Source of the DNA: Planotetraspora sp. A-T 1434
Lineage (GTDB): Bacteria; Actinomycetota; Actinomycetes; Streptosporangiales; Streptosporangiaceae
Assembly: GCF_025420585.1 (NCBI RefSeq)
Contig: NZ_JAOEGB010000003.1
Coordinates: 62,001-126,000 of the forward strand
Direction: 5' to 3'
DNA length: 64,000 bases
The notes under the pieces are model-generated. The model did not search any database. It was not told where the DNA came from and saw only the letters and a list, made by a program, of their open reading frames with translations. A program made the position numbers and the translations under genes. Shown piece after piece: positions 1-64,000 of the stretch (the stretch's first letter is position 1; every line of letters starts with the position of its first letter).

Positions 1-813
1 CCCGGGTCCGAGCCACTCACGCCGAACTGGAAGCACCTGCCCATCGGCTACCACGGGCGCGCGGGCACCGTCGTCGTCTCGGGCACCCCGGTCGTACGGC
101 CGCGCGGCCAGCGCAAGGCGCCCGGCGAGGACGCGCCGACGTTCGGGCCGACACTGCGGCTGGACATCGAGGCGGAGGTCGGCTTCGTCGTCGGCATGCC
201 CAGCTCGCTCGGGACACCGGTGCCGGCGGCGGACTTCCCCCGGCACGTGTTCGGCGTGGTTCTCGTCAACGACTGGTCCGCCCGCGACATCCAGTCGTGG
301 GAGTACGTGCCGCTCGGACCCTTCCTCGGCAAGTCGTTCGCCACCTCGGTCTCGCCGTGGGTCGTGCCGCTGGAGGCCCTCGCCGCCGCCAGGGTGCCGG
401 GGCCCATCCAGGAGCCGGCGCCCCTGCCGTACCTTCGTGTGGCGGAGCCGTGGGGACTCGATCTGGCACTCGACGTGCGGCTGAACGGCCACACGGTGTC
501 CCGGCCGCCCTACTCGTCGATGTACTGGACCCCCGACCAGATGCTGGCGCACATGACCGCGGGCGGCGCGTCGTTGCGCACCGGCGACCTGTTCGCATCC
601 GGCACCGTCTCCGGGCCGGATCGCGGCGGGCGCGGCTCGCTCATCGAGCTGTCCTGGTCCGGCGCCGAGCCGCTCACCCTCCCCGACGGATCGGTCCGTT
701 CGTTCCTGGAGGACGGTGACACGGTGACCATTACGGCCACCGCCCCGGGCCCTGACGGCACCCGCATCGGCTTCGGCGAGGTCACCGGACGCGTCCTCCC
801 TGCCAGGCCGTAA
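1..813 (+). CDS. Fumarylacetoacetase, 3' part (5' end outside window)
   Basis: The reading frame is open from the first base and ends at TAA 811-813, giving about 270 residues of the C-terminal hydrolase domain. The opening residues contain LPIGYHGRAG, followed by VVVSGTP and RPRGQ, which is the signature start of the fumarylacetoacetase catalytic domain. DIEAEVGFVVG and VLVNDWSARDIQ follow and match the metal-binding core of the FAH superfamily. Known members cleave 4-fumarylacetoacetate to fumarate and acetoacetate, the last step of tyrosine/homogentisate breakdown in the cytosol. An internal ATG at 196 lies inside the conserved domain and is not the start. A homogentisate dioxygenase partner would be expected upstream of the window. 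The family is secure; the substrate is inferred from similarity. Confidence 0.9.
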   Translation, partial: PGSEPLTPNWKHLPIGYHGRAGTVVVSGTPVVRPRGQRKAPGEDAPTFGPTLRLDIEAEVGFVVGMPSSLGTPVPAADFPRHVFGVVLVNDWSARDIQSWEYVPLGPFLGKSFATSVSPWVVPLEALAAARVPGPIQEPAPLPYLRVAEPWGLDLALDVRLNGHTVSRPPYSSMYWTPDQMLAHMTAGGASLRTGDLFASGTVSGPDRGGRGSLIELSWSGAEPLTLPDGSVRSFLEDGDTVTITATAPGPDGTRIGFGEVTGRVLPARP

Positions 814-912
814 GGCTCCTCACGGGGTGACGGGCCGGGGCGGGGTCGGCTATGGATACCGGCAGACCTACGCGGCCTACCTGGAGGGCCGCGACGGCCT
901 GGTGACGGTCTG

Positions 913-1060
913 GCGGAAGTCGAGCTGCTCTACGTCGGCGCGATGTTCCACGACCTCGGGCTGACCGAGACCTTCCGGCGTACGGACCAGCGCTTCGACT
1001 CGACGGCGCCGACGAGGCCCGCCGCTTCCTCACCTCCCACGGCGTACTTCGCCGCGCGGG
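913..1060 (+). pseudogene. Remnant of HD-domain hydrolase, frameshifted
   Basis: Frame 1 reads AEVELLYVGAMFHDLGL and then TETFRRTDQRF, which is the characteristic HD-motif segment of the actinobacterial HD-domain (cyanamide hydratase-like) proteins. Near position 998 the match moves to another frame, where LDGADEARRFLTSHG continues the same family alignment. The N-terminal and C-terminal parts are missing. One frameshift plus truncation on both sides makes this a decayed fragment. It occupies the gap between the fumarylacetoacetase gene and the DJ-1 gene, and I see nothing else in that gap. Confidence 0.6.
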
Positions 1061-1098
1061 AAGCCCCTGTGATCACGGGAAAGACGGCGGGGTACTGA

Positions 1099-1683
1099 TC
1101 AGACCGGTGGTTGTGGGTCGTACTGCATGTTGCGGCGCACCTTGCGGGCGCGTTCGGCACCGGCAAGCCTGGCGACGAGGTGCAGAGCCATGTCGATGCC
1201 GGCCGAGATCCCCGAGGAGGTGACCATGTCTCCGTCGTCGACGAAACGGTCGTCCCGGCGGACCTTGATCGTCGGATCCAGCTCCGCGAGCAGGTCCAGG
1301 CTGCCCCAGTGAGTGGTCGCCGGGCGGCCGGCCAGCAGCCCCGCCGCGGCGTACACCAGCGACCCGGTGCACACGCTCGTCATCAACGGCACCCGCTCCC
1401 GCTGGTCGCGAACCCACGCCAGATGGTCGGCGTCCTTCAGCTGCGGACGGGTTCCGGCCCCGCCCGGATGGACGAGCACGTCCAGCGGCCCCACGTCGGC
1501 GAACCCTCGGTCGGCGTGCAGGGTCAGTCCCTTGGCCGCGCGTACCGGCCCGGCCTCCCTGGCGAACGCCACGAGCTCGGCCTCTTCGGGGCACGCCCGC
1601 GCCCACATTCCGAACACTTCCCACGGCCCGACCGCGTCCAGCTCTTCGACCTGGTCGAAGAGCAAGATTCCGATTCGCGTCAC
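1099..1683 (-). CDS. DJ-1/PfpI family protein (class I glutamine amidotransferase-like)
   Basis: This 194-residue protein begins MTRIGILLFDQVEELDAVGP, the typical first strand and loop of DJ-1/PfpI proteins. SVCTGSLVYAAAGLL carries the nucleophile-elbow cysteine, THWGSLDLL follows, and TSSGISAGIDMALHLV closes the fold. Length and motifs match the group that includes isonitrile hydratase and the amidase-like domains fused to AraC regulators, but no HTH domain is present here. The enzymatic activity cannot be told from sequence. It is probably cytosolic. The gene stands alone, facing the HD remnant, with the small membrane ORF upstream on the same strand. Confidence 0.9.
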   Translation of the reverse strand: MTRIGILLFDQVEELDAVGPWEVFGMWARACPEEAELVAFAREAGPVRAAKGLTLHADRGFADVGPLDVLVHPGGAGTRPQLKDADHLAWVRDQRERVPLMTSVCTGSLVYAAAGLLAGRPATTHWGSLDLLAELDPTIKVRRDDRFVDDGDMVTSSGISAGIDMALHLVARLAGAERARKVRRNMQYDPQPPV

Positions 1684-1729
1684 GCCGCCAGTCTGCCATC
1701 CGCGCGTCCGCCCTGCCGTGGGCGTGTTG

Positions 1730-1849
1730 TCAGCGCAGGAGGAGGTTCAGCAGCACGGTGAGCACGATGGAGGCAATGATCGAGATGGCGATCATGGTCA
1801 GGCATCCCGCGGCACCGCCCACCGGGCGAACTCTGAAGTTACGCGCCAT
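1730..1849 (-). CDS. Small membrane peptide, 39 aa
   Basis: An ATG at 1849 opens a 39-residue ORF ending at TGA 1732-1730. It has a basic N-terminus (MARNFRVRPVGG) followed by one hydrophobic helix, CLTMIAISIIASIVLTVLLN, and ends LLLR. Codon third positions are strongly GC-biased. This layout (basic head, GCLTM, long Ile/Val/Leu helix) is familiar among tiny actinobacterial membrane proteins of unknown role. It starts 167 bases upstream of the DJ-1 gene on the same strand and may be cotranscribed with it. No function can be assigned. Confidence 0.55.
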   Translation of the reverse strand: MARNFRVRPVGGAAGCLTMIAISIIASIVLTVLLNLLLR

Positions 1850-1962
1850 GCTGCCGCCCTACCCCCGGGCGACCCTGCGAACCTCCGGCATTCCGTGCCT
1901 CCCCTCATCGGTTAGCCAGGCGATTCGCGGGTAGGCGAACGGAAGTTCGATGAGGAGGAGTC

Positions 1963-2169
1963 ATGGACCGAGGACCGTTGGAGAAGAACCCGGAGGAGTG
2001 GGCGACCGGCGACGAGCCGATGACCGCGCCGCAGGAGTCCTATCTACACACTCTCGCCAGAGAATCCGGGGAGGATGTCCCGGAGGGCCTCACCAAGGCC
2101 GAGGCGTCCAAGCTCATCGATGAGCTGCGGAGCCGGAGCCAACGCCTCAACCAGGGCGACGACAACTAG
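1963..2169 (+). CDS. DUF3072 domain-containing protein
   Basis: This 68-residue acidic protein has EEWATGDEPMTAPQ, SYLHTLARESGE and LTKAEASKLIDEL, the conserved core of DUF3072. The family is small and widespread in actinobacteria and its function is unknown. A strong ribosome-binding site, AGGAGGAG, precedes the ATG at a good distance. The gene is monocistronic and is followed directly by the 53-nt repeat cluster. Confidence 0.9.
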   Translation: MDRGPLEKNPEEWATGDEPMTAPQESYLHTLARESGEDVPEGLTKAEASKLIDELRSRSQRLNQGDDN

Positions 2170-2171
2170 CA

Positions 2172-2286
2172 GCATGATCACGACCGGAACTCCGCAGGTC
2201 AGGGGGCATGCTGGGGAACCTGCGCATGATCACGACCGGCGACTCCGCAGGCCACGGGGCATGTCCGGGAACCCGTGCATGATCAC
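2172..2286. repeat. Intergenic repeat, two ~53-nt units delimited by GCATGATCAC
   Basis: The 10-mer GCATGATCAC occurs at 2172, 2224 and 2277, so the periods are 52 and 53 nt. The DNA between the boundaries is also conserved: after the boundary both units read on through CGACCGG, an ACTCCGCAGG-type core, a GGGGCATG and a GGGAACC. The third boundary overlaps the TGA stop of the ROK kinase gene. A diverged relative lies at 33295-33357 on the other strand, and a single boundary lies at 37392. Confidence 0.75.
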
Positions 2287-3257
2287 GGCCGGGGAGGGGG
2301 CAGGTGCGGTTCTTGTACGGCTGCCGCCGCGCCGACGAGGCCGGTGTCGGAACCCAGGGCGGCCGGGAGGATCTCGATGCCATGGGTGAACGTCAGGGTC
2401 GCGTGGGCGCGCACCGCCTCGCGGAGAGGATCGAGCAGGACGGCCCCCGACTGCGCGACACCCCCGCCGACGACCACCACCCGGATGTCGGTCACCGCCG
2501 CGGTGGTGGCGACGGCGACGGCGAGGGCGTCGGCCGCCCGCTGGAACGCGGCGACGGCGACGGCGTCCCCTCGCGTGGCCGACGCCGCGACGTCGGCCGC
2601 GGTGGGAACCATGTCGATTGATGCGCCGGTTCCGTCGGCGGAGGGGCTCCAGCCGTTCCGAAGCGCCCAGCGGGTGATGGCCGGTCCGCTGGCGATGGTC
2701 TCCACGCAGCCACGGGCGCCGCACGGGCAGGGCTCTCCGTTGGGGTCCACGACGATGTGCCCCACATGACCGGCGTTTCCGCTCGGTCCCTGATGCACCC
2801 GGCCTCCGAGGACAAGCCCGCCTCCGATGCCGGTGGAGACGGTGACGCACAGCGCGTCCGGCCTGCCGCGCGCCGCGCCGTACCGGTGCTCGGCGGCGGC
2901 GATGGCGACGCCGTCCCCGATCAGCCGCACCCGGAGCGAGCCGGCGAGCTCGGCCACCCGGTCGAGGAGGGGGAAGTCCCGCCACGCCGGCACGTTGACC
3001 GGGCTGACCGTTCCGCTGTGGACGTCCACCGGGCCCGCGCTGCCGATGCCGACCGCCTCGACGGAGGGCCACTCCGGCAGCCCCATGAGGTCGGCGAGGG
3101 CGCCGGCTACCGCGCCCATGACCGTCTCGGCGGGCGCATCGGCGGGAGTGGGGCGGACGGCACGCCGCAGCACCGTGCCGTCCGCCGCCACGATTCCGGC
3201 GGCGATCTTCGTGCCGCCGAAGTCGATCGCGGCGACGAGCCGGCCGTCAAGCGCCAT
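2283..3257 (-). CDS. ROK family sugar kinase (glucokinase-like)
   Basis: The 324-residue protein starts with the ATP-binding loop AIDFGGTKIAAGIV and has STGIGGGLVLGGRVHQG, GNAGHVGHIVVDP with the metal-binding His, and the zinc cluster CPCGARGCVE. Together these define ROK kinases, which phosphorylate glucose, mannose, N-acetyl sugars and similar substrates in the cytosol. There is no N-terminal HTH, so it is an enzyme rather than a ROK repressor. It is the last gene of the leftward glycan operon and overlaps the preceding dehydrogenase gene by 11 bases. Its likely job is phosphorylating a hexose released by the locus glycosidases; the exact sugar is unknown. Confidence 0.92.
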   Translation of the reverse strand: MALDGRLVAAIDFGGTKIAAGIVAADGTVLRRAVRPTPADAPAETVMGAVAGALADLMGLPEWPSVEAVGIGSAGPVDVHSGTVSPVNVPAWRDFPLLDRVAELAGSLRVRLIGDGVAIAAAEHRYGAARGRPDALCVTVSTGIGGGLVLGGRVHQGPSGNAGHVGHIVVDPNGEPCPCGARGCVETIASGPAITRWALRNGWSPSADGTGASIDMVPTAADVAASATRGDAVAVAAFQRAADALAVAVATTAAVTDIRVVVVGGGVAQSGAVLLDPLREAVRAHATLTFTHGIEILPAALGSDTGLVGAAAAVQEPHLPPPRP

Positions 3258-4356
3258 CGGGGGCTTTCTCCGCCCGGGCTTCGCCTCCGGGGGTCAGGCC
3301 GTCCAGCGCGAGCAGCCTGGTCACCGCCTGCTGCGCGGTCACGATGTCCTCCAGTGCCCCCGGCACGCCCGTGAGAGGCGGCACACCGGAGGTCACCATG
3401 GCGTGGAAGGCCGCGAGCTCCCGCTCGAAGGACGGGGTGACGTCACCGAACGCCAGGCTGCCCTCGGCGCTCACGTCGGTGAGCAGGGTGGACGCGCCCA
3501 GCAGGTACGGCGTGGGGAAGACCACCTCGAACGTGCCGGTCGCGTGGTGCACGGCCACGGTCTCCCGGTAGGCGGGGTAGTCCTCCAGGTAGTGCCAGTG
3601 GATGGCGTAACGACCACCGGCCCGCAGCGGTCCCGCCATCTCGACCGAGCGCCCGCCCGGTCCCGGCCAGGTCGTCACGTGATCGACGTCGGCGGCCCCA
3701 CCGGCGAGCAGGCGCAGCAGCGACAGGTCGTGGCAGATGCTGTTGAGGATGGTCATGTAGAGCCCCCGCGCCTGTGGAGGAGCGTCCCCGATGGCGGCGC
3801 GGATCAGCTCGTCCTCCCCCGTCCGCAGCCTGCCGATCACCTCGGCGGGCACGTCGGCGGGCGGCGCGGGGAGCCGCGCGAAGGCCAGCTGCGAGCTGTC
3901 GCTCGGGTGTAGGACGGTCACCTGGATGGCGCGCACGTCGGCGGGCCGTCCGGCGGCCCGCTGGACGGCGGGGTCGTACTGCTTCATGTACCCGACCATC
4001 AGCCGGGGCCGCTCGGGATCCTCCAGCTCGGCGATCTCGGCCGCCTCGGCGCGCGTGTACGCCAGGGGCTTCTCGCACAGGACGGCGTAGCCCCGCTTGA
4101 GCGCGTCCACGACCACGCGGCCGTGCGAGCCGGAGGTGAGCACAATCACCGCGTCGAAGCCGCCCGCGTCGAGCATCTCCGTCACGTCGGTGTAGCGCCC
4201 GGCCACGCCGTACCTGTCGGCCATCCGCGCGGTCAGCGACTCCGACAGGTCGCAGAGGGCGACCACCTCGAACAGGTCGCCGCGCCGCTCCAGCAGGGGA
4301 AGGTGGACCGTCTGCGCGATGACGCCGAGCCCGGCCACCGCGACCTTGAGCCTCAC
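3247..4356 (-). CDS. Gfo/Idh/MocA family oxidoreductase
   Basis: This 369-residue NAD(P)-dependent dehydrogenase has the N-terminal Rossmann loop VAVAGLGVIAQTVHLPLL. The family motif CEKPLAYT follows near residue 93, and ILNSICHDLSLLRLL carries the catalytic-type His-Asp. Family members oxidise hydroxyls of sugars, cyclitols and glycosides, sometimes as the first step of oxidative deglycosylation. It starts with GTG at 4356, overlapping the upstream TIM-barrel stop as GTGA, and overlaps the ROK gene downstream. That packing implies translational coupling. With the IolE-like and IolD genes nearby, a role in cyclitol or keto-glycoside oxidation is likely. Confidence 0.9.
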   Translation of the reverse strand: MRLKVAVAGLGVIAQTVHLPLLERRGDLFEVVALCDLSESLTARMADRYGVAGRYTDVTEMLDAGGFDAVIVLTSGSHGRVVVDALKRGYAVLCEKPLAYTRAEAAEIAELEDPERPRLMVGYMKQYDPAVQRAAGRPADVRAIQVTVLHPSDSSQLAFARLPAPPADVPAEVIGRLRTGEDELIRAAIGDAPPQARGLYMTILNSICHDLSLLRLLAGGAADVDHVTTWPGPGGRSVEMAGPLRAGGRYAIHWHYLEDYPAYRETVAVHHATGTFEVVFPTPYLLGASTLLTDVSAEGSLAFGDVTPSFERELAAFHAMVTSGVPPLTGVPGALEDIVTAQQAVTRLLALDGLTPGGEARAEKAPDGA

Positions 4357-5213
4357 AGGCCCACACCCTTCAGGAACTCGCGGTTGGCCCGCTGGTCGGC
4401 GAGGATCGCGCCGAGGTCCTGGCCGGTGGCGGGGTGGTCCTGCTCGATCACGATCCAGCCTTCGTAGCCGACCTCGCGGAGGGCGTCGGCGAACCCGGCG
4501 ATGTCCACCTCGCCCTGCCCCAGCGCGGGGAAGCAGCCGTTGGCCACCGCCGTGGTCAGGTCGCCGCCCTGGGCGAGGACCGTACGGCTGGCGTCCTTGA
4601 TGTGGACCTGGGTCACCCGGTCCGACCAGGCCCTGAGCGCGGCGACGGGGTCGCCCCCGGCGAGCCAGAGGTGGCCGGTGTCGAGGCAGATCCCGACGTC
4701 GGTGAGCTCAAGGAGCTTCTCCACGTCGGCCGCGGTCTCCACGTCGGTGCCGAGGTGGTAGTGGAAGGCCGGTTCGAGACCCGCCTGGCGGCACACGTTG
4801 GCCGCGATCTGCACCCGCGCGGCGAACTCCGGCCAGGCCTCGTCGGGGATCCCGGGGGCGAGGCCGCCGGGCTTGGCGAACCTGGCGATGTTGCTCGGGC
4901 ACGCCAGCGTCGGCCTGGGGGCGAAGCGCGGGTCGTCCACGGGCACGCTCGTGAACGCCTCCAGCGCCGCCCGCAGCCCGGCGAGGTCGGCCTCGAACCC
5001 GTCTGCGTCGCCGTACCTCAGGTCCACCCAGCCGCCCGCCAGCCCGAGCCCGGCCCGCGCGAGATCGTCGGAGGGCAGGAAACCGATGGGGCCGGAGTCG
5101 ACTCCGTCGTATCCGGCCTCGGCCATCCCGGCGAGCAGCTCGCCCGGGCCGATGAGGTCGGTGTTGCGGCTGTAGATCCCGAAGTTCACGGGAGCGCTGG
5201 CCACCCGCGTCAT
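4353..5213 (-). CDS. Sugar phosphate isomerase/epimerase, IolE-like TIM barrel
   Basis: This is a 286-residue xylose-isomerase-like TIM barrel. Metal-ligand segments include EPAFHYHLGTDVET, VGICLDTGHLWLAGG, RVTQVHIKDA and GWIVIEQDHP. The last segment resembles the C-terminal end of inosose dehydratases (IolE) and related 2-keto-inositol enzymes. I placed the start at ATG 5213. A TTG at 5225 is better spaced from GGAGAAG and would add four residues. A much longer frame runs upstream to 5945 but overlaps the GH2 gene and is not used. Inosose dehydration or keto-sugar epimerisation is the most likely activity, inferred from IolD at the other end of the locus. Confidence 0.88.
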   Translation of the reverse strand: MTRVASAPVNFGIYSRNTDLIGPGELLAGMAEAGYDGVDSGPIGFLPSDDLARAGLGLAGGWVDLRYGDADGFEADLAGLRAALEAFTSVPVDDPRFAPRPTLACPSNIARFAKPGGLAPGIPDEAWPEFAARVQIAANVCRQAGLEPAFHYHLGTDVETAADVEKLLELTDVGICLDTGHLWLAGGDPVAALRAWSDRVTQVHIKDASRTVLAQGGDLTTAVANGCFPALGQGEVDIAGFADALREVGYEGWIVIEQDHPATGQDLGAILADQRANREFLKGVGL

Positions 5214-5239
5214 CGTGACTGCCAAGAGACTTCTCCGAT

Positions 5240-9064
<3,825 letters not shown>

Positions 9065-9065
<1 letters not shown>

Positions 9066-10039
9066 TACGCCGCCTCCTTCTCGCGGCGCTGCACGAGGCG
9101 CCAGTTGAGGGCGGTGAACAGCAGGATGACCAGGAAGACGGCCCAGGCGATGGCCGCGCCGTACCCGTAGTCGTTGTTGCCGAAGGCCTCGCGGTAGAAG
9201 TACAGGATCGCCGTGAGGCCCGCCTGGCCCGGCCCGCCGGAGTCTGGGTTGATGGAGGCGTTGCCGCCGAACAGGACCTGCGGCTCGGTGAAGGTCTGCA
9301 TACCGTTGATCGTCGAGACGACCACGGTGAACAGAATGATCGGCCGGAGCTGCGGGATGGTGATCCTGAAAAAGGTCTGCACCGGCCCCGCACCGTCGAT
9401 CTTGGCGGCCTCGTACATCTCGGTGGGAATCGCCTGCAAGCCGGCGAGATAGATGATCGCGTTGTAGCCGGTCCACTGCCAGGTGATGAGGAAGGCGATG
9501 ACGAGTTTGATCGTCCACTCGTTGGTCAGCCACGGCACCGCGCCGATGTGCAGCCAGCCCAGGACGACGTTCACCAGGCCGAAGTTGGTGCTGAAGACCG
9601 CGCCGAAGAAAATCGCGATCGCCACGATCGAGGTGACGTTGGGGATGAAGTAAGCGATCCGGTAGACCGACGTGAACCGGACGTTGGAGTTCAGCAGGAC
9701 CGCGATCACCAGCGACAACATCAACATCGGGACCGTGGACAGGATCCAGATGACGAAGGTGTTGTACAGCGACAGCCAGAACGTGGAGTCCTTGATCAGG
9801 AACTGGAAGTTCCGCAGGCCCACGAATGTCATGTCCCCCACGCCGTCCCAGCGCTGGAACGCCAGGTACAGCGAGAACAGCACCGGCACCAGCGAGAACA
9901 CGAGGAACAACAGGTAGAACGGCGAGATCGCGAGGTACTGAGGCCAGTACGTTCTCAGCACGCCCTTCCGGCCCGCCGCCGGCGCGTGGCGGGCCTTCGG
10001 AGCGGCCGCGGCGCGGGTGGCCGTCACCTCAGTTCCCAC
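9065..10039 (-). CDS. Carbohydrate ABC transporter permease (MalF type)
   Basis: The 324-residue protein has a cytosolic N-terminus rich in Ala and Arg (about 25 residues), then six hydrophobic helices starting at YLAISPFYLLFLVFSLVPVL. The EAA loop reads YEAAKIDGAGPVQTFFRITI. It is the heteromeric partner of the adjacent MalG-type permease for oligosaccharide import. The stop is shared with the next gene start (TAGTG), and the 3' end of the solute-binding protein gene overlaps its start by 11 bases. Confidence 0.94.
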
Positions 10040-11303
10040 CCTGGCGATCGGCGATCTCCTTCGCCTTGCTCACCGCGTCGGACCAGGCGCTGTCGGGGTT
10101 CTTGCCCTTCGTCCAGACGTTCAGCAGCTCGTTGATGAAGGGCGCGGACACCGCCGCGTCCGCCGGCGCCTCGTACTGGACCGGGATCTTCTGGGCGGCG
10201 TCGCCGAAGACCTCGATGGTCTTCTGGCCCCCGAAGTACGGGTCGGGCGCGGTCAGCGCGGGCAGCGCGTACGCCGACGGGCTGGACGGGAAGAGGGCGG
10301 CGTCGGTGAAGCCGCGGGCCTGGTTCTCGGGGCTGAGGAGCCACGTGATGATCTGGAACGCCAGCTGCGGGTTGCGGGACTCCTTGGGAATCGCCAGGAA
10401 CGAGCCGCCGTAGTTCGCCGGGCCGCCCGGCATGGCGGCCACCCGCCACTTGCCCTCGCTGTCGGGCATGTTCGACTTCATGTCCAGCGCGCGCCAGGCG
10501 GCGCCCAGGATGGACGGCGTGGTGCCCTTGGCCGCGACCGCGAACAGGTCCTGGTCGTTGGCGGCGTACGGCGCGGCGATCCCGAGCTGGATCGGCTTGA
10601 CCGAGAGGTCCCACGCCCGGCGGACGTGGTCCTGGTCGCCGATGAACTTGCCGCTCTCGTCGATGAAGCGCTTGGCCCCCTGGCCGACCACGAACTGGAA
10701 GATCCCCGTGGGGTCCTGGACCATGAAGGTCCCGGAGACGGCGTTCTTCAGCTTCTGGCCGGCGGCGTAGTAGTCCTCCCAGGTGGACATGGCCGCCGCC
10801 ACGTCCTCCGGCTTCTCGGGCAGGCCGGCCTTGGCGAAGACGTCCGGGCGGTAGAACATCGCGGTCGGGCCGATGTCGATCGGGAAGCCGATCAGCTTGC
10901 CGTCCTTCGTGGAGCCCTTCTTCCACTTCCACGTCACGAACTGCGACGCGAGCTTGTCCGCCCCCAGCGTGTTGAGGTCGATGAACCGGTTGGCCTGGAC
11001 CAGCAGGGAGGCGATGTCCTCGCCCTTGATGCCGGTGATGTCGGGGACGAACCGGCGGCCGTTCAGCGTGGTCACGAGCTTCTGCTTGAAGTCGCCGCCG
11101 ATGACCGACGGCTTCAGCTTCGTCTGCGTGAAGTGCTTCACCGCGTCCGCGACGACCTTGTCGCTGAGGCCCCCACCCCAGTACCAGAGCGTCAGCTCCT
11201 TGGCGTCCGCCCCGGAACCGGAGCCCGAGCCGCACGCGGCCAGCGCGGCGGAACCGGCGGACAGGAGGGCGGCCTGCAGAAGCCTTCTCCGGGAGAGTTC
11301 CAT
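10029..11303 (-). CDS. Extracellular solute-binding lipoprotein, sugar ABC transporter
   Basis: This is a 424-residue family 1 solute-binding protein. The N-terminus MELSRRRLLQAALLSAGSAA is a twin-arginine-like lipoprotein signal, and LAACGSGSGSG supplies the lipobox cysteine and flexible tether. The mature part has ELTLWYWGG, IDIGPTAMFYRPDVF, MSTWEDYYAAGQKL and an AAMPGGPANYGGSFLAIP hinge segment typical of sugar-binding lobes. I chose ATG 11303 because everything upstream in that frame overlaps the kinase gene. It captures the glycan outside the membrane and delivers it to the two permeases encoded immediately downstream. Confidence 0.94.
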   Translation of the reverse strand: MELSRRRLLQAALLSAGSAALAACGSGSGSGADAKELTLWYWGGGLSDKVVADAVKHFTQTKLKPSVIGGDFKQKLVTTLNGRRFVPDITGIKGEDIASLLVQANRFIDLNTLGADKLASQFVTWKWKKGSTKDGKLIGFPIDIGPTAMFYRPDVFAKAGLPEKPEDVAAAMSTWEDYYAAGQKLKNAVSGTFMVQDPTGIFQFVVGQGAKRFIDESGKFIGDQDHVRRAWDLSVKPIQLGIAAPYAANDQDLFAVAAKGTTPSILGAAWRALDMKSNMPDSEGKWRVAAMPGGPANYGGSFLAIPKESRNPQLAFQIITWLLSPENQARGFTDAALFPSSPSAYALPALTAPDPYFGGQKTIEVFGDAAQKIPVQYEAPADAAVSAPFINELLNVWTKGKNPDSAWSDAVSKAKEIADRQGGN

Positions 11304-11314
11304 ATCAGGGCCTT

Positions 11315-12253
11315 TCACTGAGGGATGACATCCGAGAGGAATGCGTAGTCGCGGCGGAGATCCGGGTCGGTGACCTCCTGCCACCAGCGGGCGATCCCGG
11401 TCCAGCCGGGGGCCGCCATGGACCCGCCGATGCCCTGCACCGAGAGCGCGGCGGACAGGTTGGCGAACCGCAGCCGGTCGGCGAGCGGCCACCCGGCCAG
11501 CGTGGCGGCGACCAGGCTCGCACCGAACACGTCGCCGGCACCGGTCGGGTCGATCGCGTCCACGGAGAGCCCCGGGACGCGGGCGGACTCGCCCGTGGTG
11601 GCGTCGACGGCGAGCACGCCCTCGACGCCGCAGGTGACGACCGCCAGCGGCACCAGCTCCCCCAGCTTTGCCAGGGCGGCTTCGGGGGTGTCGGTGCGGG
11701 TGTAGCTCATCGCCTCGTACGCGTTGGGCATGAAGGCGTGGCACCCGGCGAGCTGGTCGAGCACGTCGGGCGACCATTCCTGCGACGGGTCCCAGCCGAG
11801 GTCGGCGAAGACCAGACCACTGGCCTGAACCGGTCCGGCCTCCAGGTGGACGATCGACGCGCGGGCCGTCGGAGGCTCGCCGAGCAGTTCGTCCGGGGTT
11901 CCCGGCGGCTCCGCGCCGTGGGTCACCAGCGCCCGGTCTCCCTGGTAGGCCAGCGAGACGGTCACCGGCGTGCTCCAGCCGGCGAGGCGCCGCGACGGCG
12001 ACAGGTCGACGCCTTCGGCCTCAAGGGTGTCCCAGCAGTGGCGGCCGTAGGAGTCGTCTCCGAAAGCGGCCGCCAGCGATGTGCGCAGTCCGAGCCGTCC
12101 GAGTGTGACGGCGAAGTTGGCGATGCCGCCGGGTCCCGACGCCATGCCACTGGTCCACGTCTCGGTGCCCAGCTTGGGCGCGTCCTCCAACCCGGTGAAG
12201 ACCAGGTCGTAGAACAGCAGCCCTGACAGGAACACGTCAACGTCTGCGCTCAT
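11315..12253 (-). CDS. PfkB family carbohydrate kinase
   Basis: The 312-residue kinase has an N-terminal substrate lid (SGLLFYDLVFTGLED), the GGIANFAVTLGRLG signature and the C-terminal ATP/anion-hole motif DPTGAGDVFGASLV with the catalytic Asp. It is the first gene of the leftward operon and lies 11 bases upstream of the solute-binding protein gene. PfkB members phosphorylate fructose, ribose, 2-keto-gluconate or 5-dehydro-2-deoxygluconate (IolC). Because the locus also carries IolD and an IolE-like protein, an IolC-like role is a reasonable guess, but the sequence does not prove it. Confidence 0.92.
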   Translation of the reverse strand: MSADVDVFLSGLLFYDLVFTGLEDAPKLGTETWTSGMASGPGGIANFAVTLGRLGLRTSLAAAFGDDSYGRHCWDTLEAEGVDLSPSRRLAGWSTPVTVSLAYQGDRALVTHGAEPPGTPDELLGEPPTARASIVHLEAGPVQASGLVFADLGWDPSQEWSPDVLDQLAGCHAFMPNAYEAMSYTRTDTPEAALAKLGELVPLAVVTCGVEGVLAVDATTGESARVPGLSVDAIDPTGAGDVFGASLVAATLAGWPLADRLRFANLSAALSVQGIGGSMAAPGWTGIARWWQEVTDPDLRRDYAFLSDVIPQ

Positions 12254-12405
12254 GCGGCTTTACCCACCTTATGAGAATAATGAACTGATTTGGCCGTATC
12301 TAACCAACCGAGTACGCAGGATCGTGCACCCATGAGCAGTGCTTTAGCAAGAGGCTGACCGAAAATGCTCGAATCGACCTATGGCGGTGAGCGACTTTGC
12401 GCGCT
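12254..12405. promoter_or_regulatory. Divergent control region of the glycan locus
   Basis: These 152 bases separate the divergent kinase/transporter operon from the DeoR operon and are visibly richer in A+T than the flanks (for example around 12270-12300). Both promoters and the DeoR operator should lie here. TTATGAGAATAA at 12273-12284 is a small inverted repeat (TTAT/ATAA), and GACCGAAAATGCTCGAATCGACC around 12358-12378 is a repetitive CGA-rich element. Neither matches a site I can name with certainty. Confidence 0.45.
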
Positions 12406-13170
12406 ATGGTCGCTGACATGCTCAGGGACCGACGGCACGAGTTGATATTGCGCATCCTCCGCTCCGACGGCCCGGCCACCGTCGAGCTGCTCGCGGAACG
12501 GCTGGGCGCCAGCCACGCCACCATCCGGCGCGACCTCGTGCAGCTCGGCGAGGAAGGGCTGCTCAGGCGTGTGCACGGCGGCGCGATGCCGATCGACGAC
12601 AGGGACGACCCCTTCATGGACGTCGCCGAGGTCAGGTCCGAGGAGAAGGACGCGATCGCGCGGCGCTGCGCGGAGCTCGTCAAGGACGGCGAGACCGTCC
12701 TGCTCGACGTGGGGACGACCACGCACCGGGTGGCCCGGCAGCTCAAGGGCCGTTCCCTCACGGTGATCACGAGCAGCCTCGCCGTGCTGGACGAGCTCCA
12801 GGACGAGGAGGGCATCCAGGTGATGCTCCTCGGCGGGATGCTGCGGCGTGACTACCGGTCGCTGGTGGGCTACCTGACGGAGGACAACCTGCGGCAGGTG
12901 CATGCCGACCGGCTGATCCTCGGCACCAGCGGGGTCCGCCCCGGCGGGCAGGTCATGGACACCACCGTGGTGGAGGTTCCGGTCAAGCGGGCCATGATCG
13001 CGGCCAGTGACCGCGTGGTGCTGGTGGCCGACGTCGGCAAGTTCCCTGGAACCGGCATGGCCAAGGTCTGTGAGCCAGGCGATCTGAACATCGTGGTGAC
13101 TAACGCGCCCGTGGAGCCGGTGACCGGCGCCGCGCTGCGCGAAGCGGGGGTAGAGGTGATCGAGGTATGA
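12406..13170 (+). CDS. DeoR/GlpR family transcriptional regulator
   Basis: The 254-residue regulator has the N-terminal DeoR helix-turn-helix RRHELILRILRSDGPATVEL with AERLGASHATIRRDL and LLRRVHGGA. The DeoR sensor domain follows, with SEEKDAIARRCAELVKDGE, LDVGTTTHRVARQL, VMLLGGMLRRDYRSLVG and DRVVLVADVGKF, the fold that binds sugar phosphates. Candidate in-frame starts are TTG 12397, ATG 12406 and ATG 12418; 12406 is my choice and the difference is only a few residues. It is divergent from the transporter operon and its stop overlaps the GH4 start (ATGA). It probably represses both operons until a phosphorylated intermediate accumulates. Confidence 0.92.
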   Translation: MVADMLRDRRHELILRILRSDGPATVELLAERLGASHATIRRDLVQLGEEGLLRRVHGGAMPIDDRDDPFMDVAEVRSEEKDAIARRCAELVKDGETVLLDVGTTTHRVARQLKGRSLTVITSSLAVLDELQDEEGIQVMLLGGMLRRDYRSLVGYLTEDNLRQVHADRLILGTSGVRPGGQVMDTTVVEVPVKRAMIAASDRVVLVADVGKFPGTGMAKVCEPGDLNIVVTNAPVEPVTGAALREAGVEVIEV

Positions 13171-14507
13171 GGCTGACCATTCTCGGCGGCGGGGGCTTCC
13201 GGGTCCCGCTGGTCTATCGAGCGCTCCTGGAGGACCGGGGGAAGGGCCGGGTGACCCACGTCACCCTGCACGACCTCGACGCCTCCCGGATCGCCACGAT
13301 CGGCCGGGTGCTCGCCGAGCAGGCGGAGGGCGTGCCCGACGCCCCGGAGGTCCGCGTTACCACCGACCTCGACGAGGCCCTCGCCGGTGCCGACTTCGTG
13401 TTCTCCGCGATCCGCGTCGGCGGGCTGGAGGGCCGCGCCGTCGACGAGCGGGTCGCCCTTCAGGAGGGCGTGCTCGGCCAGGAGACGGTGGGGGCCGGCG
13501 GCATCGCCTACGGCCTGCGCACGCTGCCGGTGGCCGACCACATCGCCCGCAGGGTCGCCGCGGTCGCCCCCGACGCCTGGGTCATCAACTTCACCAACCC
13601 CGCCGGCACGGTCACCGAGGCGATGTCCCGCCACCTCGGCGACCGGGTAATCGGCATCTGCGACTCCCCCGTCGGGCTCGGCCGCCGCGTGGCGCACGCG
13701 CTGGGGGTGGATCCGGCCGCCGTCTGGCTGGACTACGCCGGCCTCAACCACCTCGGCTGGCTGCGCGCCGTACGCGTCGGAGGCCGTGACCTGCTGCCGG
13801 GCCTGCTCCATGACGAGGACGCCCTGACCTCGTTCGAGGAGGGCAAGCTCTTCGGCGGCGAGTGGCTGCGGACGATCGGCGCCATTCCCAACGAATACCT
13901 GCACTACTACTACTTCAACCGCGACGCGGTCGAGGCCGCGCGGGCGGCCCGGCAGACGCGGGGCGCCGTGCTCATCGACCAGCAGCGGCGCTTCTACTCG
14001 GACACGTCAGGCTCCGCGCTGGACCTGTGGGAGACCACCCGGCTGGAGCGGGAGACCACCTACATGGCGGAGAACCGCGAGGCGGTCGGCGCCGGGGAGC
14101 GCGAGTCCTGCGACCTGGAGTCCGGCGGCTACGAGCAGGTGGCCCTCGCGCTCATGCGGGCGATCGCGCTGGACGAGCGCACGACGCTCATCCTCAACGT
14201 GCGCAACCGCGGCTCCATCAGCGCCCTCGACGGCGACGCCGTGGTGGAGGTGCCCTGCTTCGTGGACGCCAACGGCGCCAGGCCGGTGGCCGTCGACCCG
14301 CTTCCGGACCACGCCCAGGGCCTGGTCACCAGCGTCAAGGCGGTCGAGCGCGCGGTCATCGAGGCGGCCACCACCGGCTCCCGCCAGGCCGCGCTGCGCG
14401 CCCTGGCCGTCCACCCTCTGATCGACTCCGTCACGCTCGCCGGACGGCTGCTGGAACGTTACGAGCAAGAGCTTCCCCAGCTCGGCTACCTCCGCGGAAG
14501 GAACTGA
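13167..14507 (+). CDS. Glycoside hydrolase family 4 (NAD-dependent glycosidase)
   Basis: The 446-residue protein starts with the NAD-binding strand LTILGGGGFRVPLVYRALL. The GH4 core follows: FVFSAIRVGGLEGR, GQETVGAGGIAYGLR, VINFTNPAG, GICDSPVGLGRR and LNHLGWLRAV. The Cys and His in the last two segments are the usual Mn-ligand positions. GH4 enzymes cleave alpha- or beta-glycosides by oxidising C3 and eliminating the aglycone, and many act on 6-phospho sugars. The most similar annotated group is 6-phospho-beta-glucosidase, but an ABC rather than PTS importer here argues for an unphosphorylated substrate. The ATGA overlap with the DeoR gene shows coupling. Confidence 0.92.
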   Translation: MRLTILGGGGFRVPLVYRALLEDRGKGRVTHVTLHDLDASRIATIGRVLAEQAEGVPDAPEVRVTTDLDEALAGADFVFSAIRVGGLEGRAVDERVALQEGVLGQETVGAGGIAYGLRTLPVADHIARRVAAVAPDAWVINFTNPAGTVTEAMSRHLGDRVIGICDSPVGLGRRVAHALGVDPAAVWLDYAGLNHLGWLRAVRVGGRDLLPGLLHDEDALTSFEEGKLFGGEWLRTIGAIPNEYLHYYYFNRDAVEAARAARQTRGAVLIDQQRRFYSDTSGSALDLWETTRLERETTYMAENREAVGAGERESCDLESGGYEQVALALMRAIALDERTTLILNVRNRGSISALDGDAVVEVPCFVDANGARPVAVDPLPDHAQGLVTSVKAVERAVIEAATTGSRQAALRALAVHPLIDSVTLAGRLLERYEQELPQLGYLRGRN

Positions 14508-14513
14508 ACACCG

Positions 14514-17500
14514 ATGCACGATGACCGCGAGCTTGTCGAGGCGCGGATCGACCGGGTCCTGCGGCAGCGCGTCACTCCCGCCATCTATGCCGAGCGCGTC
14601 CCCCTGAAGCTGGCCGCCTGGCACGTCCCCGACGAGCCGGTGCCCGTGGCGGAGGCTCTGGCCGCCGGCTACGAGCCGTTCGAGGCGGGCACCCGGTGGG
14701 GCCGGCCGTGGTCCACCACCTGGCTGCGCGCGACCGGCGCCGTGCCGGCCGAATGGGCCGGCCGGCGGGTCGAGGCCGTCTTCGACCTGGGCTTCGTCGG
14801 CGACTGGCCGGGCAACCAGGCCGAGGCGCTCGTCTACGACCTGGAGGGGCGGCCGATCAAGGGCATCGAGCCGCAGAACCAGTACGTCCCCGTCGCCAAC
14901 CCCAGCCAGGGCGGCGAGCAGGTCGGGCTGCTGCTGGAGATGGCCGCCAACCCCGACATCCTGGCCAATGACTTCCTCCCGACGCCGCTGGGCGACAAGG
15001 CCACGGCCGGGGACGAGCCGCTCTACCGGCTGAACCACGCCGACCTGGCCGTCCTTGACGAGAACGTCTGGCACCTGCGGCTGGACATCGAGGTGCTCAA
15101 GGAGCTCATGGCGGAGCTGCCCACCGACAGCCCGCGCCGCCACGAAATCCTCCGCGCGCTCGAGCGCTGCATGGACGCCATCGACATCCAGGACGTGGCC
15201 GGTACGGCGGAGCAGGCGCGGGCCCTTTTGGTGGGCGTGCTGTCCTCCCCCGCGCACGCCAGCGCCCACACCGTCTCCGCGACCGGGCACGCGCACATCG
15301 ACAGCGCGTGGCTGTGGCCGATCCGGGAGACCAAGCGCAAGACGTCGAGGACGTTCTCCAACGTCACGGCCCTGGCCAAGGACTACCCCGAGTTCGTGTT
15401 CTCCGGGCCGCAGGCCCAGCAGTACGCGTGGGTCAAGGAGCGCTACCCCGAGATCTTCGAGCGCATGCGCGAGGCGATCAAGGCGGGCCAGTGGGTGCCG
15501 GTCGGCGGCATGTGGGTGGAGGCCGACGGCAACCTGCCGGGCGGCGAGGCTCTCGCCCGGCAGCTCGTGCACGGCAAGCGCTTCTTCATGGACGAGTTCG
15601 GCGTGGAGCCCCGCGGCGTCTGGCTGCCCGACTCCTTCGGTTACACCGCCGCCTATCCGCAGATCGCTCGCCTGGCGGGGAACGACTGGTTCCTCACGCA
15701 GAAGATCTCGTGGAACCAGACCAACAAGTTCCCCCACCACACGTTCTGGTGGGAGGGCATCGACGGCACCCGGATCTTCACCCACTTCCCGCCCGCCGAC
15801 ACCTACAACGGCACGTTCGAGGGCAAAGAGCTGGCTCATGCCGTACGCAACTATGCCGAGAAGGGCGCGGGCGTCCGGTCGCTGCTGCCGTTCGGGCACG
15901 GCGACGGCGGTGGCGGCCCCACCCGCGAGATGCTGGAGAAGGCCCGCCGCCTGCGGGACCTGGAGGGCTCCCCGCGTGTCGTGATCGAGGACCCCAACAA
16001 GTTCTTCGCCGCGGCCCGCGCCGAGCAGCCCGACGCGGCCGTCTGGTCCGGCGAGCTCTACCTGGAGCTCCACCGCGCCACCTACACCAGCCAGGCCAGG
16101 ACGAAGGCGGGCAACCGGCGCAGCGAGCACCTACTGCGTGAGGCGGAGCTGTGGTCGGCGACCGCCGCCGTGCACGCCGGGTTCGCCTACCCGCACGAGG
16201 AGCTCGACCGCCTCTGGAAGGTCGTGCTGCTGCACCAGTTCCACGACATCCTGCCGGGCAGCTCGATCGCGTGGGTGCACCGCGAGGCCGAGGCGACCTA
16301 CGCCCAGGTCCGCGCCGACCTCGAAGCGATCATCGAGGCGGCCGCCTCGGCGCTCGCCGGTGCCGGGCGGTCCGCCTGGGTGCTCAACACCAGCCCGGAG
16401 ACCCGCGCCGAGGTCGTGACCGTCCCCGCCGAGCTGGCGGGCGACACCGGCCAGACGCTCGCCGACGGCTCGGCCGCCGTCTTCGCCGAGGTCCCGGGCT
16501 CCGGCGCGGTACGGCTCGGCGCTTCCGTGGCGCCTCCCGCGCCCGTCACCGTGAGCGGGACCACCATCGACAACGGCGTGGTGCGAGTCGAGATCGACGA
16601 GGCGGGGCTGTTCACCTCGGTCAGGGACCTGGTCGCCGGCCGCGAGGTGCTCGCCCCCGGCTCCCGGGGCAACCTGCTGCAGCTCCACACGGACTTCCCG
16701 AACTACTGGGACGCCTGGGACATCGACCGCCACTACCGGCGGCAGCACGTGGACCTCACCGAGGCCGACTCGGTCACCGTGGTCGACAGCGGGCCGCTCG
16801 TCGCCGCCGTCAGGATCGAGCGCTCGTTCGGCGCGTCCCGGATCGTCCAGACGGTCAGGGTCACGGCCGGCAGCCCCCGGATCGAGATCGAGACCGACAT
16901 CGACTGGCACGAGCGGGAGAAGATTCTCAAGGCGGCCTTCCCGCTTGACGTGCACGCCGACCGCTCGGCCGCCGAGATCCAGTACGGCCACATCTTCCGC
17001 CCGACCCACACCAACACGAGCTGGGACGTGGCCAGGTTCGAGGCCTCCAACCACCGCTGGATCCACCTCGCCGAGCCCGGCTACGGCGTGGCGGTCGCCA
17101 ACGACTCCACCTACGGCCACGACGTCGGCCGCACCACCCGTCCGGACGGGGGGACCACCACGACGGCCCGGCTCAGCCTGGTCAGGGCGCCGCGCGTCCC
17201 CGACCCCGAGGCCGACCAGGGCAGGCACCACCTGACCTACGCGCTGGTGCCCGGCGCGACCGTCGCCGACGCCGTGGCGTCGGGCTATGCCCTCAACCTG
17301 CCGCTCCGCGTGGCGGCGGGCGGGACGGGCGACACCCCCGCGCCGCTGGTCACCGCGGAGGGCCGTGCCGTACGGGTCGAGGCGGTCAAGCTCGCGGACG
17401 ACCGCTCGGGCGACGTGATCGTCCGGGTGTACGAGTCGCTGGGCGGCCGGGGCACGACCCGCCTGCTGCCGTCGTTCCCGGTGGCCTCGGCCGAGGTGAA

Positions 17501-17621
17501 CGACCTGCTGGAGCGCCCGCTCAGGGAGCCTGCGGTCGCCGTGGACGCCGACGGCGGCATCCCGGTGAGCCTGCGCCCGTTCCAGGTGCTGACCCTGCGG
17601 CTGCGCCGCGAGAACGTGTGA
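14514..17621 (+). CDS. Glycoside hydrolase family 38 alpha-mannosidase
   Basis: The 1,035-residue protein has the length and order of a class II alpha-mannosidase. An N-terminal beta domain is followed by the zinc-site motif TGHAHIDSAWLWP near residue 257. The nucleophile segment WLPDSFGYTAAYPQI lies near residue 370, and HQFHDILPGSSIAWVHRE follows with a further zinc ligand. The C-terminal beta-sandwich domains then begin with TTIDNGVVRVEIDE. There is no signal peptide, so it acts inside the cell. It starts six bases after the GH4 stop and ends eleven bases before the next dehydrogenase start. Its presence implies a mannosylated substrate, although some bacterial GH38 enzymes accept other alpha-glycosides. 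Confidence 0.95.
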   Translation: MHDDRELVEARIDRVLRQRVTPAIYAERVPLKLAAWHVPDEPVPVAEALAAGYEPFEAGTRWGRPWSTTWLRATGAVPAEWAGRRVEAVFDLGFVGDWPGNQAEALVYDLEGRPIKGIEPQNQYVPVANPSQGGEQVGLLLEMAANPDILANDFLPTPLGDKATAGDEPLYRLNHADLAVLDENVWHLRLDIEVLKELMAELPTDSPRRHEILRALERCMDAIDIQDVAGTAEQARALLVGVLSSPAHASAHTVSATGHAHIDSAWLWPIRETKRKTSRTFSNVTALAKDYPEFVFSGPQAQQYAWVKERYPEIFERMREAIKAGQWVPVGGMWVEADGNLPGGEALARQLVHGKRFFMDEFGVEPRGVWLPDSFGYTAAYPQIARLAGNDWFLTQKISWNQTNKFPHHTFWWEGIDGTRIFTHFPPADTYNGTFEGKELAHAVRNYAEKGAGVRSLLPFGHGDGGGGPTREMLEKARRLRDLEGSPRVVIEDPNKFFAAARAEQPDAAVWSGELYLELHRATYTSQARTKAGNRRSEHLLREAELWSATAAVHAGFAYPHEELDRLWKVVLLHQFHDILPGSSIAWVHREAEATYAQVRADLEAIIEAAASALAGAGRSAWVLNTSPETRAEVVTVPAELAGDTGQTLADGSAAVFAEVPGSGAVRLGASVAPPAPVTVSGTTIDNGVVRVEIDEAGLFTSVRDLVAGREVLAPGSRGNLLQLHTDFPNYWDAWDIDRHYRRQHVDLTEADSVTVVDSGPLVAAVRIERSFGASRIVQTVRVTAGSPRIEIETDIDWHEREKILKAAFPLDVHADRSAAEIQYGHIFRPTHTNTSWDVARFEASNHRWIHLAEPGYGVAVANDSTYGHDVGRTTRPDGGTTTTARLSLVRAPRVPDPEADQGRHHLTYALVPGATVADAVASGYALNLPLRVAAGGTGDTPAPLVTAEGRAVRVEAVKLADDRSGDVIVRVYESLGGRGTTRLLPSFPVASAEVNDLLERPLREPAVAVDADGGIPVSLRPFQVLTLRLRRENV

Positions 17622-17632
17622 GGAGTCGTTCA

Positions 17633-18604
17633 ATGCGCGTGGGCTTGCTCGGCCTCGGCCGGATAGGCGAGTTTCATGCCGCCACCCTGTCCACTCTTGT
17701 GGACGAGCTGGTGGTCTCCGACGCCGACGCTGCTCGGGTGGCGGCCGTCGCGGAGAAGTACGGCGCCGCGGTGGGCGACCCGTTCGACGCGGACGCGGTG
17801 GTGATCGCGACGCCGACCTCCACCCACGCGGAGCTGCTGATCCGCGCGGCCGGGAAGGGCGTGCCGGCGTTCTGCGAGAAGCCGGCCGCCCCCACCGTGG
17901 CGGAGACGCTCGCGGTCGTCGACGCGGTGGAGCGCAGCGGGACAATGGTGCACATCGGCTTCCAGCGGCGCTTCGACGCGGGCTACACCGCGGCCCGGCA
18001 GGCGCTGCTCGACGGCGAACTGGGGGACCTCCACCGGGTGCACATGCTCACCGGGGATCCGGCGCCCCCTCCGGCCGAATACGTGGCGCAGTCCGGCGGG
18101 ATCTTCCGCGACTGTCACATCCACGACTTCGACATCCTGCGCTGGGTCACCGGCCGCGAGGTGGAGTCGGTCTACGCCATCGGGTCGAACCGTGGCGCGG
18201 GCTTCTTCGCGGCGGCGGGCGACGTGGACAACAGCGCCGCCGTGCTCACCCTGGACGACGGCACTCTCGTCACGATGCAGGGGTCGCGCTACAACGGGAA
18301 CGGCTACGACGTCCGCATGGAGCTGGCCGGGACGCGGGCGACCTGGGCGGTCGGGCTGAGCGACCGGTCGCCGCTGCACTCGGCCGACGGTCTCGCCCCG
18401 CACGACGACCCCTGGCCGGACTTCCAGACGAGGTTCGAGGACGCCTACGTGGCGGAGATGGGCGCCTTCCTCGCCGCCGCCCGCGGCGAGCGCGAGAGCC
18501 CGTGCACCACGCGGGACGCCCTCGCCGCCCTTTACCTCGCCGAAGCCGCCGACCTGTCCCGCCGCGAGGGACGGCCGGTCGCCCTCCGTGAGGTGACCGC
18601 GTGA
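17633..18604 (+). CDS. Gfo/Idh/MocA family oxidoreductase (inositol dehydrogenase-like)
   Basis: This 323-residue dehydrogenase has VGLLGLGRIGEFHAATL at the N-terminus. CEKPAAPTVAETL contains the conserved Glu-Lys-Pro, and GGIFRDCHIHDFDILRWVTG carries the catalytic Asp-x3-His pattern seen in inositol 2-dehydrogenases. I chose ATG 17633 because TGAGGAG precedes it by seven bases; an earlier GTG at 17618 would overlap the mannosidase stop. The stop forms GTGA with the 24-codon micro-ORF that leads into iolD. Oxidation of myo-inositol or a related cyclitol to the inosose is the likely reaction, by context. Confidence 0.92.
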   Translation: MRVGLLGLGRIGEFHAATLSTLVDELVVSDADAARVAAVAEKYGAAVGDPFDADAVVIATPTSTHAELLIRAAGKGVPAFCEKPAAPTVAETLAVVDAVERSGTMVHIGFQRRFDAGYTAARQALLDGELGDLHRVHMLTGDPAPPPAEYVAQSGGIFRDCHIHDFDILRWVTGREVESVYAIGSNRGAGFFAAAGDVDNSAAVLTLDDGTLVTMQGSRYNGNGYDVRMELAGTRATWAVGLSDRSPLHSADGLAPHDDPWPDFQTRFEDAYVAEMGAFLAAARGERESPCTTRDALAALYLAEAADLSRREGRPVALREVTA

Positions 18605-18675
18605 CGATCGCCGAGGCGGCCGCCGTGGACACGGCCGCGCCCCTGACGTCGCACGCCGCAGGGAAAGCGGCATGA
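18601..18675 (+). CDS. 24-codon micro-ORF bridging dehydrogenase and iolD
   Basis: A GTG at 18601 overlaps the preceding stop (GTGA), and the ORF ends in TGA at 18673-18675, which overlaps the iolD ATG (ATGA). The 24-residue product, beginning MTIAEAAAVDTAAPL and ending GKAA, is Ala-rich and has no recognisable domain. Four-base overlaps at both ends mean ribosomes could pass from gene to gene without a free start site. It could be a coupling peptide, or the eroded remnant of a larger gene of the inositol set. Confidence 0.4.
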   Translation: MTIAEAAAVDTAAPLTSHAAGKAA

Positions 18676-20534
18676 GACCGACGGTGCGGCTGACGGTCGC
18701 GCAGGCGCTGGTCAGGTTCCTGTCGCGGCAGTGGAGCGAGCGGGACGGCGTCGAAACGCGGCTCATCGAGGGCGTCTTCGGCATCTTCGGCCATGGCAAC
18801 GTGGCGGGAATCGGCCAGGCCCTCGCCGAGCAGGGGGCGGGCACCAAGTCTGCCCTGCCGTACTATCTGGCCCGCAACGAGCAGGCGATGGTGCACACCG
18901 CGGTGGGGTACGCGCGGGCGACCGGCAGACGGTCGACGTTCGCCTGCACGACCTCGATCGGGCCGGGAGCGACCAACCTGGTCACCGGCGCGGCGCTGGC
19001 CACCATCAACCGGCTGCCCGTGCTGCTGCTGCCGGGCGACATCTTCGCCACCCGGGTGGCTTCGCCCGTGCTGCAGGAGCTCGAGGACCCCCGGTCGTAC
19101 GACGTCAGCGTCAACGACTCCCTCAGGCCGGTGAGCCGCTTCTTCGACCGGATCAACCGGCCCGAGCAGCTCCCCTCGGCGCTGCTCGCGGCGATGCGCG
19201 TGCTGACCGACCCGGCCGACACGGGCGCCGTGACCCTCGCCCTGCCCCAGGACGTCCAGGCCGAGGCGTACGACTGGCCGGAGGAGCTGTTCGAACGCCG
19301 CGTCTGGCACATCGCCAGGCCCGTGCCGGAGCCGGCCGCCGTGGCAAGAGCCGTACAGGCGTTGAGCGGCTCGAATAGGCCGCTGATCGTCGCCGGGGGC
19401 GGGGTCAAGTACAGCGAGGCGTGGGACGAGCTGCGGGAGTTCGCCGAGCGGTACGGCATCCCGGTCGCCGAGACGCAGGCGGGCAAGGGCGCCCTGCCGT
19501 ACGACCATCCGCAGGCCGTGGGCGCGATCGGGCACACCGGCACGGCCGCCGCGAACGCGCTGGCCCGGGAGGCCGACCTGGTTATCGGGGTCGGCACCCG
19601 GTACAGCGACTTCACCACCGCCTCGCGGACCCTCTTCGGCGAGGCCGGGTTCCTCAACGTCAACGTGATGGCGTTCGACGCAGCCAAGCATTCGGGCGTG
19701 TCACTCGTCGCCGACGCGCGGGAGGGCCTGCGGGCGCTCCACCGTGCTTCGGACCTGGGTGACTGGCGGGCCGACGGCGACTGGACCGCGCGGGCCACGG
19801 CCCTGTCCCAAGGTTGGCAGGCCGAGGTCACCAGGGCGTACGGCGGGCCGACGCTGACCCAGCCGGTGCTGCTCGGCATCCTCAACGAGGTCGCCGAGGG
19901 CGGCGTGGTCGTCAACGCGGCCGGGTCGATGCCAGGCGACCTGCACCGGCTGTGGCGGCCCTCGGACCCCGAGCAGTATCACGTCGAGTACGGATATTCC
20001 TGCATGGGCTACGAGATCGCCGGTGGGCTCGGGGTCAAGCTCGCCCGGCCCGAGCGCGAGGTGTTCGTGCTCGTGGGCGACGGGTCCTACCTGATGATGG
20101 CCCAGGAGATCGCCACCGCCGTGCAGGAGGGCGTCAAGCTCGTCGTCGTCCTGGTGGACAACGACGGCTTCGCCTCGATCGGCAACCTCAGCGAGTCGGT
20201 CGGCGCCCAGCGGCTGGGCACCGCCTACCTGATGCGGGGCACCACCGGGGAGCTCGACGGCGGACGTCTGCCGGTGGATCTGGCCGCCAACGCCGCGAGC
20301 CTCGGGGCCGACGTCATCACGGCCGACGACCCCGCGTCGCTGCGGGCGGCGCTGGACCGTGCCGTCGCGTCGTCCCGGACCACGGTGGTCTACGCCAGGG
20401 CCACCCCGGCCGCAGGTCCCGACTCCCAGGCCTGGTGGGACGTCCCCGTCGCGGAGGTCTCCGAGCTCGCCGAGGTCCGGCAGGCCCGGAGCCGCTACGA
20501 GGAGGCCAAGCGCGGCCAGCGCCCTTTCCTGTGA
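18672..20534 (+). CDS. iolD: 3D-(3,5/4)-trihydroxycyclohexane-1,2-dione acylhydrolase (decyclizing), IolD
   Basis: The 620-residue thiamine-diphosphate enzyme begins RLTVAQALVRFLSRQWSERD, the IolD-specific start. GVFGIFGHGNVAGIGQAL is followed by the catalytic Glu region ARNEQAMVHTAVGYAR and CTTSIGPGATNLVTGAA. The cofactor motif VGDGSYLMMAQEIATA ends at LVDNDGFASIGNLS. The C-terminal extension ending AKRGQRPFL also fits. It opens the cyclohexanedione ring in the myo-inositol pathway to give 5-deoxy-glucuronate. No iolB, iolA or iolJ is visible in the window, so the later steps must be encoded elsewhere. Function and family are secure. Confidence 0.96.
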   Translation: MRPTVRLTVAQALVRFLSRQWSERDGVETRLIEGVFGIFGHGNVAGIGQALAEQGAGTKSALPYYLARNEQAMVHTAVGYARATGRRSTFACTTSIGPGATNLVTGAALATINRLPVLLLPGDIFATRVASPVLQELEDPRSYDVSVNDSLRPVSRFFDRINRPEQLPSALLAAMRVLTDPADTGAVTLALPQDVQAEAYDWPEELFERRVWHIARPVPEPAAVARAVQALSGSNRPLIVAGGGVKYSEAWDELREFAERYGIPVAETQAGKGALPYDHPQAVGAIGHTGTAAANALAREADLVIGVGTRYSDFTTASRTLFGEAGFLNVNVMAFDAAKHSGVSLVADAREGLRALHRASDLGDWRADGDWTARATALSQGWQAEVTRAYGGPTLTQPVLLGILNEVAEGGVVVNAAGSMPGDLHRLWRPSDPEQYHVEYGYSCMGYEIAGGLGVKLARPEREVFVLVGDGSYLMMAQEIATAVQEGVKLVVVLVDNDGFASIGNLSESVGAQRLGTAYLMRGTTGELDGGRLPVDLAANAASLGADVITADDPASLRAALDRAVASSRTTVVYARATPAAGPDSQAWWDVPVAEVSELAEVRQARSRYEEAKRGQRPFL

Positions 20535-20557
20535 CGATCACCTGACGATGATCGCCA

Positions 20558-20592
20558 CGCCGTACGGCCCGTCAGAAGCGGACCGTACGGCG
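20558..20592. terminator. Hairpin between convergent iolD and small membrane protein gene
   Basis: Perfect 10-bp arms CGCCGTACGG (20558-20567) and CCGTACGGCG (20583-20592) enclose a 15-base loop in the short gap between convergent genes. There is no T-tract. It could act as a bidirectional transcript end. Confidence 0.5.
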
Positions 20593-20606
20593 GGGCGACT
20601 CGCGGG

Positions 20607-20888
20607 TCATCGCCGTCCGAAGGCGCCGATCCGGGCGTGAAACAGGCCCATGAGGAGCACGCCGACGGCGGCGGCGACCGCCGCCAGGCGGGGATCGTGC
20701 CGCACGTCCGCCGCCGCGAATAGCAGTCCCGCCAGGCAGAACATCCCCCAGCCCGCGACAAGGTTGATCACGGGCGATGGCCCGAACGGGGTCGGGAAGG
20801 GCTCCTTGGTGATCCCCTTGACGAAGTGCGGGACGGCATTCGTGCCGAACACCGCTGCCAGGAAGCTGAGAACCGCCGTCTGCCACAT
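20607..20888 (-). CDS. Small conserved membrane protein
   Basis: The product has 93 residues and starts MWQTAVLSFLAAVFGTNAVP. Three hydrophobic stretches are visible: the N-terminus, VINLVAGWGMFCLAGLLFAA and LAAVAAAVGVLLMGLFHAR. The segment PHFVKGITKEPFPTPFG between the first two is the most conserved-looking part. I chose ATG 20888 because GAAGGGA precedes it at a suitable distance. An ATG at 20906 overlaps the TetR stop as ATGA and would add six residues. It directly follows the TetR gene and is probably controlled by it. Function unknown. Confidence 0.8.
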   Translation of the reverse strand: MWQTAVLSFLAAVFGTNAVPHFVKGITKEPFPTPFGPSPVINLVAGWGMFCLAGLLFAAADVRHDPRLAAVAAAVGVLLMGLFHARIGAFGRR

Positions 20889-20902
20889 GTCGTTCCCTTC
20901 GG

Positions 20903-21607
20903 TCATCGTGCGCGGGTGGTGAGACCCCGGATGGTCAGGTCGACCAGCTGGCGGAGACGGGTGTGCAGAACCTCCGGGGCGGCCTGCTCCTGCGCGATGC
21001 CGGTCAGCGCGTCGACCAGCAGCACAGCGGCGTCGTGCGCCGACAGCGCGACGTCGAGCAGGTCGAGCTCGCCGGCGGCGGAGGTGAGGATCTTCTCCAC
21101 GATGGCGGTGTGCCGCTCCTTGAACGCGGCCGTGAGCTCCGGCGCGACCACGCCGGCCTCCGCGAGCATCTCCCCCCGGAACTCGGCCTCGACCGTCCCG
21201 ACGAAGAAGTCCAGTTTCACCGCGAGCGCGCCATAGAGCCGCGCCGCCACCGTGCCGCCCACCGTGCCGCCCACCGTGCCGCCCACCGTGCCGCCCACCG
21301 TGCCGCCCACCGTGCCGCCCACCGTGCCGCCCACCGTGCCGCCCACCGTGCCGCCCACTGTGCCACCCGCTGTGCCACCCACACGACCGGCCGCTTCGGC
21401 GGCGGCGAGCAGCCCGTCGAGCATCCAGGCGCCCATCGCCCGGAAGAGGTCGTCCTTGCCGCTGAAGTGCTGGTAGAGCGCCGGCCGCGAGACGCCGGCG
21501 GCCCGCGCGACCAGATCCATGGAGGTCCTGCGATAGCCGTACCGGCCGAAAACCCCGACCGCGGCGCTCAGGATCTGGTCACGCTTGGCATCCCTGGCGG
21601 CTGACAT
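20903..21607 (-). CDS. TetR/AcrR family regulator with expanded GGTV repeat
   Basis: This 234-residue regulator has a normal TetR helix-turn-helix at residues about 8-55, with RDQILSAAVGVFGRYGYRRT, LVARAAGVSRPALYQHF and SGKDDLFRAM. The C-terminal ligand-binding helices run from ARLYGALAVKLDFFVG to the end. Between the two lies a run of eleven GGT(V/A) units encoded by 12-bp tandem DNA repeats, about 44 residues that normal TetR proteins lack. It probably controls itself and the small membrane protein gene that overlaps its stop. An inverted repeat over its own start codon is the likely operator. Confidence 0.9.
   Translation of the reverse strand: MSAARDAKRDQILSAAVGVFGRYGYRRTSMDLVARAAGVSRPALYQHFSGKDDLFRAMGAWMLDGLLAAAEAAGRVGGTAGGTVGGTVGGTVGGTVGGTVGGTVGGTVGGTVGGTVGGTVAARLYGALAVKLDFFVGTVEAEFRGEMLAEAGVVAPELTAAFKERHTAIVEKILTSAAGELDLLDVALSAHDAAVLLVDALTGIAQEQAAPEVLHTRLRQLVDLTIRGLTTRAR
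21252..21383. repeat. 12-bp tandem repeat (11 units) inside TetR gene
   Basis: Eleven 12-bp units run from 21252 to 21383. The first eight are identical (GTGCCGCCCACC), and the last three carry one to three substitutions (GTGCCGCCCACT, GTGCCACCCGCT, GTGCCACCCACA). On the coding strand each unit encodes Gly-Gly-Thr-Val. The divergence at one end and identity at the other suggest recent copy-number expansion by slippage. Confidence 0.95.
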
Positions 21608-21640
21608 GCTGACAATCTATATGCGAAATGTCAGAATGTC
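21603..21640. promoter_or_regulatory. Inverted-repeat operator over the TetR start codon
   Basis: Arms GACATGCTGACA (21603-21614) and TGTCAGAATGTC (21629-21640) match at 11 of 12 positions when one is reverse-complemented, with a 14-base spacer. The ATG of the TetR gene (21605-21607) lies in the first arm. Position and symmetry fit an autoregulatory TetR site. Confidence 0.65.
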
Positions 21641-21709
21641 GATGGGCCAGTACGGCTCATACCGACTCCGCCGCCGGTGCCGGGCCACCTCGTGCGCGGT
21701 CGGCTCGTA

Positions 21710-23101
21710 TCAGTCCGTACGGGCGCATTGGGCGGACGGGGTGAAGAGCCAGCAGCCTCTGAGGTCCTGGGCCGCCCTGCCGGTGGTCGCGCCGGAGACG
21801 AGCGGCGCGATTCCGGCGCGTTTGCTGACCGGCGGAGCGAACGCCCAGCTCGGCGCGGCGGGTGAGGCTACCGGAGCGAGGGGCGCCAGCGGCCGTCCGA
21901 AGAGGTCGGTCGTCCGTCCCCGCCAGGGCGCGAGGCTCCAGGTCGAGATGGCCGATCGGGCCAGCGGCGGCAGAGGCAGCACACCGTGCGGGGCGCCGCC
22001 CGGGAGGATCCCCGGAACGTCGCCGGGCACACCGCCGTAGCCCCCGCTGGGCGCGCCTCCGTAGCCCCCGCTGGGCACGCCGCCGTAAATCCCGTTCGGC
22101 ACGCCTCCGTAGATCCCGTTCGGGACACCGCCTGCGGTGCCACCCGGGAGACCGTTGGGCGCGCCACCGTAGATGCCGTTAGGCGCGCCGCTCGGAAGGC
22201 CGAAGGTCGGCGAGGGCAGGACGGTCGGGGACGCCACGGCAGTCGGCGTGACCACCGCTGACGGCGTCGCCGTGGGGCTGGAACCGGCCGCGGGCGGCTC
22301 CGGGTCCTTGCCGCCCTTCGGGGTGTCCGGCTTCTTGCCGGGATCCTTGGCGGTCGGCTTCGACGTCGGTTCGGACGACGGTTTCGATGTCGGCTTGGAC
22401 GTCGGCTTGGACGTCGGCTTGGACGTCGGCTTGGACGTCGGCTTCGATGTCGGTTTCGATGTCGGTTTCGAGGAGTGCTTCGGGGTGGGGGACGGGCTGG
22501 GCGACGCGGTCGGCGTGGCCGTATCAGTCGGTGTGGCGGTCGGTGTGGCGGTGGGGGTGGCGGTGGGGGTGGCCGAGGCGCTCGGAGTGTCGGTGTCGGT
22601 CGGCTTGGCGGAGTGCGTCGGCTGCGGCGTCGACGTGTCCGGGTCCGCTGATTTCGCCGCCGGCGGCTCCGAATGAGGTGGCTGAGAGGCGGGCGGATCG
22701 GAGTGTTGGGGCGCCGCCGACGACGTCGGCCCGGATGTGTGGGAGGGGCTGTCGGTCGGCCTGTCCGTGGGCCCGTCCCCCGGCCTGCCGGAAGCGTCCG
22801 TGCCGGCCGAGGAGCCCGGGTCCGGACGGGACGAGGCGTCACTGTTCTGGGACGCCTCCGGCTCGTGGCCCGTGGGGCCGGTCGTGGCGGCGGGGCCGTC
22901 GCCGGGCGGGTCGAGGGTCACGGTGGCGGTGGGCTCGGGCGCCCCAGGGGCGACGTCGTCCCTGGGCGGGGGGACATCCACGCTGGGGTCCGCCATGGCG
23001 GCCCAGGGCTGGGCGATGATCGCACCGGTCGTCGCGGACACCGCGGCCAGGAGGAGACCGGAGACGAGGGTGGCGCGCCGGGAGGAGATGCGTGGGGTCA
23101 T
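21710..23101 (-). CDS. Secreted Pro/Thr/Ser- and Gly-rich repeat protein
   Basis: The 463-residue protein starts with a signal peptide (RRATLVSGLLLAAVSATTGA, with cleavage expected after AMA). A Pro/Asp/Ser-rich stalk follows. Then come TATPT repeats, about ten KPTS-type tetrapeptides (coded around 22352-22476), and a Gly-rich block of repeated GG-x-PNGIYGG and PSGGYGG units coded around 22030-22190. The C-terminal 110 residues are less repetitive, and two Cys (DLRGCWLF and SAQCARTD) close to the end could form a disulfide. Such a stalk is typical of wall-spanning or glycosylated surface proteins. It is the last gene of the four-gene operon; no known family is recognised. Confidence 0.8.
   Translation of the reverse strand: MTPRISSRRATLVSGLLLAAVSATTGAIIAQPWAAMADPSVDVPPPRDDVAPGAPEPTATVTLDPPGDGPAATTGPTGHEPEASQNSDASSRPDPGSSAGTDASGRPGDGPTDRPTDSPSHTSGPTSSAAPQHSDPPASQPPHSEPPAAKSADPDTSTPQPTHSAKPTDTDTPSASATPTATPTATPTATPTDTATPTASPSPSPTPKHSSKPTSKPTSKPTSKPTSKPTSKPTSKPTSKPSSEPTSKPTAKDPGKKPDTPKGGKDPEPPAAGSSPTATPSAVVTPTAVASPTVLPSPTFGLPSGAPNGIYGGAPNGLPGGTAGGVPNGIYGGVPNGIYGGVPSGGYGGAPSGGYGGVPGDVPGILPGGAPHGVLPLPPLARSAISTWSLAPWRGRTTDLFGRPLAPLAPVASPAAPSWAFAPPVSKRAGIAPLVSGATTGRAAQDLRGCWLFTPSAQCARTD
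22352..22476. repeat. 12-bp tandem repeats encoding KPTS
   Basis: Units of the form GTCGGCTTGGAC/GTCGGCTTCGAT recur in 12-bp phase through this interval, and the central copies are nearly identical. On the coding strand they give Ser-Lys-Pro-Thr. Confidence 0.85.
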
Positions 23102-23113
23102 GGATGGCTCTTC

Positions 23114-23147
23114 CTCGATCTATGGGCTGGCTCGATCTATGGGGTGG
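23114..23147. repeat. 17-bp direct repeat pair between two operon genes
   Basis: CTCGATCTATGGGCTGG (23114-23130) is followed at once by CTCGATCTATGGGGTGG (23131-23147), 16 of 17 bases identical. The TAG stop of the upstream membrane protein gene lies in the second copy. This is probably a tandem duplication. Confidence 0.7.
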
Positions 23148-23892
23148 GCCGTGGACCGGTGAGGGGCTTCCAGCCCGCCGCGGCGAACTGGGGCGTTCCG
23201 GGGAGAGCGGCGGCGGGCACGGCGGGAGGCGTGGGATCGGGGATGTTGACCCAGTCCCCCTGGTTCGTGCCACGCATGTGGGGGAGCCACTTCATGAGGA
23301 GGCTCATGGCGTAGGGGCTGGAGTAGACGGGGCCGGTGTCCGTGGTCCCCTTCGTCGCGGTCACCTGCACGAGGACGCACACCTGGACCTGGTCCTCGGC
23401 TCGGGCCTGCCACTGGACGCCGATCGTCTGCGTCCGCAGGGCCGCCCCCTCAGGCAGATCGCCCTCCGAGGGGAGGCCCAGGGTTTCCCGCCATCCGCGT
23501 ACGGCGGCGCGTGCTCCGTTGCGGGCGGCCTCCCGCTGCTCGGGCGGCGCGTAGAGGACGGCCGCCTGCTCGGCCTGGGCGGCGTCCAGCGTCCAGGCGG
23601 CCTCCAAGGCGGCCGCCGCCGCGGACACGGCTCCCAGCTCGGTGCGCGGAAACCCGATGGGATAACCGCCGTCGCCCTGGTGCCCGGTGGGCGGAGCCAG
23701 CGCGATGGCGTTCGCGACGCGGACGGGCGCGGGCGCCGGAGCCGGAGCGGGCCCCCGGAGTTGCACGACGATGACCACGATGGCGGCGACCACCGTCACG
23801 GCCGCGACCACGAAAAGCACCGTTACGCGGGGGCTCCGCCGTGGGGCGCTCAGGTCCCAGTCGAGCATCGGGTCCGGGGTGACCGTGCCCAC
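23137..23892 (-). CDS. Single-pass membrane protein of MinD/ParA operon
   Basis: The 251-residue protein has a cytosolic N-terminus of about 22 residues, a transmembrane helix VTVLFVVAAVTVVAAIVVIV and an alternating Pro-Ala linker. The outer domain of about 190 residues contains AVSAAAAALEAAWTLDAAQAE, YAPPEQREAARNGARAAV, QTIGVQWQARAEDQVQVCVL and GPVYSSPYAMSLLMKWLPHM. The topology (short tail, one helix, NTF2-like-sized outer domain) resembles accessory proteins of actinobacterial secretion or conjugation loci, without a firm family match. It starts with GTG overlapping the ATPase stop as TAGTG. Function unknown; physical coupling to the ATPase is inferred from gene overlap. Confidence 0.8.
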   Translation of the reverse strand: MGTVTPDPMLDWDLSAPRRSPRVTVLFVVAAVTVVAAIVVIVVQLRGPAPAPAPAPVRVANAIALAPPTGHQGDGGYPIGFPRTELGAVSAAAAALEAAWTLDAAQAEQAAVLYAPPEQREAARNGARAAVRGWRETLGLPSEGDLPEGAALRTQTIGVQWQARAEDQVQVCVLVQVTATKGTTDTGPVYSSPYAMSLLMKWLPHMRGTNQGDWVNIPDPTPPAVPAAALPGTPQFAAAGWKPLTGPRPTP

Positions 23893-24872
23893 TAGTTGCC
23901 CCGGTCGGGCCGCTGCCCGAACGCCTGTCCCGCGGCGGCGGCGAGGCGGAGGTACGCGCCACGGGTGGTAGGCCGCAGCCGGGAGAGATCGACCTCGGCG
24001 CCCTCCTTGAGATGCGGGTCGTACGGCACGCGGACGACGGCACGGCAGCGCGTCGCGAAATGCCGCTCCAGCAGCTCGACGTCGACGTGTGACTTGGGCT
24101 CCACGGCGTTCAGCACGACGATGGCGTTCTTGACGAGGCTTCCGTACCCGTGGGCTGTGAGCCAGTCCAGCGTGGCCGCGGCCGAGCTCGCGCCGTCGAC
24201 CGCGACCAGGCTTACCAGCACGATCTGGTCGGCCAGCTCCAGGGTCGCCCCCATGGCTCCGTGCAGCAGCCCTGTCCCGCAGTCGGTGATGCAGATCGAG
24301 TAGTAGCGCTCGATCAGTCCGGCGACCGTACGGTAGTCCTCCGCGTTGAACGCCTCGCTGACGGCCGGGTCGGTGTCGGAGGCCAGGACCTCCAGCCGGG
24401 CGGGCGACTGCGAGGTGAAGGCACGGGCGTCGGCATAGCGGACGATGTGGGGCGCTTCGGCGAGCAGCGTGCGGATGGTCGCGGCCGTTTCGGACTTGAC
24501 CTTGATGCCGAGAGTCCCCCGGTCAGGATTGGCGTCGATCGCGATCACCCGGTCTCCCCGAAGGGAGGCGAGCGTGTTGCCGAGGGCGGCGGTCGTCGTG
24601 GTCTTGCCCACACCGCCCTTGAGGCTCATGACGGCGATGCGGTGGTGGCCACTCGCCACGGGCGTCTGCGCCTGGGCGATCAGCGTGCGGCGCTCCAACT
24701 CGGCGGACGACTCCGCGGGGATGATCTTCCCCCCGGAGAGCTGGTAGACGAGCCGCCTCCACCCGCCCGCCGGCTCCGCACGCCGGTTGATGAGCAGATG
24801 CTCCGCCGTGAGGGGCACCGACTCGGGGAACTGGTCGGCCGGAACGGACACTGGAGAGTGGATCTCTGTCAT
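23892..24872 (-). CDS. MinD/ParA-like P-loop ATPase (EspI-like)
   Basis: The 326-residue ATPase has GGWRRLVYQLSGGKI near residue 37, then the deviant Walker A loop SLKGGVGKTTTTAALG near 84. Next are VIAIDANPDRGTLG with Walker A' and the switch region, ITDCGTGLLHGAM, and VLNAVEPKSHVDVELLERHF. The N-terminal WRR segment plus this P-loop form is typical of the MinD/ParA-like proteins associated with actinobacterial type VII secretion (EspI type). No core type VII gene is in the window, however. The start is placed at ATG 24872; an ATG at 24908 would add twelve residues. It likely couples ATP-driven positioning or regulation to the membrane proteins encoded on either side. Confidence 0.88.
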   Translation of the reverse strand: MTEIHSPVSVPADQFPESVPLTAEHLLINRRAEPAGGWRRLVYQLSGGKIIPAESSAELERRTLIAQAQTPVASGHHRIAVMSLKGGVGKTTTTAALGNTLASLRGDRVIAIDANPDRGTLGIKVKSETAATIRTLLAEAPHIVRYADARAFTSQSPARLEVLASDTDPAVSEAFNAEDYRTVAGLIERYYSICITDCGTGLLHGAMGATLELADQIVLVSLVAVDGASSAAATLDWLTAHGYGSLVKNAIVVLNAVEPKSHVDVELLERHFATRCRAVVRVPYDPHLKEGAEVDLSRLRPTTRGAYLRLAAAAGQAFGQRPDRGN

Positions 24873-24914
24873 GGCGAGGGGGGTCCTTTCACAGAGCACG
24901 GATGACATGGGCTG

Positions 24915-26684
24915 TCAGCAGGTGCGCCACCGCACCGTCGTGGTGCTCTCGCCGCGGGGTCCGCGCAGGACCAACGGAGTCGTGACGGGGGCGGGCACGC
25001 CGCACCAGTAGCGCACCCGGAGGGCGCGCACGCTGATCACGTCGGTGTGTCCGGGCTTCAGGGTGCCGCTGGACGGCTTGATGGCCAGACCGTGGGCCGT
25101 TATCCGCCACTCCAGGGGCTTGTCGGCCGCCGTCAGCGTGATGCTGCCCCGGCCGAAGTCGTCGAGCGTGACGACCGTCGGCACCTGTACGCCGCCGACG
25201 ACCTGGCTCTGCGGAGTGGGGCCGCCGCCCTGCACGGGCACGCTGGGCTGCGCGGTCACGCTCGCCCGGCCCGGAATGGCGGTCTGCCCAGGAATGGCGG
25301 CCTGGGTGACGGAGGACTCAAGAGAGCGCGCGGGCTCCCGTGTCTGTGCGGCCGGGCTCAGGAGGTTGATCCCCGCCAGTGTGCCCGCCGCGCCCGCGAC
25401 GACCACGATGACGATCCTGAGGGTGGTGGTGCGGATCAGCGCACCGGCCCTTGTGAACACCTCCGCGATCCGGACCGTGACCCCGATGCGGTGCAGACCG
25501 GACCTGTCGCCGAAGTTCCCCACGTCACCGAAGTGCCCATCGCGGACGTCGCGGTCACCGAGCTGCGTCGCCTCGGCGGCGTCAACCCCGCGGGCGAGGG
25601 CCTCACGCGCGTAGATCTGGGACATCAGCGCGTCATAGAGCGGGGTGTCGCGCCCCGAGGCAGCCGGCGGATCCGCCGGGTGCACCGGACCCTCCCCCGG
25701 CCTCGCTCTGCGCGGCCCCTCCGGAGCACTAACCGGACGCGGCCTCTCGGGAGGGCTTGCCGTACGAGCGCGGTCTGTGGGAGGCGGCGCGGAGGCGGGG
25801 GGCGGCGCGGGCCGCGCGGAGGCGGGAGGCGGTGTGACCACTCCCGAGGGCGGCGGCTTCGGCTTGGTCTCCTCGGGCGCGACCAAGCCGGCGTCGACCG
25901 GGGCGGAGAGCGGCATGCCGAACGACGACGGGGGCCGCTGGACGCGCGCCGGGACCGTGCCAACGTCGGGGAGCGAATCGAGGAGACGCCGCCTGACCTC
26001 GGGCGCCAGGGCGGCGATCGGGGGATGGGAGAGGATCTGCGGCACCGTGTAGCGGATGTTGATGGGCCGGTTGCACACGACGCACTTGACGATGTGAGAG
26101 AGCAGGGCCACCCGGGCGGCGCCAGAGTCGCCCGCGGCCCGCCCTCCGGGCTCGTCAGGGAACAGGTCGGACACCAACGGCACGAGGTCGGGACAGATGG
26201 GACGGCCGCGGGCGATGCCGTCCAGTCCGCTGACGAGGATCTCCACCACGTCCTGCGTACGCGTGACCAGCCTGCCGAGCTCGCGCACGGGCAGGGACAG
26301 GACATACGACAGATCCCGCAGCGGTAACTCGTGGCGGTACAGCAGGCGCAGCGTTTCGGCGCCGAGCGGATCGACGAGCGTCCAGGCGCGCCACACCGCG
26401 CCGCCGTCGGGGGCGCCGGGTCCCGGACCGGGCCGGTACCCCTCCCGGCCGCCGGAGCCGCAGGCGCGCCGCAGCACGGCCAGCAGCCACGCCCGGTCCG
26501 TCACGTGCGCGGGCGGAGCTTGGACGCTGCAGGCGCCCAGGGCGGCGCTGACCGCCGCGAGCATGCGGGCGCCGTCAAGGTGGTAGGAGGCGTAGTCCAC
26601 CAGATGAGCGCCGTGTTCGTTCACCCAGGCCATCCCCCGGCCGGGGTCGAGCGCGATGTCCCCCGTACCGGTGGGCGCGCTCAT
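24915..26684 (-). CDS. Membrane protein with sigma-4-like helix, ZAS-like zinc motif and outer domain
   Basis: The 589-residue protein seems to combine parts usually found on separate proteins. Residues about 95-155 (RAWTLVDPLGAETLRLLYRH, ELPLRDLSYVLSLPVRELGR) resemble the region-4 helix-turn-helix of ECF sigma factors. Residues 197-204 read H-I-V-K-C-V-V-C, the H-x3-C-x2-C pattern of zinc-binding anti-sigma domains. A Pro-rich disordered linker (about 245-345) follows. One membrane helix (about 421-443, LRIVIVVVAGAAGTLAGINL) leads to an outer domain of about 145 residues with two Cys and an Ig-like strand pattern. It is first in the operon, 42 bases before the ATPase gene. Signal transduction across the membrane is inferred, not shown. 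Confidence 0.78.
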   Translation of the reverse strand: MSAPTGTGDIALDPGRGMAWVNEHGAHLVDYASYHLDGARMLAAVSAALGACSVQAPPAHVTDRAWLLAVLRRACGSGGREGYRPGPGPGAPDGGAVWRAWTLVDPLGAETLRLLYRHELPLRDLSYVLSLPVRELGRLVTRTQDVVEILVSGLDGIARGRPICPDLVPLVSDLFPDEPGGRAAGDSGAARVALLSHIVKCVVCNRPINIRYTVPQILSHPPIAALAPEVRRRLLDSLPDVGTVPARVQRPPSSFGMPLSAPVDAGLVAPEETKPKPPPSGVVTPPPASARPAPPPASAPPPTDRARTASPPERPRPVSAPEGPRRARPGEGPVHPADPPAASGRDTPLYDALMSQIYAREALARGVDAAEATQLGDRDVRDGHFGDVGNFGDRSGLHRIGVTVRIAEVFTRAGALIRTTTLRIVIVVVAGAAGTLAGINLLSPAAQTREPARSLESSVTQAAIPGQTAIPGRASVTAQPSVPVQGGGPTPQSQVVGGVQVPTVVTLDDFGRGSITLTAADKPLEWRITAHGLAIKPSSGTLKPGHTDVISVRALRVRYWCGVPAPVTTPLVLRGPRGESTTTVRWRTC

Positions 26685-27302
26685 GAGCGGCGAGGGGGAG
26701 TCAGGGCGGTTTCCATGTCATGTTCGGCCAGAGCATCACTGCGACTATGGGGTCGCACTTGCCTATCTGGAAATTCTGATGCATACCGATACATAGAACG
26801 AGATCTTAGACTGACAGCCAACTGTTGGGAAGGAAAGGAACCAGGGACGTCATCACTCGATGATAAACATCAACAATCGCTATACGGCCCGTCCGAAACC
26901 CCGATTTCGCGGCGTAGACATCACCGTCCAAGGGCCTCTCTAGAGAGATTCGGACGGTCATGCCGGGATTTATGATCATACCGATGAGCTGCGACTACGC
27001 ACACCGGCTCCGAGGTGCCCGCCGACGCCGGACCAGTAGTGATTTCCATTCCGTACTTTGCCCAAACCTGCCGCCCACAACTCGACGTGAATGGCTTTCA
27101 TATCCGCGGCCGTTCGCTCTCCGGAGCATTTCCACACCCTTTCTGGAGGATTACCGGGACGCGAACGGCTACACCTCGTGATCCCGTTCGAGGAACTCCA
27201 GACGGTCGACACCCCGGCTCCCGGAGTGTCGTGCGAAAGCGGCGGCGGCCCGGAGAAGCCGCCGCGCAACCGTCCGGCCGCCTCCGTACGAACAAGCAAG
27301 AT
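26685..27302. other. Long intergenic region of lower GC between operon and photolyase
   Basis: These 618 bases lie upstream of both the leftward four-gene operon and the rightward photolyase gene. GC content drops visibly between about 26700 and 27000. A perfect palindrome CTCTCTAGAGAG lies at about 26936-26947. CCGTCCGAA (from about 26889) and TTCGGACGG (from about 26949) are inverted copies that could form a stem around it. Open frames here are short or continue from the photolyase frame without conserved features. Both promoters must lie in this stretch, but I cannot fix them. Confidence 0.5.
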
Positions 27303-28598
27303 GTGGAAACGGTCATCGTGCTGCTCACCAGAGACCTCCGGGTGCATGATCACCCGGCACTCGCGGAGGCGTGCGAACGGGCACAGCACGTCGTGCCGCT
27401 GTTCGTCTTGGACCCCGCCATCCGGCCCCGGCATCGCGCGGACTTCCTCCACGAGGCCCTGCAGGACCTCCGCTCCGCACTGCTCCAGCGCGGCGGAGAC
27501 CTGGTCGTACGGCAGGGCGACCCGGTGGCCGAGGCGATCAGGCTCGCGGGTGAGGTGTCCGCGTCCGCGATCTGGGCGAGCGGAGACGTCAGCGCGTTCG
27601 CCCGGCGGCGCGAGCGGCGGCTCGCGGAGGCGTGTGCGGCACACCGGCTCGACTTCCGGCTGTTCCCCGGTGTGACGGTGGTGCCGCCGACCGGACTGCT
27701 GCCCGCCGGAGGCACCCACTACCGGGTCTTCACCCCCTACTGGCGGGTCTGGTCCGAGGCGCGCAAGCGGCCGGTGCTCGACCCACCCGCGAAGGTCCGG
27801 CTCCCCGCCGGTGTCGACCCCGGACCGCTTCCCAGCGTGCCGCGGGAGCCGTACGGCCTGCTCAGGGGCGGCGAGACGGCGGGGCGGCGGCGTCTCGCCG
27901 AGTGGGTTGAGGGCGGCGGGCTGGCCGACTACGGCGACGGGCGCGACCGCGTGGCGGACCGCACGTCGCTGATGAGCGCCTACCTGCGGTTCGGCTGCGT
28001 GTCGCCGTCGGAGGTGGTGGCGCGGGCCGCCCGCCGGACCGGGGCCGAGGCGTACATCCGGCAGCTCTGCTGGCGGGACTTCTACTACCAGGTCGCGTAC
28101 GCGTTCCCCGAGTTGCCGAGACGCGACTACCGGCCGCGCGACGTGGACTGGAGGGACGATGAGCGGATCGCCGCCGCCTGGCGCGAGGGCATGACGGGCG
28201 TCCCCATCGTGGACGCCGGGATGCGCCAGCTCCGCGCGGAGGGGTGGATGCACAACCGCCTCCGGCTGATCGTCGGGTCCTACCTGACGAAGCGACTCAA
28301 GATCCATTGGCGGGTGGGCGTGGACCACTTCGACGATCTGCTCCTGGACGCCGACATCCCGAACAACTGCGGCAACTGGCAGTGGGTGGCCGGCACCGGC
28401 AACGACACCCGGCCGAACCGCATGCTCAATCCGATCCGCCAGGCCAGGAAGCTCGACCCGGACGGCGAGTACGTCCGGCGGTACGTCCCCGAGCTGGCGG
28501 ACCTCCCCCCGCAGGCCATCCATGAGCCGTGGAAGCACGCCCCCTCGGTGCGGGGCTATCCCGCGCCGATCTTCGGCGACGTGCCGCTCATCACGTGA
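27303..28598 (+). CDS. phr: Deoxyribodipyrimidine photolyase, class I
   Basis: The 431-residue flavoprotein starts VETVIVLLTRDLRVHDHPAL, the canonical first strand of photolyases. The antenna-domain part has VVPLFVLDPAIRP and GDLVVRQGDP. The FAD-binding part has RFGCVSPSEVV, QLCWRDFYYQV, VPIVDAGMRQLRAEGWMHNR, KIHWRVGVDHFDD and NCGNWQWVAGTGND, with the Trp electron-transfer residues. I chose GTG 27303 because it places the first strand at the N-terminus as in relatives; the same frame is open back to 27015 but that stretch is not conserved. It repairs cyclobutane pyrimidine dimers in blue light. Confidence 0.94.
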   Translation: METVIVLLTRDLRVHDHPALAEACERAQHVVPLFVLDPAIRPRHRADFLHEALQDLRSALLQRGGDLVVRQGDPVAEAIRLAGEVSASAIWASGDVSAFARRRERRLAEACAAHRLDFRLFPGVTVVPPTGLLPAGGTHYRVFTPYWRVWSEARKRPVLDPPAKVRLPAGVDPGPLPSVPREPYGLLRGGETAGRRRLAEWVEGGGLADYGDGRDRVADRTSLMSAYLRFGCVSPSEVVARAARRTGAEAYIRQLCWRDFYYQVAYAFPELPRRDYRPRDVDWRDDERIAAAWREGMTGVPIVDAGMRQLRAEGWMHNRLRLIVGSYLTKRLKIHWRVGVDHFDDLLLDADIPNNCGNWQWVAGTGNDTRPNRMLNPIRQARKLDPDGEYVRRYVPELADLPPQAIHEPWKHAPSVRGYPAPIFGDVPLIT

Positions 28599-28622
28599 AC
28601 TCACCTGACGCCGTGCCGGTGG

Positions 28623-29840
28623 TTAGGTGGCGAGCGCCCCGTGGGGGTCGAGGACGTACTTGCGCGCGGCCCCCTTGTCGAACTCCTCGTAGCCCCTGGG
28701 CGCCTGGTCGAGCGGCATGGTGGTGGCGTTGACCGCCTCGGCGATGTGCACGCGGTCGGTCAGGATCGCCATCATCAGCCTGCGGTTGTAGCGCATGACG
28801 GGACACTGTCCTGTGAAGAACGAGTGCGCCTTCGCCCAGCCGAGGCCCAGCCTGATCGACAGCGACCCCTGCTTGGCGGCCTCGTCCGCGGCCCCCGGGT
28901 CACCGGTGACGTAGAGGCCGGGGATGCCCAGCCTGCCGCCCGCCCGGGTGGTCTCCATCAGCGCGTTCAGCACGGTGGCGGGCCGTTCCCGCTGCGCGTC
29001 GGCCCCATGGCCGCGGGCCTCGAAGCCGACCGCGTCCACCCCGCAGTCGACCTCGGGAACGCCGAGGATCTGCTCGATCTGGTCTCTCGGGTGCCCCTCC
29101 GCCACGTTTACGGTCTCGCAGCCGAAGCTCCGGGCCTGGGCGAGGCGTTGCTCGTTCAGGTCACCGACGATCACGACGGCGGCGCCCAGGAGCAGGGCCG
29201 AGACGGCCGCCGCCAGCCCCACGGGCCCCGCGCCGGCGATGTAGACGGTCGAACCCGTCGTCACCCCCGCCGTGACGCACCCGTGGTAACCGGTCGGGAA
29301 GATGTCCGCGAGCATGGCCAGGTCGAGGATCTTCTCCATCGCCTGGTCCCTGTCGGGGAACCTGAGCAGGTTCCAGTCGGCGTAGGGCGTGAGCACGTAC
29401 TCCGCCTGGCCTCCGGGCCACCCGCCCATGTCCACGTACCCGTACGCCCCGCCGGGCTGCTGCGGGTTGACGTGCTCGCAGATGTGGGTGTTGCCCTCCT
29501 TGCAGTTGCGGCAGCGCCCGCAGGCGATGTTGAACGGCACGGACACCAGGTCACCGACCTTGATGATCTCCACATCGGGGCCGATTTCCACGACCTCACC
29601 GGTGATCTCGTGGCCGAGGACGAGACCGGGAGGCGCGGTGGTACGGCCGCGCACCATGTGCTGGTCACTGCCGCAGATGTTGGTCGCGATGGGCTTGACG
29701 ATCGCGCCGTGCCTGACCTTGCGGCCCACGTTGGCCGGGGGCACGCCCGGCCCTTCCTTCAGCTCGAACTCGGGATAGTCGGTGTCGGCGACCTCGACTT
29801 TTCCCGGCCCCTGATAGACGACAGCCTTGTTGCCCGGCAT
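28623..29840 (-). CDS. fdhA: Zinc-dependent formaldehyde dehydrogenase, glutathione-independent
   Basis: This 405-residue medium-chain dehydrogenase begins NKAVVYQGPGKVEV. It has NICGSDQHMVRGRTTAPPG with the catalytic Cys, GHEITGEVVEIGPDVE, and a structural-zinc group GRCRNCKEGNTHIC. The NAD site is IAGAGPVGLAAAVSALLLGA. VDAVGFEARGHG is specific to the Pseudomonas-type formaldehyde dehydrogenase/dismutase subfamily. It converts formaldehyde to formate with bound NAD in the cytosol. It is downstream of selB on the same strand, and the selenoprotein formate dehydrogenase is encoded 8 kb away, so the two could form a route from formaldehyde to CO2. Confidence 0.93.
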   Translation of the reverse strand: MPGNKAVVYQGPGKVEVADTDYPEFELKEGPGVPPANVGRKVRHGAIVKPIATNICGSDQHMVRGRTTAPPGLVLGHEITGEVVEIGPDVEIIKVGDLVSVPFNIACGRCRNCKEGNTHICEHVNPQQPGGAYGYVDMGGWPGGQAEYVLTPYADWNLLRFPDRDQAMEKILDLAMLADIFPTGYHGCVTAGVTTGSTVYIAGAGPVGLAAAVSALLLGAAVVIVGDLNEQRLAQARSFGCETVNVAEGHPRDQIEQILGVPEVDCGVDAVGFEARGHGADAQRERPATVLNALMETTRAGGRLGIPGLYVTGDPGAADEAAKQGSLSIRLGLGWAKAHSFFTGQCPVMRYNRRLMMAILTDRVHIAEAVNATTMPLDQAPRGYEEFDKGAARKYVLDPHGALAT

Positions 29841-29901
29841 GACGGCTCCTCCTTGCCAGCACGCGGCAGGCCACCATCACGACCCCCGGCGACGATGGCT
29901 C

Positions 29902-31749
29902 TCAACCGACCATATACCCGGTTTGACCAGGTGAAAGGCTCCGGCATCTGCGGTGGGCGTCGTCGACCCGCTCGGTGATCCCCTTGCGGTCGAGGTGCTC
30001 CAGCAGGGGCACCGCGACCCTGCGGCTCGTCTTCAGGGCGGTCCTGGCCTGGCTGACCGTGAACGGCTGGGGCAGCCGGGCCAGCAACGCCGCCGCCCGG
30101 ACGTCCGTCCCCGGCAGCAGCACGATCCCGTCGGCTATGCGCAACAAGGCCCCGGCGCGTACGGCTGCCGCCAGCTCGCGAGGTCCAAGCCCCAGCTCTG
30201 CCAGCCGTACGGCCTCCGGCGCGAGGAAGGGATGCGCGGACAGCTCCGCCGCGAGCCGCTGGACCGCACGCGCGACCGGGGGCGGCAGGCCGGACGGGCC
30301 GCTGACGATCCGGCCGTCCGCGACGGTCGAAGGCGGTCGCACGAGCGCTGTGACGAGCCGCCGGTCGGGAAGGTCCAGCTCGTGCCGGGCGATCTCCAGC
30401 GGCATCCCGGGCTCCAGGGGGTGTTCGGCGGCGTATCGCCGTACGACCTCAGGAAGCCGCTCTCCCAGGCTCGACCAGTAGCCCGGGTCCGCGTGCCACT
30501 CACCGCACACCGGGCGGCCCGAGGGGGCGCAGCCCATGGCCGCCAGTTCCTCCGACCGGAGCAGACGATGAGCGCGCAGCAGGGACGCGGCGTCCGGCGA
30601 GGCCGTCTCCAGCCCGGCGGCCCGCTCCCGCGCCGCTCCCCTCCGGCGTAGCTCGGGCGGCCGCACGTCGAGAACGCTCGCCCCGGCAAGCACCCGTATC
30701 GCGTGTCCGGGGTCACGATGGCCGGGGTCACGATGGCGGGGGTCACGATGGCGGGGGTCACGATGGCGGGGGTCACGGCCGGGGTCGCGTAGCAGGAGGA
30801 CGTCTCCCAGGTGCAGCGGAAGCGGCCGGGAAAGGCGCAGGCGGGCCGTGTTGCCGCCCAGCGGGCGTACGACGCACCCCACCGCCGCCGACCCGATGTG
30901 CGCGGTCAGCCGCTGAGGCAGGAAGTCGTCCGCGTCCCGCGCCCGGGTGAGCCGCACGTCCACCAGGTCGGTGAAGGTCCAGCCGCCCGGCGCGACCAAG
31001 GCGTGGCCGCGCTCGGGCGCCACCCGTCCGCGCAGGTTGAGGGCCACCCTCGCCACGCCGGTCACGGAGGTCACCGGCTCCTTCAGGGACTCCATCGCCC
31101 GGACGCGCATCGGCTCGCCGTCCAGCGCGAGCTCGTCGCCGACCTCGATCCGGCCGGCGGGCAGCGTCCCGGTGACGACCGTCCCGCTGCCGTGCACGCT
31201 GAACACCCGGTCGATCCAGAGCCGCACCGGCGCCTCGGGGTCCGGCGCCGGAAGGGCGGCGACCAGCCGGTCCAGCGCCTCCCGCAGCTCGCCGAGCCCC
31301 TGACCGGTGCGCCCGCTCACCGCCAGCGCCTCCACCTGGCCGAGACCGCTCTCGGCGAGGCGGGCGCGCGCCTGCTTCATCGCGGGCGCGGGGTCCGCCA
31401 GGTCGGCACGGGTCACCACCAGCAGGCCCAGCCGTACGCCGAGGGTCTCCAGAGCGACCAGGTGCTCCTCGGACTGGGGCATCCAGCCCTCGTCGGCGGC
31501 CACGACGAACATGACGGCGGGCACGGGACCGACCCCGGCGAGCATCGTTCCGAGGAACCGCTCATGCCCCGGAACGTCCACGAAGGCCACCCGCTCCCCC
31601 GAGGGCAGCGTCGTCCAGGCGTAGCCGAGCTCGATCGTCAGCCCACGCCGCCGCTCCTCCTCCAGCCGGTCCGGCTCCATGCCGGTGAGCGCCCGCACCA
31701 GCGTGGACTTGCCGTGGTCGACGTGGCCCGCCGTCGCGACGACCTGCAT
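29902..31749 (-). CDS. selB: Selenocysteine-specific elongation factor SelB
   Basis: The 615-residue GTPase starts [20 protein letters not shown], with the P-loop at residues 8-14. [16 protein letters not shown] follows, then VVTRADLAD in the G4 place (TRAD instead of the common TKAD), and EF-Tu-like domains II-III with [15 protein letters not shown]. The C-terminal half holds the winged-helix domains that bind the SECIS hairpin, ending near [21 protein letters not shown] 31749 overlaps the selA stop (TGATG). A 15-bp tandem repeat adds a run of (R)DPRHRDPGH in the middle of the protein, outside known functional motifs. It delivers Sec-tRNA to the ribosome at the UGA of the formate dehydrogenase message. 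Confidence 0.95.
30709..30783. repeat. 15-bp tandem repeat inside selB
   Basis: Five units of 15 bp start at 30709. The first four read GGGGTCACGATGGC(C/G) and are nearly identical; the fifth is degenerate. On the coding strand they encode Arg-Asp-Pro-(Arg/Gly)-His repeats between domain III and the winged-helix part of SelB. Confidence 0.9.
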
Positions 31750-33059
31750 CAGGGACCCATCCCGAGGACAGCCGCGAGGACGGCCTTGACCACGTCGCCG
31801 TCCCATTCGGGCGGTACGGCACGCAGGTCCAGAAGGAGCCGGCCGCCTTCGACCCGGCCGACGACTGCGGGATCCCCGGTTCGCAGCGATACGGCGAGCC
31901 GTTCCGGCAGGCTCACCGCCGCGCTCGGCAGCGTCACTCCCGGCGCTCCGCCGCCGCCCACGGTCGCCCTTGCCGGTACGGCTCGCGCGTCGACCCCGGC
32001 TTCGGCGAGCCGTACGGCCAGAGCCTCGGCGCGGTCGCGCAGCGACGCAGCGTCGGCGTGCAACGCCTGGTGGAGGGGGGTGGCGGGGCCGCGCAAGGTG
32101 GCTTCGAGCGCGGCCAGCGTCAGCTTGCCGACCCTCAGCGCGCGGGCGAGGGGATGCCGCCTGCACCGCTCGACCAGGTCACGACGGCCGAGCAGCAGGC
32201 CGGCCTGTGGCCCGCCGAGGAGCTTGTCGCCACTGGCGGTGACCAGATCGGCTCCGGCCTTCAGCGTGGTCGCGGCGTCGGGCTCCTCGGGCAGCAGGGG
32301 CTCCCGCTCCAGCAGCCCCGAGCCGATGTCGGCGACGACCGGCACGCCGAGGCCGCCCAGCCCCGTCAGCTCCGCGACGTCCACGGAGCCGGTGAAGCCC
32401 TCGACCCGGAAGTTCGACGGGTGGACCTTGAGCACGAACCCGGTCTCCGGGCCGACGGCCGCACGGTAATCGGCATACGTGGTGCGATTGGTCGTGCCCA
32501 CCTCACGCAACCGGGCTCCCGTGGAGACCAGCAGGTCGGGGATCCGGAACCCGTCACCGATCTCCACGAGCTCGCCCCGGCTGATGACGATCTCCCGCCC
32601 GGCCGCCAGCACGGTGGCCACGAGCACGAGCGCGGCGGCGTTGTTGTTCACGACGTGCACGTCCTCGGCGGCGGGAACGGCCCGCGCGAGAGCGTCCATG
32701 GCGCCCCGCCCACGACGGGCCCTCGCCCCCGTGGTCAGGTCGAACTCCACGTCTGCCGGACCCGCCGTGGCGACGACCGCCTCGATCGCCGCCGGTGACA
32801 GGGGAGCCCGGCCGAGGTTGGTGTGGAGCAGCACGCCCGTCATATTGATCACAGGACGGATGCTCGCCGCATGCCGGGGCAGAGCCGCGAAGGCCACGTC
32901 GGCGACATCCTCCGGCTCGATCTCGCCCTGCCGTGCCCGGTGCTGCGCCCGCGCGACCGTGTCCTTGACGACGGCCCGGCCGAGCCGCTCCGCCATCGCG
33001 GTGAGGCGGGGATCGGCCAGCACGGCGTCAGTGCGAGGCACCCGCCTCCGTCGGTCCAC
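31749..33059 (-). CDS. selA: L-seryl-tRNA(Sec) selenium transferase SelA
   Basis: The 436-residue PLP enzyme has the N-terminal segment [32 protein letters not shown] follows near residue 70. The central region has [16 protein letters not shown] and [16 protein letters not shown]. The cofactor lysine is K279 in [16 protein letters not shown]. The length is slightly below the bacterial norm of about 460 but all core motifs are present. It converts Ser-tRNA(Sec) to Sec-tRNA(Sec) with selenophosphate. It starts with GTG 33059 and its stop overlaps the selB ATG. The tRNA substrate and selD lie about 3 kb away beyond two unrelated genes. Confidence 0.95.
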
Positions 33060-33294
33060 ACTTCAACTTATAACGGAGAGGTTACGCAACATCCCGTGAC
33101 ACAGGCCGGCGACGCCGCCGATTCGGCTGATCCCACTACAGCGGCCAATGCGGCCAGCCCCGCCGCGCGGCCGACCCACCAGCACGACCGGCCCACCAGC
33201 ACGACCGGCCCACCGGCGCGACCCACTCACCGACGCACCGACCCACCTACCCCGCCATCACGCCGCACCACAGCCGTGACGGGCCCCTCCAGCC

Positions 33295-33357
33295 GTGATC
33301 ATGCAGAGATTCCTTGGCGTGCCACTTGACCTGGCGAAATGCGATTGGTGATCATGC
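33295..33357. repeat. Diverged copy of the 53-nt GTGATCATGC repeat
   Basis: GTGATCATGC occurs at 33295 and again at 33348, exactly 53 bases later. The DNA between them aligns with the reverse complement of the units at 2172-2286, sharing the order GG/GATTCC, a CATGCC or CGTGCC block and TGACCTG. Confidence 0.7.
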
Positions 33358-33520
33358 GCAGGCCATCCGTAGCCAGGCCATGACGGGCCTTCTCCCCCTG
33401 CCGAGCCGCCGCCCCGCGCCGCACGACCGGCCCGCCTACCCCGCCAAAATGCCCGTGTCGGGCGGCATGTCGGAACCCCATCTTCTTCAGGTATCCGCAG
33501 CTCAATAGGGTCGCAAGGCG

Positions 33521-33549
33521 TTGTCATCGAGCAGGTGTTCGGATAACAT
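33521..33549 (+). promoter_or_regulatory. Sigma-70-type promoter for the DUF222/HNH gene
   Basis: TTGTCA (33521-33526) and TAACAT (33544-33549) are separated by 17 bases, which is a good match to the principal sigma factor consensus, about 150 bases before the GTG start. Confidence 0.5.
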
Positions 33550-33702
33550 CGAGGCAGCCGTTGGGTGAGCTTAGTAGGCGGGTGCCGGTTCGGGTGCCAT
33601 GCGCCATCAGTGATGAAGCCTTAACCGTGTTGAGCGTGATCGCGGGAAGGCCCCGGGTCGGCCGGGGTGGTCGTCTTCGTCTCCTGGTGGGAGGTGCCTG
33701 CT

Positions 33703-35391
33703 GTGTTCGTGTCCCCCGACGATCCCCTTTCGGGCGCCTGCGGTGCGAGGGGTGCCGGGCCGGAGGCCGGGCGGGAGATGGGGGCGGAGCCCGCGACGGC
33801 GGCCGAGGCGTTGGCGATGGTCCAGGCCGGGCTGTCGTTCCTGGTGGGTGACGATCCTGCCGGTCAGCCGTCGGCGGTGGTGGCCGAGCGGTTGATCGGC
33901 CTGGAGGAGGCCGCGCGGCGGATGTGCGCGGCCCGGGCGGCGGCGCTGGCGGCGTTGGAGGCCGGGCGGGGGTTCGAAGACGACGGGCAGAGCGGGCTAC
34001 GGCCGTGGCAGAAGCTCATCTTGGGTGTCGATGATGACCAGGCCCGGCGTGACGGGCTGCGCGCCCGGCGGTTGCGGGAGCATCCGCGCTTGTGGCAGGC
34101 GCTGGCCGAGGCGGCGATCTCCCCGTCGATCGCCGATCGCATCCTGGCCTGGGTCGCGCGGCTGCCGCGTGAGGTCCGCGGGTGGGCGTGCGCGGTGCTC
34201 ACCGGCACCGCCCGGGTGAGCGGCGTCAGGGAGGCCGATCTCATCAACGTGGCCGGGGAGATGCTGCGCCGGGCCCGTCCCGAGCCGGGCGATGACGGCA
34301 GCGGCAACCACGTCAGGGTGGCGGCGACGGTCGACGGCGTGGGCCGCATCAACGGCAGCCTGTCGGCCGACACCACCGAGCTGGTCACCATGGTCCTTGC
34401 CGCGCTGGGCAAACGCCAGGGACCCGACGATGGGCGCAGCACGGGTGAGCGGCATCATGACGCGCTGCGCGAGGCGATGGCCCGGCTGGTCGATTCGGGC
34501 ATGCTGCCCGAGGTCGCCGGACGCAAGCCGCGTATCGAGGCCACCATGGACCTGGCCGCCCTGCGCCGCCTGCCCGGCGCCGAGGGGGCCGAGCTGGCCT
34601 GGACCCGGACCCGCTCCACCTGGCTGGCCCACGCCCTGTCCTGCGACGCCGGCATCCAGGGCATCGTCACCGCCCACCCGGTGGGCCCCGCCCGCCTGAT
34701 CACCCTCACCCACGCCCTGATCGACACCCTCACCCAGCACGGCTGGCTCCCGCCAACCCAGTCAGCGGCCCCCACCCCGGCCAGACCGGCGGTTACCCCG
34801 GCGGCCTTCGACTCGCTGTCCGCCGCCGGGCAGGCCGCCGTCATCGACCAACTCCTGGAATGGGCCGTCGAAGCGCTGTCCGGCCCCGCCGGACTCGGCT
34901 CGTGCCTACGCTCCACCCTGAACGCCACCCTCACCACCCCCGGCAACAGCCGCGTGGACGACAGCGCACCCGGTCATGGCGGCCAGTGCTGCGGCGGCGA
35001 AGACTGGGTCATCACGGCCAGCGCCGAGGTCGCCCGGGTCCTGCTCGCGGCCACCAGAGGCAAAAGCCTCATCCTCGACGTCTCCGACCCCGAAGACGCC
35101 GTCCCGTACCGGCTGCGACGAGCAGTCGAACTCCGAGACGGCCGATGCCGCTGGCCCGGTTGCGATACCCCCGCCACCAGGACCCAGGCGCATCACATCG
35201 TCGAACGCCACCACGGCGGCCCCTCCACCATGGCCAACCTCGTCCTGCTGTGCGCCCGCCACCACCTGCACTTCGTCCACCGACTCGGCTGGACGATCCG
35301 GCTCAACGCCGACGCTTCAGTCACCGTCACCAGCCCAACGGGACGGACGCTCCACGACCCCGCACCCACACCACCCCATCGGCGGCAGTGA
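33703..35391 (+). CDS. DUF222 and HNH endonuclease domain protein
   Basis: The 562-residue protein has the long DUF222 region (AERLIGLEEAARRMCAARAA, VADRIL-type helices, GRINGSLSADTTELVTMVLAA). The C-terminal HNH nuclease domain has DGRCRWPGCDTPATRTQAHH, the HIVERHHGG catalytic part and NLVLLCARHHLHFVH with its zinc-type ligands. I chose GTG 33703, which has GGGAGG nearby. These proteins occur in many copies in actinobacterial genomes (the 13E12 repeat family is related) and may be mobile or defence-related, but their role is unsettled. Here it separates selA from the tRNA-Sec gene and selD. Confidence 0.92.
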   Translation: MFVSPDDPLSGACGARGAGPEAGREMGAEPATAAEALAMVQAGLSFLVGDDPAGQPSAVVAERLIGLEEAARRMCAARAAALAALEAGRGFEDDGQSGLRPWQKLILGVDDDQARRDGLRARRLREHPRLWQALAEAAISPSIADRILAWVARLPREVRGWACAVLTGTARVSGVREADLINVAGEMLRRARPEPGDDGSGNHVRVAATVDGVGRINGSLSADTTELVTMVLAALGKRQGPDDGRSTGERHHDALREAMARLVDSGMLPEVAGRKPRIEATMDLAALRRLPGAEGAELAWTRTRSTWLAHALSCDAGIQGIVTAHPVGPARLITLTHALIDTLTQHGWLPPTQSAAPTPARPAVTPAAFDSLSAAGQAAVIDQLLEWAVEALSGPAGLGSCLRSTLNATLTTPGNSRVDDSAPGHGGQCCGGEDWVITASAEVARVLLAATRGKSLILDVSDPEDAVPYRLRRAVELRDGRCRWPGCDTPATRTQAHHIVERHHGGPSTMANLVLLCARHHLHFVHRLGWTIRLNADASVTVTSPTGRTLHDPAPTPPHRRQ

Positions 35392-35476
35392 CACACGACA
35401 CCGAGCCTGAGCGCCAATCATGGGCCGGCCTCCCCGGCGGCCGATATTCTCCCGTGCGTAAACACTGCTCCCCGCA

Positions 35477-35989
35477 ATGGATCAGTCGATGAAGGAAACA
35501 GACGTATTCGCCGTACTCGACGCATTGGACAATGCTGGCCTGACGGCCTGGGTGGATGGCGGCTGGGGAATCGATGCCCTTATAGGGAAGACGACCCGGG
35601 AGCACTCTGACCTGGATCTGGTCGTCTTGCTAACACAGGTATACGAGGTGAGGTCGGTCCTGGAGAATATCGGCTACAACAAACTCCTCCGGGATTGGTT
35701 GCCTGTCGCGCTCGCTCTGGCCGACACGCGAGATCGGGAGATCGATCTCCACCCGATTACGCCGTTCGCCGAGGGTGGCGGAACTCAGGCGCAACCTGAT
35801 GGCGGTTCCTTCTATTACCCCGCTCCAGTGCGGGGCGTGCTCGGCGGCCGTGTTGTCTCCTGCGTCGACGCCTTAACCCAGGTCCGTTGCCATGTCGGTT
35901 ATGAACCATCCGAGAAGGACCATCGCGACATGCGCGCCCTTCATATGGCCACGGGTGTTGAACTGCCCCTTCTCTACCAGGAGCCGTGA
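35477..35989 (+). CDS. Nucleotidyltransferase, lincosamide/aminoglycoside type
   Basis: The 170-residue protein has VDGGWGIDALIGKTTREHSD followed by LDLVV, the nucleotidyltransferase signature with its two metal-binding aspartates shared by Lnu and ANT(2'') drug-modifying enzymes. REIDLHPITPF holds the third acidic position, and KDHRDMRALHMATGVELP is the C-terminal helix. Codon use is less GC-extreme than its neighbours, which hints at acquisition. It could adenylylate a lincosamide or aminoglycoside, or act on an unknown small molecule. It ends 31 bases before the 3' end of the tRNA-Sec gene on the opposite strand. Confidence 0.85.
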   Translation: MDQSMKETDVFAVLDALDNAGLTAWVDGGWGIDALIGKTTREHSDLDLVVLLTQVYEVRSVLENIGYNKLLRDWLPVALALADTRDREIDLHPITPFAEGGGTQAQPDGGSFYYPAPVRGVLGGRVVSCVDALTQVRCHVGYEPSEKDHRDMRALHMATGVELPLLYQEP

Positions 35990-36019
35990 CAGCCGCTTCA
36001 CAAACGGGAGCGCACGCAG

Positions 36020-36112
36020 CGGAGGCGGACGGGAATCGAACCCGCCAGGCCGAGGACCTCGGCCTCGTTGGTTTTGAAGACCACGGGGGCCACCAGGCGC
36101 CCAGACGCCTCC
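36020..36112 (-). tRNA. selC: tRNA-Sec (anticodon UCA)
   Basis: Read on the minus strand from 36112, GGAGGCG pairs with CGCCTCC at the 3' end to form the acceptor stem. A D-arm, an anticodon arm with loop CTTCAAA (anticodon TCA), a long variable arm (GAGGCCGAG/CTCGGCCT) and a T-arm with TTCGATT between GCGGG and CCCGT follow. The size (93 nt), the long extra arm and the UCA anticodon identify it as selenocysteine tRNA. CCA is not encoded. It lies between the nucleotidyltransferase gene and selD, transcribed against both. Confidence 0.95.
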
Positions 36113-36181
36113 ATGAAGAAAGTTAGCCCGAAGTGGGTAGGGCTGCTGCGGCGCCCCTGGACGGCGGCGTGCCATCGATTT

Positions 36182-36255
36182 CCAAGAACCTGGCCAAGAA
36201 CCTGGCCAAGAACCTGGCCAAGAACCTGGCCAAGAAACCGCGCCAAGAAACCGGG
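36182..36255. repeat. 12-bp tandem repeat between tRNA-Sec and selD
   Basis: Four perfect copies of CCAAGAACCTGG run from 36182 to 36229. Two degenerate copies (CCAAGAAACCG...) follow, ending about 20 bases before the selD start. The repeats could fold or alter spacing in the selD leader. Confidence 0.9.
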
Positions 36256-36274
36256 CCAGAACGCGAGGGGCGGG

Positions 36275-37291
36275 ATGACAGGAGCCACGGCGGAGCCGGC
36301 CACGATCCGGCTGACGCAGTACGCGCACGGCGGCGGCTGTGCGTGCAAGATCCCGCCAGGCGAGCTGGAGGCCATCGTCGCCCGCCTTGTCGACGGCGGG
36401 GTGGCATCTTCCGAGGGTGAGCTGGTCATAGGACTGGACGACGGGGACGACGCGGCCGTGGTCCGCATCGAGGGCGGCCGGGCGGTGGTGGCCACGGCCG
36501 ACTTCTTCACCCCCGTCGTGGACGACCCGTACGACTGGGGGCGGATCGCTGCCACGAACGCCCTGTCGGACGTGTATGCGGTGGGCGGCGAGCCGCTGGT
36601 CGCGGTGAACCTCCTCGGCTGGCCACGCGACACGCTGCCGATGGAGTTGGTCACGGAGGTGCTGCGCGGCGGCCTCGACGTCGCGCGGGCCGCCCGCTGC
36701 CATGTGGCGGGCGGCCACAGCGTGGACGACCCCGAACCCAAGTACGGCATGGCGGTGACCGGGCTGGCCGATCCCGAGCGGTTGCTGCGCATCGACGCGG
36801 GGCGGCCGGGGCTGCCGATCTCCCTGACCAAGCCTCTCGGCGTCGGTGTGCTCAACACCCGGCACAAGGCAACCGGAGAGGTGTTCCCACAGGCCATCAC
36901 GGCGATGACCACGCTCAACAGCGACGCCTCGCGGGCCGCTCTGGCGGCCGGAGCCCAATGCGCCACCGATGTGACCGGGTTCGGGCTGCTCGGGCACCTC
37001 TTCAAGCTGGCCAGGGCGAGCGGCGTCACGGCGGTGGTCGACGTGACGGCCGTGCCGTACCTGGAGGACGCCCGTGAGGCGCTCAGGGACGGCTACGTCA
37101 GCGGCGGCACGCGGCGCAACCTGGCCTGGGTGGAGCCCCACCTCGACCCTGGACGGTTCGAGGAGGACGATCTGCTGCTGCTCGCCGACGCCCAGACCTC
37201 CGGCGGCCTGCTGATCGCGGGGGAGATCCCCGGAGCGCCGATCATCGGCGAACTGATCCCGCAGGAAGACGCCGCCCTCCGTCTCCGCTGA
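36275..37291 (+). CDS. selD: Selenide, water dikinase SelD
   Basis: The 338-residue enzyme starts with the selenide-handling loop RLTQYAHGGGCACKIPP, in which C22 and K25 correspond to E. coli C17 and K20. GLDDGDDAAVVRI carries metal-binding aspartates. DDPYDWGRIAATNALSDVYA, AGGHSVDDPEPKYGMAVTG and ATDVTGFGLLGHLFKLA follow the AIR-synthase-like fold. It makes selenophosphate from selenide and ATP for SelA. ATG 36275 follows GAGGGGCGGG. The same frame is open to 36068, but that would encode the tRNA antisense strand and the repeats, so the shorter start is right. It is convergent with the formate dehydrogenase operon. Confidence 0.95.
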   Translation: MTGATAEPATIRLTQYAHGGGCACKIPPGELEAIVARLVDGGVASSEGELVIGLDDGDDAAVVRIEGGRAVVATADFFTPVVDDPYDWGRIAATNALSDVYAVGGEPLVAVNLLGWPRDTLPMELVTEVLRGGLDVARAARCHVAGGHSVDDPEPKYGMAVTGLADPERLLRIDAGRPGLPISLTKPLGVGVLNTRHKATGEVFPQAITAMTTLNSDASRAALAAGAQCATDVTGFGLLGHLFKLARASGVTAVVDVTAVPYLEDAREALRDGYVSGGTRRNLAWVEPHLDPGRFEEDDLLLLADAQTSGGLLIAGEIPGAPIIGELIPQEDAALRLR

Positions 37292-37391
37292 ACTGCCCGC
37301 AACCGAACCGCCCGAGACTCGGCCCCGGACTATGTGCCATCCGGCGGCCTCCCCTGGGCCTGACGTGGAAGACGGTCATCTCCCGGCCAGT

Positions 37392-37425
37392 GCATGATCA
37401 CAGATCCCGGCGGTGCTGATCACGG
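37392..37425. repeat. Partial GCATGATCAC element at the end of the formate dehydrogenase operon
   Basis: GCATGATCAC (37392-37401) and a second TGATCACGG (37417-37425) lie in the gap between the convergent selD and NrfD-like genes. The latter contains the NrfD stop codon, as the ROK stop does at 2283. The 53-nt unit itself is not conserved here. Confidence 0.4.
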
Positions 37426-38424
37426 CGGAGGGGCGGCGGGGTCGGGGACGACGGTGAGCCTTCTGGCTTCGGCGCGCTCTCGCTGCGGAACGACCGTGTA
37501 GCGAGGGTCGGCGGCCGAGGTGCGGCCCGCCTCCAGCAGGCCGAAGCGGGTGCACAGGGCGCCTGCCGTGATGGCGAGCCCGGACAGCGCGGTGAGCGCG
37601 CGGCTGCGGCCGGCGATGGGCGCGAGCAGGCCGCCTCCCAGCGTGAGGACACGGGACGCCTTCATGAGGAGGCCGGCCTTGCCCCGCCGGTACGGCTCAC
37701 CCTCCAGGCCGAGGCGGCTTTCCATCACGATGCCCGCGGCCGTCTCCATGACAGCGCCCAGAGCGGCGGACGCGCGGGCGGGGGCGGCCTCGGCCCTGGG
37801 AGTGCTGAGCATTCCGACCGCGCCCGCGCTCGCCAGGGCGCTACCGGCGAACAGGAACGGCAGCTCGCGGTAGGCCTCGTGCCACGCGGGCACGGCGGTG
37901 TCGGCGAGCAGCACGGCGGTGTAGGTCGCCATGATCGGGCCGGTCACCGCGCTCGCCATGGCGGAAGCATCGCCTATGAACGGCAGGACGCGGCCGCCCA
38001 GGCAGCCGGGCAGGATGCGGCTCACCATGGGAGCCGGCAGCAGAGGCGTGACCGCAGCGGCGGCGGCGATCGCCGTCAGCCCGCCGTGAGCGGCCAGGGT
38101 CCACGAGCCGACGCTCATCGGGGAGGTGAACTTGAGGAGCCGAAGCATGTTCAGAAACCGCTCGGGCCGGCCCAGCTCCGTCACCAGGAAGACGGAGCCG
38201 GCGCTCGCGCCCACGAAGGCCGCCATCCGGGACGCGGCGCCCAGCCGTTCGTGTCCGGAGAGGTGTGCCGTGGCGGCCAGAACCGACGCCGCGCCGGAAA
38301 GACCACCCAAATAGAGGTACGCCGGCATGTGGGGCTCGTGCCAGATCGGCGGCTTGATCACAGGCTGCCCGTAGTAGGACCGGAATCCGGCCTCCGGCAC
38401 CATCTCGTCCTGACGTCTGGCCAC
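37420..38424 (-). CDS. NrfD/PsrC-like membrane subunit of formate dehydrogenase
   Basis: The 334-residue integral membrane protein has about eight hydrophobic helices. The first part reads YGQPVIKPPIWHEPHMPAYL and YLGGLSGAASVLAATAHLSG. LLKFTSPMSVGSWTLAAHGG carries the SPMSxGSW motif of NrfD/PsrC proteins, which hand electrons to the quinone pool. It starts with GTG 38424, three bases after the iron-sulfur subunit gene, and is the last gene of the operon. It likely anchors the formate dehydrogenase and couples formate oxidation to menaquinone reduction. Confidence 0.9.
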   Translation of the reverse strand: MARRQDEMVPEAGFRSYYGQPVIKPPIWHEPHMPAYLYLGGLSGAASVLAATAHLSGHERLGAASRMAAFVGASAGSVFLVTELGRPERFLNMLRLLKFTSPMSVGSWTLAAHGGLTAIAAAAAVTPLLPAPMVSRILPGCLGGRVLPFIGDASAMASAVTGPIMATYTAVLLADTAVPAWHEAYRELPFLFAGSALASAGAVGMLSTPRAEAAPARASAALGAVMETAAGIVMESRLGLEGEPYRRGKAGLLMKASRVLTLGGGLLAPIAGRSRALTALSGLAITAGALCTRFGLLEAGRTSAADPRYTVVPQRERAEARRLTVVPDPAAPPP

Positions 38425-38427
38425 GAC

Positions 38428-39219
38428 TCACCGCCTTCTCAGGAAGGACGCCTGCAAGAAGGGCACCCTTGGGAACGACACCCTCAGGAACGACACCGCC
38501 ACCGCACCGGCCAGCGTGAGGGCCGCGCCGCCGGCCCATCGCCACATGTCGGGCAGGTCGCGGGTGGTGACGACCGGGTCGGGCGGCAAGCCGTACGTCT
38601 CGGGCTCGTCGAGGAGCAGGAAGAACGCGCCGTCGCCGCCCACGCCGTCGTCGGGGCTCTCGCCGTACAGCCGGGCCTCGAGCACACCGTCCGCGTGCAG
38701 CCGCTCGACCCGTGCCTCCGCCCGCTCCCGGAGCTCGTCCAGCGGGCCGAACTGGATCGAGTCGGTCGGGCAGGCCTTCGCGCAGGCGGGCTCCATCCCA
38801 CCGCGCAGGCGGTCGTAGCACATCGTGCACTTCCAGGCCCGGCCGTCGCGCTCTCGACGGTCGATGACGCCGTAGGGGCAGGCCGGGACGCAGTAGCCGC
38901 AGCCGTTGCAGATGTCCGGCTGGACGACGACCGTGTCGAACTCCGTGCGGAACAGCGCGCCCGTCGGACACACGTCGAGGCAGGCGGCCTGCGTGCAGTG
39001 CTTGCACACGTCGGACGACATCAGCCACCTGCCGTCCTGCTCGATGAAGGCGACGTGCCGCCAGGTGTCCGCGCCGAGACTTCCGGTGTTGTCGTAGGAG
39101 GTCGCCCGGAAGACGAACCCGTCGTCGGGCACGTCGTTCCACTCCTTGCACGCGACCTCGCAGGCCTTGCAGCCGATGCACACGCTCGTGTCGGTGAAGA
39201 AGCCCATCCGCTCAGCCAT
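38428..39219 (-). CDS. Formate dehydrogenase iron-sulfur subunit
   Basis: The 263-residue protein has four ferredoxin-type cysteine groups: SVCIGCKACEVACKEWNDVP, VCKHCTQAACLDVCPTGAL, ICNGCGYCVPACPYGVI and KCTMCYDRLRGGMEPACAKACPTD. It ends in one membrane helix (WAGGAALTLAGAVAVSFL). This is the FdnH/FdoH pattern: four [4Fe-4S] clusters passing electrons from the catalytic to the membrane subunit. It overlaps the catalytic subunit gene by eight bases and precedes the NrfD-like gene. Confidence 0.94.
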   Translation of the reverse strand: MAERMGFFTDTSVCIGCKACEVACKEWNDVPDDGFVFRATSYDNTGSLGADTWRHVAFIEQDGRWLMSSDVCKHCTQAACLDVCPTGALFRTEFDTVVVQPDICNGCGYCVPACPYGVIDRRERDGRAWKCTMCYDRLRGGMEPACAKACPTDSIQFGPLDELRERAEARVERLHADGVLEARLYGESPDDGVGGDGAFFLLLDEPETYGLPPDPVVTTRDLPDMWRWAGGAALTLAGAVAVSFLRVSFPRVPFLQASFLRRR

Positions 39220-42200
39220 GGCGGTACCTCTCGATCAGGTCGAGCAGCGCCCTGCCGTGGGGCCGCCTGCCCGGCAGAATGTCGCACGTGCCGGCCTTGC
39301 TCTCCTGGATGAAGACGTTCGGGTCGAGCACGATCGGCATCAGGTCGTTGGGCACGTCGCCGGTGACCATTCCCCCGCCGCCGTAGCCCCAGTGGTACGG
39401 CACGCCGATCTGGTGCACGACTTTGCCCGCGATCCGGAGCGGCCTGACTCTCTCAGTGACCAGGACGCGCAGCTCGATCGCCGTCCGCGCCGTCACGATC
39501 GTCGCCCAGCCGCCGTTGACCAGCCCGACCTCGGCGGCGAGCCGCGGCGACACCTCGCAGAACGGCGCGGGCTGGAGCTCGGCGAGGTACGGCAGGGGCC
39601 GGCTCATCCCCCCGGCGGTGTGGTGCTCGGTGAGCCGGTAGGTCGTGAAGACGTACGGGAACCGCGACGACATCGGAGGGTTGTACGGGTTCTCCGGGCG
39701 GTCGAGGATCCGTCGTGCCGGGTTGGCCCGCTGGCCGTACAACGTGTTGGGCACCGGCGACTCGTGCGGCTCGTAGTGCGCCGGGAGCGGCCCGTCGGAC
39801 AGCCCGGACGGGACGAACAGCCAGCCCTTGCCGTCCGACTGCATGATGAACGGGTCGGTCCCGGCGAGCGCCGCCTCCGCCCTGGCCCCCTCGGGCGGCC
39901 GGTAGTCCGGCGGCATGTGCTCATCGAAGTCCGGAATGTCGAGCCCGGTCCACAGGCCCTTGTCCGCGTCCCACCAGACGTACGCCTTGCGCTCGCTCCA
40001 CGGGCGGCCGTCCGGGTCGGCCGAGGCGCGGTTGTAGAGGATGCGCCGGTTGGCGGGCCACGCCCAGCCCCACTCGGGCGCGATCCAGGACTGCTCGCTC
40101 CCCGGTCTGCGCCGGGCCGCCTGGTTGACCTCGCCGGCGTAGACCCCGCAGTAGATCCAGCAGCCGCAGGTCGTGGACCCGTCGGGCTTGAGCTGCCTCA
40201 GGGACGACAGCGCCCGCCCGTCGGGGCCGGTGCCGTTGATCTCCCGGAGCACGGCCGCCGCCGAAGGCTCCCGGTGCTCTCCTTCTTCGGGATAGTCCCA
40301 GGTCAGCTCCATCACCGGCCGGTCGATCCGGTCGCCGCCGAGCCGCTGCCTGATCAGCTTGCCGAGGTGGTAGTAGAACCACAGGTCGCTGCGGCAGTCG
40401 CCCGGCGGGTCGAGCGCCTTCTCGCGCCACTGGAGCAGCCGCTGGGTGTTGGTGAAGGTGCCCTCCTTCTCCACGTGGCTCGCGGCGGGCATGAAGAAGA
40501 CCTCGGTGCCGATGTCCTCGGTGCGCAGCTCGCCCGTTTCGAGCTCGGGGGCGTCCTTCCAGAACGTGGCCGTCTCGACCAGAGTGAGATCGCGGACGAC
40601 CAGCCAGTCGAGGTTGGCCAGCCCGAGGCGCTGCGCCTTGCCGTTGGCCGAGCCGACCGCCGGGTTCTCGCCCACCACGAAGTAGCCCTTGACGGTGCCG
40701 TCGATCTGGCCCATCACCGTGGCGTAGTGGCTGTGGTCGCCGGTGAGCCGGGGCAGGTAGCCGAAGCAGAAGTCGTTGTCCTCCGTGGCCGCGTCGCCCC
40801 ACCAGGCCTTGAGCAGGCTGACCAGGTAGGACCGCCGGTTGCCCCAGTAGCCTGTGTCGGCGCCCTCCTGCTCCAGGTAGTGGTCAAGGCCGTCGTGCCG
40901 GAGCGCGTGGGGCATCGCGATGTATCCCGGGAGCAGGTTGAACAGCGTCGGGATGTCCGTGGATCCCTGGATGCTGGCGTGGCCGCGCAGCGCCATGATC
41001 CCGCCGCCGGGGCGCCCCATGTTGCCCAGCAGGAGCTGCAGGATCGAGGCCGCCCGGATGTACTGCACGCCGACCGAGTGCTGGGTCCAGCCGACCGAGT
41101 AGACCCAGGCGGTCGTCCGCTCGCGCCCCGAGTTGGCGGTGATCGCCTCGGCCAGCTCGGCGAACTCCTCCTCGGAGATCCCGCACAGCTCGGCGACCCG
41201 CTCGGGCGTGTAGCGCGCGAAGTGCCGCTTCAGGATCTGGTAGACGCAGCGCGGGTGGCGCAGCGTCGGATCGGCGGGCGGCTGCGCGGACGCGCCGGCC
41301 CCGCGCGCGCCGTAGGAGTCCGACCCGGCGGCCTCGGCGTGGCGTATGCCGCCCTCTCGCGGCTCGCCCTCCCCCGGCTCGTCGCCCTCGTAGGACCAGC
41401 TCGCCGGGTCGTACCTCCGCGTCTCCGGGTCGAAGCCGGAGAACAGGCCGTCCAGGTCCTCGGTGTCCCGGTATCGCGCCGAGATGATCGTGGCCGCGTT
41501 CGTGTAGGCCAGCACGTACTCACGGAAGTCCAGCTCGTTAGCGAGGACATGGTTGATCAGCGCGCCGAGCAGGACGATGTCCGTACCGGCGCGGATCGGC
41601 AGGTAGCGGTCCACGGTCGCGCTCGTGCGCGTGAAGTGCGGGTCGATGTGGAAGACCTTCGCGCCCCGGTCGCGGGCCTCCATCACCCACTGGTAGCCCA
41701 CGGGATGGCATTCGGCCATGTTTGAGCCCTGGATGACGATGCAGTCAGAGGTCGCCAGATCCTGCTGGAAGCCCGTCGCGCCGCCACGCCCGAAGCTGGT
41801 CCCCAGACCGGGGACGGTGGAGGAGTGTCAAATACGGGCCTGGTTCTCGACCTGGATCGCGCCGAGGGCGGTGTACAGCTTCTTCATCAGGTAGTTCTCT
41901 TCGTTGTCGAGCGTCGCCCCGCCCAGACTGGCGATGCCCAGAGTCCGCCGCACCTCCTTGCCGTCGTGCGTCTGCTGCCAGGTCTCCCGCCGGGTACGGA
42001 CGACCCGGTCGGCGATCATGTCCATGGCGGTCTCGAGGTCGAGCCGCTGCCAGTGCGTGCCGTACGGCCGGCGGTAGAGGACGTGGGTCTGGCGGCCCGG
42101 ATGGGTGACGAGTTGCTTGCTGGCCGACCCCTTCGGACAGAGCCGCCCCCGCGAGATCGGCGAGTCGGGATCACCCTCGATCTGGCTGACCTTGCCGTCC

Positions 42201-42388
42201 TTGACGTACACGAGCTGGCCGCAGCCGACCGCGCAGTAGGGGCAGACGGACCGTGCGACGCTGTCGGCCTCCTCGACACGGGGCCGCAGGACGTCGGTCC
42301 GCGCCGAGCGCGCGGCCTCCCGCCTGCCGTCCTCCCCCTTGAGCTGCCGGATCACCGGCCACCGGGAGAGCCACCCACCATCTGCCAC
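39212..42388 (-). CDS. Formate dehydrogenase catalytic subunit, selenoprotein (Sec at UGA 41830-41828)
   Basis: One 1,058-residue selenoprotein is encoded across an in-frame UGA. The first part (residues 1-186) has the [4Fe-4S] motif CPYCAVGC with C49, C52 and C56, plus RGRLCPKG (C84), and ends ENQARI. UGA is codon 187. The frame then continues HSSTVPGLGTSFGRGGATG, the exact context after the Sec or Cys of molybdenum formate dehydrogenases, and runs on through AECHPVGYQWVMEARDRGAK to the C-terminal cofactor domain. A SECIS hairpin follows the UGA. It starts at GTG 42388 with GGAGG upstream. No Tat signal is obvious, so the enzyme probably faces the cytosol. It oxidises formate to CO2. Confidence 0.95.
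41799..41830 (-). promoter_or_regulatory. Bacterial SECIS element and Sec UGA codon
   Basis: On the coding strand UGA (41830-41828) is followed after 12 bases by the hairpin GUCCCC-GGUCU-GGGGAC (41815-41799). The loop GGUCU is the one recognised by E. coli SelB in fdhF. It begins 18 bases after the UGA, the same distance as in fdhF. This marks the UGA as selenocysteine, not a stop. Confidence 0.92.
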
Positions 42389-42577
42389 AAGCCGTGTCCT
42401 CCCCCCACCATCCGGGCCTAATCACCGATGTAGGGAGGGCCGGCCTAGCGGCTGCCTTACACCCCACAAGCTTCCGGAATGCCCGTACGGCTAGCCGCGT
42501 CACGCCGGACAGGCGATCCGAGGCGAGTAACGGTTGGTCGGTGGGATGGCAAGACATCTCCTCGCCTCTCGCCCGGT

Positions 42578-42592
42578 GTGCGATTATCGCAC
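42578..42592. promoter_or_regulatory. Perfect palindrome before the Xre/ImmA gene
   Basis: GTGCGATTATCGCAC is a perfect 15-base inverted repeat ending one base before the ATG at 42594. Its position suggests an operator bound by the HTH domain of the protein itself. Confidence 0.65.
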
Positions 42593-42593
42593 T

Positions 42594-43691
42594 ATGGGAC
42601 AGTCCGGTGAGTGGGCAGAGGTAGGCGATCGCGTTCGTGAATGCCGAATCGCCGCCGACATGTCGCAGGAGCAGCTTGCGTCGGCCGTGAATCTGGACCG
42701 GACAATGATCGCGAAGATTGAGGCGGGCACTCGTCGGCTGGACGCTCTTGAACTGGCAAGGCTGTCATCGGCATTGGGGGTTCCCCTGAGCCATCTCCTG
42801 AGCCAGCCTGCGACGGTCGTCTCCCGCCGGGCCGAAATCGCCGACGACACGGCAACCGATGCGGCCCGTCAGTCCTACCGCCTCGAGGCGGCTCTGGCGA
42901 CCTGGCTGAGCGACGTCCGGCAATTGATCGAGCTGGGCGAGCTTACTCCCCATGCGCCCGAGCGATACCCCCATGCGGTGGAGAACGCCGAAACAGCGCG
43001 GGATGCGGCACGCTGGGCCAGAAACAGGCTCACTCTCGGGATCGATCCGGTCAGTTCTTTGATGAGCGCATGCCAGGGGCTCGGCCAGTTGGTGGCAGTC
43101 GTCCACACGCCCGGCGACGGGGCTTCCATGGTTGACGACGGAGTCGCCGTAGCTGTCGTCAGCGGCCAGGGGGATCCCGGAAGACGCCGAGCAACCGCAG
43201 CTCACGAACTCGGCCATCTGATAATCGGCGATGAATACTCGGCGGACTTGGGGATCCACACTTCTCGCGCCGAGCGAGAATCAGTGATCGACGCTTTCGC
43301 CGCAGAGCTTCTGTTGCCCCTTGATGCGGTGCTGCGAAGCCGTTCCGGGAGCGGGGAGAGCACGCGCGGGATTCTCGTGACCCTTGCCGCGACTTACTGG
43401 ACATCCTGGTCATTGACTGTTCGCCAAGCGGTCGAAGCCGGAATCGCCGATAAGGAGACCGCCAAGGATCTGCGGCGAAGAAACCCGACCCGCGCCGAAC
43501 TGATGGAGGCCGTGGGTTGGGCGCCGCAGCCTGATCTTGAGGGCGTCCGTGTGCCGCCGAGTTACGCCCACGCCGTTCTGCAGGCTTGGAGGAATAGCAA
43601 GATAACGAGCTCTCGTGCCGTCGAACTCATGCGTGGCCAGATTGTGGAGTCGGACCTTCCACCACGCGAAGAGGCGGATCTCGCACCTTGA
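42594..43691 (+). CDS. Xre-type HTH and ImmA/IrrE metallopeptidase protein
   Basis: The 365-residue protein has an Xre helix-turn-helix at residues about 10-65 (VGDRVRECRIAADMSQEQLA, MIAKIEAGTRRLDALELARL). The ImmA/IrrE zinc peptidase domain has ATAAHELGHLII near residue 202 and FAAELLLPLDAVL downstream as the third-ligand region. Proteins of this build act as antitoxins or as repressors that cleave partner regulators. The start is ATG 42594, just after the palindrome. Its stop overlaps the next ORF (TTGA), which is a broken PIN-like gene, the arrangement of a toxin-antitoxin pair. Lower GC than the flanks suggests acquisition. Confidence 0.9.
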   Translation: MGQSGEWAEVGDRVRECRIAADMSQEQLASAVNLDRTMIAKIEAGTRRLDALELARLSSALGVPLSHLLSQPATVVSRRAEIADDTATDAARQSYRLEAALATWLSDVRQLIELGELTPHAPERYPHAVENAETARDAARWARNRLTLGIDPVSSLMSACQGLGQLVAVVHTPGDGASMVDDGVAVAVVSGQGDPGRRRATAAHELGHLIIGDEYSADLGIHTSRAERESVIDAFAAELLLPLDAVLRSRSGSGESTRGILVTLAATYWTSWSLTVRQAVEAGIADKETAKDLRRRNPTRAELMEAVGWAPQPDLEGVRVPPSYAHAVLQAWRNSKITSSRAVELMRGQIVESDLPPREEADLAP

Positions 43692-44010
43692 ACCCTCTTC
43701 AACCCGACCCACCCTTGGTGCTCGACGCCATGTGTCTCAACCACTTCTCACGCGCTGAGCGTCTGGACGTTCTCCGAGATCTTCTCGCTGGAACCAGGTG
43801 TTTGATGATCGCGACGCAGTGGCGGTGGGCAGACAGTATGGCTTGGACGTTCACGGGACTGTGTGGCTACTCGCGATGGCGTGCCGTGCCGGAAAGCTCA
43901 GCGAAGTAGGAGCTGGGAACATCATCGATGCGCTCAAAGCGACAGGTATGCGGCTGCCGTGTTCGGGGGCGACTTTCGGTCCTTTCGCGCGGCGGCATGG
44001 GCTGTGCTGA
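43688..44010 (+). pseudogene. Degraded PIN-like toxin partner
   Basis: From TTG 43688 the frame reads LVLDAMCLNHFSRAERLDVL, the first acidic position and helix of a PIN domain. It then loses sense after about LLAGTRC and stops at 43907-43909. Another frame from about 43797 reads VFDDRDAVAVGRQYGLDVHG and TVWLLAMACRAGKLSEVGAG, the conserved C-terminal half. The two halves sum to about 105 residues against roughly 170-190 for intact relatives, so an internal deletion with frameshift has removed the middle. The active site is incomplete, so the toxin is presumably dead. Confidence 0.6.
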
Positions 44011-44026
44011 CATTCAGGGCTGGCAT

Positions 44027-45091
44027 TTAGGCAAGGGCGGCTTCGGTCTCCTGGATGAGGACCTCGACCAGGCGGGCGGCGGGCAGGTCGCGGATCCCCC
44101 GGTGGTTCCAGCCCGCCCAGAGGTTCATGCCGTGCGGGTCGCCCTGCTCGGCCGAGGCGCGGCGCAGGCCCTTGGTCAGGTGGTGGACCTGCGGGTAGCA
44201 GTGCGGCACGGAGGCTTCGTGCTCGGCCATGAAGCGGTTGGCCAGCCCGCGTGCCGTACGGCCCGTGAAGGCCCGGGTGAACGCGGTCTCGGTGAAGCCG
44301 GGGTCGACGAGTGCCGCCTTGTGGACGGGGTGCGCGCCGCTTTCGGGGCAGCGGAGGAACGCCGTGCCGAGCTGGGCGGCGACGGCCCCGGCGGAGAGCA
44401 CGGCCGCGATGCCGGCCCCGTCCATGATCCCGCCCGCGGCCGCCAGCGGGAGGTCGACGACCTGCCGCACCTGCGACACCAGCTCGGCGAGGTCGGCCGG
44501 CGGCTCCCAGGAGGGCGGCGGCGGGAGGAACGTCGTCTGGTGGCCGCCCGCGCCGATGCCCTGGACGGACAGCGCGTCCGCCCCGGCCTCAGCTGCGGCG
44601 ACGGCCTCCGCGGGGGAGCTCACGGTGATCACCACAACGCTGCCCGCCTCGTGGAGGCGGGTCACCACCTCGGGCGGCGGGCAGCCGAAGGTGAAACCGG
44701 CCACCGGCACCCGCTCCGCCACCAGCAGGTCGATCTTCTGGGTGAACTCGTCGTCGTCCCAGGCGGGATTGTCCGGCAGCGCCACGCCGTACCGCTCGGC
44801 CTCGGGCTCCAGCTCCTCGCGGTACCGCGCGACTGCGGCCTCGTCGGCGGCCCTGTCGGCGGGCTGGGGCCCCGGGACGAAGACGTTCACGCCGAACGGC
44901 TCGCGGGTGCCTTCGCGGATCGCGTGGATGTCGTCCCGTACGGCTGTCGCGGGCCGGTAGCCGGCCGCGACGAAGCCCAGCCCGCCGGCCTGGGACACCG
45001 CGACGGCCATGGCCGGGGTGGACCCACCGCCGGCCATCGGTGCCTGGATGACGGGAAGCGCCATCCCGAAGGGAAGAATGCGACCGGCCAT
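44027..45091 (-). CDS. Nitronate monooxygenase (2-nitropropane dioxygenase family)
   Basis: The 354-residue FMN enzyme has LPVIQAPMAGGGSTPAMAVA, GGLGFVAAGYRPA, VNVFVPGPQPAD, GADALSVQGIGAGGHQTTF with the catalytic-type His, and LAAAGGIMDGAGIAAVLSAG with AVAAQLGTAFL for phosphate binding. Known members oxidise alkyl nitronates or the toxin 3-nitropropionate to carbonyls plus nitrite. I chose ATG 45091 with GTGAGG upstream; GTG 45103 would add four residues. The DsbA-like gene lies 89 bases upstream on the same strand. It could protect against nitro compounds. Confidence 0.92.
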   Translation of the reverse strand: MAGRILPFGMALPVIQAPMAGGGSTPAMAVAVSQAGGLGFVAAGYRPATAVRDDIHAIREGTREPFGVNVFVPGPQPADRAADEAAVARYREELEPEAERYGVALPDNPAWDDDEFTQKIDLLVAERVPVAGFTFGCPPPEVVTRLHEAGSVVVITVSSPAEAVAAAEAGADALSVQGIGAGGHQTTFLPPPPSWEPPADLAELVSQVRQVVDLPLAAAGGIMDGAGIAAVLSAGAVAAQLGTAFLRCPESGAHPVHKAALVDPGFTETAFTRAFTGRTARGLANRFMAEHEASVPHCYPQVHHLTKGLRRASAEQGDPHGMNLWAGWNHRGIRDLPAARLVEVLIQETEAALA

Positions 45092-45180
45092 GAGAGACCT
45101 CACAGATCTTCAGAACAGATAGCCGCGACGGGAAGGGACACGCGGGCCGTTTCACGGGAAACAGCCCGCGTGACTGGGAC

Positions 45181-45822
45181 TCAGTTGAAGTCGAGCTCGC
45201 CCGTGCGGGTGCGCTTCAGCTCGAAGAAGTAGGGATAGCTCGCCAGCGTCTGGGCGCCGTCGAAGACGCGCAGGGCCTCTTCCCCGCGGGGGATGCGGGT
45301 CAGCACCGGGCCGAAGAACGCCACGCCGTCGATGTGGATGGTGGGCGTGCCGACCTCCTCGCCCACCGGGTCCATGCCCTCGTGGTGGCTCTTGCGGAGC
45401 GCCTCGTCGTAGTCGGTGCTCGTGGCGGCGTCGGCCAGCTCCGCGGGCAGGCCCACCTCGGCCAGCGCCTCCTTGACGACGACGGCGTAGTCCTTGTTGT
45501 TCCCGTTGTGGATCCGGGTGCCGAGCGCGGTGTAGAGGTCGCGGAGGACCTCCTCGCCGTGCTGCTCGGCGGCGGCGATGCACACGCGCACCGGCCCCCA
45601 GGCCCGGCCCAGAAGGTCGCGGTACTGCTCCGGGAGGTTCTCCCTGTTCTCGTTGAGCACGGACAGGCTCATCACCCGGAACCGCAGGTCGATGTCCCGC
45701 TGCCGCTCCACCTCGAGGATCCAGCGTGAGGTGATCCACGCGAACGGGCAGGCGGGGTCGAAGTAGAAGTCCACCTTGGGCCGGTGGCCCACCCCAGCCG
45801 CTGCCTGATCACTAGCCGTCAT
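45181..45822 (-). CDS. DsbA family protein, mycothiol-dependent nitroreductase (Rv2466c) type
   Basis: The 213-residue thioredoxin-fold protein starts [20 protein letters not shown]. The motif CPFA occupies the active-site position, so only the first cysteine is present. [59 protein letters not shown] and [20 protein letters not shown] follow the actinobacterial Rv2466c family. ATG 45822 has AGGAGAAC upstream. Relatives use mycothiol to reduce nitro drugs or to handle oxidative stress. Position upstream of nitronate monooxygenase fits a nitro-compound response, by inference. Confidence 0.88.
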
Positions 45823-46051
45823 GAGTGTTCTCCTGACTGGATGGTCGGGAAGTCCTGCGGGCGTCGAGTCTCTCCAAGCTTCGAACATGCCGGAGAGGAG
45901 CGCGACGCCGAGGCCGCTTTTCCCGCTAAAACCGGAGGGGAGTCCTCGTAATTCCCGCAGAAGCCAGGTGCCGGACGCTTGTCCGGAGGCCGCCGTCCGT
46001 AGGGTGTGAATCACGGCCACGACTGTGCACGGCTCTGAGGACGGGAGCGCG

Positions 46052-46837
46052 ATGACCGTAACAGGCAACGACAGGGCGGCGGCACTGCGGGCGCTGCACG
46101 TGCCGGGCAGCCCCTTGGTGCTGCCCAACGTCTGGGACGCCGCGTCCGCCCGGATCGTCGAGGCGGCGGGGTTCCCTGTGGTCGCCACCGGAAGCGCCGC
46201 GGTGGCCCGGGTGCTGGGATACGCGGACGGGCACGAGACACCCGTGGAGGAGATGCTGGCCGCGATCGCCCGCATCGCCCGCGCCGTCGGCGTTCCCGTC
46301 ACGGCGGACATCGAGCGCGGCTACGGGCTGGAGCCCGCCGAACTCGTCGAACGGCTCGCCGCGACCGGCGCGGTCGGCTGCAACCTGGAGGACTCGGACC
46401 CCGGGACCGGCTCGATGCTCGACCCGGAGGAGCAGGCCGGCTTCCTGGCCGCCGTCCGGGCGGCGGCGACCGGCGCGGGCATCGACCTGGTCGTCAACGC
46501 GCGCGTCGACACCTTCCTCCACGGCGAGGGCACGCCCGGCGAGCGCGTCGCCGACGCGCTGGCGCGCGGCCGTCGCTACCTGGAGGCGGGGGCCGACTGC
46601 GTCTACCCGCTCTGGGTGACGGACGCCGACCTGATCCGCACGCTGGCCGGCGAGATGGGCGGCCCGATCAACGTGCTCTTCCGGCCGGGCACGCCGAGCC
46701 TCCAGGAGCTGGCCGCGCTCGGAGTGGCCAGGGTGAGCTTCGGACCCGGCCTCCACCGGGCGGTGCAGGAACTCACCGAACGGATGGTGGCGGACGTCGC
46801 CGACGGGAGGAGTCCCTACCCGCCCCGGGAGGGGTGA
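46052..46837 (+). CDS. Isocitrate lyase/PEP mutase family protein
   Basis: This 261-residue TIM-barrel protein has [72 protein letters not shown] and [12 protein letters not shown], the metal-binding pattern of the PEP mutase/oxaloacetate-hydrolase branch. [17 protein letters not shown] and [10 protein letters not shown] close the barrel. It probably cleaves or rearranges a 2-oxo or 2-hydroxy dicarboxylate; the specific reaction is not evident. It ends about 26 bases before the response-regulator start. Confidence 0.9.
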
Positions 46838-46863
46838 CCTACGGCTCCCCTACGATCGGCACC

Positions 46864-47547
46864 ATGACGCACGTGCTGGTCGTGGAGGACGATCCGGCGA
46901 TCGGCTCGGAGCTGACCGAGGCCCTGGCAGGCCACGGCTACGACGTGGCGCTGGCCACCACGGGCGCGGACGCCCTGGAGCTGGCCCGGCAGGCCACGCC
47001 CGACCTGGTGCTCCTCGACCTCGGCCTCCCCGACATGGACGGCGTGACGGTCTGCCGCCGGCTCCGGAGCGCCCTGCCGTACACGGTGATCGTGGTGCTG
47101 ACGGCGCGCGCGCAGGAGTTCGAGGTCGTGGTGGCGCTCGACGCAGGGGCCGACGACTACCTGACCAAGCCCTTCCGGCTGACGGAGCTTCTCGCCCGGC
47201 TGCGGGCCCACCTGCGCCGCCGGACCGCCCCGCAGGAGGAGCGCAGCGTGTCGGTGGGGCGGCTGCGGCTCGACCTTCCCGCCCGCCGGGTCTACATCGC
47301 CGGGACGGAGCTGGCTCTGCGGCCCAAGGAGTTCGACCTGCTCGCGGCGCTCGTGAGCAGGGCGGGCGAGGTCGTGACGCGCGAGCAGCTGATGGAGGAG
47401 GTCTGGGACGTGAACTGGTTCGGTCCGACCAAGACCCTGGACGTGCACGTCTTCGCGTTGCGCCGCAAACTGACCGAGCAGGGCGAGGACCCCCGCCGGA
47501 TCACCACCCTCAGAGGGCTCGGCTACCGCTACGAGACCGACCTCTGA
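46864..47547 (+). CDS. OmpR/PhoB family response regulator
   Basis: The 227-residue regulator has a receiver domain with HVLVVEDDPAIGSELTEALA, the phospho-acceptor in LVLLDLGLPDMDGVTVC and DDYLTKPFRLTELLARLRAH. The winged-helix DNA-binding domain has RPKEFDLLAALVSRAGEVVT, EVWDVNWFGPTKTLDVHVFA and RRITTLRGLGYRYE. It converges with the histidine kinase gene, leaving only 13 bases between the two stop codons, so the pair probably forms one two-component system. Start ATG 46864. Confidence 0.94.
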   Translation: MTHVLVVEDDPAIGSELTEALAGHGYDVALATTGADALELARQATPDLVLLDLGLPDMDGVTVCRRLRSALPYTVIVVLTARAQEFEVVVALDAGADDYLTKPFRLTELLARLRAHLRRRTAPQEERSVSVGRLRLDLPARRVYIAGTELALRPKEFDLLAALVSRAGEVVTREQLMEEVWDVNWFGPTKTLDVHVFALRRKLTEQGEDPRRITTLRGLGYRYETDL

Positions 47548-47560
47548 CCACCACTCCCGC

Positions 47561-48904
47561 TCACCGCGTCGGGAGCAGCAGGCTGAACACGGGAGGCGCG
47601 GGCCGGCGGAGGATGAGGCGGCCGCCCTCCGCCTCGGCCAGTGAACGCGCGAGCGCCAGGCCGATGCCGTGCCCCTTGGCGTCGCCGGAGCGGCGGGCGA
47701 AGACATCGGCCCCCTCCGGGATGCCGTCGCCCTGATCGGTCACCTCGATGGCCACCCCGTCGCCGAGGTCCGACACCTCGACGGCGATGCCACCCTTCCC
47801 GTGGATGGCCGCGTTGTCCAGCAGCACGTGGAGGATCTGCCGGACGGCCGCCGGAGACGCCTCGACCTCGGGCGGCTCCTCGGGCAGGCTCACCGTCAGG
47901 CGGCGGCCGTCCTCGGCCAGCGTCGCCCGCCGGTCGCCGGTGACCTCCTCCAGCAGAGCCCGCACGTCCAGGGGCTCGGCCCCGCTCGTACGGCTGCCGC
48001 GGCTCAGCCGTACGAGATCCTCAATGATCGTCTGCAGCCGCTCGCCGCGTGCGACAGCCGTACGGATCGCGCCTGGGAGATCCGCGTCGGGCCGGCCGAG
48101 GGCGGATTCGAGGCCGAGCAGCATGCCGGTGAGCTGCGTGCGGAGCTGGTGGGACACGTCTGCGCTGAACGCCCGCTCGCGGTCGAGCATGTCGCCGAGC
48201 CGCCGCGCGGTCGCCTCCAGGGCGAGCCCGGCCGCGTTGGCCTCCCGCACGTCCGACCGGAGGGCACGGATGGAGAAGTCCCCCGAGCCGAGCGCCTGCG
48301 CGGACATGGTGAGATGCTCCAGCGGCGCGGCGAGCCTCGCCGAGTGGCGCAGCGCGAAGCCGGCCGCCAGCCCGACCACCACCACGGCGAGCCCCGCCAT
48401 GGCCAGCCACGCGCGGTGCACCCGGTCACGCACCGCCTGGTACGGCGTGGCCACCCGGACCGAGCCGGTCAGCCTCTCGTCGGACGGGATGGGCGCCGCC
48501 ACGGCCAGGAAGCCGTTCTCCACGGCCTCGTGGACGTGCCCGTCCCGGGCGTCGGCGGCGACGTCCGACCTGGACGGCCCGCCACCGGAGATCTTCGTTC
48601 CGTCGGCGGCGTAGAAGCCCACGACGAGTCGCGAAGGCAATCCCTTGGGCAGCCACGTCGACGTCACACTGCTCCGCACGACGTCGTCGGGGACCACCGC
48701 GGCGATCCAGGTGGCGTCGCGGCCGAGCGCCGCCGCGGTCTCGTCGTGGTAGCGCCGCTGCATGGATACGGCGAGCGGGATCGCGAACAGCGCCACCGCC
48801 AGGGTGGCCACCCCCACCATCGCCACGAGCACCCGATGGCGCAGTGGCCTGCCGTACGGCTCGCCGCCGTCGTCACCCGGGGAGTTTCTCTTGTCCGATG
48901 CCAC
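47561..48904 (-). CDS. Sensor histidine kinase
   Basis: The 447-residue kinase (from GTG 48904; a TTG at 48943 is also in frame) has an N-terminal membrane helix (VLVAMVGVATLAVALFAIPL). An extracytoplasmic sensor of about 120 residues follows, then a second helix (LAMAGLAVVVVGLAAGFALR) and a HAMP-like linker. The phospho-acceptor helix has FSADVSHQLRTQLTGML. ATP-binding motifs are ILHVLLDNAAIHG (N box), VTDQGDGIPEGADVF and GHGIGLALARSLAEAEGG. It lacks the usual DHP proline (H-Q-L-R-T-Q instead of H-E-L-R-T-P). Its partner is the response regulator encoded head-on. The stimulus is unknown. Confidence 0.9.
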   Translation of the reverse strand: MASDKRNSPGDDGGEPYGRPLRHRVLVAMVGVATLAVALFAIPLAVSMQRRYHDETAAALGRDATWIAAVVPDDVVRSSVTSTWLPKGLPSRLVVGFYAADGTKISGGGPSRSDVAADARDGHVHEAVENGFLAVAAPIPSDERLTGSVRVATPYQAVRDRVHRAWLAMAGLAVVVVGLAAGFALRHSARLAAPLEHLTMSAQALGSGDFSIRALRSDVREANAAGLALEATARRLGDMLDRERAFSADVSHQLRTQLTGMLLGLESALGRPDADLPGAIRTAVARGERLQTIIEDLVRLSRGSRTSGAEPLDVRALLEEVTGDRRATLAEDGRRLTVSLPEEPPEVEASPAAVRQILHVLLDNAAIHGKGGIAVEVSDLGDGVAIEVTDQGDGIPEGADVFARRSGDAKGHGIGLALARSLAEAEGGRLILRRPAPPVFSLLLPTR

Positions 48905-49015
48905 CCTGTCAGCGTCGCAGAGTATCGATAAAAGTCCCGACAACTACAGCGAGGCCACCGGAAGGTAAAGGCAGCGCTAACCGCAAACTCAGGGCGCTCT
49001 CACCTCCTCGTTCGT

Positions 49016-50521
49016 ATGGTGAGTCGCATGTTGCGGGGGAGCTTCAGGTCGGCGCGCCCGGCCGCGCTGTCGGCGGTCCTGGCGGGGGTGGGCGTCCTGA
49101 GGCGGTCAGGTTCGCCGGCCTCCCGGCGGTGGCACGTCGCGCTGGCGGCCGTGGCGATCGGCTACACGGCGGTCCAACTGGTCGTCACGGCGCGCATCGG
49201 CCTCGGCTGGGACGAGAGCGTCTACGCCAGCCAGATCGCCCATGGCGTCCCGGCGGCCGACTTCAGCGCTCCGCGCGCCCGTGGCGTGCCGCTGCTGCTC
49301 ACGCCGGTGGCCTGGTTCACCTCCTCGGTGACCGCGATCCGGGTGTATTTGAGCGTGCTGTCCGGCGCGGGACTGTTCGTGGCCTACCTGCCGTGGTTGC
49401 GGCTGCGGAACGGTCCCGTGGTCCCGCTCGCGGCGGCGCTGTTCGCCGGGCTGTGGTTGTCGCTCTTCTACGGCAACGAGGCCATGCCGAACCTGTGGGT
49501 CGCCCTCAGCGGCGTCGCCGGGGCCGGCCTGTTCTGCCTCGGAACGCGGGAGCGCCCCGGCGGTCTCGTCCCGGCGGGTCTCGTCGCGGCCTTCGCCGTC
49601 GCGTCGCTCGTCCGGCCCACGGACGCGTCGTGGCTGTCGCTGCCCCTCGTGGTCCACGGCCTCGCCCACAGGCGGTTCCGTACGGCTCTCGCGGTGGCGG
49701 GGGGCGTCGCGATCGGCTGGGCCGAATGGAGCGCCGAGGCGTTCCTTCGCTACGGCGGCCCGATCGCGCGGCTCCACGCGGCGGGCGCGGCCAACGAGAC
49801 CGGCCTCCACCTCACGCTTGCCGCCCATCTCCGGGCGCTCGACGGCCCGCTGTTGTGCCGTTACGGCAGCCAGTGCGGCGGCTATCCCGTCGCGCACGTC
49901 GCCTGGTTCGCGGCCCTTCCGGTCCTCGCCTCGCTCGGAGTCTGGGCGGCCCGCCGATCCCGATCCGCGCCGGGCCCAGGGGTGGCGCTCGCCTCCGGCC
50001 TGTCACTCGGCGGCTCGTACGTCCTGACGGTCGGATACGCCGCGCCCCGGTTCCTTCTTCCGGCCTACGCGCTCGTGGCGCTGCCCGTGGCGGAGGGCCT
50101 GGCCCGGCTCGCCCGCCCTCGGCTCGGGAAGCCCCTGATCGCCGTGGCGCTGGCCGGATACTTCACGGTCCAGGCCGTCACGCTGACCCACTGGGCGCGT
50201 TACGAGGTGGACACCCGCGGGCGCGACAGCGCGGCCCTCTCGGGCCTCCGGGGCCTCGGCGTGCGCTCGCCGTGTCTCCTCTACGGCTTCGACGCCGTGC
50301 AGATCGGCTACCTCGCCGGCTGCTCCTCACGCGGGATCATCAGCCGGTACGGCGGCGCGGCGGTCCCCGCTTCGATCAAGGCGGCGCTGGCGCGGCACGA
50401 GTGGGTGGGCGTCATCACCAACCGCAGGCGGATCCCGGCCGCCTTCCTGACCTCCTGGACGCGGACGGCCCTGCCCCTCGGCCGCTCCGGCACCTGGTAC
50501 GCCTACCGTCCGGCTGACTGA
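49016..50521 (+). CDS. Polytopic membrane protein, GT-C glycosyltransferase-like
   Basis: The 501-residue protein has about ten hydrophobic helices. After the first one, the outer loop reads TARIGLGWDESVYASQIAHG, where the Asp-Glu pair matches the acidic motif of GT-C (GT39/GT83-like) lipid-linked sugar transferases. LLTPVAWFTSSVTAIRVYLS and SGVAGAGLFCLGTRE are membrane segments. The C-terminal 120 residues form a soluble tail ending GRSGTWYAYRPAD. It is monocistronic. Transfer of a polyprenyl-linked sugar to an envelope acceptor is likely; donor and acceptor are unknown. Confidence 0.8.
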   Translation: MVSRMLRGSFRSARPAALSAVLAGVGVLRRSGSPASRRWHVALAAVAIGYTAVQLVVTARIGLGWDESVYASQIAHGVPAADFSAPRARGVPLLLTPVAWFTSSVTAIRVYLSVLSGAGLFVAYLPWLRLRNGPVVPLAAALFAGLWLSLFYGNEAMPNLWVALSGVAGAGLFCLGTRERPGGLVPAGLVAAFAVASLVRPTDASWLSLPLVVHGLAHRRFRTALAVAGGVAIGWAEWSAEAFLRYGGPIARLHAAGAANETGLHLTLAAHLRALDGPLLCRYGSQCGGYPVAHVAWFAALPVLASLGVWAARRSRSAPGPGVALASGLSLGGSYVLTVGYAAPRFLLPAYALVALPVAEGLARLARPRLGKPLIAVALAGYFTVQAVTLTHWARYEVDTRGRDSAALSGLRGLGVRSPCLLYGFDAVQIGYLAGCSSRGIISRYGGAAVPASIKAALARHEWVGVITNRRRIPAAFLTSWTRTALPLGRSGTWYAYRPAD

Positions 50522-50600
50522 GCCCGTGCCGGGCCGGTGAGCCGGAATTCCGGGTATGACGCAGAGCTGGGGACGAGGCGGAAATCCGCCGCCCGAGTGC

Positions 50601-50627
50601 TGTCGATCCGGCGCATCGCCGTTCGAC
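50601..50627 (+). promoter_or_regulatory. ECF42-type promoter of the YCII/sigma operon
   Basis: TGTCGA (50601-50606) and CGAC (50624-50627) are 17 bases apart and lie 48 bases before the YCII start. The known ECF42 recognition pair is TGTCGA at -35 and CGA/TC at -10, so this looks like the autoregulated promoter of the operon. Confidence 0.7.
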
Positions 50628-50674
50628 TACAACGGGACGCCGGCGACGGTCGCCGGCCAGAGGGGTGGTGCACG

Positions 50675-51034
50675 ATGCGGTACATGTTCCTGCTCTACGG
50701 ATCCGACGGCCCCCGGCCGGAGTTCGGCACCGAGGAGTATCACCAGATGTTCCAGGCGTACAGCGAGGCGACGTCCGCAATGGCGGAGGCGGGCGTCCTG
50801 ATCGACTGCGCGCCTCTCCAGCCGGCTGCCGCGTCGACCACGGTCCGCGTCCGTGACGGCGAGACGCTGCTGACGGACGGCCCGGCGGCGGAGATCAAGG
50901 AACAGCTCGGCGGCTACACGCTGGTCGAGTGCGCCGACCTGGACGAGGCGCTGAAGTGGGCGGCCACCATGCCCGCCGCCCGCGACGGAGCGGTCGAGGT
51001 CCGGCCCGTGATCGACGTGGAGGTCCCGGCCTGA
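50675..51034 (+). CDS. YCII (DGPF) domain protein
   Basis: The 119-residue protein MRYMFLLYGSDGPRPEFGTE has TTVRVRDGETLLTDGPAAEI, which contains the DGP signature of the YCII/DGPF family, and KEQLGGYTLVECADLDEAL. Such proteins are the usual operon partners of ECF42 sigma factors, and their biochemical role is unknown. It is directly upstream of the sigma gene, and its stop overlaps the presumed sigma start. Confidence 0.92.
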   Translation: MRYMFLLYGSDGPRPEFGTEEYHQMFQAYSEATSAMAEAGVLIDCAPLQPAAASTTVRVRDGETLLTDGPAAEIKEQLGGYTLVECADLDEALKWAATMPAARDGAVEVRPVIDVEVPA

Positions 51035-52254
51035 ACGGCGAGCCGGGCGAGATCTTCCGGGCGCACTGGTGGCCTGCGGTCGCGACCGTCACGCGTTTGG
51101 TGGGCGATCTGGAGGTCGCCGAAGACGCCGTGCAGGACGCGTGCGCGACCGCGCTGGCGCGGTGGCGCGACGACGGGATCCCCGCCAACCCGCGGGCCTG
51201 GCTCATCGGCGTGGCCCGGCACAAGGCGCTCGACCGGCTGCGGCGCGAGAGCGGACGCCGGGAGAAGGAGGCGGCGGCGATGCGCGACCTCTCCGGGCGG
51301 GAGGCGGCCGAGGAGTGGCCCGGAATGCCGGACGACGAGCTGGGCTTGATCTTCCTGTGCTGCCATCCGGCCCTGGACCCGTCGGTGCGGGTTCCGCTGA
51401 CTCTGCGCTCGGTGTGCGGGCTGACCACGGCGCAGATCGCCGCCGCGTTCCTGGTCCCGGAGCCGACGATGGCGCAGCGGCTCGTGCGGGCCAAGCGCAA
51501 GATCCGCCAGGCGGGGATGTCGTTCCGCGTCCCGGGGCCGGAGGAACTGGGCACCCGGCTGGCCGCCGTCCTGCGGGTGGTCTACCTCGTCTTCACCGAG
51601 GGCCATCGGGCGACGTGCGGGAGCGAGCTGGTCCGGGGCGAGCTGTGCGAGTCGGCGATCCGGCTGGCTCGCGCGCTCGCCCGGCTCCTCCCGGACGAGC
51701 CCGAGGTGACGGGCCTGCTGGCTCTGCTCCTGCTGACCGACGCCCGCCGGAGGGCACGGGTCGACGCCCGAGGCGATCTCGTGCTGCTGGAGGACCAGGA
51801 CCGGAGCCTGTGGGACCGATCGATGATCGAGGAGGGGGAGGCCCTCGTCGAGCGGGCGCTGCGCGCCGGGCGGCCCGGCCCCTACCAGTTGCACGCCGCC
51901 ATCGCCGCCTGCCACTCCGGCGCCGTCTCGGCGGCGGCCACCGACTGGAGGGAGATCGCCGCACTGTACGGCGAGCTGATCCGCCACGAGCCGACCCCGG
52001 TGGTGGAGGCGAACCGGGCCGTCGCCGTCGCCATGGCCGAAGGCCCGGCGGCCGGCCTGGTCATCCTCGACGCCGTGGGGGCCCACCCGCAGCTCGCCCG
52101 ATGGCCGCAGTTGCACATCGCCCGGGCCGAGCTGCTGCGCCGCCTGGGCCGCCACGCGGACGCGGTGGACGCCTACCGTACGGCCCTGGCGCTGGAGCCT
52201 CCCCCGGCCGAGCGGGCCTTCGTCGCCCGCCGCATCGGTGAACTGAACGCGTGA
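51031..52254 (+). CDS. ECF42 family RNA polymerase sigma factor
   Basis: The roughly 407-residue sigma factor has region 2 (IFRAHWWPAVATVTRLVGDL, AEDAVQDACATALARWRDDG, NPRAWLIGVARHKALDRLRR) and region 4 (VPLTLRSVCGLTTAQIAAAF, PEPTMAQRLVRAKRKIRQAG). The long C-terminal TPR-like extension typical of ECF42 has EGEALVERALRAGRPGPYQL, AACHSGAVSAAATDWREIAA and HEPTPVVEANRAVAVAMAEG. The start is uncertain. No ATG/GTG/TTG sits at the conserved N-terminus; CTG 51031 overlaps the YCII stop (CTGA) and fits best, while GTG 50929 would add 34 poorly plausible residues. It should transcribe its own operon. Confidence 0.9.
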   Translation: MNGEPGEIFRAHWWPAVATVTRLVGDLEVAEDAVQDACATALARWRDDGIPANPRAWLIGVARHKALDRLRRESGRREKEAAAMRDLSGREAAEEWPGMPDDELGLIFLCCHPALDPSVRVPLTLRSVCGLTTAQIAAAFLVPEPTMAQRLVRAKRKIRQAGMSFRVPGPEELGTRLAAVLRVVYLVFTEGHRATCGSELVRGELCESAIRLARALARLLPDEPEVTGLLALLLLTDARRRARVDARGDLVLLEDQDRSLWDRSMIEEGEALVERALRAGRPGPYQLHAAIAACHSGAVSAAATDWREIAALYGELIRHEPTPVVEANRAVAVAMAEGPAAGLVILDAVGAHPQLARWPQLHIARAELLRRLGRHADAVDAYRTALALEPPPAERAFVARRIGELNA

Positions 52255-52257
52255 TCA
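52252..52257. other. Shared TGATCA stop site of convergent genes
   Basis: TGA (52252-52254) ends the sigma gene and the complement of TCA (52255-52257) ends the PPOX gene, so one palindromic hexamer holds both stops with no bases between. The same arrangement recurs at 53590-53595. Confidence 0.9.
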
Positions 52258-52680
52258 CGGCAGGGGTGCGTAGGACCAGCCGGACCAGTGGGTGACCTCG
52301 ATGAGGATCGCCGGCCCCTCCGGGGGGTGCTCGCGATACTGGGCGTACTTCTCCACCAGCCACTCCACCGCGCGCTCGCGCTCACCGCCGCTCTCGGCGA
52401 TCCGGGCCCACCCGTCGGCGCGGGCCCACCAGAGCCGCTCCCAGTCGTCCTCGTAGTGATCGACCATAAGACAGACCTGCGGATTCTCCGAGATGTCGCG
52501 GAGCCGGCGCAGATCCGTGGTCTCCTTCGGCTTGTGGTCCACGGCCGTCACCACGGTGTCACCGCCGACGGCGAACGTCACGGGCACCAGCCGGGGCACG
52601 CCCTGCGCGTTCACCGTCGCGAGCCGCGCCACGCGGGCGGCCGCGAAACGGTCGCGTGCTCGGCCGGCGGGCATGCGCAT
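52255..52680 (-). CDS. PPOX class F420-dependent oxidoreductase-like protein (TIGR03668 type)
   Basis: The 141-residue split-barrel protein has RFAAARVARLATVNAQGVPR, LVPVTFAVGGDTVVTAVDHK, KPKETTDLRRLRDISENPQV and LMVDHYEDDWERLWWARADG. These match the small actinobacterial family annotated as PPOX-class F420-dependent. It probably binds F420 or flavin; the substrate is unknown. Its stop is back to back with the sigma factor stop in the hexamer TGATCA. Confidence 0.88.
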   Translation of the reverse strand: MRMPAGRARDRFAAARVARLATVNAQGVPRLVPVTFAVGGDTVVTAVDHKPKETTDLRRLRDISENPQVCLMVDHYEDDWERLWWARADGWARIAESGGERERAVEWLVEKYAQYREHPPEGPAILIEVTHWSGWSYAPLP

Positions 52681-52786
52681 GGTGCCAGGCTACGGCGAGC
52701 CGTACGGACGCCGGCTCGTGGCCGTGCCCGGGGAAACGCCGCGCGGGGTGGCTCCGTGGCCCGGCATGCCGTAAACAATGGAGGGC

Positions 52787-53155
52787 ATGAGCGACTGGCG
52801 GAGCACCCGCGATCAGCTGCGTGAGTTCGCCCTCGGCCTGCCCGGGGCCCACGAGGACTTCCCCTGGGGCGAGACCGTGGTCAAAGTCAACAAGAAGGTC
52901 TTCGTGTTCCTCGGCCTCGACGAGCCGAAGGACAACTGGTCTCCCAACTTCACGGTGAAGCTCCGCGACTCCCACGGCCACGCGCTGAGCGTGCCCGGCG
53001 CGGCTCCCAGCGGGTACGGCCTGGGCAAGTCGGGCTGGGTGACGGTCCTGTTCTCCGACGACCTGCCGGAGATCGACGTCCTGCGCGACTGGGTGGAGGA
53101 GAGCTACCGGATCGTCGCCCCCAAGCGTCTCGTGGCCGAGCTGGACGGCTCTTGA
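52787..53155 (+). CDS. MmcQ/YjbR family protein
   Basis: The 122-residue protein has LREFALGLPGAHEDFPWGET, VFVFLGLDEPKDNWSPNFTV, AAPSGYGLGKSGWVTVLFSD and VLRDWVEESYRIVAPKRLVA, the CyaY-like fold of the MmcQ/YjbR family with its conserved W-G and S-Y-R positions. Family members are often described as DNA-binding but the function is poorly defined. I chose ATG 52787, which has GGAGGGC just upstream; ATG 52778 would add three residues. It lies just upstream of the zinc-finger gene. Confidence 0.9.
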   Translation: MSDWRSTRDQLREFALGLPGAHEDFPWGETVVKVNKKVFVFLGLDEPKDNWSPNFTVKLRDSHGHALSVPGAAPSGYGLGKSGWVTVLFSDDLPEIDVLRDWVEESYRIVAPKRLVAELDGS

Positions 53156-53167
53156 TGATCTTCGAGT

Positions 53168-53184
53168 GACAACCTAAGGTTGTC
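53168..53184. promoter_or_regulatory. Perfect palindrome GACAACCTAAGGTTGTC
   Basis: Seven-base arms GACAACC and GGTTGTC flank TAA, ending three bases before the ATG of the ClpX-type zinc-finger gene. It also lies 12 bases after the stop of the upstream gene, so it is positioned as an operator that would block the start region of the downstream gene. Confidence 0.7.
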
Positions 53185-53187
53185 GGC

Positions 53188-53592
53188 ATGGACCAAGCAG
53201 ACTTACTGGAGCGGGCTCGCCGCCGATCCTCCGACCCCACGGACCCGCTGGAGATCCTGACCGCCGCCATCGCGCTGAGCGCGGAGCTGAGCAGCGAGGC
53301 CGACACCCTCCTCGACCAAGCGGTGCGGGACGCCCGCGAGGCCGGCGCCTCCTGGAACGTCATCGGAGAGCGGTTCGGGTTCTCCAAGCAGGCGGCCCGC
53401 AAGCGGTTCACTCCGCCGTTCGCGGGCCGCCACCTGGCCAACCGCCGCAAGAAGCGCGACGCCTCCTGCTCCTTCTGCCGGACGCCGCCCAGCCCCCGGG
53501 TGCGGATGGTCCACGGCGAGGGCGGGCGCATCTGCGACAAGTGCGTGGCGCTGGCGGGCGAGATCGTCGCCGACCTCGCCAAGCGCCGCTGA
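53188..53592 (+). CDS. HTH and ClpX-type C4 zinc-finger protein
   Basis: The 134-residue protein has an N-terminal helical half with AREAGASWNVIGERFGFSKQ and AARKRFTPPF, a plausible helix-turn-helix. The C-terminal half has CSFCRTPPSPRVRMVHGEGG followed by RICDKCVALAGEIVADL, the C4 zinc finger of ClpX. No AAA+ domain is present. Such small proteins are common in actinobacteria and may bind DNA or act as Clp adaptors. The palindrome just before its start suggests self-regulation. Its stop is shared with kynureninase in TGATCA. Confidence 0.85.
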   Translation: MDQADLLERARRRSSDPTDPLEILTAAIALSAELSSEADTLLDQAVRDAREAGASWNVIGERFGFSKQAARKRFTPPFAGRHLANRRKKRDASCSFCRTPPSPRVRMVHGEGGRICDKCVALAGEIVADLAKRR

Positions 53593-53595
53593 TCA
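53590..53595. other. Second shared TGATCA stop site of convergent genes
   Basis: TGA (53590-53592) ends the zinc-finger gene and the complement of TCA (53593-53595) ends kynU. Confidence 0.9.
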
Positions 53596-54828
53596 CGTCA
53601 CGGTCAGCCGCCGCCGGTACTGCTCGTCTCGCCAGAGCTCCTTGCCGAGCACCTCGGCGAGGGTCGTCGCGGCGTCGTGCACGTCGACGTAGCGCAGGTA
53701 GAGCGGGGCGAAGCCGAACCGCATGAGGCCGGGCTCGCGGTAGTCGCCCACGACGCCCCGGTCGATGAGCGCCCGGATGATCGGGTAGCCGTCGGCGTGG
53801 CGGTAGCTGACCTGGCTGCCGCGCCGCTCGGGGTCGCGCGGGCTGACGAGAGCCAGATCCGGGTGAAGCTGGTCGATGAGCTCTAAGAACAGCGAGGTCA
53901 GTGCCACGCTCTTGGCCCTGACCTCGCGCATGTCGACCTGCTCCCAGATGTCGAGCGAGGCGTTCAGCGCGCTGTAGGCCAGCACGGGCGGGCTCCCGGT
54001 GGCGAACCGCCGCACACCGTCGGCGGGCCGGTAGTGCGGCTCGAAGCCGAACGGCGCGGCGTGCCCGTGCCATCCGGAGATGGCGTTGCGGGCGGCCTCC
54101 TGATGACGGGGGGCCACGTAGATGTAGGCGGGGGCGCCCGGCCCTCCGTTGAGGTACTTGTAGGTGCAGCCGACCGCGAAGTCCGCCTCGCCGACCCGCA
54201 CGGGGACGGCCCCGGCGCTGTGGCACAGGTCCCAGATCATGAGCGCGCCCGCGGCGTGGACCTGGGCGGTCACGGCGTCGAGGTCGCGCATCGCGCCCGT
54301 GCGGTAGTCCACATGGGAGAGCAGGACGACGGCGACGTCGTCTCCGAGCGCCTCGTCAAGAGAGTCGCCGGAGCCGATGTCCCTGATCCCGTACGACCCG
54401 AGCGCGCGGGCGGCGCCCTCGACCACGTAGCGGTCGGTCGGGAAGTTGTCCAGGTCGGAGACGATCACCCGGCGGTCCGGGCGCAGCGGCAGGGCGGCGG
54501 CCACGGCCTTGAAGATGTTCACCGAGGTGGACTCCCCGGCGAGCACCTCCCCGGGACCCGCGCCGATCAGGGGCGCGATCCGGTCGCCAGTGCTCTCCGG
54601 CAGGTCCCACCAGCCCGCGGTGTTCCAGCTCTCGCCCAGGTGCAGGCCCCACTCGGTCTCGACGGTGTGCGCGACCCGCTCCGCCGTCCGCCGGGGCAGC
54701 GCCCCCAGCGAGTTGCCCAGAAGGTAGACGACCCCGGGAGGAAGCGAGAACTCGTCGCGCAACTCCCGCAGAGGGTCCCGGACGTCGAGGTCATGGCAGT
54801 CGGCACGGGTGATGGCCACGTGGGTCAC
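53593..54828 (-). CDS. kynU: Kynureninase
   Basis: The 411-residue PLP enzyme has GVVYLLGNSLGALPRRTAER, ESWNTAGWWDLPESTGDRIA, GESTSVNIFKAVAAALPLRP, VVLLSHVDYRTGAMRDLDAV, IWDLCHSAGAVPVRVGEADF and the cofactor Lys224 in AVGCTYKYLNGGPGAPAYIY. All kynureninase motifs are present at the expected length. It hydrolyses kynurenine (or 3-hydroxykynurenine) to anthranilate and alanine. No other kynurenine-pathway gene is next to it. The stop is back to back with the zinc-finger gene stop. Confidence 0.95.
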   Translation of the reverse strand: MTHVAITRADCHDLDVRDPLRELRDEFSLPPGVVYLLGNSLGALPRRTAERVAHTVETEWGLHLGESWNTAGWWDLPESTGDRIAPLIGAGPGEVLAGESTSVNIFKAVAAALPLRPDRRVIVSDLDNFPTDRYVVEGAARALGSYGIRDIGSGDSLDEALGDDVAVVLLSHVDYRTGAMRDLDAVTAQVHAAGALMIWDLCHSAGAVPVRVGEADFAVGCTYKYLNGGPGAPAYIYVAPRHQEAARNAISGWHGHAAPFGFEPHYRPADGVRRFATGSPPVLAYSALNASLDIWEQVDMREVRAKSVALTSLFLELIDQLHPDLALVSPRDPERRGSQVSYRHADGYPIIRALIDRGVVGDYREPGLMRFGFAPLYLRYVDVHDAATTLAEVLGKELWRDEQYRRRLTVT

Positions 54829-55011
54829 TCCTTCAGGTTTGTCCGCATTATCCCCTTAACTACTGACATATAGGCCATCGCACCACTGATCTCATGAGGC
54901 AGCCCCGCACTTGCCTGATCGCCAGGTTCCTGTCACCTCCCGTCTGGCTGGCAGAATCCAGCCCGAACGCTCCGCGGGCGAAGAGCGCCAAGAGACGCGA
55001 AGGGCACAATC

Positions 55012-55554
55012 ATGTGGCTTGCCTGGCACATGTGGCGACATGTCATCATCGGCGCCCTCCTCGCGGTGCCCCTCGCGCTGGCCGCCGCCCACCTGCTCGC
55101 CCGCCGCCGGGCGGCCAGACGGCACCCCCACCCGTTCCGTACGGCTTACGCCGACGTGTTCATGGTCGTGGGCACGGCTCCGTGGATCTGGATGATCCTC
55201 ACCCCGGGCAGCGGGTCGAACGGGGTCGATCTCGTGCCCTTCCGTGACCTCCTGGCGGTCCTCCAGGCGTCTCCCGCGTCGGCGATCGTGCAGGTCGGAG
55301 GCAATCTGCTGGTCTTCGCCGCCGTGGGGGCGCTGCTCCCGATCCGATCGGCCCGGTTCGCCCGGCCCGGCATGGTCGCCCTCGTGGCCGCCACGGGGTC
55401 CCTTACCGTCGAGTTACTTCAATACGTCCTGCGGCTCCACCGGTTCTCGTCCGTCGATGACGTGCTGCTCAACACGGCGGGTGCCGTACTCGCAGCTTCA
55501 ATGACTCAGCGTTGGCGGGCCGGTCGAATACCGGAGGGGACCGTTCCACGGTAG
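55012..55554 (+). CDS. VanZ family membrane protein
   Basis: The 180-residue protein has four to five hydrophobic helices. VFMVVGTAPWIWMILTPGSG, VDLVPFRDLLAVLQ, VQVGGNLLVFAAVGALLPI and SLTVELLQYVLRLHRFSSVD with DVLLNTAGAVLAA are the VanZ-fold motifs (VPF, GN, ExxQ, R..DxxDxxxNxxG). VanZ-like proteins are widespread in Gram-positive envelopes; a role in teicoplanin resistance is known only for VanZ itself. Monocistronic. Confidence 0.9.
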   Translation: MWLAWHMWRHVIIGALLAVPLALAAAHLLARRRAARRHPHPFRTAYADVFMVVGTAPWIWMILTPGSGSNGVDLVPFRDLLAVLQASPASAIVQVGGNLLVFAAVGALLPIRSARFARPGMVALVAATGSLTVELLQYVLRLHRFSSVDDVLLNTAGAVLAASMTQRWRAGRIPEGTVPR

Positions 55555-55705
55555 CGGTCCGCAATAACTCCCGTAGATCGCCACACAGGCACGATCCGCT
55601 CAAAATAAGCACGGGACCAACCTGCGACTCTGTGCGATCGTGGACAAGACGGGGCAAGTTCTCTGTAGACGCCAATCCCCCGTTGGTGACAGAGGGTGAT
55701 CAAAC

Positions 55706-56458
55706 GTGACGGAATCCCCAGTGCATCACGAGCCCCCGATCTATCGCCGCATCGCCGACCGGCTGCGCGATCAGATCCTGTCCGGCTCAATGAGTGATGG
55801 GGATCGGCTACCGGGCGAAAACGCACTAATGGCCGAGTACGGCATCGCACGGGCGACAGCGAGACAGGCGCTGGCCGTGCTCATCAACGAGGGCCTTGCC
55901 GTACCGCGACGAGGGTCGGGCGTCTACGTCCGGCTGTTCCGCCCGATCCGGCGACACGGGTCGCGGCGGCTTTCACGGGAGCAGTGGGGACAGGGCCGGG
56001 CGATCTGGGACTCCGACACCCGAGGCCGCTCGTACACCGTGGACGAGGTCCACATCGAGCGGGAGCCCGCGACCGAGCAGGTGGCGAGGCTGCTGGACAC
56101 CGACGACGTCTGGGTTCGCCGTCGCCGTTACCTGGTCGACGGGCGGCCCGTCCAGCTCGCCGCCTCCCACTTCCCGGCCGACCTGGTCGAGGGGACGGCG
56201 GTGACCCTGCCGGACACCGGCCCGGGCGGGGTCTACGCCCGGCTGGGAGACCTCGGCTACTCGCCGGCGCACTTCACGGAGGAGGTCCGGGCGCGGATGC
56301 CGCAACCGAAGGAGGCCGAGCTGCTCGGGCTTCCTGCGGGGACTCCGGTCATCATCATCAGCCGCATCGCGTACGCCGCGGGCGGCGTGCCGGTGGAGCT
56401 CAACGAGATGACCCTCGACGCGGCGTCCTATGTACTCCAGTACGACTTCGACGCATAG
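55706..56458 (+). CDS. GntR family regulator with UTRA domain
   Basis: The 250-residue protein has a GntR winged helix (PPIYRRIADRLRDQILSGSM, GENALMAEYGIARATARQAL) and a UTRA ligand domain (VARLLDTDDVWVRRRRYLVD, GRPVQLAASHFPADLVEGTA, GGVYARLGDLGYSPAHFTEE, LGLPAGTPVIIISRIAYAAG). It starts with GTG 55706. It is followed by a small ORF on the same strand, the pairing often seen with actinomycete GntR regulators in accessory DNA. Ligand unknown. Confidence 0.92.
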   Translation: MTESPVHHEPPIYRRIADRLRDQILSGSMSDGDRLPGENALMAEYGIARATARQALAVLINEGLAVPRRGSGVYVRLFRPIRRHGSRRLSREQWGQGRAIWDSDTRGRSYTVDEVHIEREPATEQVARLLDTDDVWVRRRRYLVDGRPVQLAASHFPADLVEGTAVTLPDTGPGGVYARLGDLGYSPAHFTEEVRARMPQPKEAELLGLPAGTPVIIISRIAYAAGGVPVELNEMTLDAASYVLQYDFDA

Positions 56459-56575
56459 GTCAAGGGGGCAACGTTGACCTGTCCCCCCCGATCATTGATT
56501 TCTCTAGAGATGTCCCGCACCTTGAGGGTGAGACGTCAAGAACAACCGGGCACACGGCGAGGGAAGGGTGAACGG

Positions 56576-56794
56576 ATGTCCTTTGACCAGCACCTCGCCG
56601 AGATCGCCCGGGAGTTTCCGGAATGGACGATTTGGCGGAGTGACGCGGGCCGGTGGTGGGCTACCCGGCATCACCCGCTCACCTCGGCCCAGCGGGACGC
56701 CGGATGCGCGATGACCATCGACGCGGACGACTCCGACGGGCTGCGCGACCAACTGCGTGAGCAAGAGGAATGTGCCACGACCGCCGATCCGTGA
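56576..56794 (+). CDS. Small hypothetical protein downstream of GntR
   Basis: The 72-residue protein begins MSFDQHLAEIAREFPEWTIW and continues RSDAGRWWATRHHPLTSAQR, a Trp-rich motif familiar from small actinomycete proteins of unknown role. It ends in an acidic tail. ATG 56576 has GGGAAGGGTG upstream. It lies 117 bases after the GntR stop and is followed by a strong hairpin. Confidence 0.75.
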   Translation: MSFDQHLAEIAREFPEWTIWRSDAGRWWATRHHPLTSAQRDAGCAMTIDADDSDGLRDQLREQEECATTADP

Positions 56795-56798
56795 GCGC

Positions 56799-56833
56799 GG
56801 AAGCCCCCGACCCTATCGGGGGCGGGGGCTTCC
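56799..56833. terminator. GC-rich hairpin terminator
   Basis: GGAAGCCCCCG pairs with CGGGGGCTTCC across positions 56799-56833, giving an 11-bp perfect stem around an inner loop that can pair further. It lies between the small ORF and the convergent DivIVA gene. There is no T-tract, as is common in actinobacteria. Confidence 0.75.
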
Positions 56834-56904
56834 GCTCCAGATCCCCCGTGGGGGCGTCGCCACTGGTGCCAATCAAACGGCGTCCCCACGGGTTCCAATC
56901 CGGA

Positions 56905-58038
56905 TCACTTGTGGGCGAGCGGCTCCTGGTCGTGGTCGGCGGCCGCCTGCCGGACCCTGCCGAAGTTGACGTCCGTGTCCTCCGCGCCCTCGATCCGGCC
57001 CGCCGGGCCGGAGACCGGGGAGACGGCCGGCGCCGGCAGCGCGGCCGGGCCCTCGTGGTGCTCCGCGTCGTCCACGATCACCCGGATCTCCTCGTCGTCC
57101 TCGTCCTCGTCGTGGGCCTGCTCGACGGCGGACTGGGCGACGACGGGCTCGTGCGCCGGGGACTGCGACTGCGCCTGGCCCTGCGACTGACCCTGTGCCG
57201 GAGCCTGCGGGACGGCCTGCGCGAACTGCGGCGCGGGCGGCAGCACGGCGGCCTCGTCGATCAGCGCGCCCGCCGCGGCCTCGCGGTGGAGCAGGTCGCC
57301 CAGGACCGACCCGATCTCGTTGAGGCGGCGCATCACCTCGGTGTGCGTGTCGGTGAGGTAGGAGACGCGGCGGCCGGTGTGCTCGTCCAGCGCCGTGACC
57401 CGCTGCTGCGCGGCGGTCAGCGTGGCCTCCGACTCCGCACGCGCCTCGCTCACCAGCCGCTCCGCCTCAAGCCTCGCGGCCGTCAGCTGCCGGTCCGCCT
57501 CCGCGCGAGCGTCGCGCAGGGTGTCCTCGGCCTCGGCGCGGGCCGCCCCCAGGGTCTCCTCGGCATCCGAACCGGCCTGCGAGAGCAGCCGCTCGGCGGC
57601 GGAGGTGGCGTCGGCGACCCTGCGCTCGGCCTCCTCCTGCGCGGCGGTCCTGATCGAGTCGGCCTGCTCGCGCGCAGACGCCACCAGCCGCTCGGCCTCC
57701 GCCGCCGCGTTGTCGCGCAGGCGGGCGGCCTCCGACTCGGACGCCTCCTTGTTGGCCGCCGCCTCCTCATGGGCCAGCTTCAGGATCTGGCTCAGCCGCT
57801 CGCCCAGCTCGTCGGGGTTCTGCGGGGACTCCGTCAGCTTCCGGCGCGCGTCGGCGAGCTCGATGCGGCTCTGCTCGGCCTGGTCGATGGTGCGCGCGAG
57901 CCGCTCCTCCAGGTCCCGGATCTGGTTACGGGTCCGGATCATGTAGTCGTGAACCTGGCGGCGGCTGTATCCGCGCATGACGACCTCGAAGGAGTCGTCA
58001 CTCATGAGTTCGGGGAAGTTCTCGGTCTGGTTCGTCAT
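56905..58038 (-). CDS. DivIVA-domain coiled-coil protein
   Basis: The 377-residue protein has an N-terminal DivIVA-like segment (SFEVVMRGYSRRQVHDYMIR) and then a long coiled coil (about residues 35-250) of Ala/Glu/Arg heptads, such as EAERLVASAREQADSIRTAA and ARAEAEDTLRDARAEADRQL. A Pro/Gln-rich and acidic tail (HDEDEDDEEIRVIVDD) follows. This layout matches the actinomycete cytoskeletal FilP/Scy-like or 'cellulose-binding' proteins involved in polar growth. I chose ATG 58038; a GTG 39 bases upstream is also in frame. It is monocistronic. Confidence 0.88.
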   Translation of the reverse strand: MTNQTENFPELMSDDSFEVVMRGYSRRQVHDYMIRTRNQIRDLEERLARTIDQAEQSRIELADARRKLTESPQNPDELGERLSQILKLAHEEAAANKEASESEAARLRDNAAAEAERLVASAREQADSIRTAAQEEAERRVADATSAAERLLSQAGSDAEETLGAARAEAEDTLRDARAEADRQLTAARLEAERLVSEARAESEATLTAAQQRVTALDEHTGRRVSYLTDTHTEVMRRLNEIGSVLGDLLHREAAAGALIDEAAVLPPAPQFAQAVPQAPAQGQSQGQAQSQSPAHEPVVAQSAVEQAHDEDEDDEEIRVIVDDAEHHEGPAALPAPAVSPVSGPAGRIEGAEDTDVNFGRVRQAAADHDQEPLAHK

Positions 58039-58195
58039 GAGAGGCCCTGGGGGTTTGAAGTTAGAGACGGTACGCACGTCAGGACACGACTTTCCTGCTA
58101 TCCGCCGGACATCGCAACCCGAACGCCACAGCTCCTGGGGAAAAATGCAGGATACCGGCCACGAGCGCCGGTGACCCCCGTGGGATCATGGCGGC

Positions 58196-58726
58196 ATGCC
58201 GTACATCGCCGGTCTTGACGACGACGCCACGCCCATCATCCACCCAGAGGCCTGGGTGGCGCCCGGAGCGGTGATCGTCGGCAGGGTGCGCCTCGGCCGC
58301 GCCTCGAACGTCTGGTACGGCTCGGTCCTGCGCGGCGAGGACGAGTGGATCGAGGTCGGCGCGGAGTGCAACATCCAGGACCTGTGCTGCCTGCACGCCG
58401 ACCCCGGAGAGCCGGCGATCCTGGAGGATCGGGTCAGCCTCGGCCACCGGGCGATGGTCCACGGCGCCCACGTCGAGGAGGGCGCGCTCGTCGGCATCGG
58501 GGCGATCGTGCTCGGCGGCGCGGTGGTGGGCGCGGGGTCGCTGATCGCGGCCGGCGCGGTCGTGACGCCGGGCAAGAAGGTGCCCGCGGGCGTGCTGGTG
58601 GCGGGGGTGCCGGGGAAGGTCGTCCGCGAGCTCACCGACGACGACCGGGCCTCCTTCGCAAATACTCCGGGAAGCTACCTCGCCAAGGCCCGCCGTCACC
58701 GAGCGGCAACGGAACTGTCCCGCTGA
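58196..58726 (+). CDS. Gamma-class carbonic anhydrase family protein
   Basis: The 176-residue left-handed beta-helix protein has PEAWVAPGAVIVGRVRLGRA, SNVWYGSVLRGEDEWIEVGA, NIQDLCCLHADPG and VSLGHRAMVHGAHVEEGALV; the three His are the metal ligands of gamma carbonic anhydrases. GVPGKVVREL follows. Whether it hydrates CO2 is not certain, since many family members lack activity. Its last 95 bases overlap the 3' end of the convergent EEP-family gene. Confidence 0.92.
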   Translation: MPYIAGLDDDATPIIHPEAWVAPGAVIVGRVRLGRASNVWYGSVLRGEDEWIEVGAECNIQDLCCLHADPGEPAILEDRVSLGHRAMVHGAHVEEGALVGIGAIVLGGAVVGAGSLIAAGAVVTPGKKVPAGVLVAGVPGKVVRELTDDDRASFANTPGSYLAKARRHRAATELSR

Positions 58727-59645
58727 ACGTGCCCGCCAGCACGCGGTGATCGGACAGCTCCGGACTTGTTCTGATCACCTCCGCGTGCACGGGCCGGAAG
58801 ACGTCCTCGGTCGCGAAGACGTAGTCGATCTTGCGGCCTCCCCTGGTGGTGGGGTCGCCGCCCCGTCGGGCTGTCCCGTCCGTCCCGGTGTCCACCTCGG
58901 CGTAGTTCCCGGTGCCGAGGCCGAGGCCGTACATCGGGGTGAGCTCGGGGTCCTGCGGCTTGCGGTTGAAGTCGCCGCCGAGGATGACCGGGCTGCCGTC
59001 GGCGTAGGGGGCGAGGAGGCGGGCCACCTGCCGGGGCGACTCGCTGTCCGAGATGTGGGTCACGCAGCTCACCGAACGGCGCGGCCCGACCATCGCGCGC
59101 GCGCAGAGCAGGCCGCGCGGGTGGACCCGGGAGCCGGGGCCGGGCTTGAGGTCCACGGAGAGCCGCCGGCGGAGCGGCGGCCCGAGGAGCGGCCCCTTGA
59201 GCGCGAGGGCCAGGCCGAAGGTCTTGCCGTCCGGCGGCGTCGTCCTCTTGGTAAGCGCCCCCCACAGCCGGCGGCACCGATCCCGCCCGTCGGGAGCGGG
59301 CGCTTCGTCGATGCCGAACCACACCATCCGGTAGTCGGGGAGCTTCCGTTTCAGCAGGTCGACCTGGGCGTAGCACATCTCCGTGAAGGAGGCCACGTCC
59401 ACGTTCCTGCTCCGGATGAGCGCGGAGACCTCGCCGGCCCAGGCACGCCTCCGCTTCGGGGTCAGATCGGCGGCGCAGGTGTTGTCCCTGTTGTTGGCGG
59501 CGCAGACGTTGTAGGTCAGCACGTTGACCAGATAGTCGCCCGGGCCCTGATCGTACGGCGCGGCCGCGGCGATTCCCGTCGTGATCGCGATCGTCGCGGC
59601 CACAAATCCCCCCATAGCGGGAGACGGTAACCGAGCGACGATCAA
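58632..59645 (-). CDS. Secreted endonuclease/exonuclease/phosphatase family protein
   Basis: The 337-residue protein starts with an export signal (MIVARLPSPAMGGFVAATIA). The EEP core follows: LVNVLTYNVCAANNRDNTCA, VDVASFTEMCYAQVDLLKRK with the metal-binding Glu, ARLLAPYADGSPVILGGDFN with the catalytic Asp-x-Asn, KIDYVFATEDVF and TSPELSDHRVLAGTF. I chose TTG 59645, which forms a TTGA overlap with the upstream stop and gives the signal its Arg; ATG 59615 lacks any positive charge. It could be a secreted nuclease or sphingomyelinase/phosphodiesterase. Confidence 0.88.
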   Translation of the reverse strand: MIVARLPSPAMGGFVAATIAITTGIAAAAPYDQGPGDYLVNVLTYNVCAANNRDNTCAADLTPKRRRAWAGEVSALIRSRNVDVASFTEMCYAQVDLLKRKLPDYRMVWFGIDEAPAPDGRDRCRRLWGALTKRTTPPDGKTFGLALALKGPLLGPPLRRRLSVDLKPGPGSRVHPRGLLCARAMVGPRRSVSCVTHISDSESPRQVARLLAPYADGSPVILGGDFNRKPQDPELTPMYGLGLGTGNYAEVDTGTDGTARRGGDPTTRGGRKIDYVFATEDVFRPVHAEVIRTSPELSDHRVLAGTFSGTVPLPLGDGGPWRGSFPEYLRRRPGRRR

Positions 59646-60856
59646 CCCACCCAGGCACCAGTGGTGAAATTTCCTACATTGATTGCCATAACGGGCGCGG
59701 CGATCGCCAAGTAGGCCATGAAGACCCACGGCCTGCGGGCGCCCGTGATGCCGACGGCCAGGTAGAGCGGCCACCACAGCAGCGAGGCCCGTCCCACCGA
59801 CATGTAGAACGACGACATCGCGAGCAGGGCCACCGCCTGCGGCGCGAGGTAGGCCACGTTGCCCCACCGCCGCCGGGCGAGCTCCAGGAGGATGAGCCCG
59901 ACCAGCACGGCCCCCGCGATCATCTCCTCGCGGTAGGACGTCTGCAGGACACCCACCTCCAGCGAGCGGTGCCACGTGTTGAGGAACGCCTCCTTCGGCG
60001 ATACGGCATAGCGGCCCCAGTACTCGGCCTCCGCGTGCTTCCAGGCCAGCCAGTCGCCCGTACGGGAGTGCAAGTAGGCCATGTAGGCGAGCACCGGAAC
60101 GCCCGGCAGCGCCAGCCAGGCCGCCTTCCGCCACCCCGTCGCGCGCAGGCCGTTCTCCGCGACCAGGAACTGTACGGCCAGGCCGGCGGCGAGAAAGAGA
60201 CCGGAGATGCGGACGGAGGACGCGAGGGCGGCGCAGACGGCGGCCGCCTCCCAGCGCCCCCGCCGCGCGAGCAGCCACGCGGGGATCGCCAGCGCGAGGA
60301 AGAGCGCCTCCGAGTAGCCGGCCAGCATGAAGACGGCGAACGGGCTGAGGAAGAACGCCAGGACCGTCCAGGTGCCGGTGCCCTCCCGGAACGACTCGCT
60401 CAGCCGCGACAGCGCCACCGCGACGACCGCGCTCGCGACGAGCGAGACGAGCACGATGGCGAGGCTCCAGTCCGTGATGATGACGTGCAGATAGCGCAGG
60501 AGCAGCGGCATGCCGGGGAAGAACGCCGTCAGCTTCGGAGCGTCCGGCATGCCCGGGGAGCCGTCGTAGCCGAACTGGGCGATGGCGATGAAGTTGTCGG
60601 AGTCCCACGGCGTGAGCCGGTCGAGGAACGGGGCCTCGGTCCGGCCCGGCGCCGCGAGCACCATGTAGATGTAGGTGGCTACGTGCCAGAAGAACCAGAT
60701 GAGCAACGCCGTACGGTCGGCCTTCGAGCCGGGCCACCGTCCTCGTGTCGCGGCGTCCTGGGGGTTCGGGGCCGTGTGCGGCGGGTCCGCCTGTGGGGTC
60801 GCCTGGGGGGTCGCCTGGGGGGTCGCCACAGCCTGCTCGATCTCGGTCACGACCAT
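59642..60856 (-). CDS. PIG-V-like mannosyltransferase family membrane protein
   Basis: The 404-residue protein begins with a cytosolic tail containing ATPQATPQATPQA (from 12-bp repeats). About nine hydrophobic helices follow. The first outer loop reads APFLDRLTPWDSDNFIAIAQ, with the WDS/N acidic motif of PIG-V GT-C mannosyltransferases, then FGYDGSPGMPDAPKLTAFFP. FFLSPFAVFMLAGYSEALFL and SSVRISGLFLAAGLAVQFLV also match that family. It probably uses a polyprenyl-phosphate mannose donor to mannosylate an envelope lipid or protein. It is coupled to the EEP gene by a TTGA overlap. Confidence 0.88.
   Translation of the reverse strand: MVVTEIEQAVATPQATPQATPQADPPHTAPNPQDAATRGRWPGSKADRTALLIWFFWHVATYIYMVLAAPGRTEAPFLDRLTPWDSDNFIAIAQFGYDGSPGMPDAPKLTAFFPGMPLLLRYLHVIITDWSLAIVLVSLVASAVVAVALSRLSESFREGTGTWTVLAFFLSPFAVFMLAGYSEALFLALAIPAWLLARRGRWEAAAVCAALASSVRISGLFLAAGLAVQFLVAENGLRATGWRKAAWLALPGVPVLAYMAYLHSRTGDWLAWKHAEAEYWGRYAVSPKEAFLNTWHRSLEVGVLQTSYREEMIAGAVLVGLILLELARRRWGNVAYLAPQAVALLAMSSFYMSVGRASLLWWPLYLAVGITGARRPWVFMAYLAIAAPVMAINVGNFTTGAWVG
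60801..60836. repeat. 12-bp repeats in the N-terminus of the PIG-V-like gene
   Basis: GGGGTCGCCTGG-type units recur about three times in 12-bp phase and encode Ala-Thr-Pro-Gln. Confidence 0.7.
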
Positions 60857-61033
60857 CTATGGAATACGTCACAAGCAGTCCATGCCAAGAGCCTTTGCGG
60901 AGATATGCGAGGACTTCGGAGGAGCATCCGCATATGCCCAGCTCATGCGTCTATGGCCGGAAAAGATTCTCCTGGGCGGGGCCGGACCTCCGTCGGAGAG
61001 TCGCATGTCGGTGTCCGCAACTACCATGGCCGC

Positions 61034-62440
61034 GTGCAGTGGGGCGGGCAATGGGACGGGTTCACGGCGATGGAGCAGGACGTGCGCTCCCTCGTCGCCG
61101 ATCCCCGCTGGACCACGCTTCCACCCCTCGCTCGGGCCCAGGCGATCGCCCAGCGGGCGCTGGTGACCCCCGACGGCTCCCGGTGGCTGTTCGGCGCCCA
61201 CGCGAGGTGGTACCGGCTGGATCGGGTCGACGGCCGCTGGCACCTGTCCGCGCCGCCCCTGCATCCGGCCGTCCGGTCGGGCGCCCGGCCGCTGGCGCCA
61301 CCCGCCGGCGTCCCCCACCTGCTGATCCCCTCCGGGGCCGACTTCGCCTTCGACCGCGGCTCCACGCAGGCGTTCGTCGGGCCGGACGTGCCGCGTGAGG
61401 TCACCGAGCGGGTGAGGGCGGTGCTCATGGCCCACCGCGGCCTGCGCCGCGCGGAGTTCCCGCTGGCCGAGAGCGACTTCCAGGAGGTCTTCGCGCGCGA
61501 CGTGGCGAGCACGGTGGCCGCCGTGTGGGGCACGATCATGTGGTGCGCCTACGCGCCCGCCTTCGACGGCAACGAGGTGCTGCTGTCGATGTTCGGGGAG
61601 TTCCTCGCCCGGCCGCTTCCGGGGGACGACTGGGTGCGCTGGCTGCCGGCGGTGTCGCTGGACTCGCTCGCCGCCCTCTACGCCGAGCGGATGCTGTCCG
61701 GCGCGGAGGAGGCCGGGCTGCGCCTCGCCGCGCTGATGGCCGAGACCGCCACCGCGCTCCGCGCCGACACCCGCTTCCGGCCGCGCGCGGACGCGCTGCT
61801 CTCGATGACCGAGCCGCTCCTGGCCCAGCCGTGGCTCGACCACCACGCCCTCCCCAGCGGTGCCGTACGGCAGGCGTGGCTGGCGCGGTGCCCGCCGCAC
61901 CTCGCGGGGGCGACCCTGCCGGAGACCTCCCCCGGGGAGCACTTCCGCCACAGCCTCTACGACCTGGTCGAGGCGCTGGGCTACACGGCGGCCCGGGGGC
62001 TCGACCCGCGGTCGGCCGCCGCCTCGCTGCTCGCCGCCGACGTGGCGGGCCTGCTCTCCGGGGCACCCTCGACCGCCGAGGTGGTGACGCAGCTCTACCC
62101 CTGGATGGACGACGAACTGCGGCACGGGTTCTACGTCTCCCTCGCCGACCCGTCGCATCCTCTGCGCGGATGCTGGCCGTCCGAGGGCGAGCTTCCCCCG
62201 ATGCTCGCGGCGCCCGACCGCGGCACGGCCGCCGCCCTGCTGGGATCGGCGTACGCCACCGGTCTCGCCTGGTGCCGCCTCACGGGCACGGCGCCGCCGC
62301 CCCGGGGCTTCGCCGTCTCCTCGGCGGTCGTCCAGTGCCTCATCCACCAGCGCGACGACCCGCTCCCCGAGCCCGGCACCGGGAGCTTCCCGCACGACCC
62401 CGACGGAACAGGCTGGCTCTTCGACAACGCCCAACGCTGA
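61034..62440 (+). CDS. Hypothetical protein, 468 aa, unrecognised family
   Basis: From GTG 61034 the product begins VQWGGQWDGFTAMEQDVRSL and shows no domain I recognise. It is acidic and Ala/Leu-rich with helical periodicity (FRHSLYDLVEALGYTAARGL, LLGSAYATGLAWCRLTG). There is no signal peptide or membrane helix, so it is probably cytosolic. An ATG at 61070 is a possible later start, and frames running back to 59969 only reflect the opposite strand. It stands alone between the mannosyltransferase gene (divergent) and the Fic gene. Confidence 0.75.
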   Translation: MQWGGQWDGFTAMEQDVRSLVADPRWTTLPPLARAQAIAQRALVTPDGSRWLFGAHARWYRLDRVDGRWHLSAPPLHPAVRSGARPLAPPAGVPHLLIPSGADFAFDRGSTQAFVGPDVPREVTERVRAVLMAHRGLRRAEFPLAESDFQEVFARDVASTVAAVWGTIMWCAYAPAFDGNEVLLSMFGEFLARPLPGDDWVRWLPAVSLDSLAALYAERMLSGAEEAGLRLAALMAETATALRADTRFRPRADALLSMTEPLLAQPWLDHHALPSGAVRQAWLARCPPHLAGATLPETSPGEHFRHSLYDLVEALGYTAARGLDPRSAAASLLAADVAGLLSGAPSTAEVVTQLYPWMDDELRHGFYVSLADPSHPLRGCWPSEGELPPMLAAPDRGTAAALLGSAYATGLAWCRLTGTAPPPRGFAVSSAVVQCLIHQRDDPLPEPGTGSFPHDPDGTGWLFDNAQR

Positions 62441-62497
62441 AACGGCCAGGTCGTGGATGACTGGTTTACTGCTTCCCCCCATGCAGAGCCCTTGAAG

Positions 62498-62534
62498 TTG
62501 ATAAGTTCATTTGAGTAGCCATACGGCTTATCAA
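62498..62534. promoter_or_regulatory. Inverted repeat upstream of the Fic gene
   Basis: TTGATAAG (62498-62505) and CTTATCAA (62527-62534) are perfect inverted copies 21 bases apart, ending 26 bases before the Fic GTG. Symmetry and position suggest an operator or a stem in the leader. Confidence 0.55.
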
Positions 62535-62560
62535 GTTGAGGCCAGAGCCATGCGGGGGGT

Positions 62561-63589
62561 GTGGTGGCGGGAAGGGGACGCCCAAGCAGGGCCACAGTTT
62601 ACGGACGGCTGGATCGCGCGCTCAGGGAACTGAACCAACGCCTCGGTGGTCTTCCGAACCCGATGGAGGCAGAGGACATCTGGTCAGACATCTGGCACCA
62701 GGAGGCGCACCACTCGACTGCCCTGGAGGGCAACACGCTGGTGTTACGTGAAGTGCAAGCTTTGCTGGACCAGGGGCGGGCGGTCGGCGCCAAGCCGCTA
62801 CGGGAGTACAACGAGGTCCAAGGTTACGCGGCGGCCGCCAAGTGGGTGTACGGCCAGGCATTGGAGCCGGACGCGTGGCATGACAACAAGTTGATCAGTC
62901 TGAGCGAACTCCGGCACATCCACCACACGGCGATGACGCCAGTGTGGGACGTCGCACCGCATCCGGACGCGGGCGACCGAGAGGGGCCGGGTAACTTTCG
63001 AGAGCACGACATACATCCATTCACCGAAGGGATGACGCCACCCTCGTGGCCTCTCGTGCCGGGGCTGGTTCAGGGGTGGGTAGACGACGTCTGCGAAGCA
63101 GGCCGGAAGCTGGATAACCAGGAAGACCTCGGCCACCCACTGCCAGAGGAGCTTGCCAGGATCCACAACTCGTTCGAGCGGATCCATCCCTTCATCGATG
63201 GCAACGGCCGAACGGGGCGCCTGGTCCTCAACCTCATTCTGGTACGCCTCGGTTACCCCCCGATCATCGTGCTGAAGCAGCAACGCGAGGCTTACCTGAC
63301 CGCCATGCGACGGGCGGACATCGGCGATTACGGCGCTCTGGGGGAACTGATCGCTCGAGCCATGGAGGACAACCTCAACCGCTTCATAGTGCCCAACGTA
63401 GCGGGCCCCGCACGCCTGGTCCCTCTGGCGGCCCTGGTGGACGACGAGTTCACGATCAACGCTCTACGCCAAGCAGCGCAGCGGGGCCGCCTCAACGCCC
63501 TCCAAGGCGCCGACGGTGTCTGGAGATCGTCCCTGAAGTCCCTCGATGCCTACCGCGCTTCGAAGAACAAGCGACGCCCGAAGGCCTAG
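62561..63589 (+). CDS. Fic family AMP-transferase
   Basis: The 342-residue protein has an N-terminal domain with the inhibitory helix motif HSTALEGN (the S/T-x3-E-G/N pattern of class II Fic proteins). The catalytic loop ERIHPFIDGNGRTGRLVLNL has the active-site His, the metal-binding Asp and the final Arg. LIREVQ-like helix LREVQALLDQ and REYNEVQGYAAAAKWVYG precede it, and a C-terminal wHTH-like part has ALRQAAQRGRLNALQGADG. It likely AMPylates a target protein and is self-inhibited. No separate antitoxin gene is seen nearby. Confidence 0.92.
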   Translation: MVAGRGRPSRATVYGRLDRALRELNQRLGGLPNPMEAEDIWSDIWHQEAHHSTALEGNTLVLREVQALLDQGRAVGAKPLREYNEVQGYAAAAKWVYGQALEPDAWHDNKLISLSELRHIHHTAMTPVWDVAPHPDAGDREGPGNFREHDIHPFTEGMTPPSWPLVPGLVQGWVDDVCEAGRKLDNQEDLGHPLPEELARIHNSFERIHPFIDGNGRTGRLVLNLILVRLGYPPIIVLKQQREAYLTAMRRADIGDYGALGELIARAMEDNLNRFIVPNVAGPARLVPLAALVDDEFTINALRQAAQRGRLNALQGADGVWRSSLKSLDAYRASKNKRRPKA

Positions 63590-63918
63590 GTCGTGTCTGA
63601 CACTCCCTAGGGCACCCACCTTCGGTGGTGGATTGAAAGCGGTTTGTAAGGAATGACCACCATCCGAGTCACATGGGCCTCAGGAGTGATGCCGTGTCAC
63701 CCGAAACGGGATATGGGGATATTTCACCCTTACCGTCGCTTTAGCAATCCGTTCCCTCCCCTATCTCGCTTTTCACCGAATCGTGATCTCGGTATCCGGG
63801 AAATGGTCAGGGAGGGACGAGGGGCGCGTGGCGGAATGGTCCCGATGGGCCATGTCGTCGAAACGTACTCCGACGTAACCTCGTCATGGGTGTGGGCTGC
63901 GGAAGGAAGGACAGCGCG
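63590..63918. other. Intergenic region after Fic
   Basis: These 329 bases carry no convincing ORF. They contain a weak CCACC-TTC-GGTGG hairpin at about 63614-63632 followed by GGATTGAAAG, which could end the Fic transcript. The lower-GC stretch at about 63690-63880 presumably contains the promoter of the gene starting at 63919. Confidence 0.4.
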
Positions 63919-64000
63919 GTGGGGCACGACGACATGGACTCTCGGGTCCACGACCGTGTCGCGTTGGACGAGATCGCGCTCTACGCCGAGGTACTGGAGG
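63919..64000 (+). CDS. Start of unidentified gene (truncated by window end)
   Basis: GTG 63919, with GGAAGGAAGG eight bases upstream, opens a frame reading MGHDDMDSRVHDRVALDEIA and then LYAEVLE to the window end. Only 27 residues are visible. They are acidic and helical and resemble the starts of small actinomycete proteins of unknown function. Confidence 0.55.
   Translation, partial: MGHDDMDSRVHDRVALDEIALYAEVLE

What the first reader, a model, noticed from the sequence alone, without database searches (positions are those of the whole stretch)
21710..26684. Four-gene envelope signalling operon: sigma-like/anti-sigma-like membrane protein, MinD/ParA ATPase, one-pass protein, secreted repeat protein
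The four genes run in one direction with at most about 42 bases between them and one TAGTG overlap. An EspI-type ATPase outside any visible type VII locus, placed between two single-pass membrane proteins and a wall-length secreted stalk, points to a membrane-spanning machine or signalling device. I know no described system with this composition.
Basis: partly seen in the sequence, partly recalled or inferred. Interest (0 to 1): 0.75.

Follow-up and report, generated by a model that had tools for sequence, protein, structure and literature searches.

The report
Conserved MinD–VirB8-like envelope operon
Four neighbouring genes, kept together in every relative where they were found in one family of soil bacteria, appear to build a small protein complex across the cell envelope from parts otherwise seen in two secretion systems and in membrane-bound gene regulators; nobody seems to have studied it.

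Summary
The four genes are real, under purifying selection, and always together. All 32 loci found by searching for gene C, in about eight Streptosporangiaceae genera, carry A-B-C-D in this order, and none has an ESX or T4SS core gene in the DNA examined. The one-base B/C overlap is kept in 31 of 32. Many relatives add two upstream genes (X1, X2) and a downstream GH16 gene.
A: a degenerate ECF-sigma/zinc anti-sigma fusion with one TM helix and an extracytoplasmic Ig-like domain.
B: an intact EspI-type MinD/ParA ATPase, 48–49% identical to ATPases inside ESX loci and 36–42% to ones inside T4SS loci.
C, the main new point: predicted VirB8 fold, with sequence homologues at the VirB8 position of actinobacterial T4SS loci and in a Streptomyces chromosomal cluster matching cmdA-F, whose loss impairs sporulation.
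D: a secreted Pro/Ser/Thr-rich protein with a conserved Cys/Trp tail.
Its signalling reading is untested.
Best explanation: a non-translocating envelope complex, VirB8-like C plus wall parts, positioned or gated by B, with A as transmembrane read-out, probably developmental. Composition is well shown; mechanism is inferred. I found no described system of this make-up.

The parts
24915..26684 (-). gene A: degenerate ECF sigma / zinc anti-sigma fusion, Pro-rich linker, one TM helix, extracytoplasmic Ig-like domain
   Evidence: ORF; profile match (98.5%) to sigma70-zfHC2-TM paralogues, Pfam on the paralogues; fold
26205..26648 (-). A residues 13-160: sigma2/sigma4-like helices, degenerate (no Sigma70 Pfam match in 31 of 31 members)
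26073..26096 (-). A residues 197-204: H-x3-C-x2-C motif of zinc-binding anti-sigma type, H/C/C invariant in 31 sequences
25353..25448 (-). A residues 413-444: transmembrane helix
   Evidence: hydropathy; model
24918..25196 (-). A residues 497-589: PapD/MSP/ASH-type Ig-like domain, invariant C561 and C589
   Evidence: VIA Z 10-12 over 88-91 residues
23892..24908 (-). gene B: EspI-type MinD/ParA ATPase (likely start 24872, MTEIH)
   Evidence: CbiA E 3.4e-12; 83-91% identical between operons, 48-49% to ESX-embedded ATPases
24597..24620 (-). B deviant Walker A motif KGGVGKTT (residues 97-104)
   Evidence: sequence; intact in all operon copies aligned
23890..23894 (-). B stop / C start overlap TAGTG
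   Evidence: kept in 31 of 32 loci
23137..23892 (-). gene C: one-TM VirB8-like protein
23197..23649 (-). C residues 82-232: extracytoplasmic NTF2-like / VirB8-like domain
   Evidence: AF2 domain pLDDT mostly above 90; CagV Z 9.7, DotI 9.6, TcpC 9.2; homologues at the VirB8 position of T4SS loci
21710..23101 (-). gene D: secreted Pro/Ser/Thr-rich wall-zone protein
22991..23101 (-). D signal-peptide-like N terminus
   Evidence: conserved in 23 homologues; hydropathy
21719..21940 (-). D conserved C-terminal Cys/Trp module (WSLAPWRGRT ... WAFAPP ... GCW-F-P---CA)
   Evidence: C450 and C459 invariant; the window alone lacks both Cys of the upstream pair

Best explanation
The operon encodes a chromosomal, non-translocating trans-envelope complex of Streptosporangiaceae. 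C, a VirB8-like one-TM protein, oligomerises with its NTF2 domain in the wall zone. B, an EspI-type MinD/ParA ATPase made in translational coupling with C, dimerises on ATP at the inner membrane face and positions or gates the C assembly. D (elsewhere also X1, X2 and a GH16 glycosidase) builds or trims its wall-zone part. A, a tethered sigma/anti-sigma-derived protein with an outer Ig-like domain, reports assembly or an outside cue to the cytoplasm. Most likely role: aerial growth or sporulation. SHOWN: gene linkage, overlap of B and C, selection, B and C family links, absence of translocation motor genes at the locus. PREDICTED: folds, topology. INFERRED: translational coupling, C oligomers, B-C binding, positioning, A's read-out, developmental role.
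For: A-B-C-D syntenic in 32 of 32 loci with differing flanks; B/C overlap in 31 of 32; B strongest constrained with intact deviant Walker A. C has the VirB8 fold, and its homologues occupy the VirB8 slot of plasmid T4SS loci and of a Streptomyces chromosomal cluster. B-type ATPases lie inside ESX and T4SS loci. No EccA/B/C/D, MycP, WXG100, VirB4, VirD4, VirB6 or SCO6880 match in any of the 32 loci or the window, controls positive. ParA/MinD ATPases position envelope machines including conjugation machinery (PMC10241942); Gram-positive VirB8-like proteins form trimers in the wall zone (PMC11753425). Development by analogy: cmdA-F loss impairs sporulation without affecting plasmid transfer (PMC2782261).
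Against: No interaction, localisation, expression or phenotype data. The cmd analogy rests on one homologous component plus gene order matching the published cluster, not on the S. coelicolor sequence itself. Many NTF2 proteins score Z about 8, so the fold alone is not specific. A's sigma-like domain could still be an active sigma factor. Translocation motors could act from elsewhere in the genome.
Confidence: 0.42

Rival explanations
1. Membrane-bound sigma pathway: A is an active ECF52/53-like sigma factor released by proteolysis when its outer domain senses a wall signal; B, C and D form its sensor.
For: Same layout as ECF52 SCO4117 (sigma, zinc finger, TM, Pro-rich stretch, outer domain), which controls sporulation, and for which release by proteolysis is proposed (PMC5826349, PMC8999054); paralogues of A in the same genome have recognisable sigma2, sigma4 and zf-HC2.
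Against: No Sigma70 Pfam match in any of 31 A proteins; the first sigma2 helix and the sigma2-sigma4 linker are missing; neither the A nor the A11 profile matches the likely SCO4117 orthologue in L144.
Confidence: 0.22
2. Accessory to a translocation system encoded elsewhere: the operon docks to a T4SS (own genome C45: TcpC, TcpE-MinD fusion, VirB4, TrbL) or an ESX system and adapts it to the envelope.
For: B and C are homologues of ESX and T4SS parts; the own genome has a chromosomal T4SS-like locus (L008).
Against: 32 of 32 loci lack motor genes; EccB not found in the own genome, though that search had no positive control; the C45 locus already has its own TcpC and MinD domain.
Confidence: 0.15
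3. Wall or surface-polysaccharide assembly module: B-C organise a site where D, X2 and the GH16 enzyme remodel wall glycan.
For: Same-strand GH16 gene just after D in 12 of 32 loci; D and X2 are secreted and Cys-containing.
Against: GH16 is absent next to D in the window and in Microbispora; no glycan synthesis gene is conserved with the operon.
Confidence: 0.12

Closest known systems
EspI (ESX-1/ESX-2/plasmid ESX peripheral ATPase)
   Same: B is 48-49% identical over the ATPase part to MinD/ParA proteins inside ESX loci, with a shared lead-in before the P-loop; EspI lowers ESX-1 secretion at low ATP (cited in PMC11302016)
   Different: no ESX core gene nearby; B lacks the long N-terminal disordered region; B is encoded with a VirB8-like protein
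VirB8 / TcpC family of type IV secretion
   Same: one TM then NTF2-like domain; C's sequence homologues lie between a small membrane protein and a VirB6-like gene in T4SS loci
   Different: one NTF2 domain here (TcpC has two); no VirB4, VirD4 or VirB6 at the locus
cmdABCDEF of Streptomyces coelicolor (SCO4126-4131)
   Same: chromosomal T4SS-like membrane cluster with developmental role; clusters of matching gene order carry a C homologue
   Different: those clusters keep VirB4-, VirB6- and SCO6880-like genes; no A, B or D equivalents seen in them
ECF52/ECF53 membrane-tethered sigma factors (SCO4117)
   Same: sigma-zinc finger-TM-outer domain order with Pro-rich stretches
   Different: A's sigma part is not recognised by Sigma70 models; outer domain is PapD/ASH-like, not a carbohydrate-binding module; A's long Pro-rich stretch precedes the TM helix

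Membership tests
Type VII (ESX) secretion system | EccB/C/D, MycP, WXG100 genes at the locus | tested here: not met
   no match in the window or 32 loci; control loci L126 and L131 rang
Type VII (ESX) secretion system | EspI-type ATPase | tested here: met
   48% to the ATPase between mycP and eccD; 49% to a Streptomyces ATPase beside EccB and EccE
Type IV secretion system | VirB4/VirD4 motor ATPases and VirB6 channel gene at the locus | tested here: not met
   controls L085, L087, L089, L129, L008 positive
VirB8-like protein | N-terminal TM plus NTF2-like domain | tested here: met
   predicted structure (top Z 9.7-8.4, mostly VirB8); hydropathy
VirB8-like protein | homology to proteins at the VirB8 position of T4SS loci | tested here: met
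   (E 1e-10 to 1e-30)
VirB8-like protein | oligomer in the envelope | not testable with these tools
   needs biochemistry
ParA/MinD ATPases | deviant Walker A KGGVGKT and CbiA/AAA_31 domain | tested here: met
ECF52/ECF53 sigma factors | recognisable sigma2 and sigma4 domains | tested here: not met
   no Sigma70 match in 31 members; one search shows only derivation from sigma paralogues
ECF52/ECF53 sigma factors | zinc anti-sigma motif and TM helix on the same chain | tested here: met
cmd cluster | CmdB-like (VirB4-type) ATPase | tested here: inconclusive
   no VirB4-type match, but the query set held no cmd sequence itself

The most novel reading that the evidence does not exclude
A new class of envelope machine, neither T4SS nor T7SS: an EspI-type ATPase driving a VirB8-like trans-wall assembly without any translocation motor, coupled to a pseudo-sigma/anti-sigma membrane receptor, with a role in actinobacterial development.
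Probability: 0.33. Interest if true: 0.82.

Novelty: new variant of a known kind. Interest (0 to 1): 0.62.

Why it matters
It would show that the VirB8 and EspI/MinD parts of secretion machines can be recruited into a motor-free complex, a step beyond the published cmd cluster of Streptomyces, which is T4SS-like yet serves development rather than plasmid transfer. It would also give a testable case of an 'orphan' ParA/MinD ATPase with a likely cargo encoded next to it, and of a sigma/anti-sigma fusion that may have become a structural or signalling receptor.

Tried and rejected
C as a TcpC relative by sequence: hhalign of C against the own-genome TcpC found nothing; the link is by fold and by T4SS homologues. 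X1 and C as one family: only the TM aligns. Direct PDB sequence match for C: none convincing. Remnant of X1/X2 upstream of A in the window: weak X1 hit only, E 0.013, and no match in the own genome. A as an orthologue of SCO4117: not supported. B tree: operon copies form one group, but ESX and T4SS branches are long and unresolved. Foldseek matches of A's Ig domain to chaperones and cilia proteins are fold-level only. A's N-terminal domain was not folded or searched alone, so its sigma link rests on profiles. EccB search of the own genome had no positive control, so ESX absence there is not shown. Two A searches by family failed on the server.

Full report
OBSERVATION. Four minus-strand ORFs lie at 26684-21710: A 589 aa, B 338 aa, C 251 aa, D 463 aa. 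B and C overlap in TAGTG; C to D is 35 bases. Upstream lies a divergent photolyase, downstream a TetR gene.

CONSERVATION. All 32 carry A-B-C-D in order. In 31 the C start shares the last base of the B stop. Flanking genes differ between genera. Outside Microbispora, Sphaerimonospora and the window, all but one short contig carry X2 directly upstream, and most X1 before it; in 18 of 20 the X2 stop overlaps the A start by four bases. Twelve have a same-strand GH16 gene after D. X1 and X2 have no match elsewhere in the window's genome. In samples of 395 and 297 genomes of the class, strong C and strong A matches occur only in this family.

SELECTION. Over six pairs dN/dS is 0-0.08 for B, 0.21-0.32 for C, 0.34-0.48 for A and 0.40-0.70 for D. 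The cytoplasmic ATPase is the fixed core; the secreted protein varies fastest.

GENE B. CbiA/MinD-type. Operon copies are 83-91% identical to the window's, with intact KGGVGKTT, and form one group; two stand-alone own-genome paralogues are 63-66% identical. ATPases inside ESX loci are 48-49% identical (M. arabiense plasmid, between mycP and eccD; a Streptomyces locus with EccB and EccE). Those inside T4SS loci are 36-42% (R. fascians, Clavibacter, own-genome TcpE fusion). So 'EspI-type' is right.

GENE C. Pfam has no family for it. The model has one TM helix, three helices and a four-stranded sheet, domain pLDDT mostly above 90. The best structural matches are CagV, DotI, TcpC and other VirB8 proteins, Z 9.7-8.4; unrelated NTF2 proteins follow near 8, so fold alone is not decisive. 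Independent sequence evidence: homologues (E 1e-10 to 1e-30) lie between a small membrane protein and a VirB6-like gene, followed by SCO6880, VirB4 and VirD4 genes, on Streptomyces and Streptosporangium plasmids and in a Streptomyces chromosomal cluster. By gene order that cluster matches cmdA-F (SCO4126-4131), whose deletion impairs sporulation but not plasmid transfer (PMC2782261). I did not compare the S. coelicolor sequence itself. In a tree, operon C proteins group apart from plasmid and cmd-like ones, with moderate support.

GENE A. Residues 13-245 match own-family paralogues that have sigma2, sigma4 and zf-HC2 (98.5%; Pfam). The H-x3-C-x2-C motif is invariant. No A protein matches a Sigma70 model, and the first sigma2 helix is missing, so the sigma part is degenerate. 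The outer domain is PapD/ASH-like. The layout resembles ECF52 SCO4117, a sporulation regulator (PMC5826349, PMC8999054), but membership is not supported.

GENE D. Signal, about 330-residue Pro/Ser/Thr-rich linker, and a Cys/Trp C-terminal module. Of the 23 homologues aligned only the window lacks both cysteines of the first pair, as expected if they form a disulphide.

NOT ESX, NOT T4SS. Queries for EccA, B, C, D, MycP, WXG100, VirB4, VirB6, VirD4, SCO6880, TcpC and TcpE found nothing in the 32 loci or the window; control loci rang.

MECHANISM. ParA/MinD ATPases position cargoes including conjugation machinery (PMC10241942). Gram-positive VirB8-like proteins form trimers in the wall zone (PMC11753425). 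I infer that B positions or gates a C-based assembly, with D in the wall and A as read-out. The composition is well shown; every interaction is inferred.

NOVELTY. Parts are known; the combination is not in the literature I could search, which is open-access only.

Noticed in passing
39212-42388 (-) and 36019-36112 (-): Formate dehydrogenase alpha subunit with an in-frame TGA (NQARIUHSSTV) and a tRNA-Sec gene nearby: a selenoprotein locus.
   Followed up: partly
21239-21382: Twelve copies of a 12-base tandem repeat inside the TetR ORF 20903-21607, encoding GGTV repeats.
   Followed up: no
L008 (G000:C45:159000-178000): Chromosomal T4SS-like locus with TcpC, a TcpE protein fused to a MinD-type domain with altered Walker A (TGGAGQTT), VirB4 and TrbL.
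   Followed up: partly
L123 7185-8861 and L146 3059-5128 (own genome C104 and C61): Two further sigma/zinc-finger/TM proteins related to A; the C61 one sits beside a coiled-coil protein resembling the one next to the related gene in L125.
   Followed up: partly
L144 387-2339: Likely SCO4117 (ECF52) orthologue about 20 kb from the cmd-like cluster in a Streptomyces genome.
   Followed up: no
L128 7001-10367: A Pseudonocardia plasmid MinD/ParA gene also has a GH16 gene nearby, as after D in 12 operon loci.
   Followed up: no

Follow-up and report, generated by a model that had tools for sequence, protein, structure and literature searches.

The gene described here lies at positions 24915-26684 of a 64,000-nucleotide window from Planotetraspora sp. 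A-T 1434 and is read on the minus strand (26684→24915), as are all features of the gene and its operon given below. From an ATG start it encodes a protein of 589 amino acids (P0001), and the whole gene is supported by the open reading frame, coding-frame GC and orthologues. GC at the three codon positions is 0.74/0.59/0.88, a pattern of the coding-frame type that is reversed in an overlapping plus-strand ORF (25047-26327); we therefore rejected the reading that P0001 is a spurious ORF. From the N-terminus, the modules are a degenerate sigma region 2 (sigma-2), a sigma region 4-like domain (sigma-4), a zinc anti-sigma module, a Pro-rich linker, a transmembrane (TM) helix and an exported Ig-like domain. 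Sigma-like and anti-sigma modules are carried by a single ORF, as the initial annotation had proposed.

When searched against Pfam and NCBIfam, P0001 matched no sigma or zinc-finger model, including the TIGR02937 sigma domain. Pfam sigma models were not matched, even weakly, by any of 19 orthologues, and NCBIfam sigma models were touched by two of the 19 (best E 0.013), with none above cut-off. A search of PDB sequences with the orthologue profile returned nothing at E up to 10. The AlphaFold2 model of the cytoplasmic residues 1-246 was weak (mean pLDDT 55.7), and Foldseek alone gave no significant match to this model (best E 0.27). The significant profile match to sigma or ZAS families that had been looked for was not obtained with P0001 alone, and the homology was seen via intact relatives. 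Weak matches to DUF4795 around the zinc module (16 of 19 orthologues, best E 1.5e-4; P0001 below cut-off) were taken as chance or composition.

P0001 orthologues are one clade of Streptosporangiaceae. Scanning genome contigs with the orthologue alignment identified 18 loci in Microbispora, Sphaerimonospora, Microtetraspora and Streptosporangium, and of 61 family genomes searched by profile, ten contained a strong match (E below 1e-80). The set of 25 orthologues used below consists of the 18 loci, the window and six additional members from the 61-genome search. The clade was recovered with a support of 100/100, on a stem of 2.2 or 1.7 changes per column in two trees that also hold long branches for L052, L049 and L057. 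No description of this clade was found in the open-licence literature searched.

For comparison, 20 intact relatives were drawn from the 29 of 30 loci with a tblastn match (L054 gave none), after dropping seven without H-x3-C-x2-C (L039-L043, L050 and L053) and L031/L045, which represent one gene with a long insert. The genome that encodes P0001 also carries intact fused sigma/anti-sigma paralogues. One of them, P0002 (G000:C104:187184-188857), has 33% identity to P0001 over residues 28-238 and matches Sigma70_r2 (8.1e-7), Sigma70_r4_2 (1.7e-7) and TIGR02937 (5.4e-13) above cut-off, with zf-HC2 below cut-off. Three of the dropped loci (L040, L041 and L053), from three other family genomes, encode short membrane proteins that combine sigma region 2 with a DxxGFP motif and a TM helix, and in which neither H-x3-C-x2-C nor a region 4 was visible. 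Sigma70_r2 was matched by L040 (1.2e-5, above cut-off) and L053 (2.5e-4, below), the two that were scanned, and neither matched the region-4 model. These proteins look like the reverse decay, a tethered sigma-2 without sigma-4.

The sigma-4-like segment of the initial annotation was borne out at residues 94-160 (26205-26405, minus strand) by BLASTP, profile alignment and dN/dS. BLASTP aligned residues 110-237 of P0001 with P0002 at an E of 2e-9; the orthologue profile, in its C-terminal part, matched the intact relatives with p 4.7e-14. Region 4 is also the most constrained part of the protein, with a pooled dN/dS of 0.062 over eight pairs of related orthologues, against 0.265 for the zinc module and 0.412 for the Pro-rich linker.

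The ZAS-type anti-sigma module follows at residues 161-239 (25968-26204, minus). H-x3-C-x2-C serves as a signature of the ZAS, or class I anti-sigma, domain in the accessible text of one report (PMC7406223). In P0001 the motif occurs once, at H197/C201/C204, where composition predicts 0.0017 occurrences. The likely zinc ligands are C164 (26193-26195), H197 (26094-26096), C201 (26082-26084) and C204 (26073-26075), all on the minus strand and all invariant in the 25 orthologues, so that the motif stands on the very conservation by which the initial annotation had proposed to judge it. The intact relatives were picked by H-x3-C-x2-C, and conservation of the H and both C residues among them is by choice; C164 was not selected for and is invariant in 20 of 20 of them too, so a four-ligand C...H-x3-C-x2-C zinc site is likely from the sequence pattern. 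Pfam and NCBIfam gave sub-threshold matches only: zf-HC2 (pfam13490) was unmatched by P0001 and reached by one orthologue at E 0.54, below threshold. Directly after C-x2-C, residues 206-216 (26037-26069, minus) read RPINIRYTVPQ in the alignment; RPI[NS]IRYTVPQ was present in 23 of 23 full-length members and was not seen in the 20 aligned intact relatives.

No region 2 had been evident to the initial annotation, and this claim fell. A degenerate sigma-2 domain lies at residues ~10-83 (26445-26657, minus, for residues 10-80), as indicated by profile alignment, fold comparison and a bridging homologue. Profile-profile alignment of 19 orthologues with the 20 intact relatives extended over 224 columns from residue 11 on (probability 98.8, E 1.3e-16) and covered the whole cytoplasmic part. 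Taken alone, the sigma-2 part (first 84 residues) scored 27.1, where the highest of 100 column shuffles reached 17.9, at a modest profile probability of 24.8%. Enlarging the set to 25 orthologues, with two more relatives, gave a score of 33.3 against a shuffle maximum of 22.2; the probability, 62.1%, is again modest. The bridging homologue L070 (G035:C37:229524-230174), from another genome, aligned with P0001 residues 21-234 at E 6e-18 and groups with the P0001 clade in the tree. Its region 2 is recognisable but altered and links the P0001 clade to intact fused ECFs; the operon ATPase described below was not found within the 16-kb stretch around it.

The fold comparison, which covers model residues ~10-87 only, returned sigma factors or PhyR sigma-like domains in its first 22 rows (Z 8.6-4.8, two PhyR chains among them) and an unrelated row, of helical proteins, first at Z 3.3, values to be read with the caution that helical bundles can reach a Z near 8 by chance. 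Row 2 is a transcription-complex chain that we take to be the sigma subunit of the complex. Were the N-terminal 80 residues of P0001 unrelated helices, with only the region-4-like HTH and the zinc motif real, as the initial annotation had it, the weak model and the lack of any above-cut-off match to sigma-2 in Pfam or NCBIfam would be readily understood. That reading is highly improbable, and we rejected it: the profile match is consistent in register and lies above all shuffles, L070 aligns from residue 21, and sigma-2 domains fill the top structural rows.

The sigma-2 domain of P0001 is present but decayed, and in this identification we have high confidence. Residue 47, the acid of region 2.2, is D or E in 19 of 20 intact relatives versus none of the 25 P0001 orthologues, which have A (16), S (7), G (1) or R (1). 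We take the role of this acidic position to be core binding. W at residue 66 is kept by all 20 intact relatives versus 14 of 25 orthologues, and several columns of the N-terminal helix are gapped in 19 of 19 orthologues in the alignment with intact relatives. On the other side, H24, H27, C52 and R72 are invariant among the 25 orthologues, and the pooled dN/dS of sigma-2 (0.299, a ratio inflated by a low pS of 0.110) indicates purifying selection.

These observations bear on whether P0001 is still a working sigma factor, in which a wall signal would lead to proteolysis, free the sigma part from the zinc module and direct it to promoters through a divergent sigma-2. The retained sigma-2 fold and the strong constraint on region 4 fit this reading, as does the module order, which is that of SCO4117-type proteins, for which proteolytic release has been proposed in the accessible text of the sources (PMC8999054, PMC5826349). 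The loss of the region 2.2 acid throughout the clade, of the conserved W in part and of a portion of the N-terminal helix argues against it, as do the long stem (1.7-2.2 changes per column) between the clade and the intact relatives and the failure of all 19 members to match the Pfam sigma-2 model. We consider a working sigma factor somewhat unlikely.

Downstream of the zinc module, a Pro-rich linker (residues 247-398; 25491-25946, minus), with 14-27% Pro in 23 members, probably lies on the cytoplasmic side. Hydropathy identified one strong hydrophobic stretch in P0001 (~422-443), and the single TM helix (residues 421-443; 25356-25424, minus) is predicted to run N-in/C-out. Beyond it, an exported Ig-like (PapD/MSP-like) beta-sandwich is predicted by the structure model at residues 498-589 (24918-25193, minus). 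Residues 490-589 were modelled as a beta-sandwich with a pLDDT of 83.9 that is similar to Ig folds of the PapD-like and MSP-like kinds (best E 6e-6). Both the single helix and the exported domain of the initial annotation were upheld. All 17 aligned sequences keep both C561 and C589, which are likely to form a disulphide, and 6 of 6 further tails (L072-L077) show the same C-terminal pattern. No Pfam carbohydrate-binding module was matched by this domain, and its Ig-like fold is too common to give a function.

The P0001 gene is the first of a conserved operon, in which genes for a MinD/ParA-like ATPase and a one-TM protein follow; most loci also have a gene for a secreted Pro-rich protein. The second gene (23892-24908, minus; homologues start at M13, 24872) encodes the ATPase, which matches CbiA (3.4e-12) and AAA_31 (4.2e-10) and has a P-loop with a deviant Walker A (KGGVGKTTT). 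The third gene (23137-23892, minus), with a one-base overlap at the end of the ATPase gene, encodes a 251-aa protein with one N-terminal TM helix. The fourth (21710-23101, minus), defined from the ORF and the comparison of neighbourhoods, encodes a secreted Pro/Ser/Thr-rich protein with tandem SKPT-type and PNGIYGG-type repeats that is very variable between relatives. All three genes were found with the P0001 orthologue in 16 of the 18 loci; the remaining two loci lie on contigs of 3.4 and 3.9 kb, and the ATPase gene adjoins the P0001 gene in every locus with enough flank. In the six further genomes, the genes for the ATPase and the 251-aa protein come next in 6/6, and tblastn detected the secreted gene in 5/6 (not found in L075). 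Among the genome-contig loci with the ATPase, identity is 86-93% for the ATPase and far lower for P0001, at 47-70% in best segments. Nonomuraea gerenzanensis has a 63% ATPase homologue and lacks P0001, so the ATPase does not need P0001 everywhere. No other sigma or anti-sigma gene was recognised in the conserved operon. ParA-like genes on plasmids occur in contexts too varied to offer a functional clue, and for the 251-aa gene plasmids yielded no more than two weak matches. The Streptosporangium loci carry two further genes upstream of the P0001 orthologue (L025:6594-10004). One of them (L025:6594-8012) matched the SCO2278 lipoprotein model below cut-off and the other encodes a one-TM Pro-rich protein; in Streptosporangium and Microtetraspora loci alike, the additional genes upstream had no Pfam match.

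A sigma/anti-sigma fusion tethered to the membrane had been presented as an unusual architecture by the initial annotation. ECF48, ECF52 and ECF53 have already been so described in the accessible text of two reports (PMC8999054, PMC5826349): they are sigma factors with a C-terminal zinc finger plus one or two TM helices, and proteolysis is expected to release them (PMC8999054). SCO4117, an ECF52 protein of Streptomyces coelicolor, combines a sigma domain and a zinc finger with a TM helix, a Pro-rich region and a carbohydrate-binding part; differentiation is delayed when it is deleted (PMC5826349). The features listed for ECF52, a group given there as confined to Actinobacteria, are TIGR02937, pfam13490 after the sigma domain, a Pro-rich region between the TM helix and the exported domain, and smart00776 outside (PMC5826349). 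In these descriptions, ECF52 and SCO4117 resemble P0001 in being single polypeptides with a sigma domain, a zinc finger or module, one TM helix, a Pro-rich region and an exported domain. P0001 differs in that the sigma model is unmatched and that its main Pro-rich linker precedes the TM helix, joining it to the zinc module, whereas that of ECF52 runs from the TM helix to the exported domain; for these reasons we do not file it as ECF52. The exported domain probably differs as well, a modelled Ig-like sandwich in P0001 against a carbohydrate-binding module in ECF52 as described, and P0001 sits in a MinD/ParA operon whereas SCO4117 lies beside atrA. ECF53 and ECF48 share with P0001 the C-terminal fusion to a zinc finger and TM helix (PMC8999054), and P0001 differs from them in its degenerate sigma-2, a comparison made by group descriptions. 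P0002 resembles P0001 in its sigma-2, sigma-4, C...H-x3-C-x2-C, TM helix and exported domain, the latter with a short similar stretch. It differs in having sigma-2 and sigma-4 above the Pfam cut-offs, its Pro-rich part after the TM helix and no operon ATPase in a 19-kb stretch. What is new here is the branch, with its decayed sigma-2, constrained sigma-4 and ATPase operon, and not the fusion architecture.

We propose that P0001 is a derived descendant of actinobacterial membrane-tethered sigma/anti-sigma fusions of the ECF52/ECF53 type, and that it acts as a pseudo-sigma signal protein with the ATPase as its partner; taken as a whole, function included, this proposal has close to an even chance of being correct. 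The exported domain would sense or bind something in the cell wall, and the zinc module would hold the sigma-like part. With the core-binding features of region 2 lost, the sigma-like part would no longer initiate transcription and would be kept as a protein-interaction surface, probably for the MinD/ParA ATPase and one-TM protein of the operon. Against a pseudo-sigma stand the recognisable fold, the invariant residues and the purifying selection of sigma-2, and RNA polymerase may be bound through altered contacts. The partnership with the ATPase rests on gene adjacency, and neighbours in an operon need not interact.

A second use of a degenerate sigma domain is known from PhyR. PhyR is a response regulator with a receiver domain and, unlike P0001, is not known to have a zinc module, TM helix or exported domain. 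Its likeness to P0001 lies in the degeneration of a sigma-like domain: in these alphaproteobacterial regulators, according to the accessible text of one report, the core- and promoter-binding regions are degenerate and the domain sequesters the anti-sigma factor NepR (PMC8103513). The initial annotation had suggested a decoy or recruiter, and the decay of sigma-2 lends this some support. As a decoy, P0001 could titrate an anti-sigma factor through its degenerate sigma mimic, or its zinc module could sequester an intact paralogue by the latter's sigma part, so that wall signals would tune another sigma factor. The PhyR precedent, the PhyR chains among the fold matches and the intact fused paralogues in the genome are consistent with this. 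P0001 has its own anti-sigma module in cis, however, so a second partner is not needed, and the conserved operon offered no other recognisable sigma or anti-sigma gene; a decoy is decidedly unlikely.

The strongest form of our proposal, that in one bacterial family a sigma factor has turned into a receptor or anchor that serves a MinD/ParA-type ATPase at the membrane, with the sigma fold serving as an interaction surface only and gated by the zinc module and a wall-facing sensor, is itself unlikely to hold in full. If true, an envelope signal would control the positioning of the ATPase instead of transcription. Actinobacteria are known to have membrane proteins in which sigma and anti-sigma parts are fused, but these are hardly characterised. 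In the P0001 clade the sigma hallmarks are going, the region-4 and zinc parts are kept and a fixed ATPase partner gene has been gained. The clade is a natural test of which sigma-factor surfaces serve purposes other than transcription, with the intact paralogues and the bridging homologue as controls.

Elsewhere in the window, a TetR-type regulator that matched TetR_N (20903-21607, minus) has about ten tandem VGGT repeats in the middle of the protein. The regions 29902-33059 and 36068-41719 hold SelB-like and SelA-like ORFs close to formate dehydrogenase-like ORFs, apparently a selenocysteine gene group as judged by the translations, and the ORF at 39212-41719 may be the part that follows a UGA-encoded selenocysteine.
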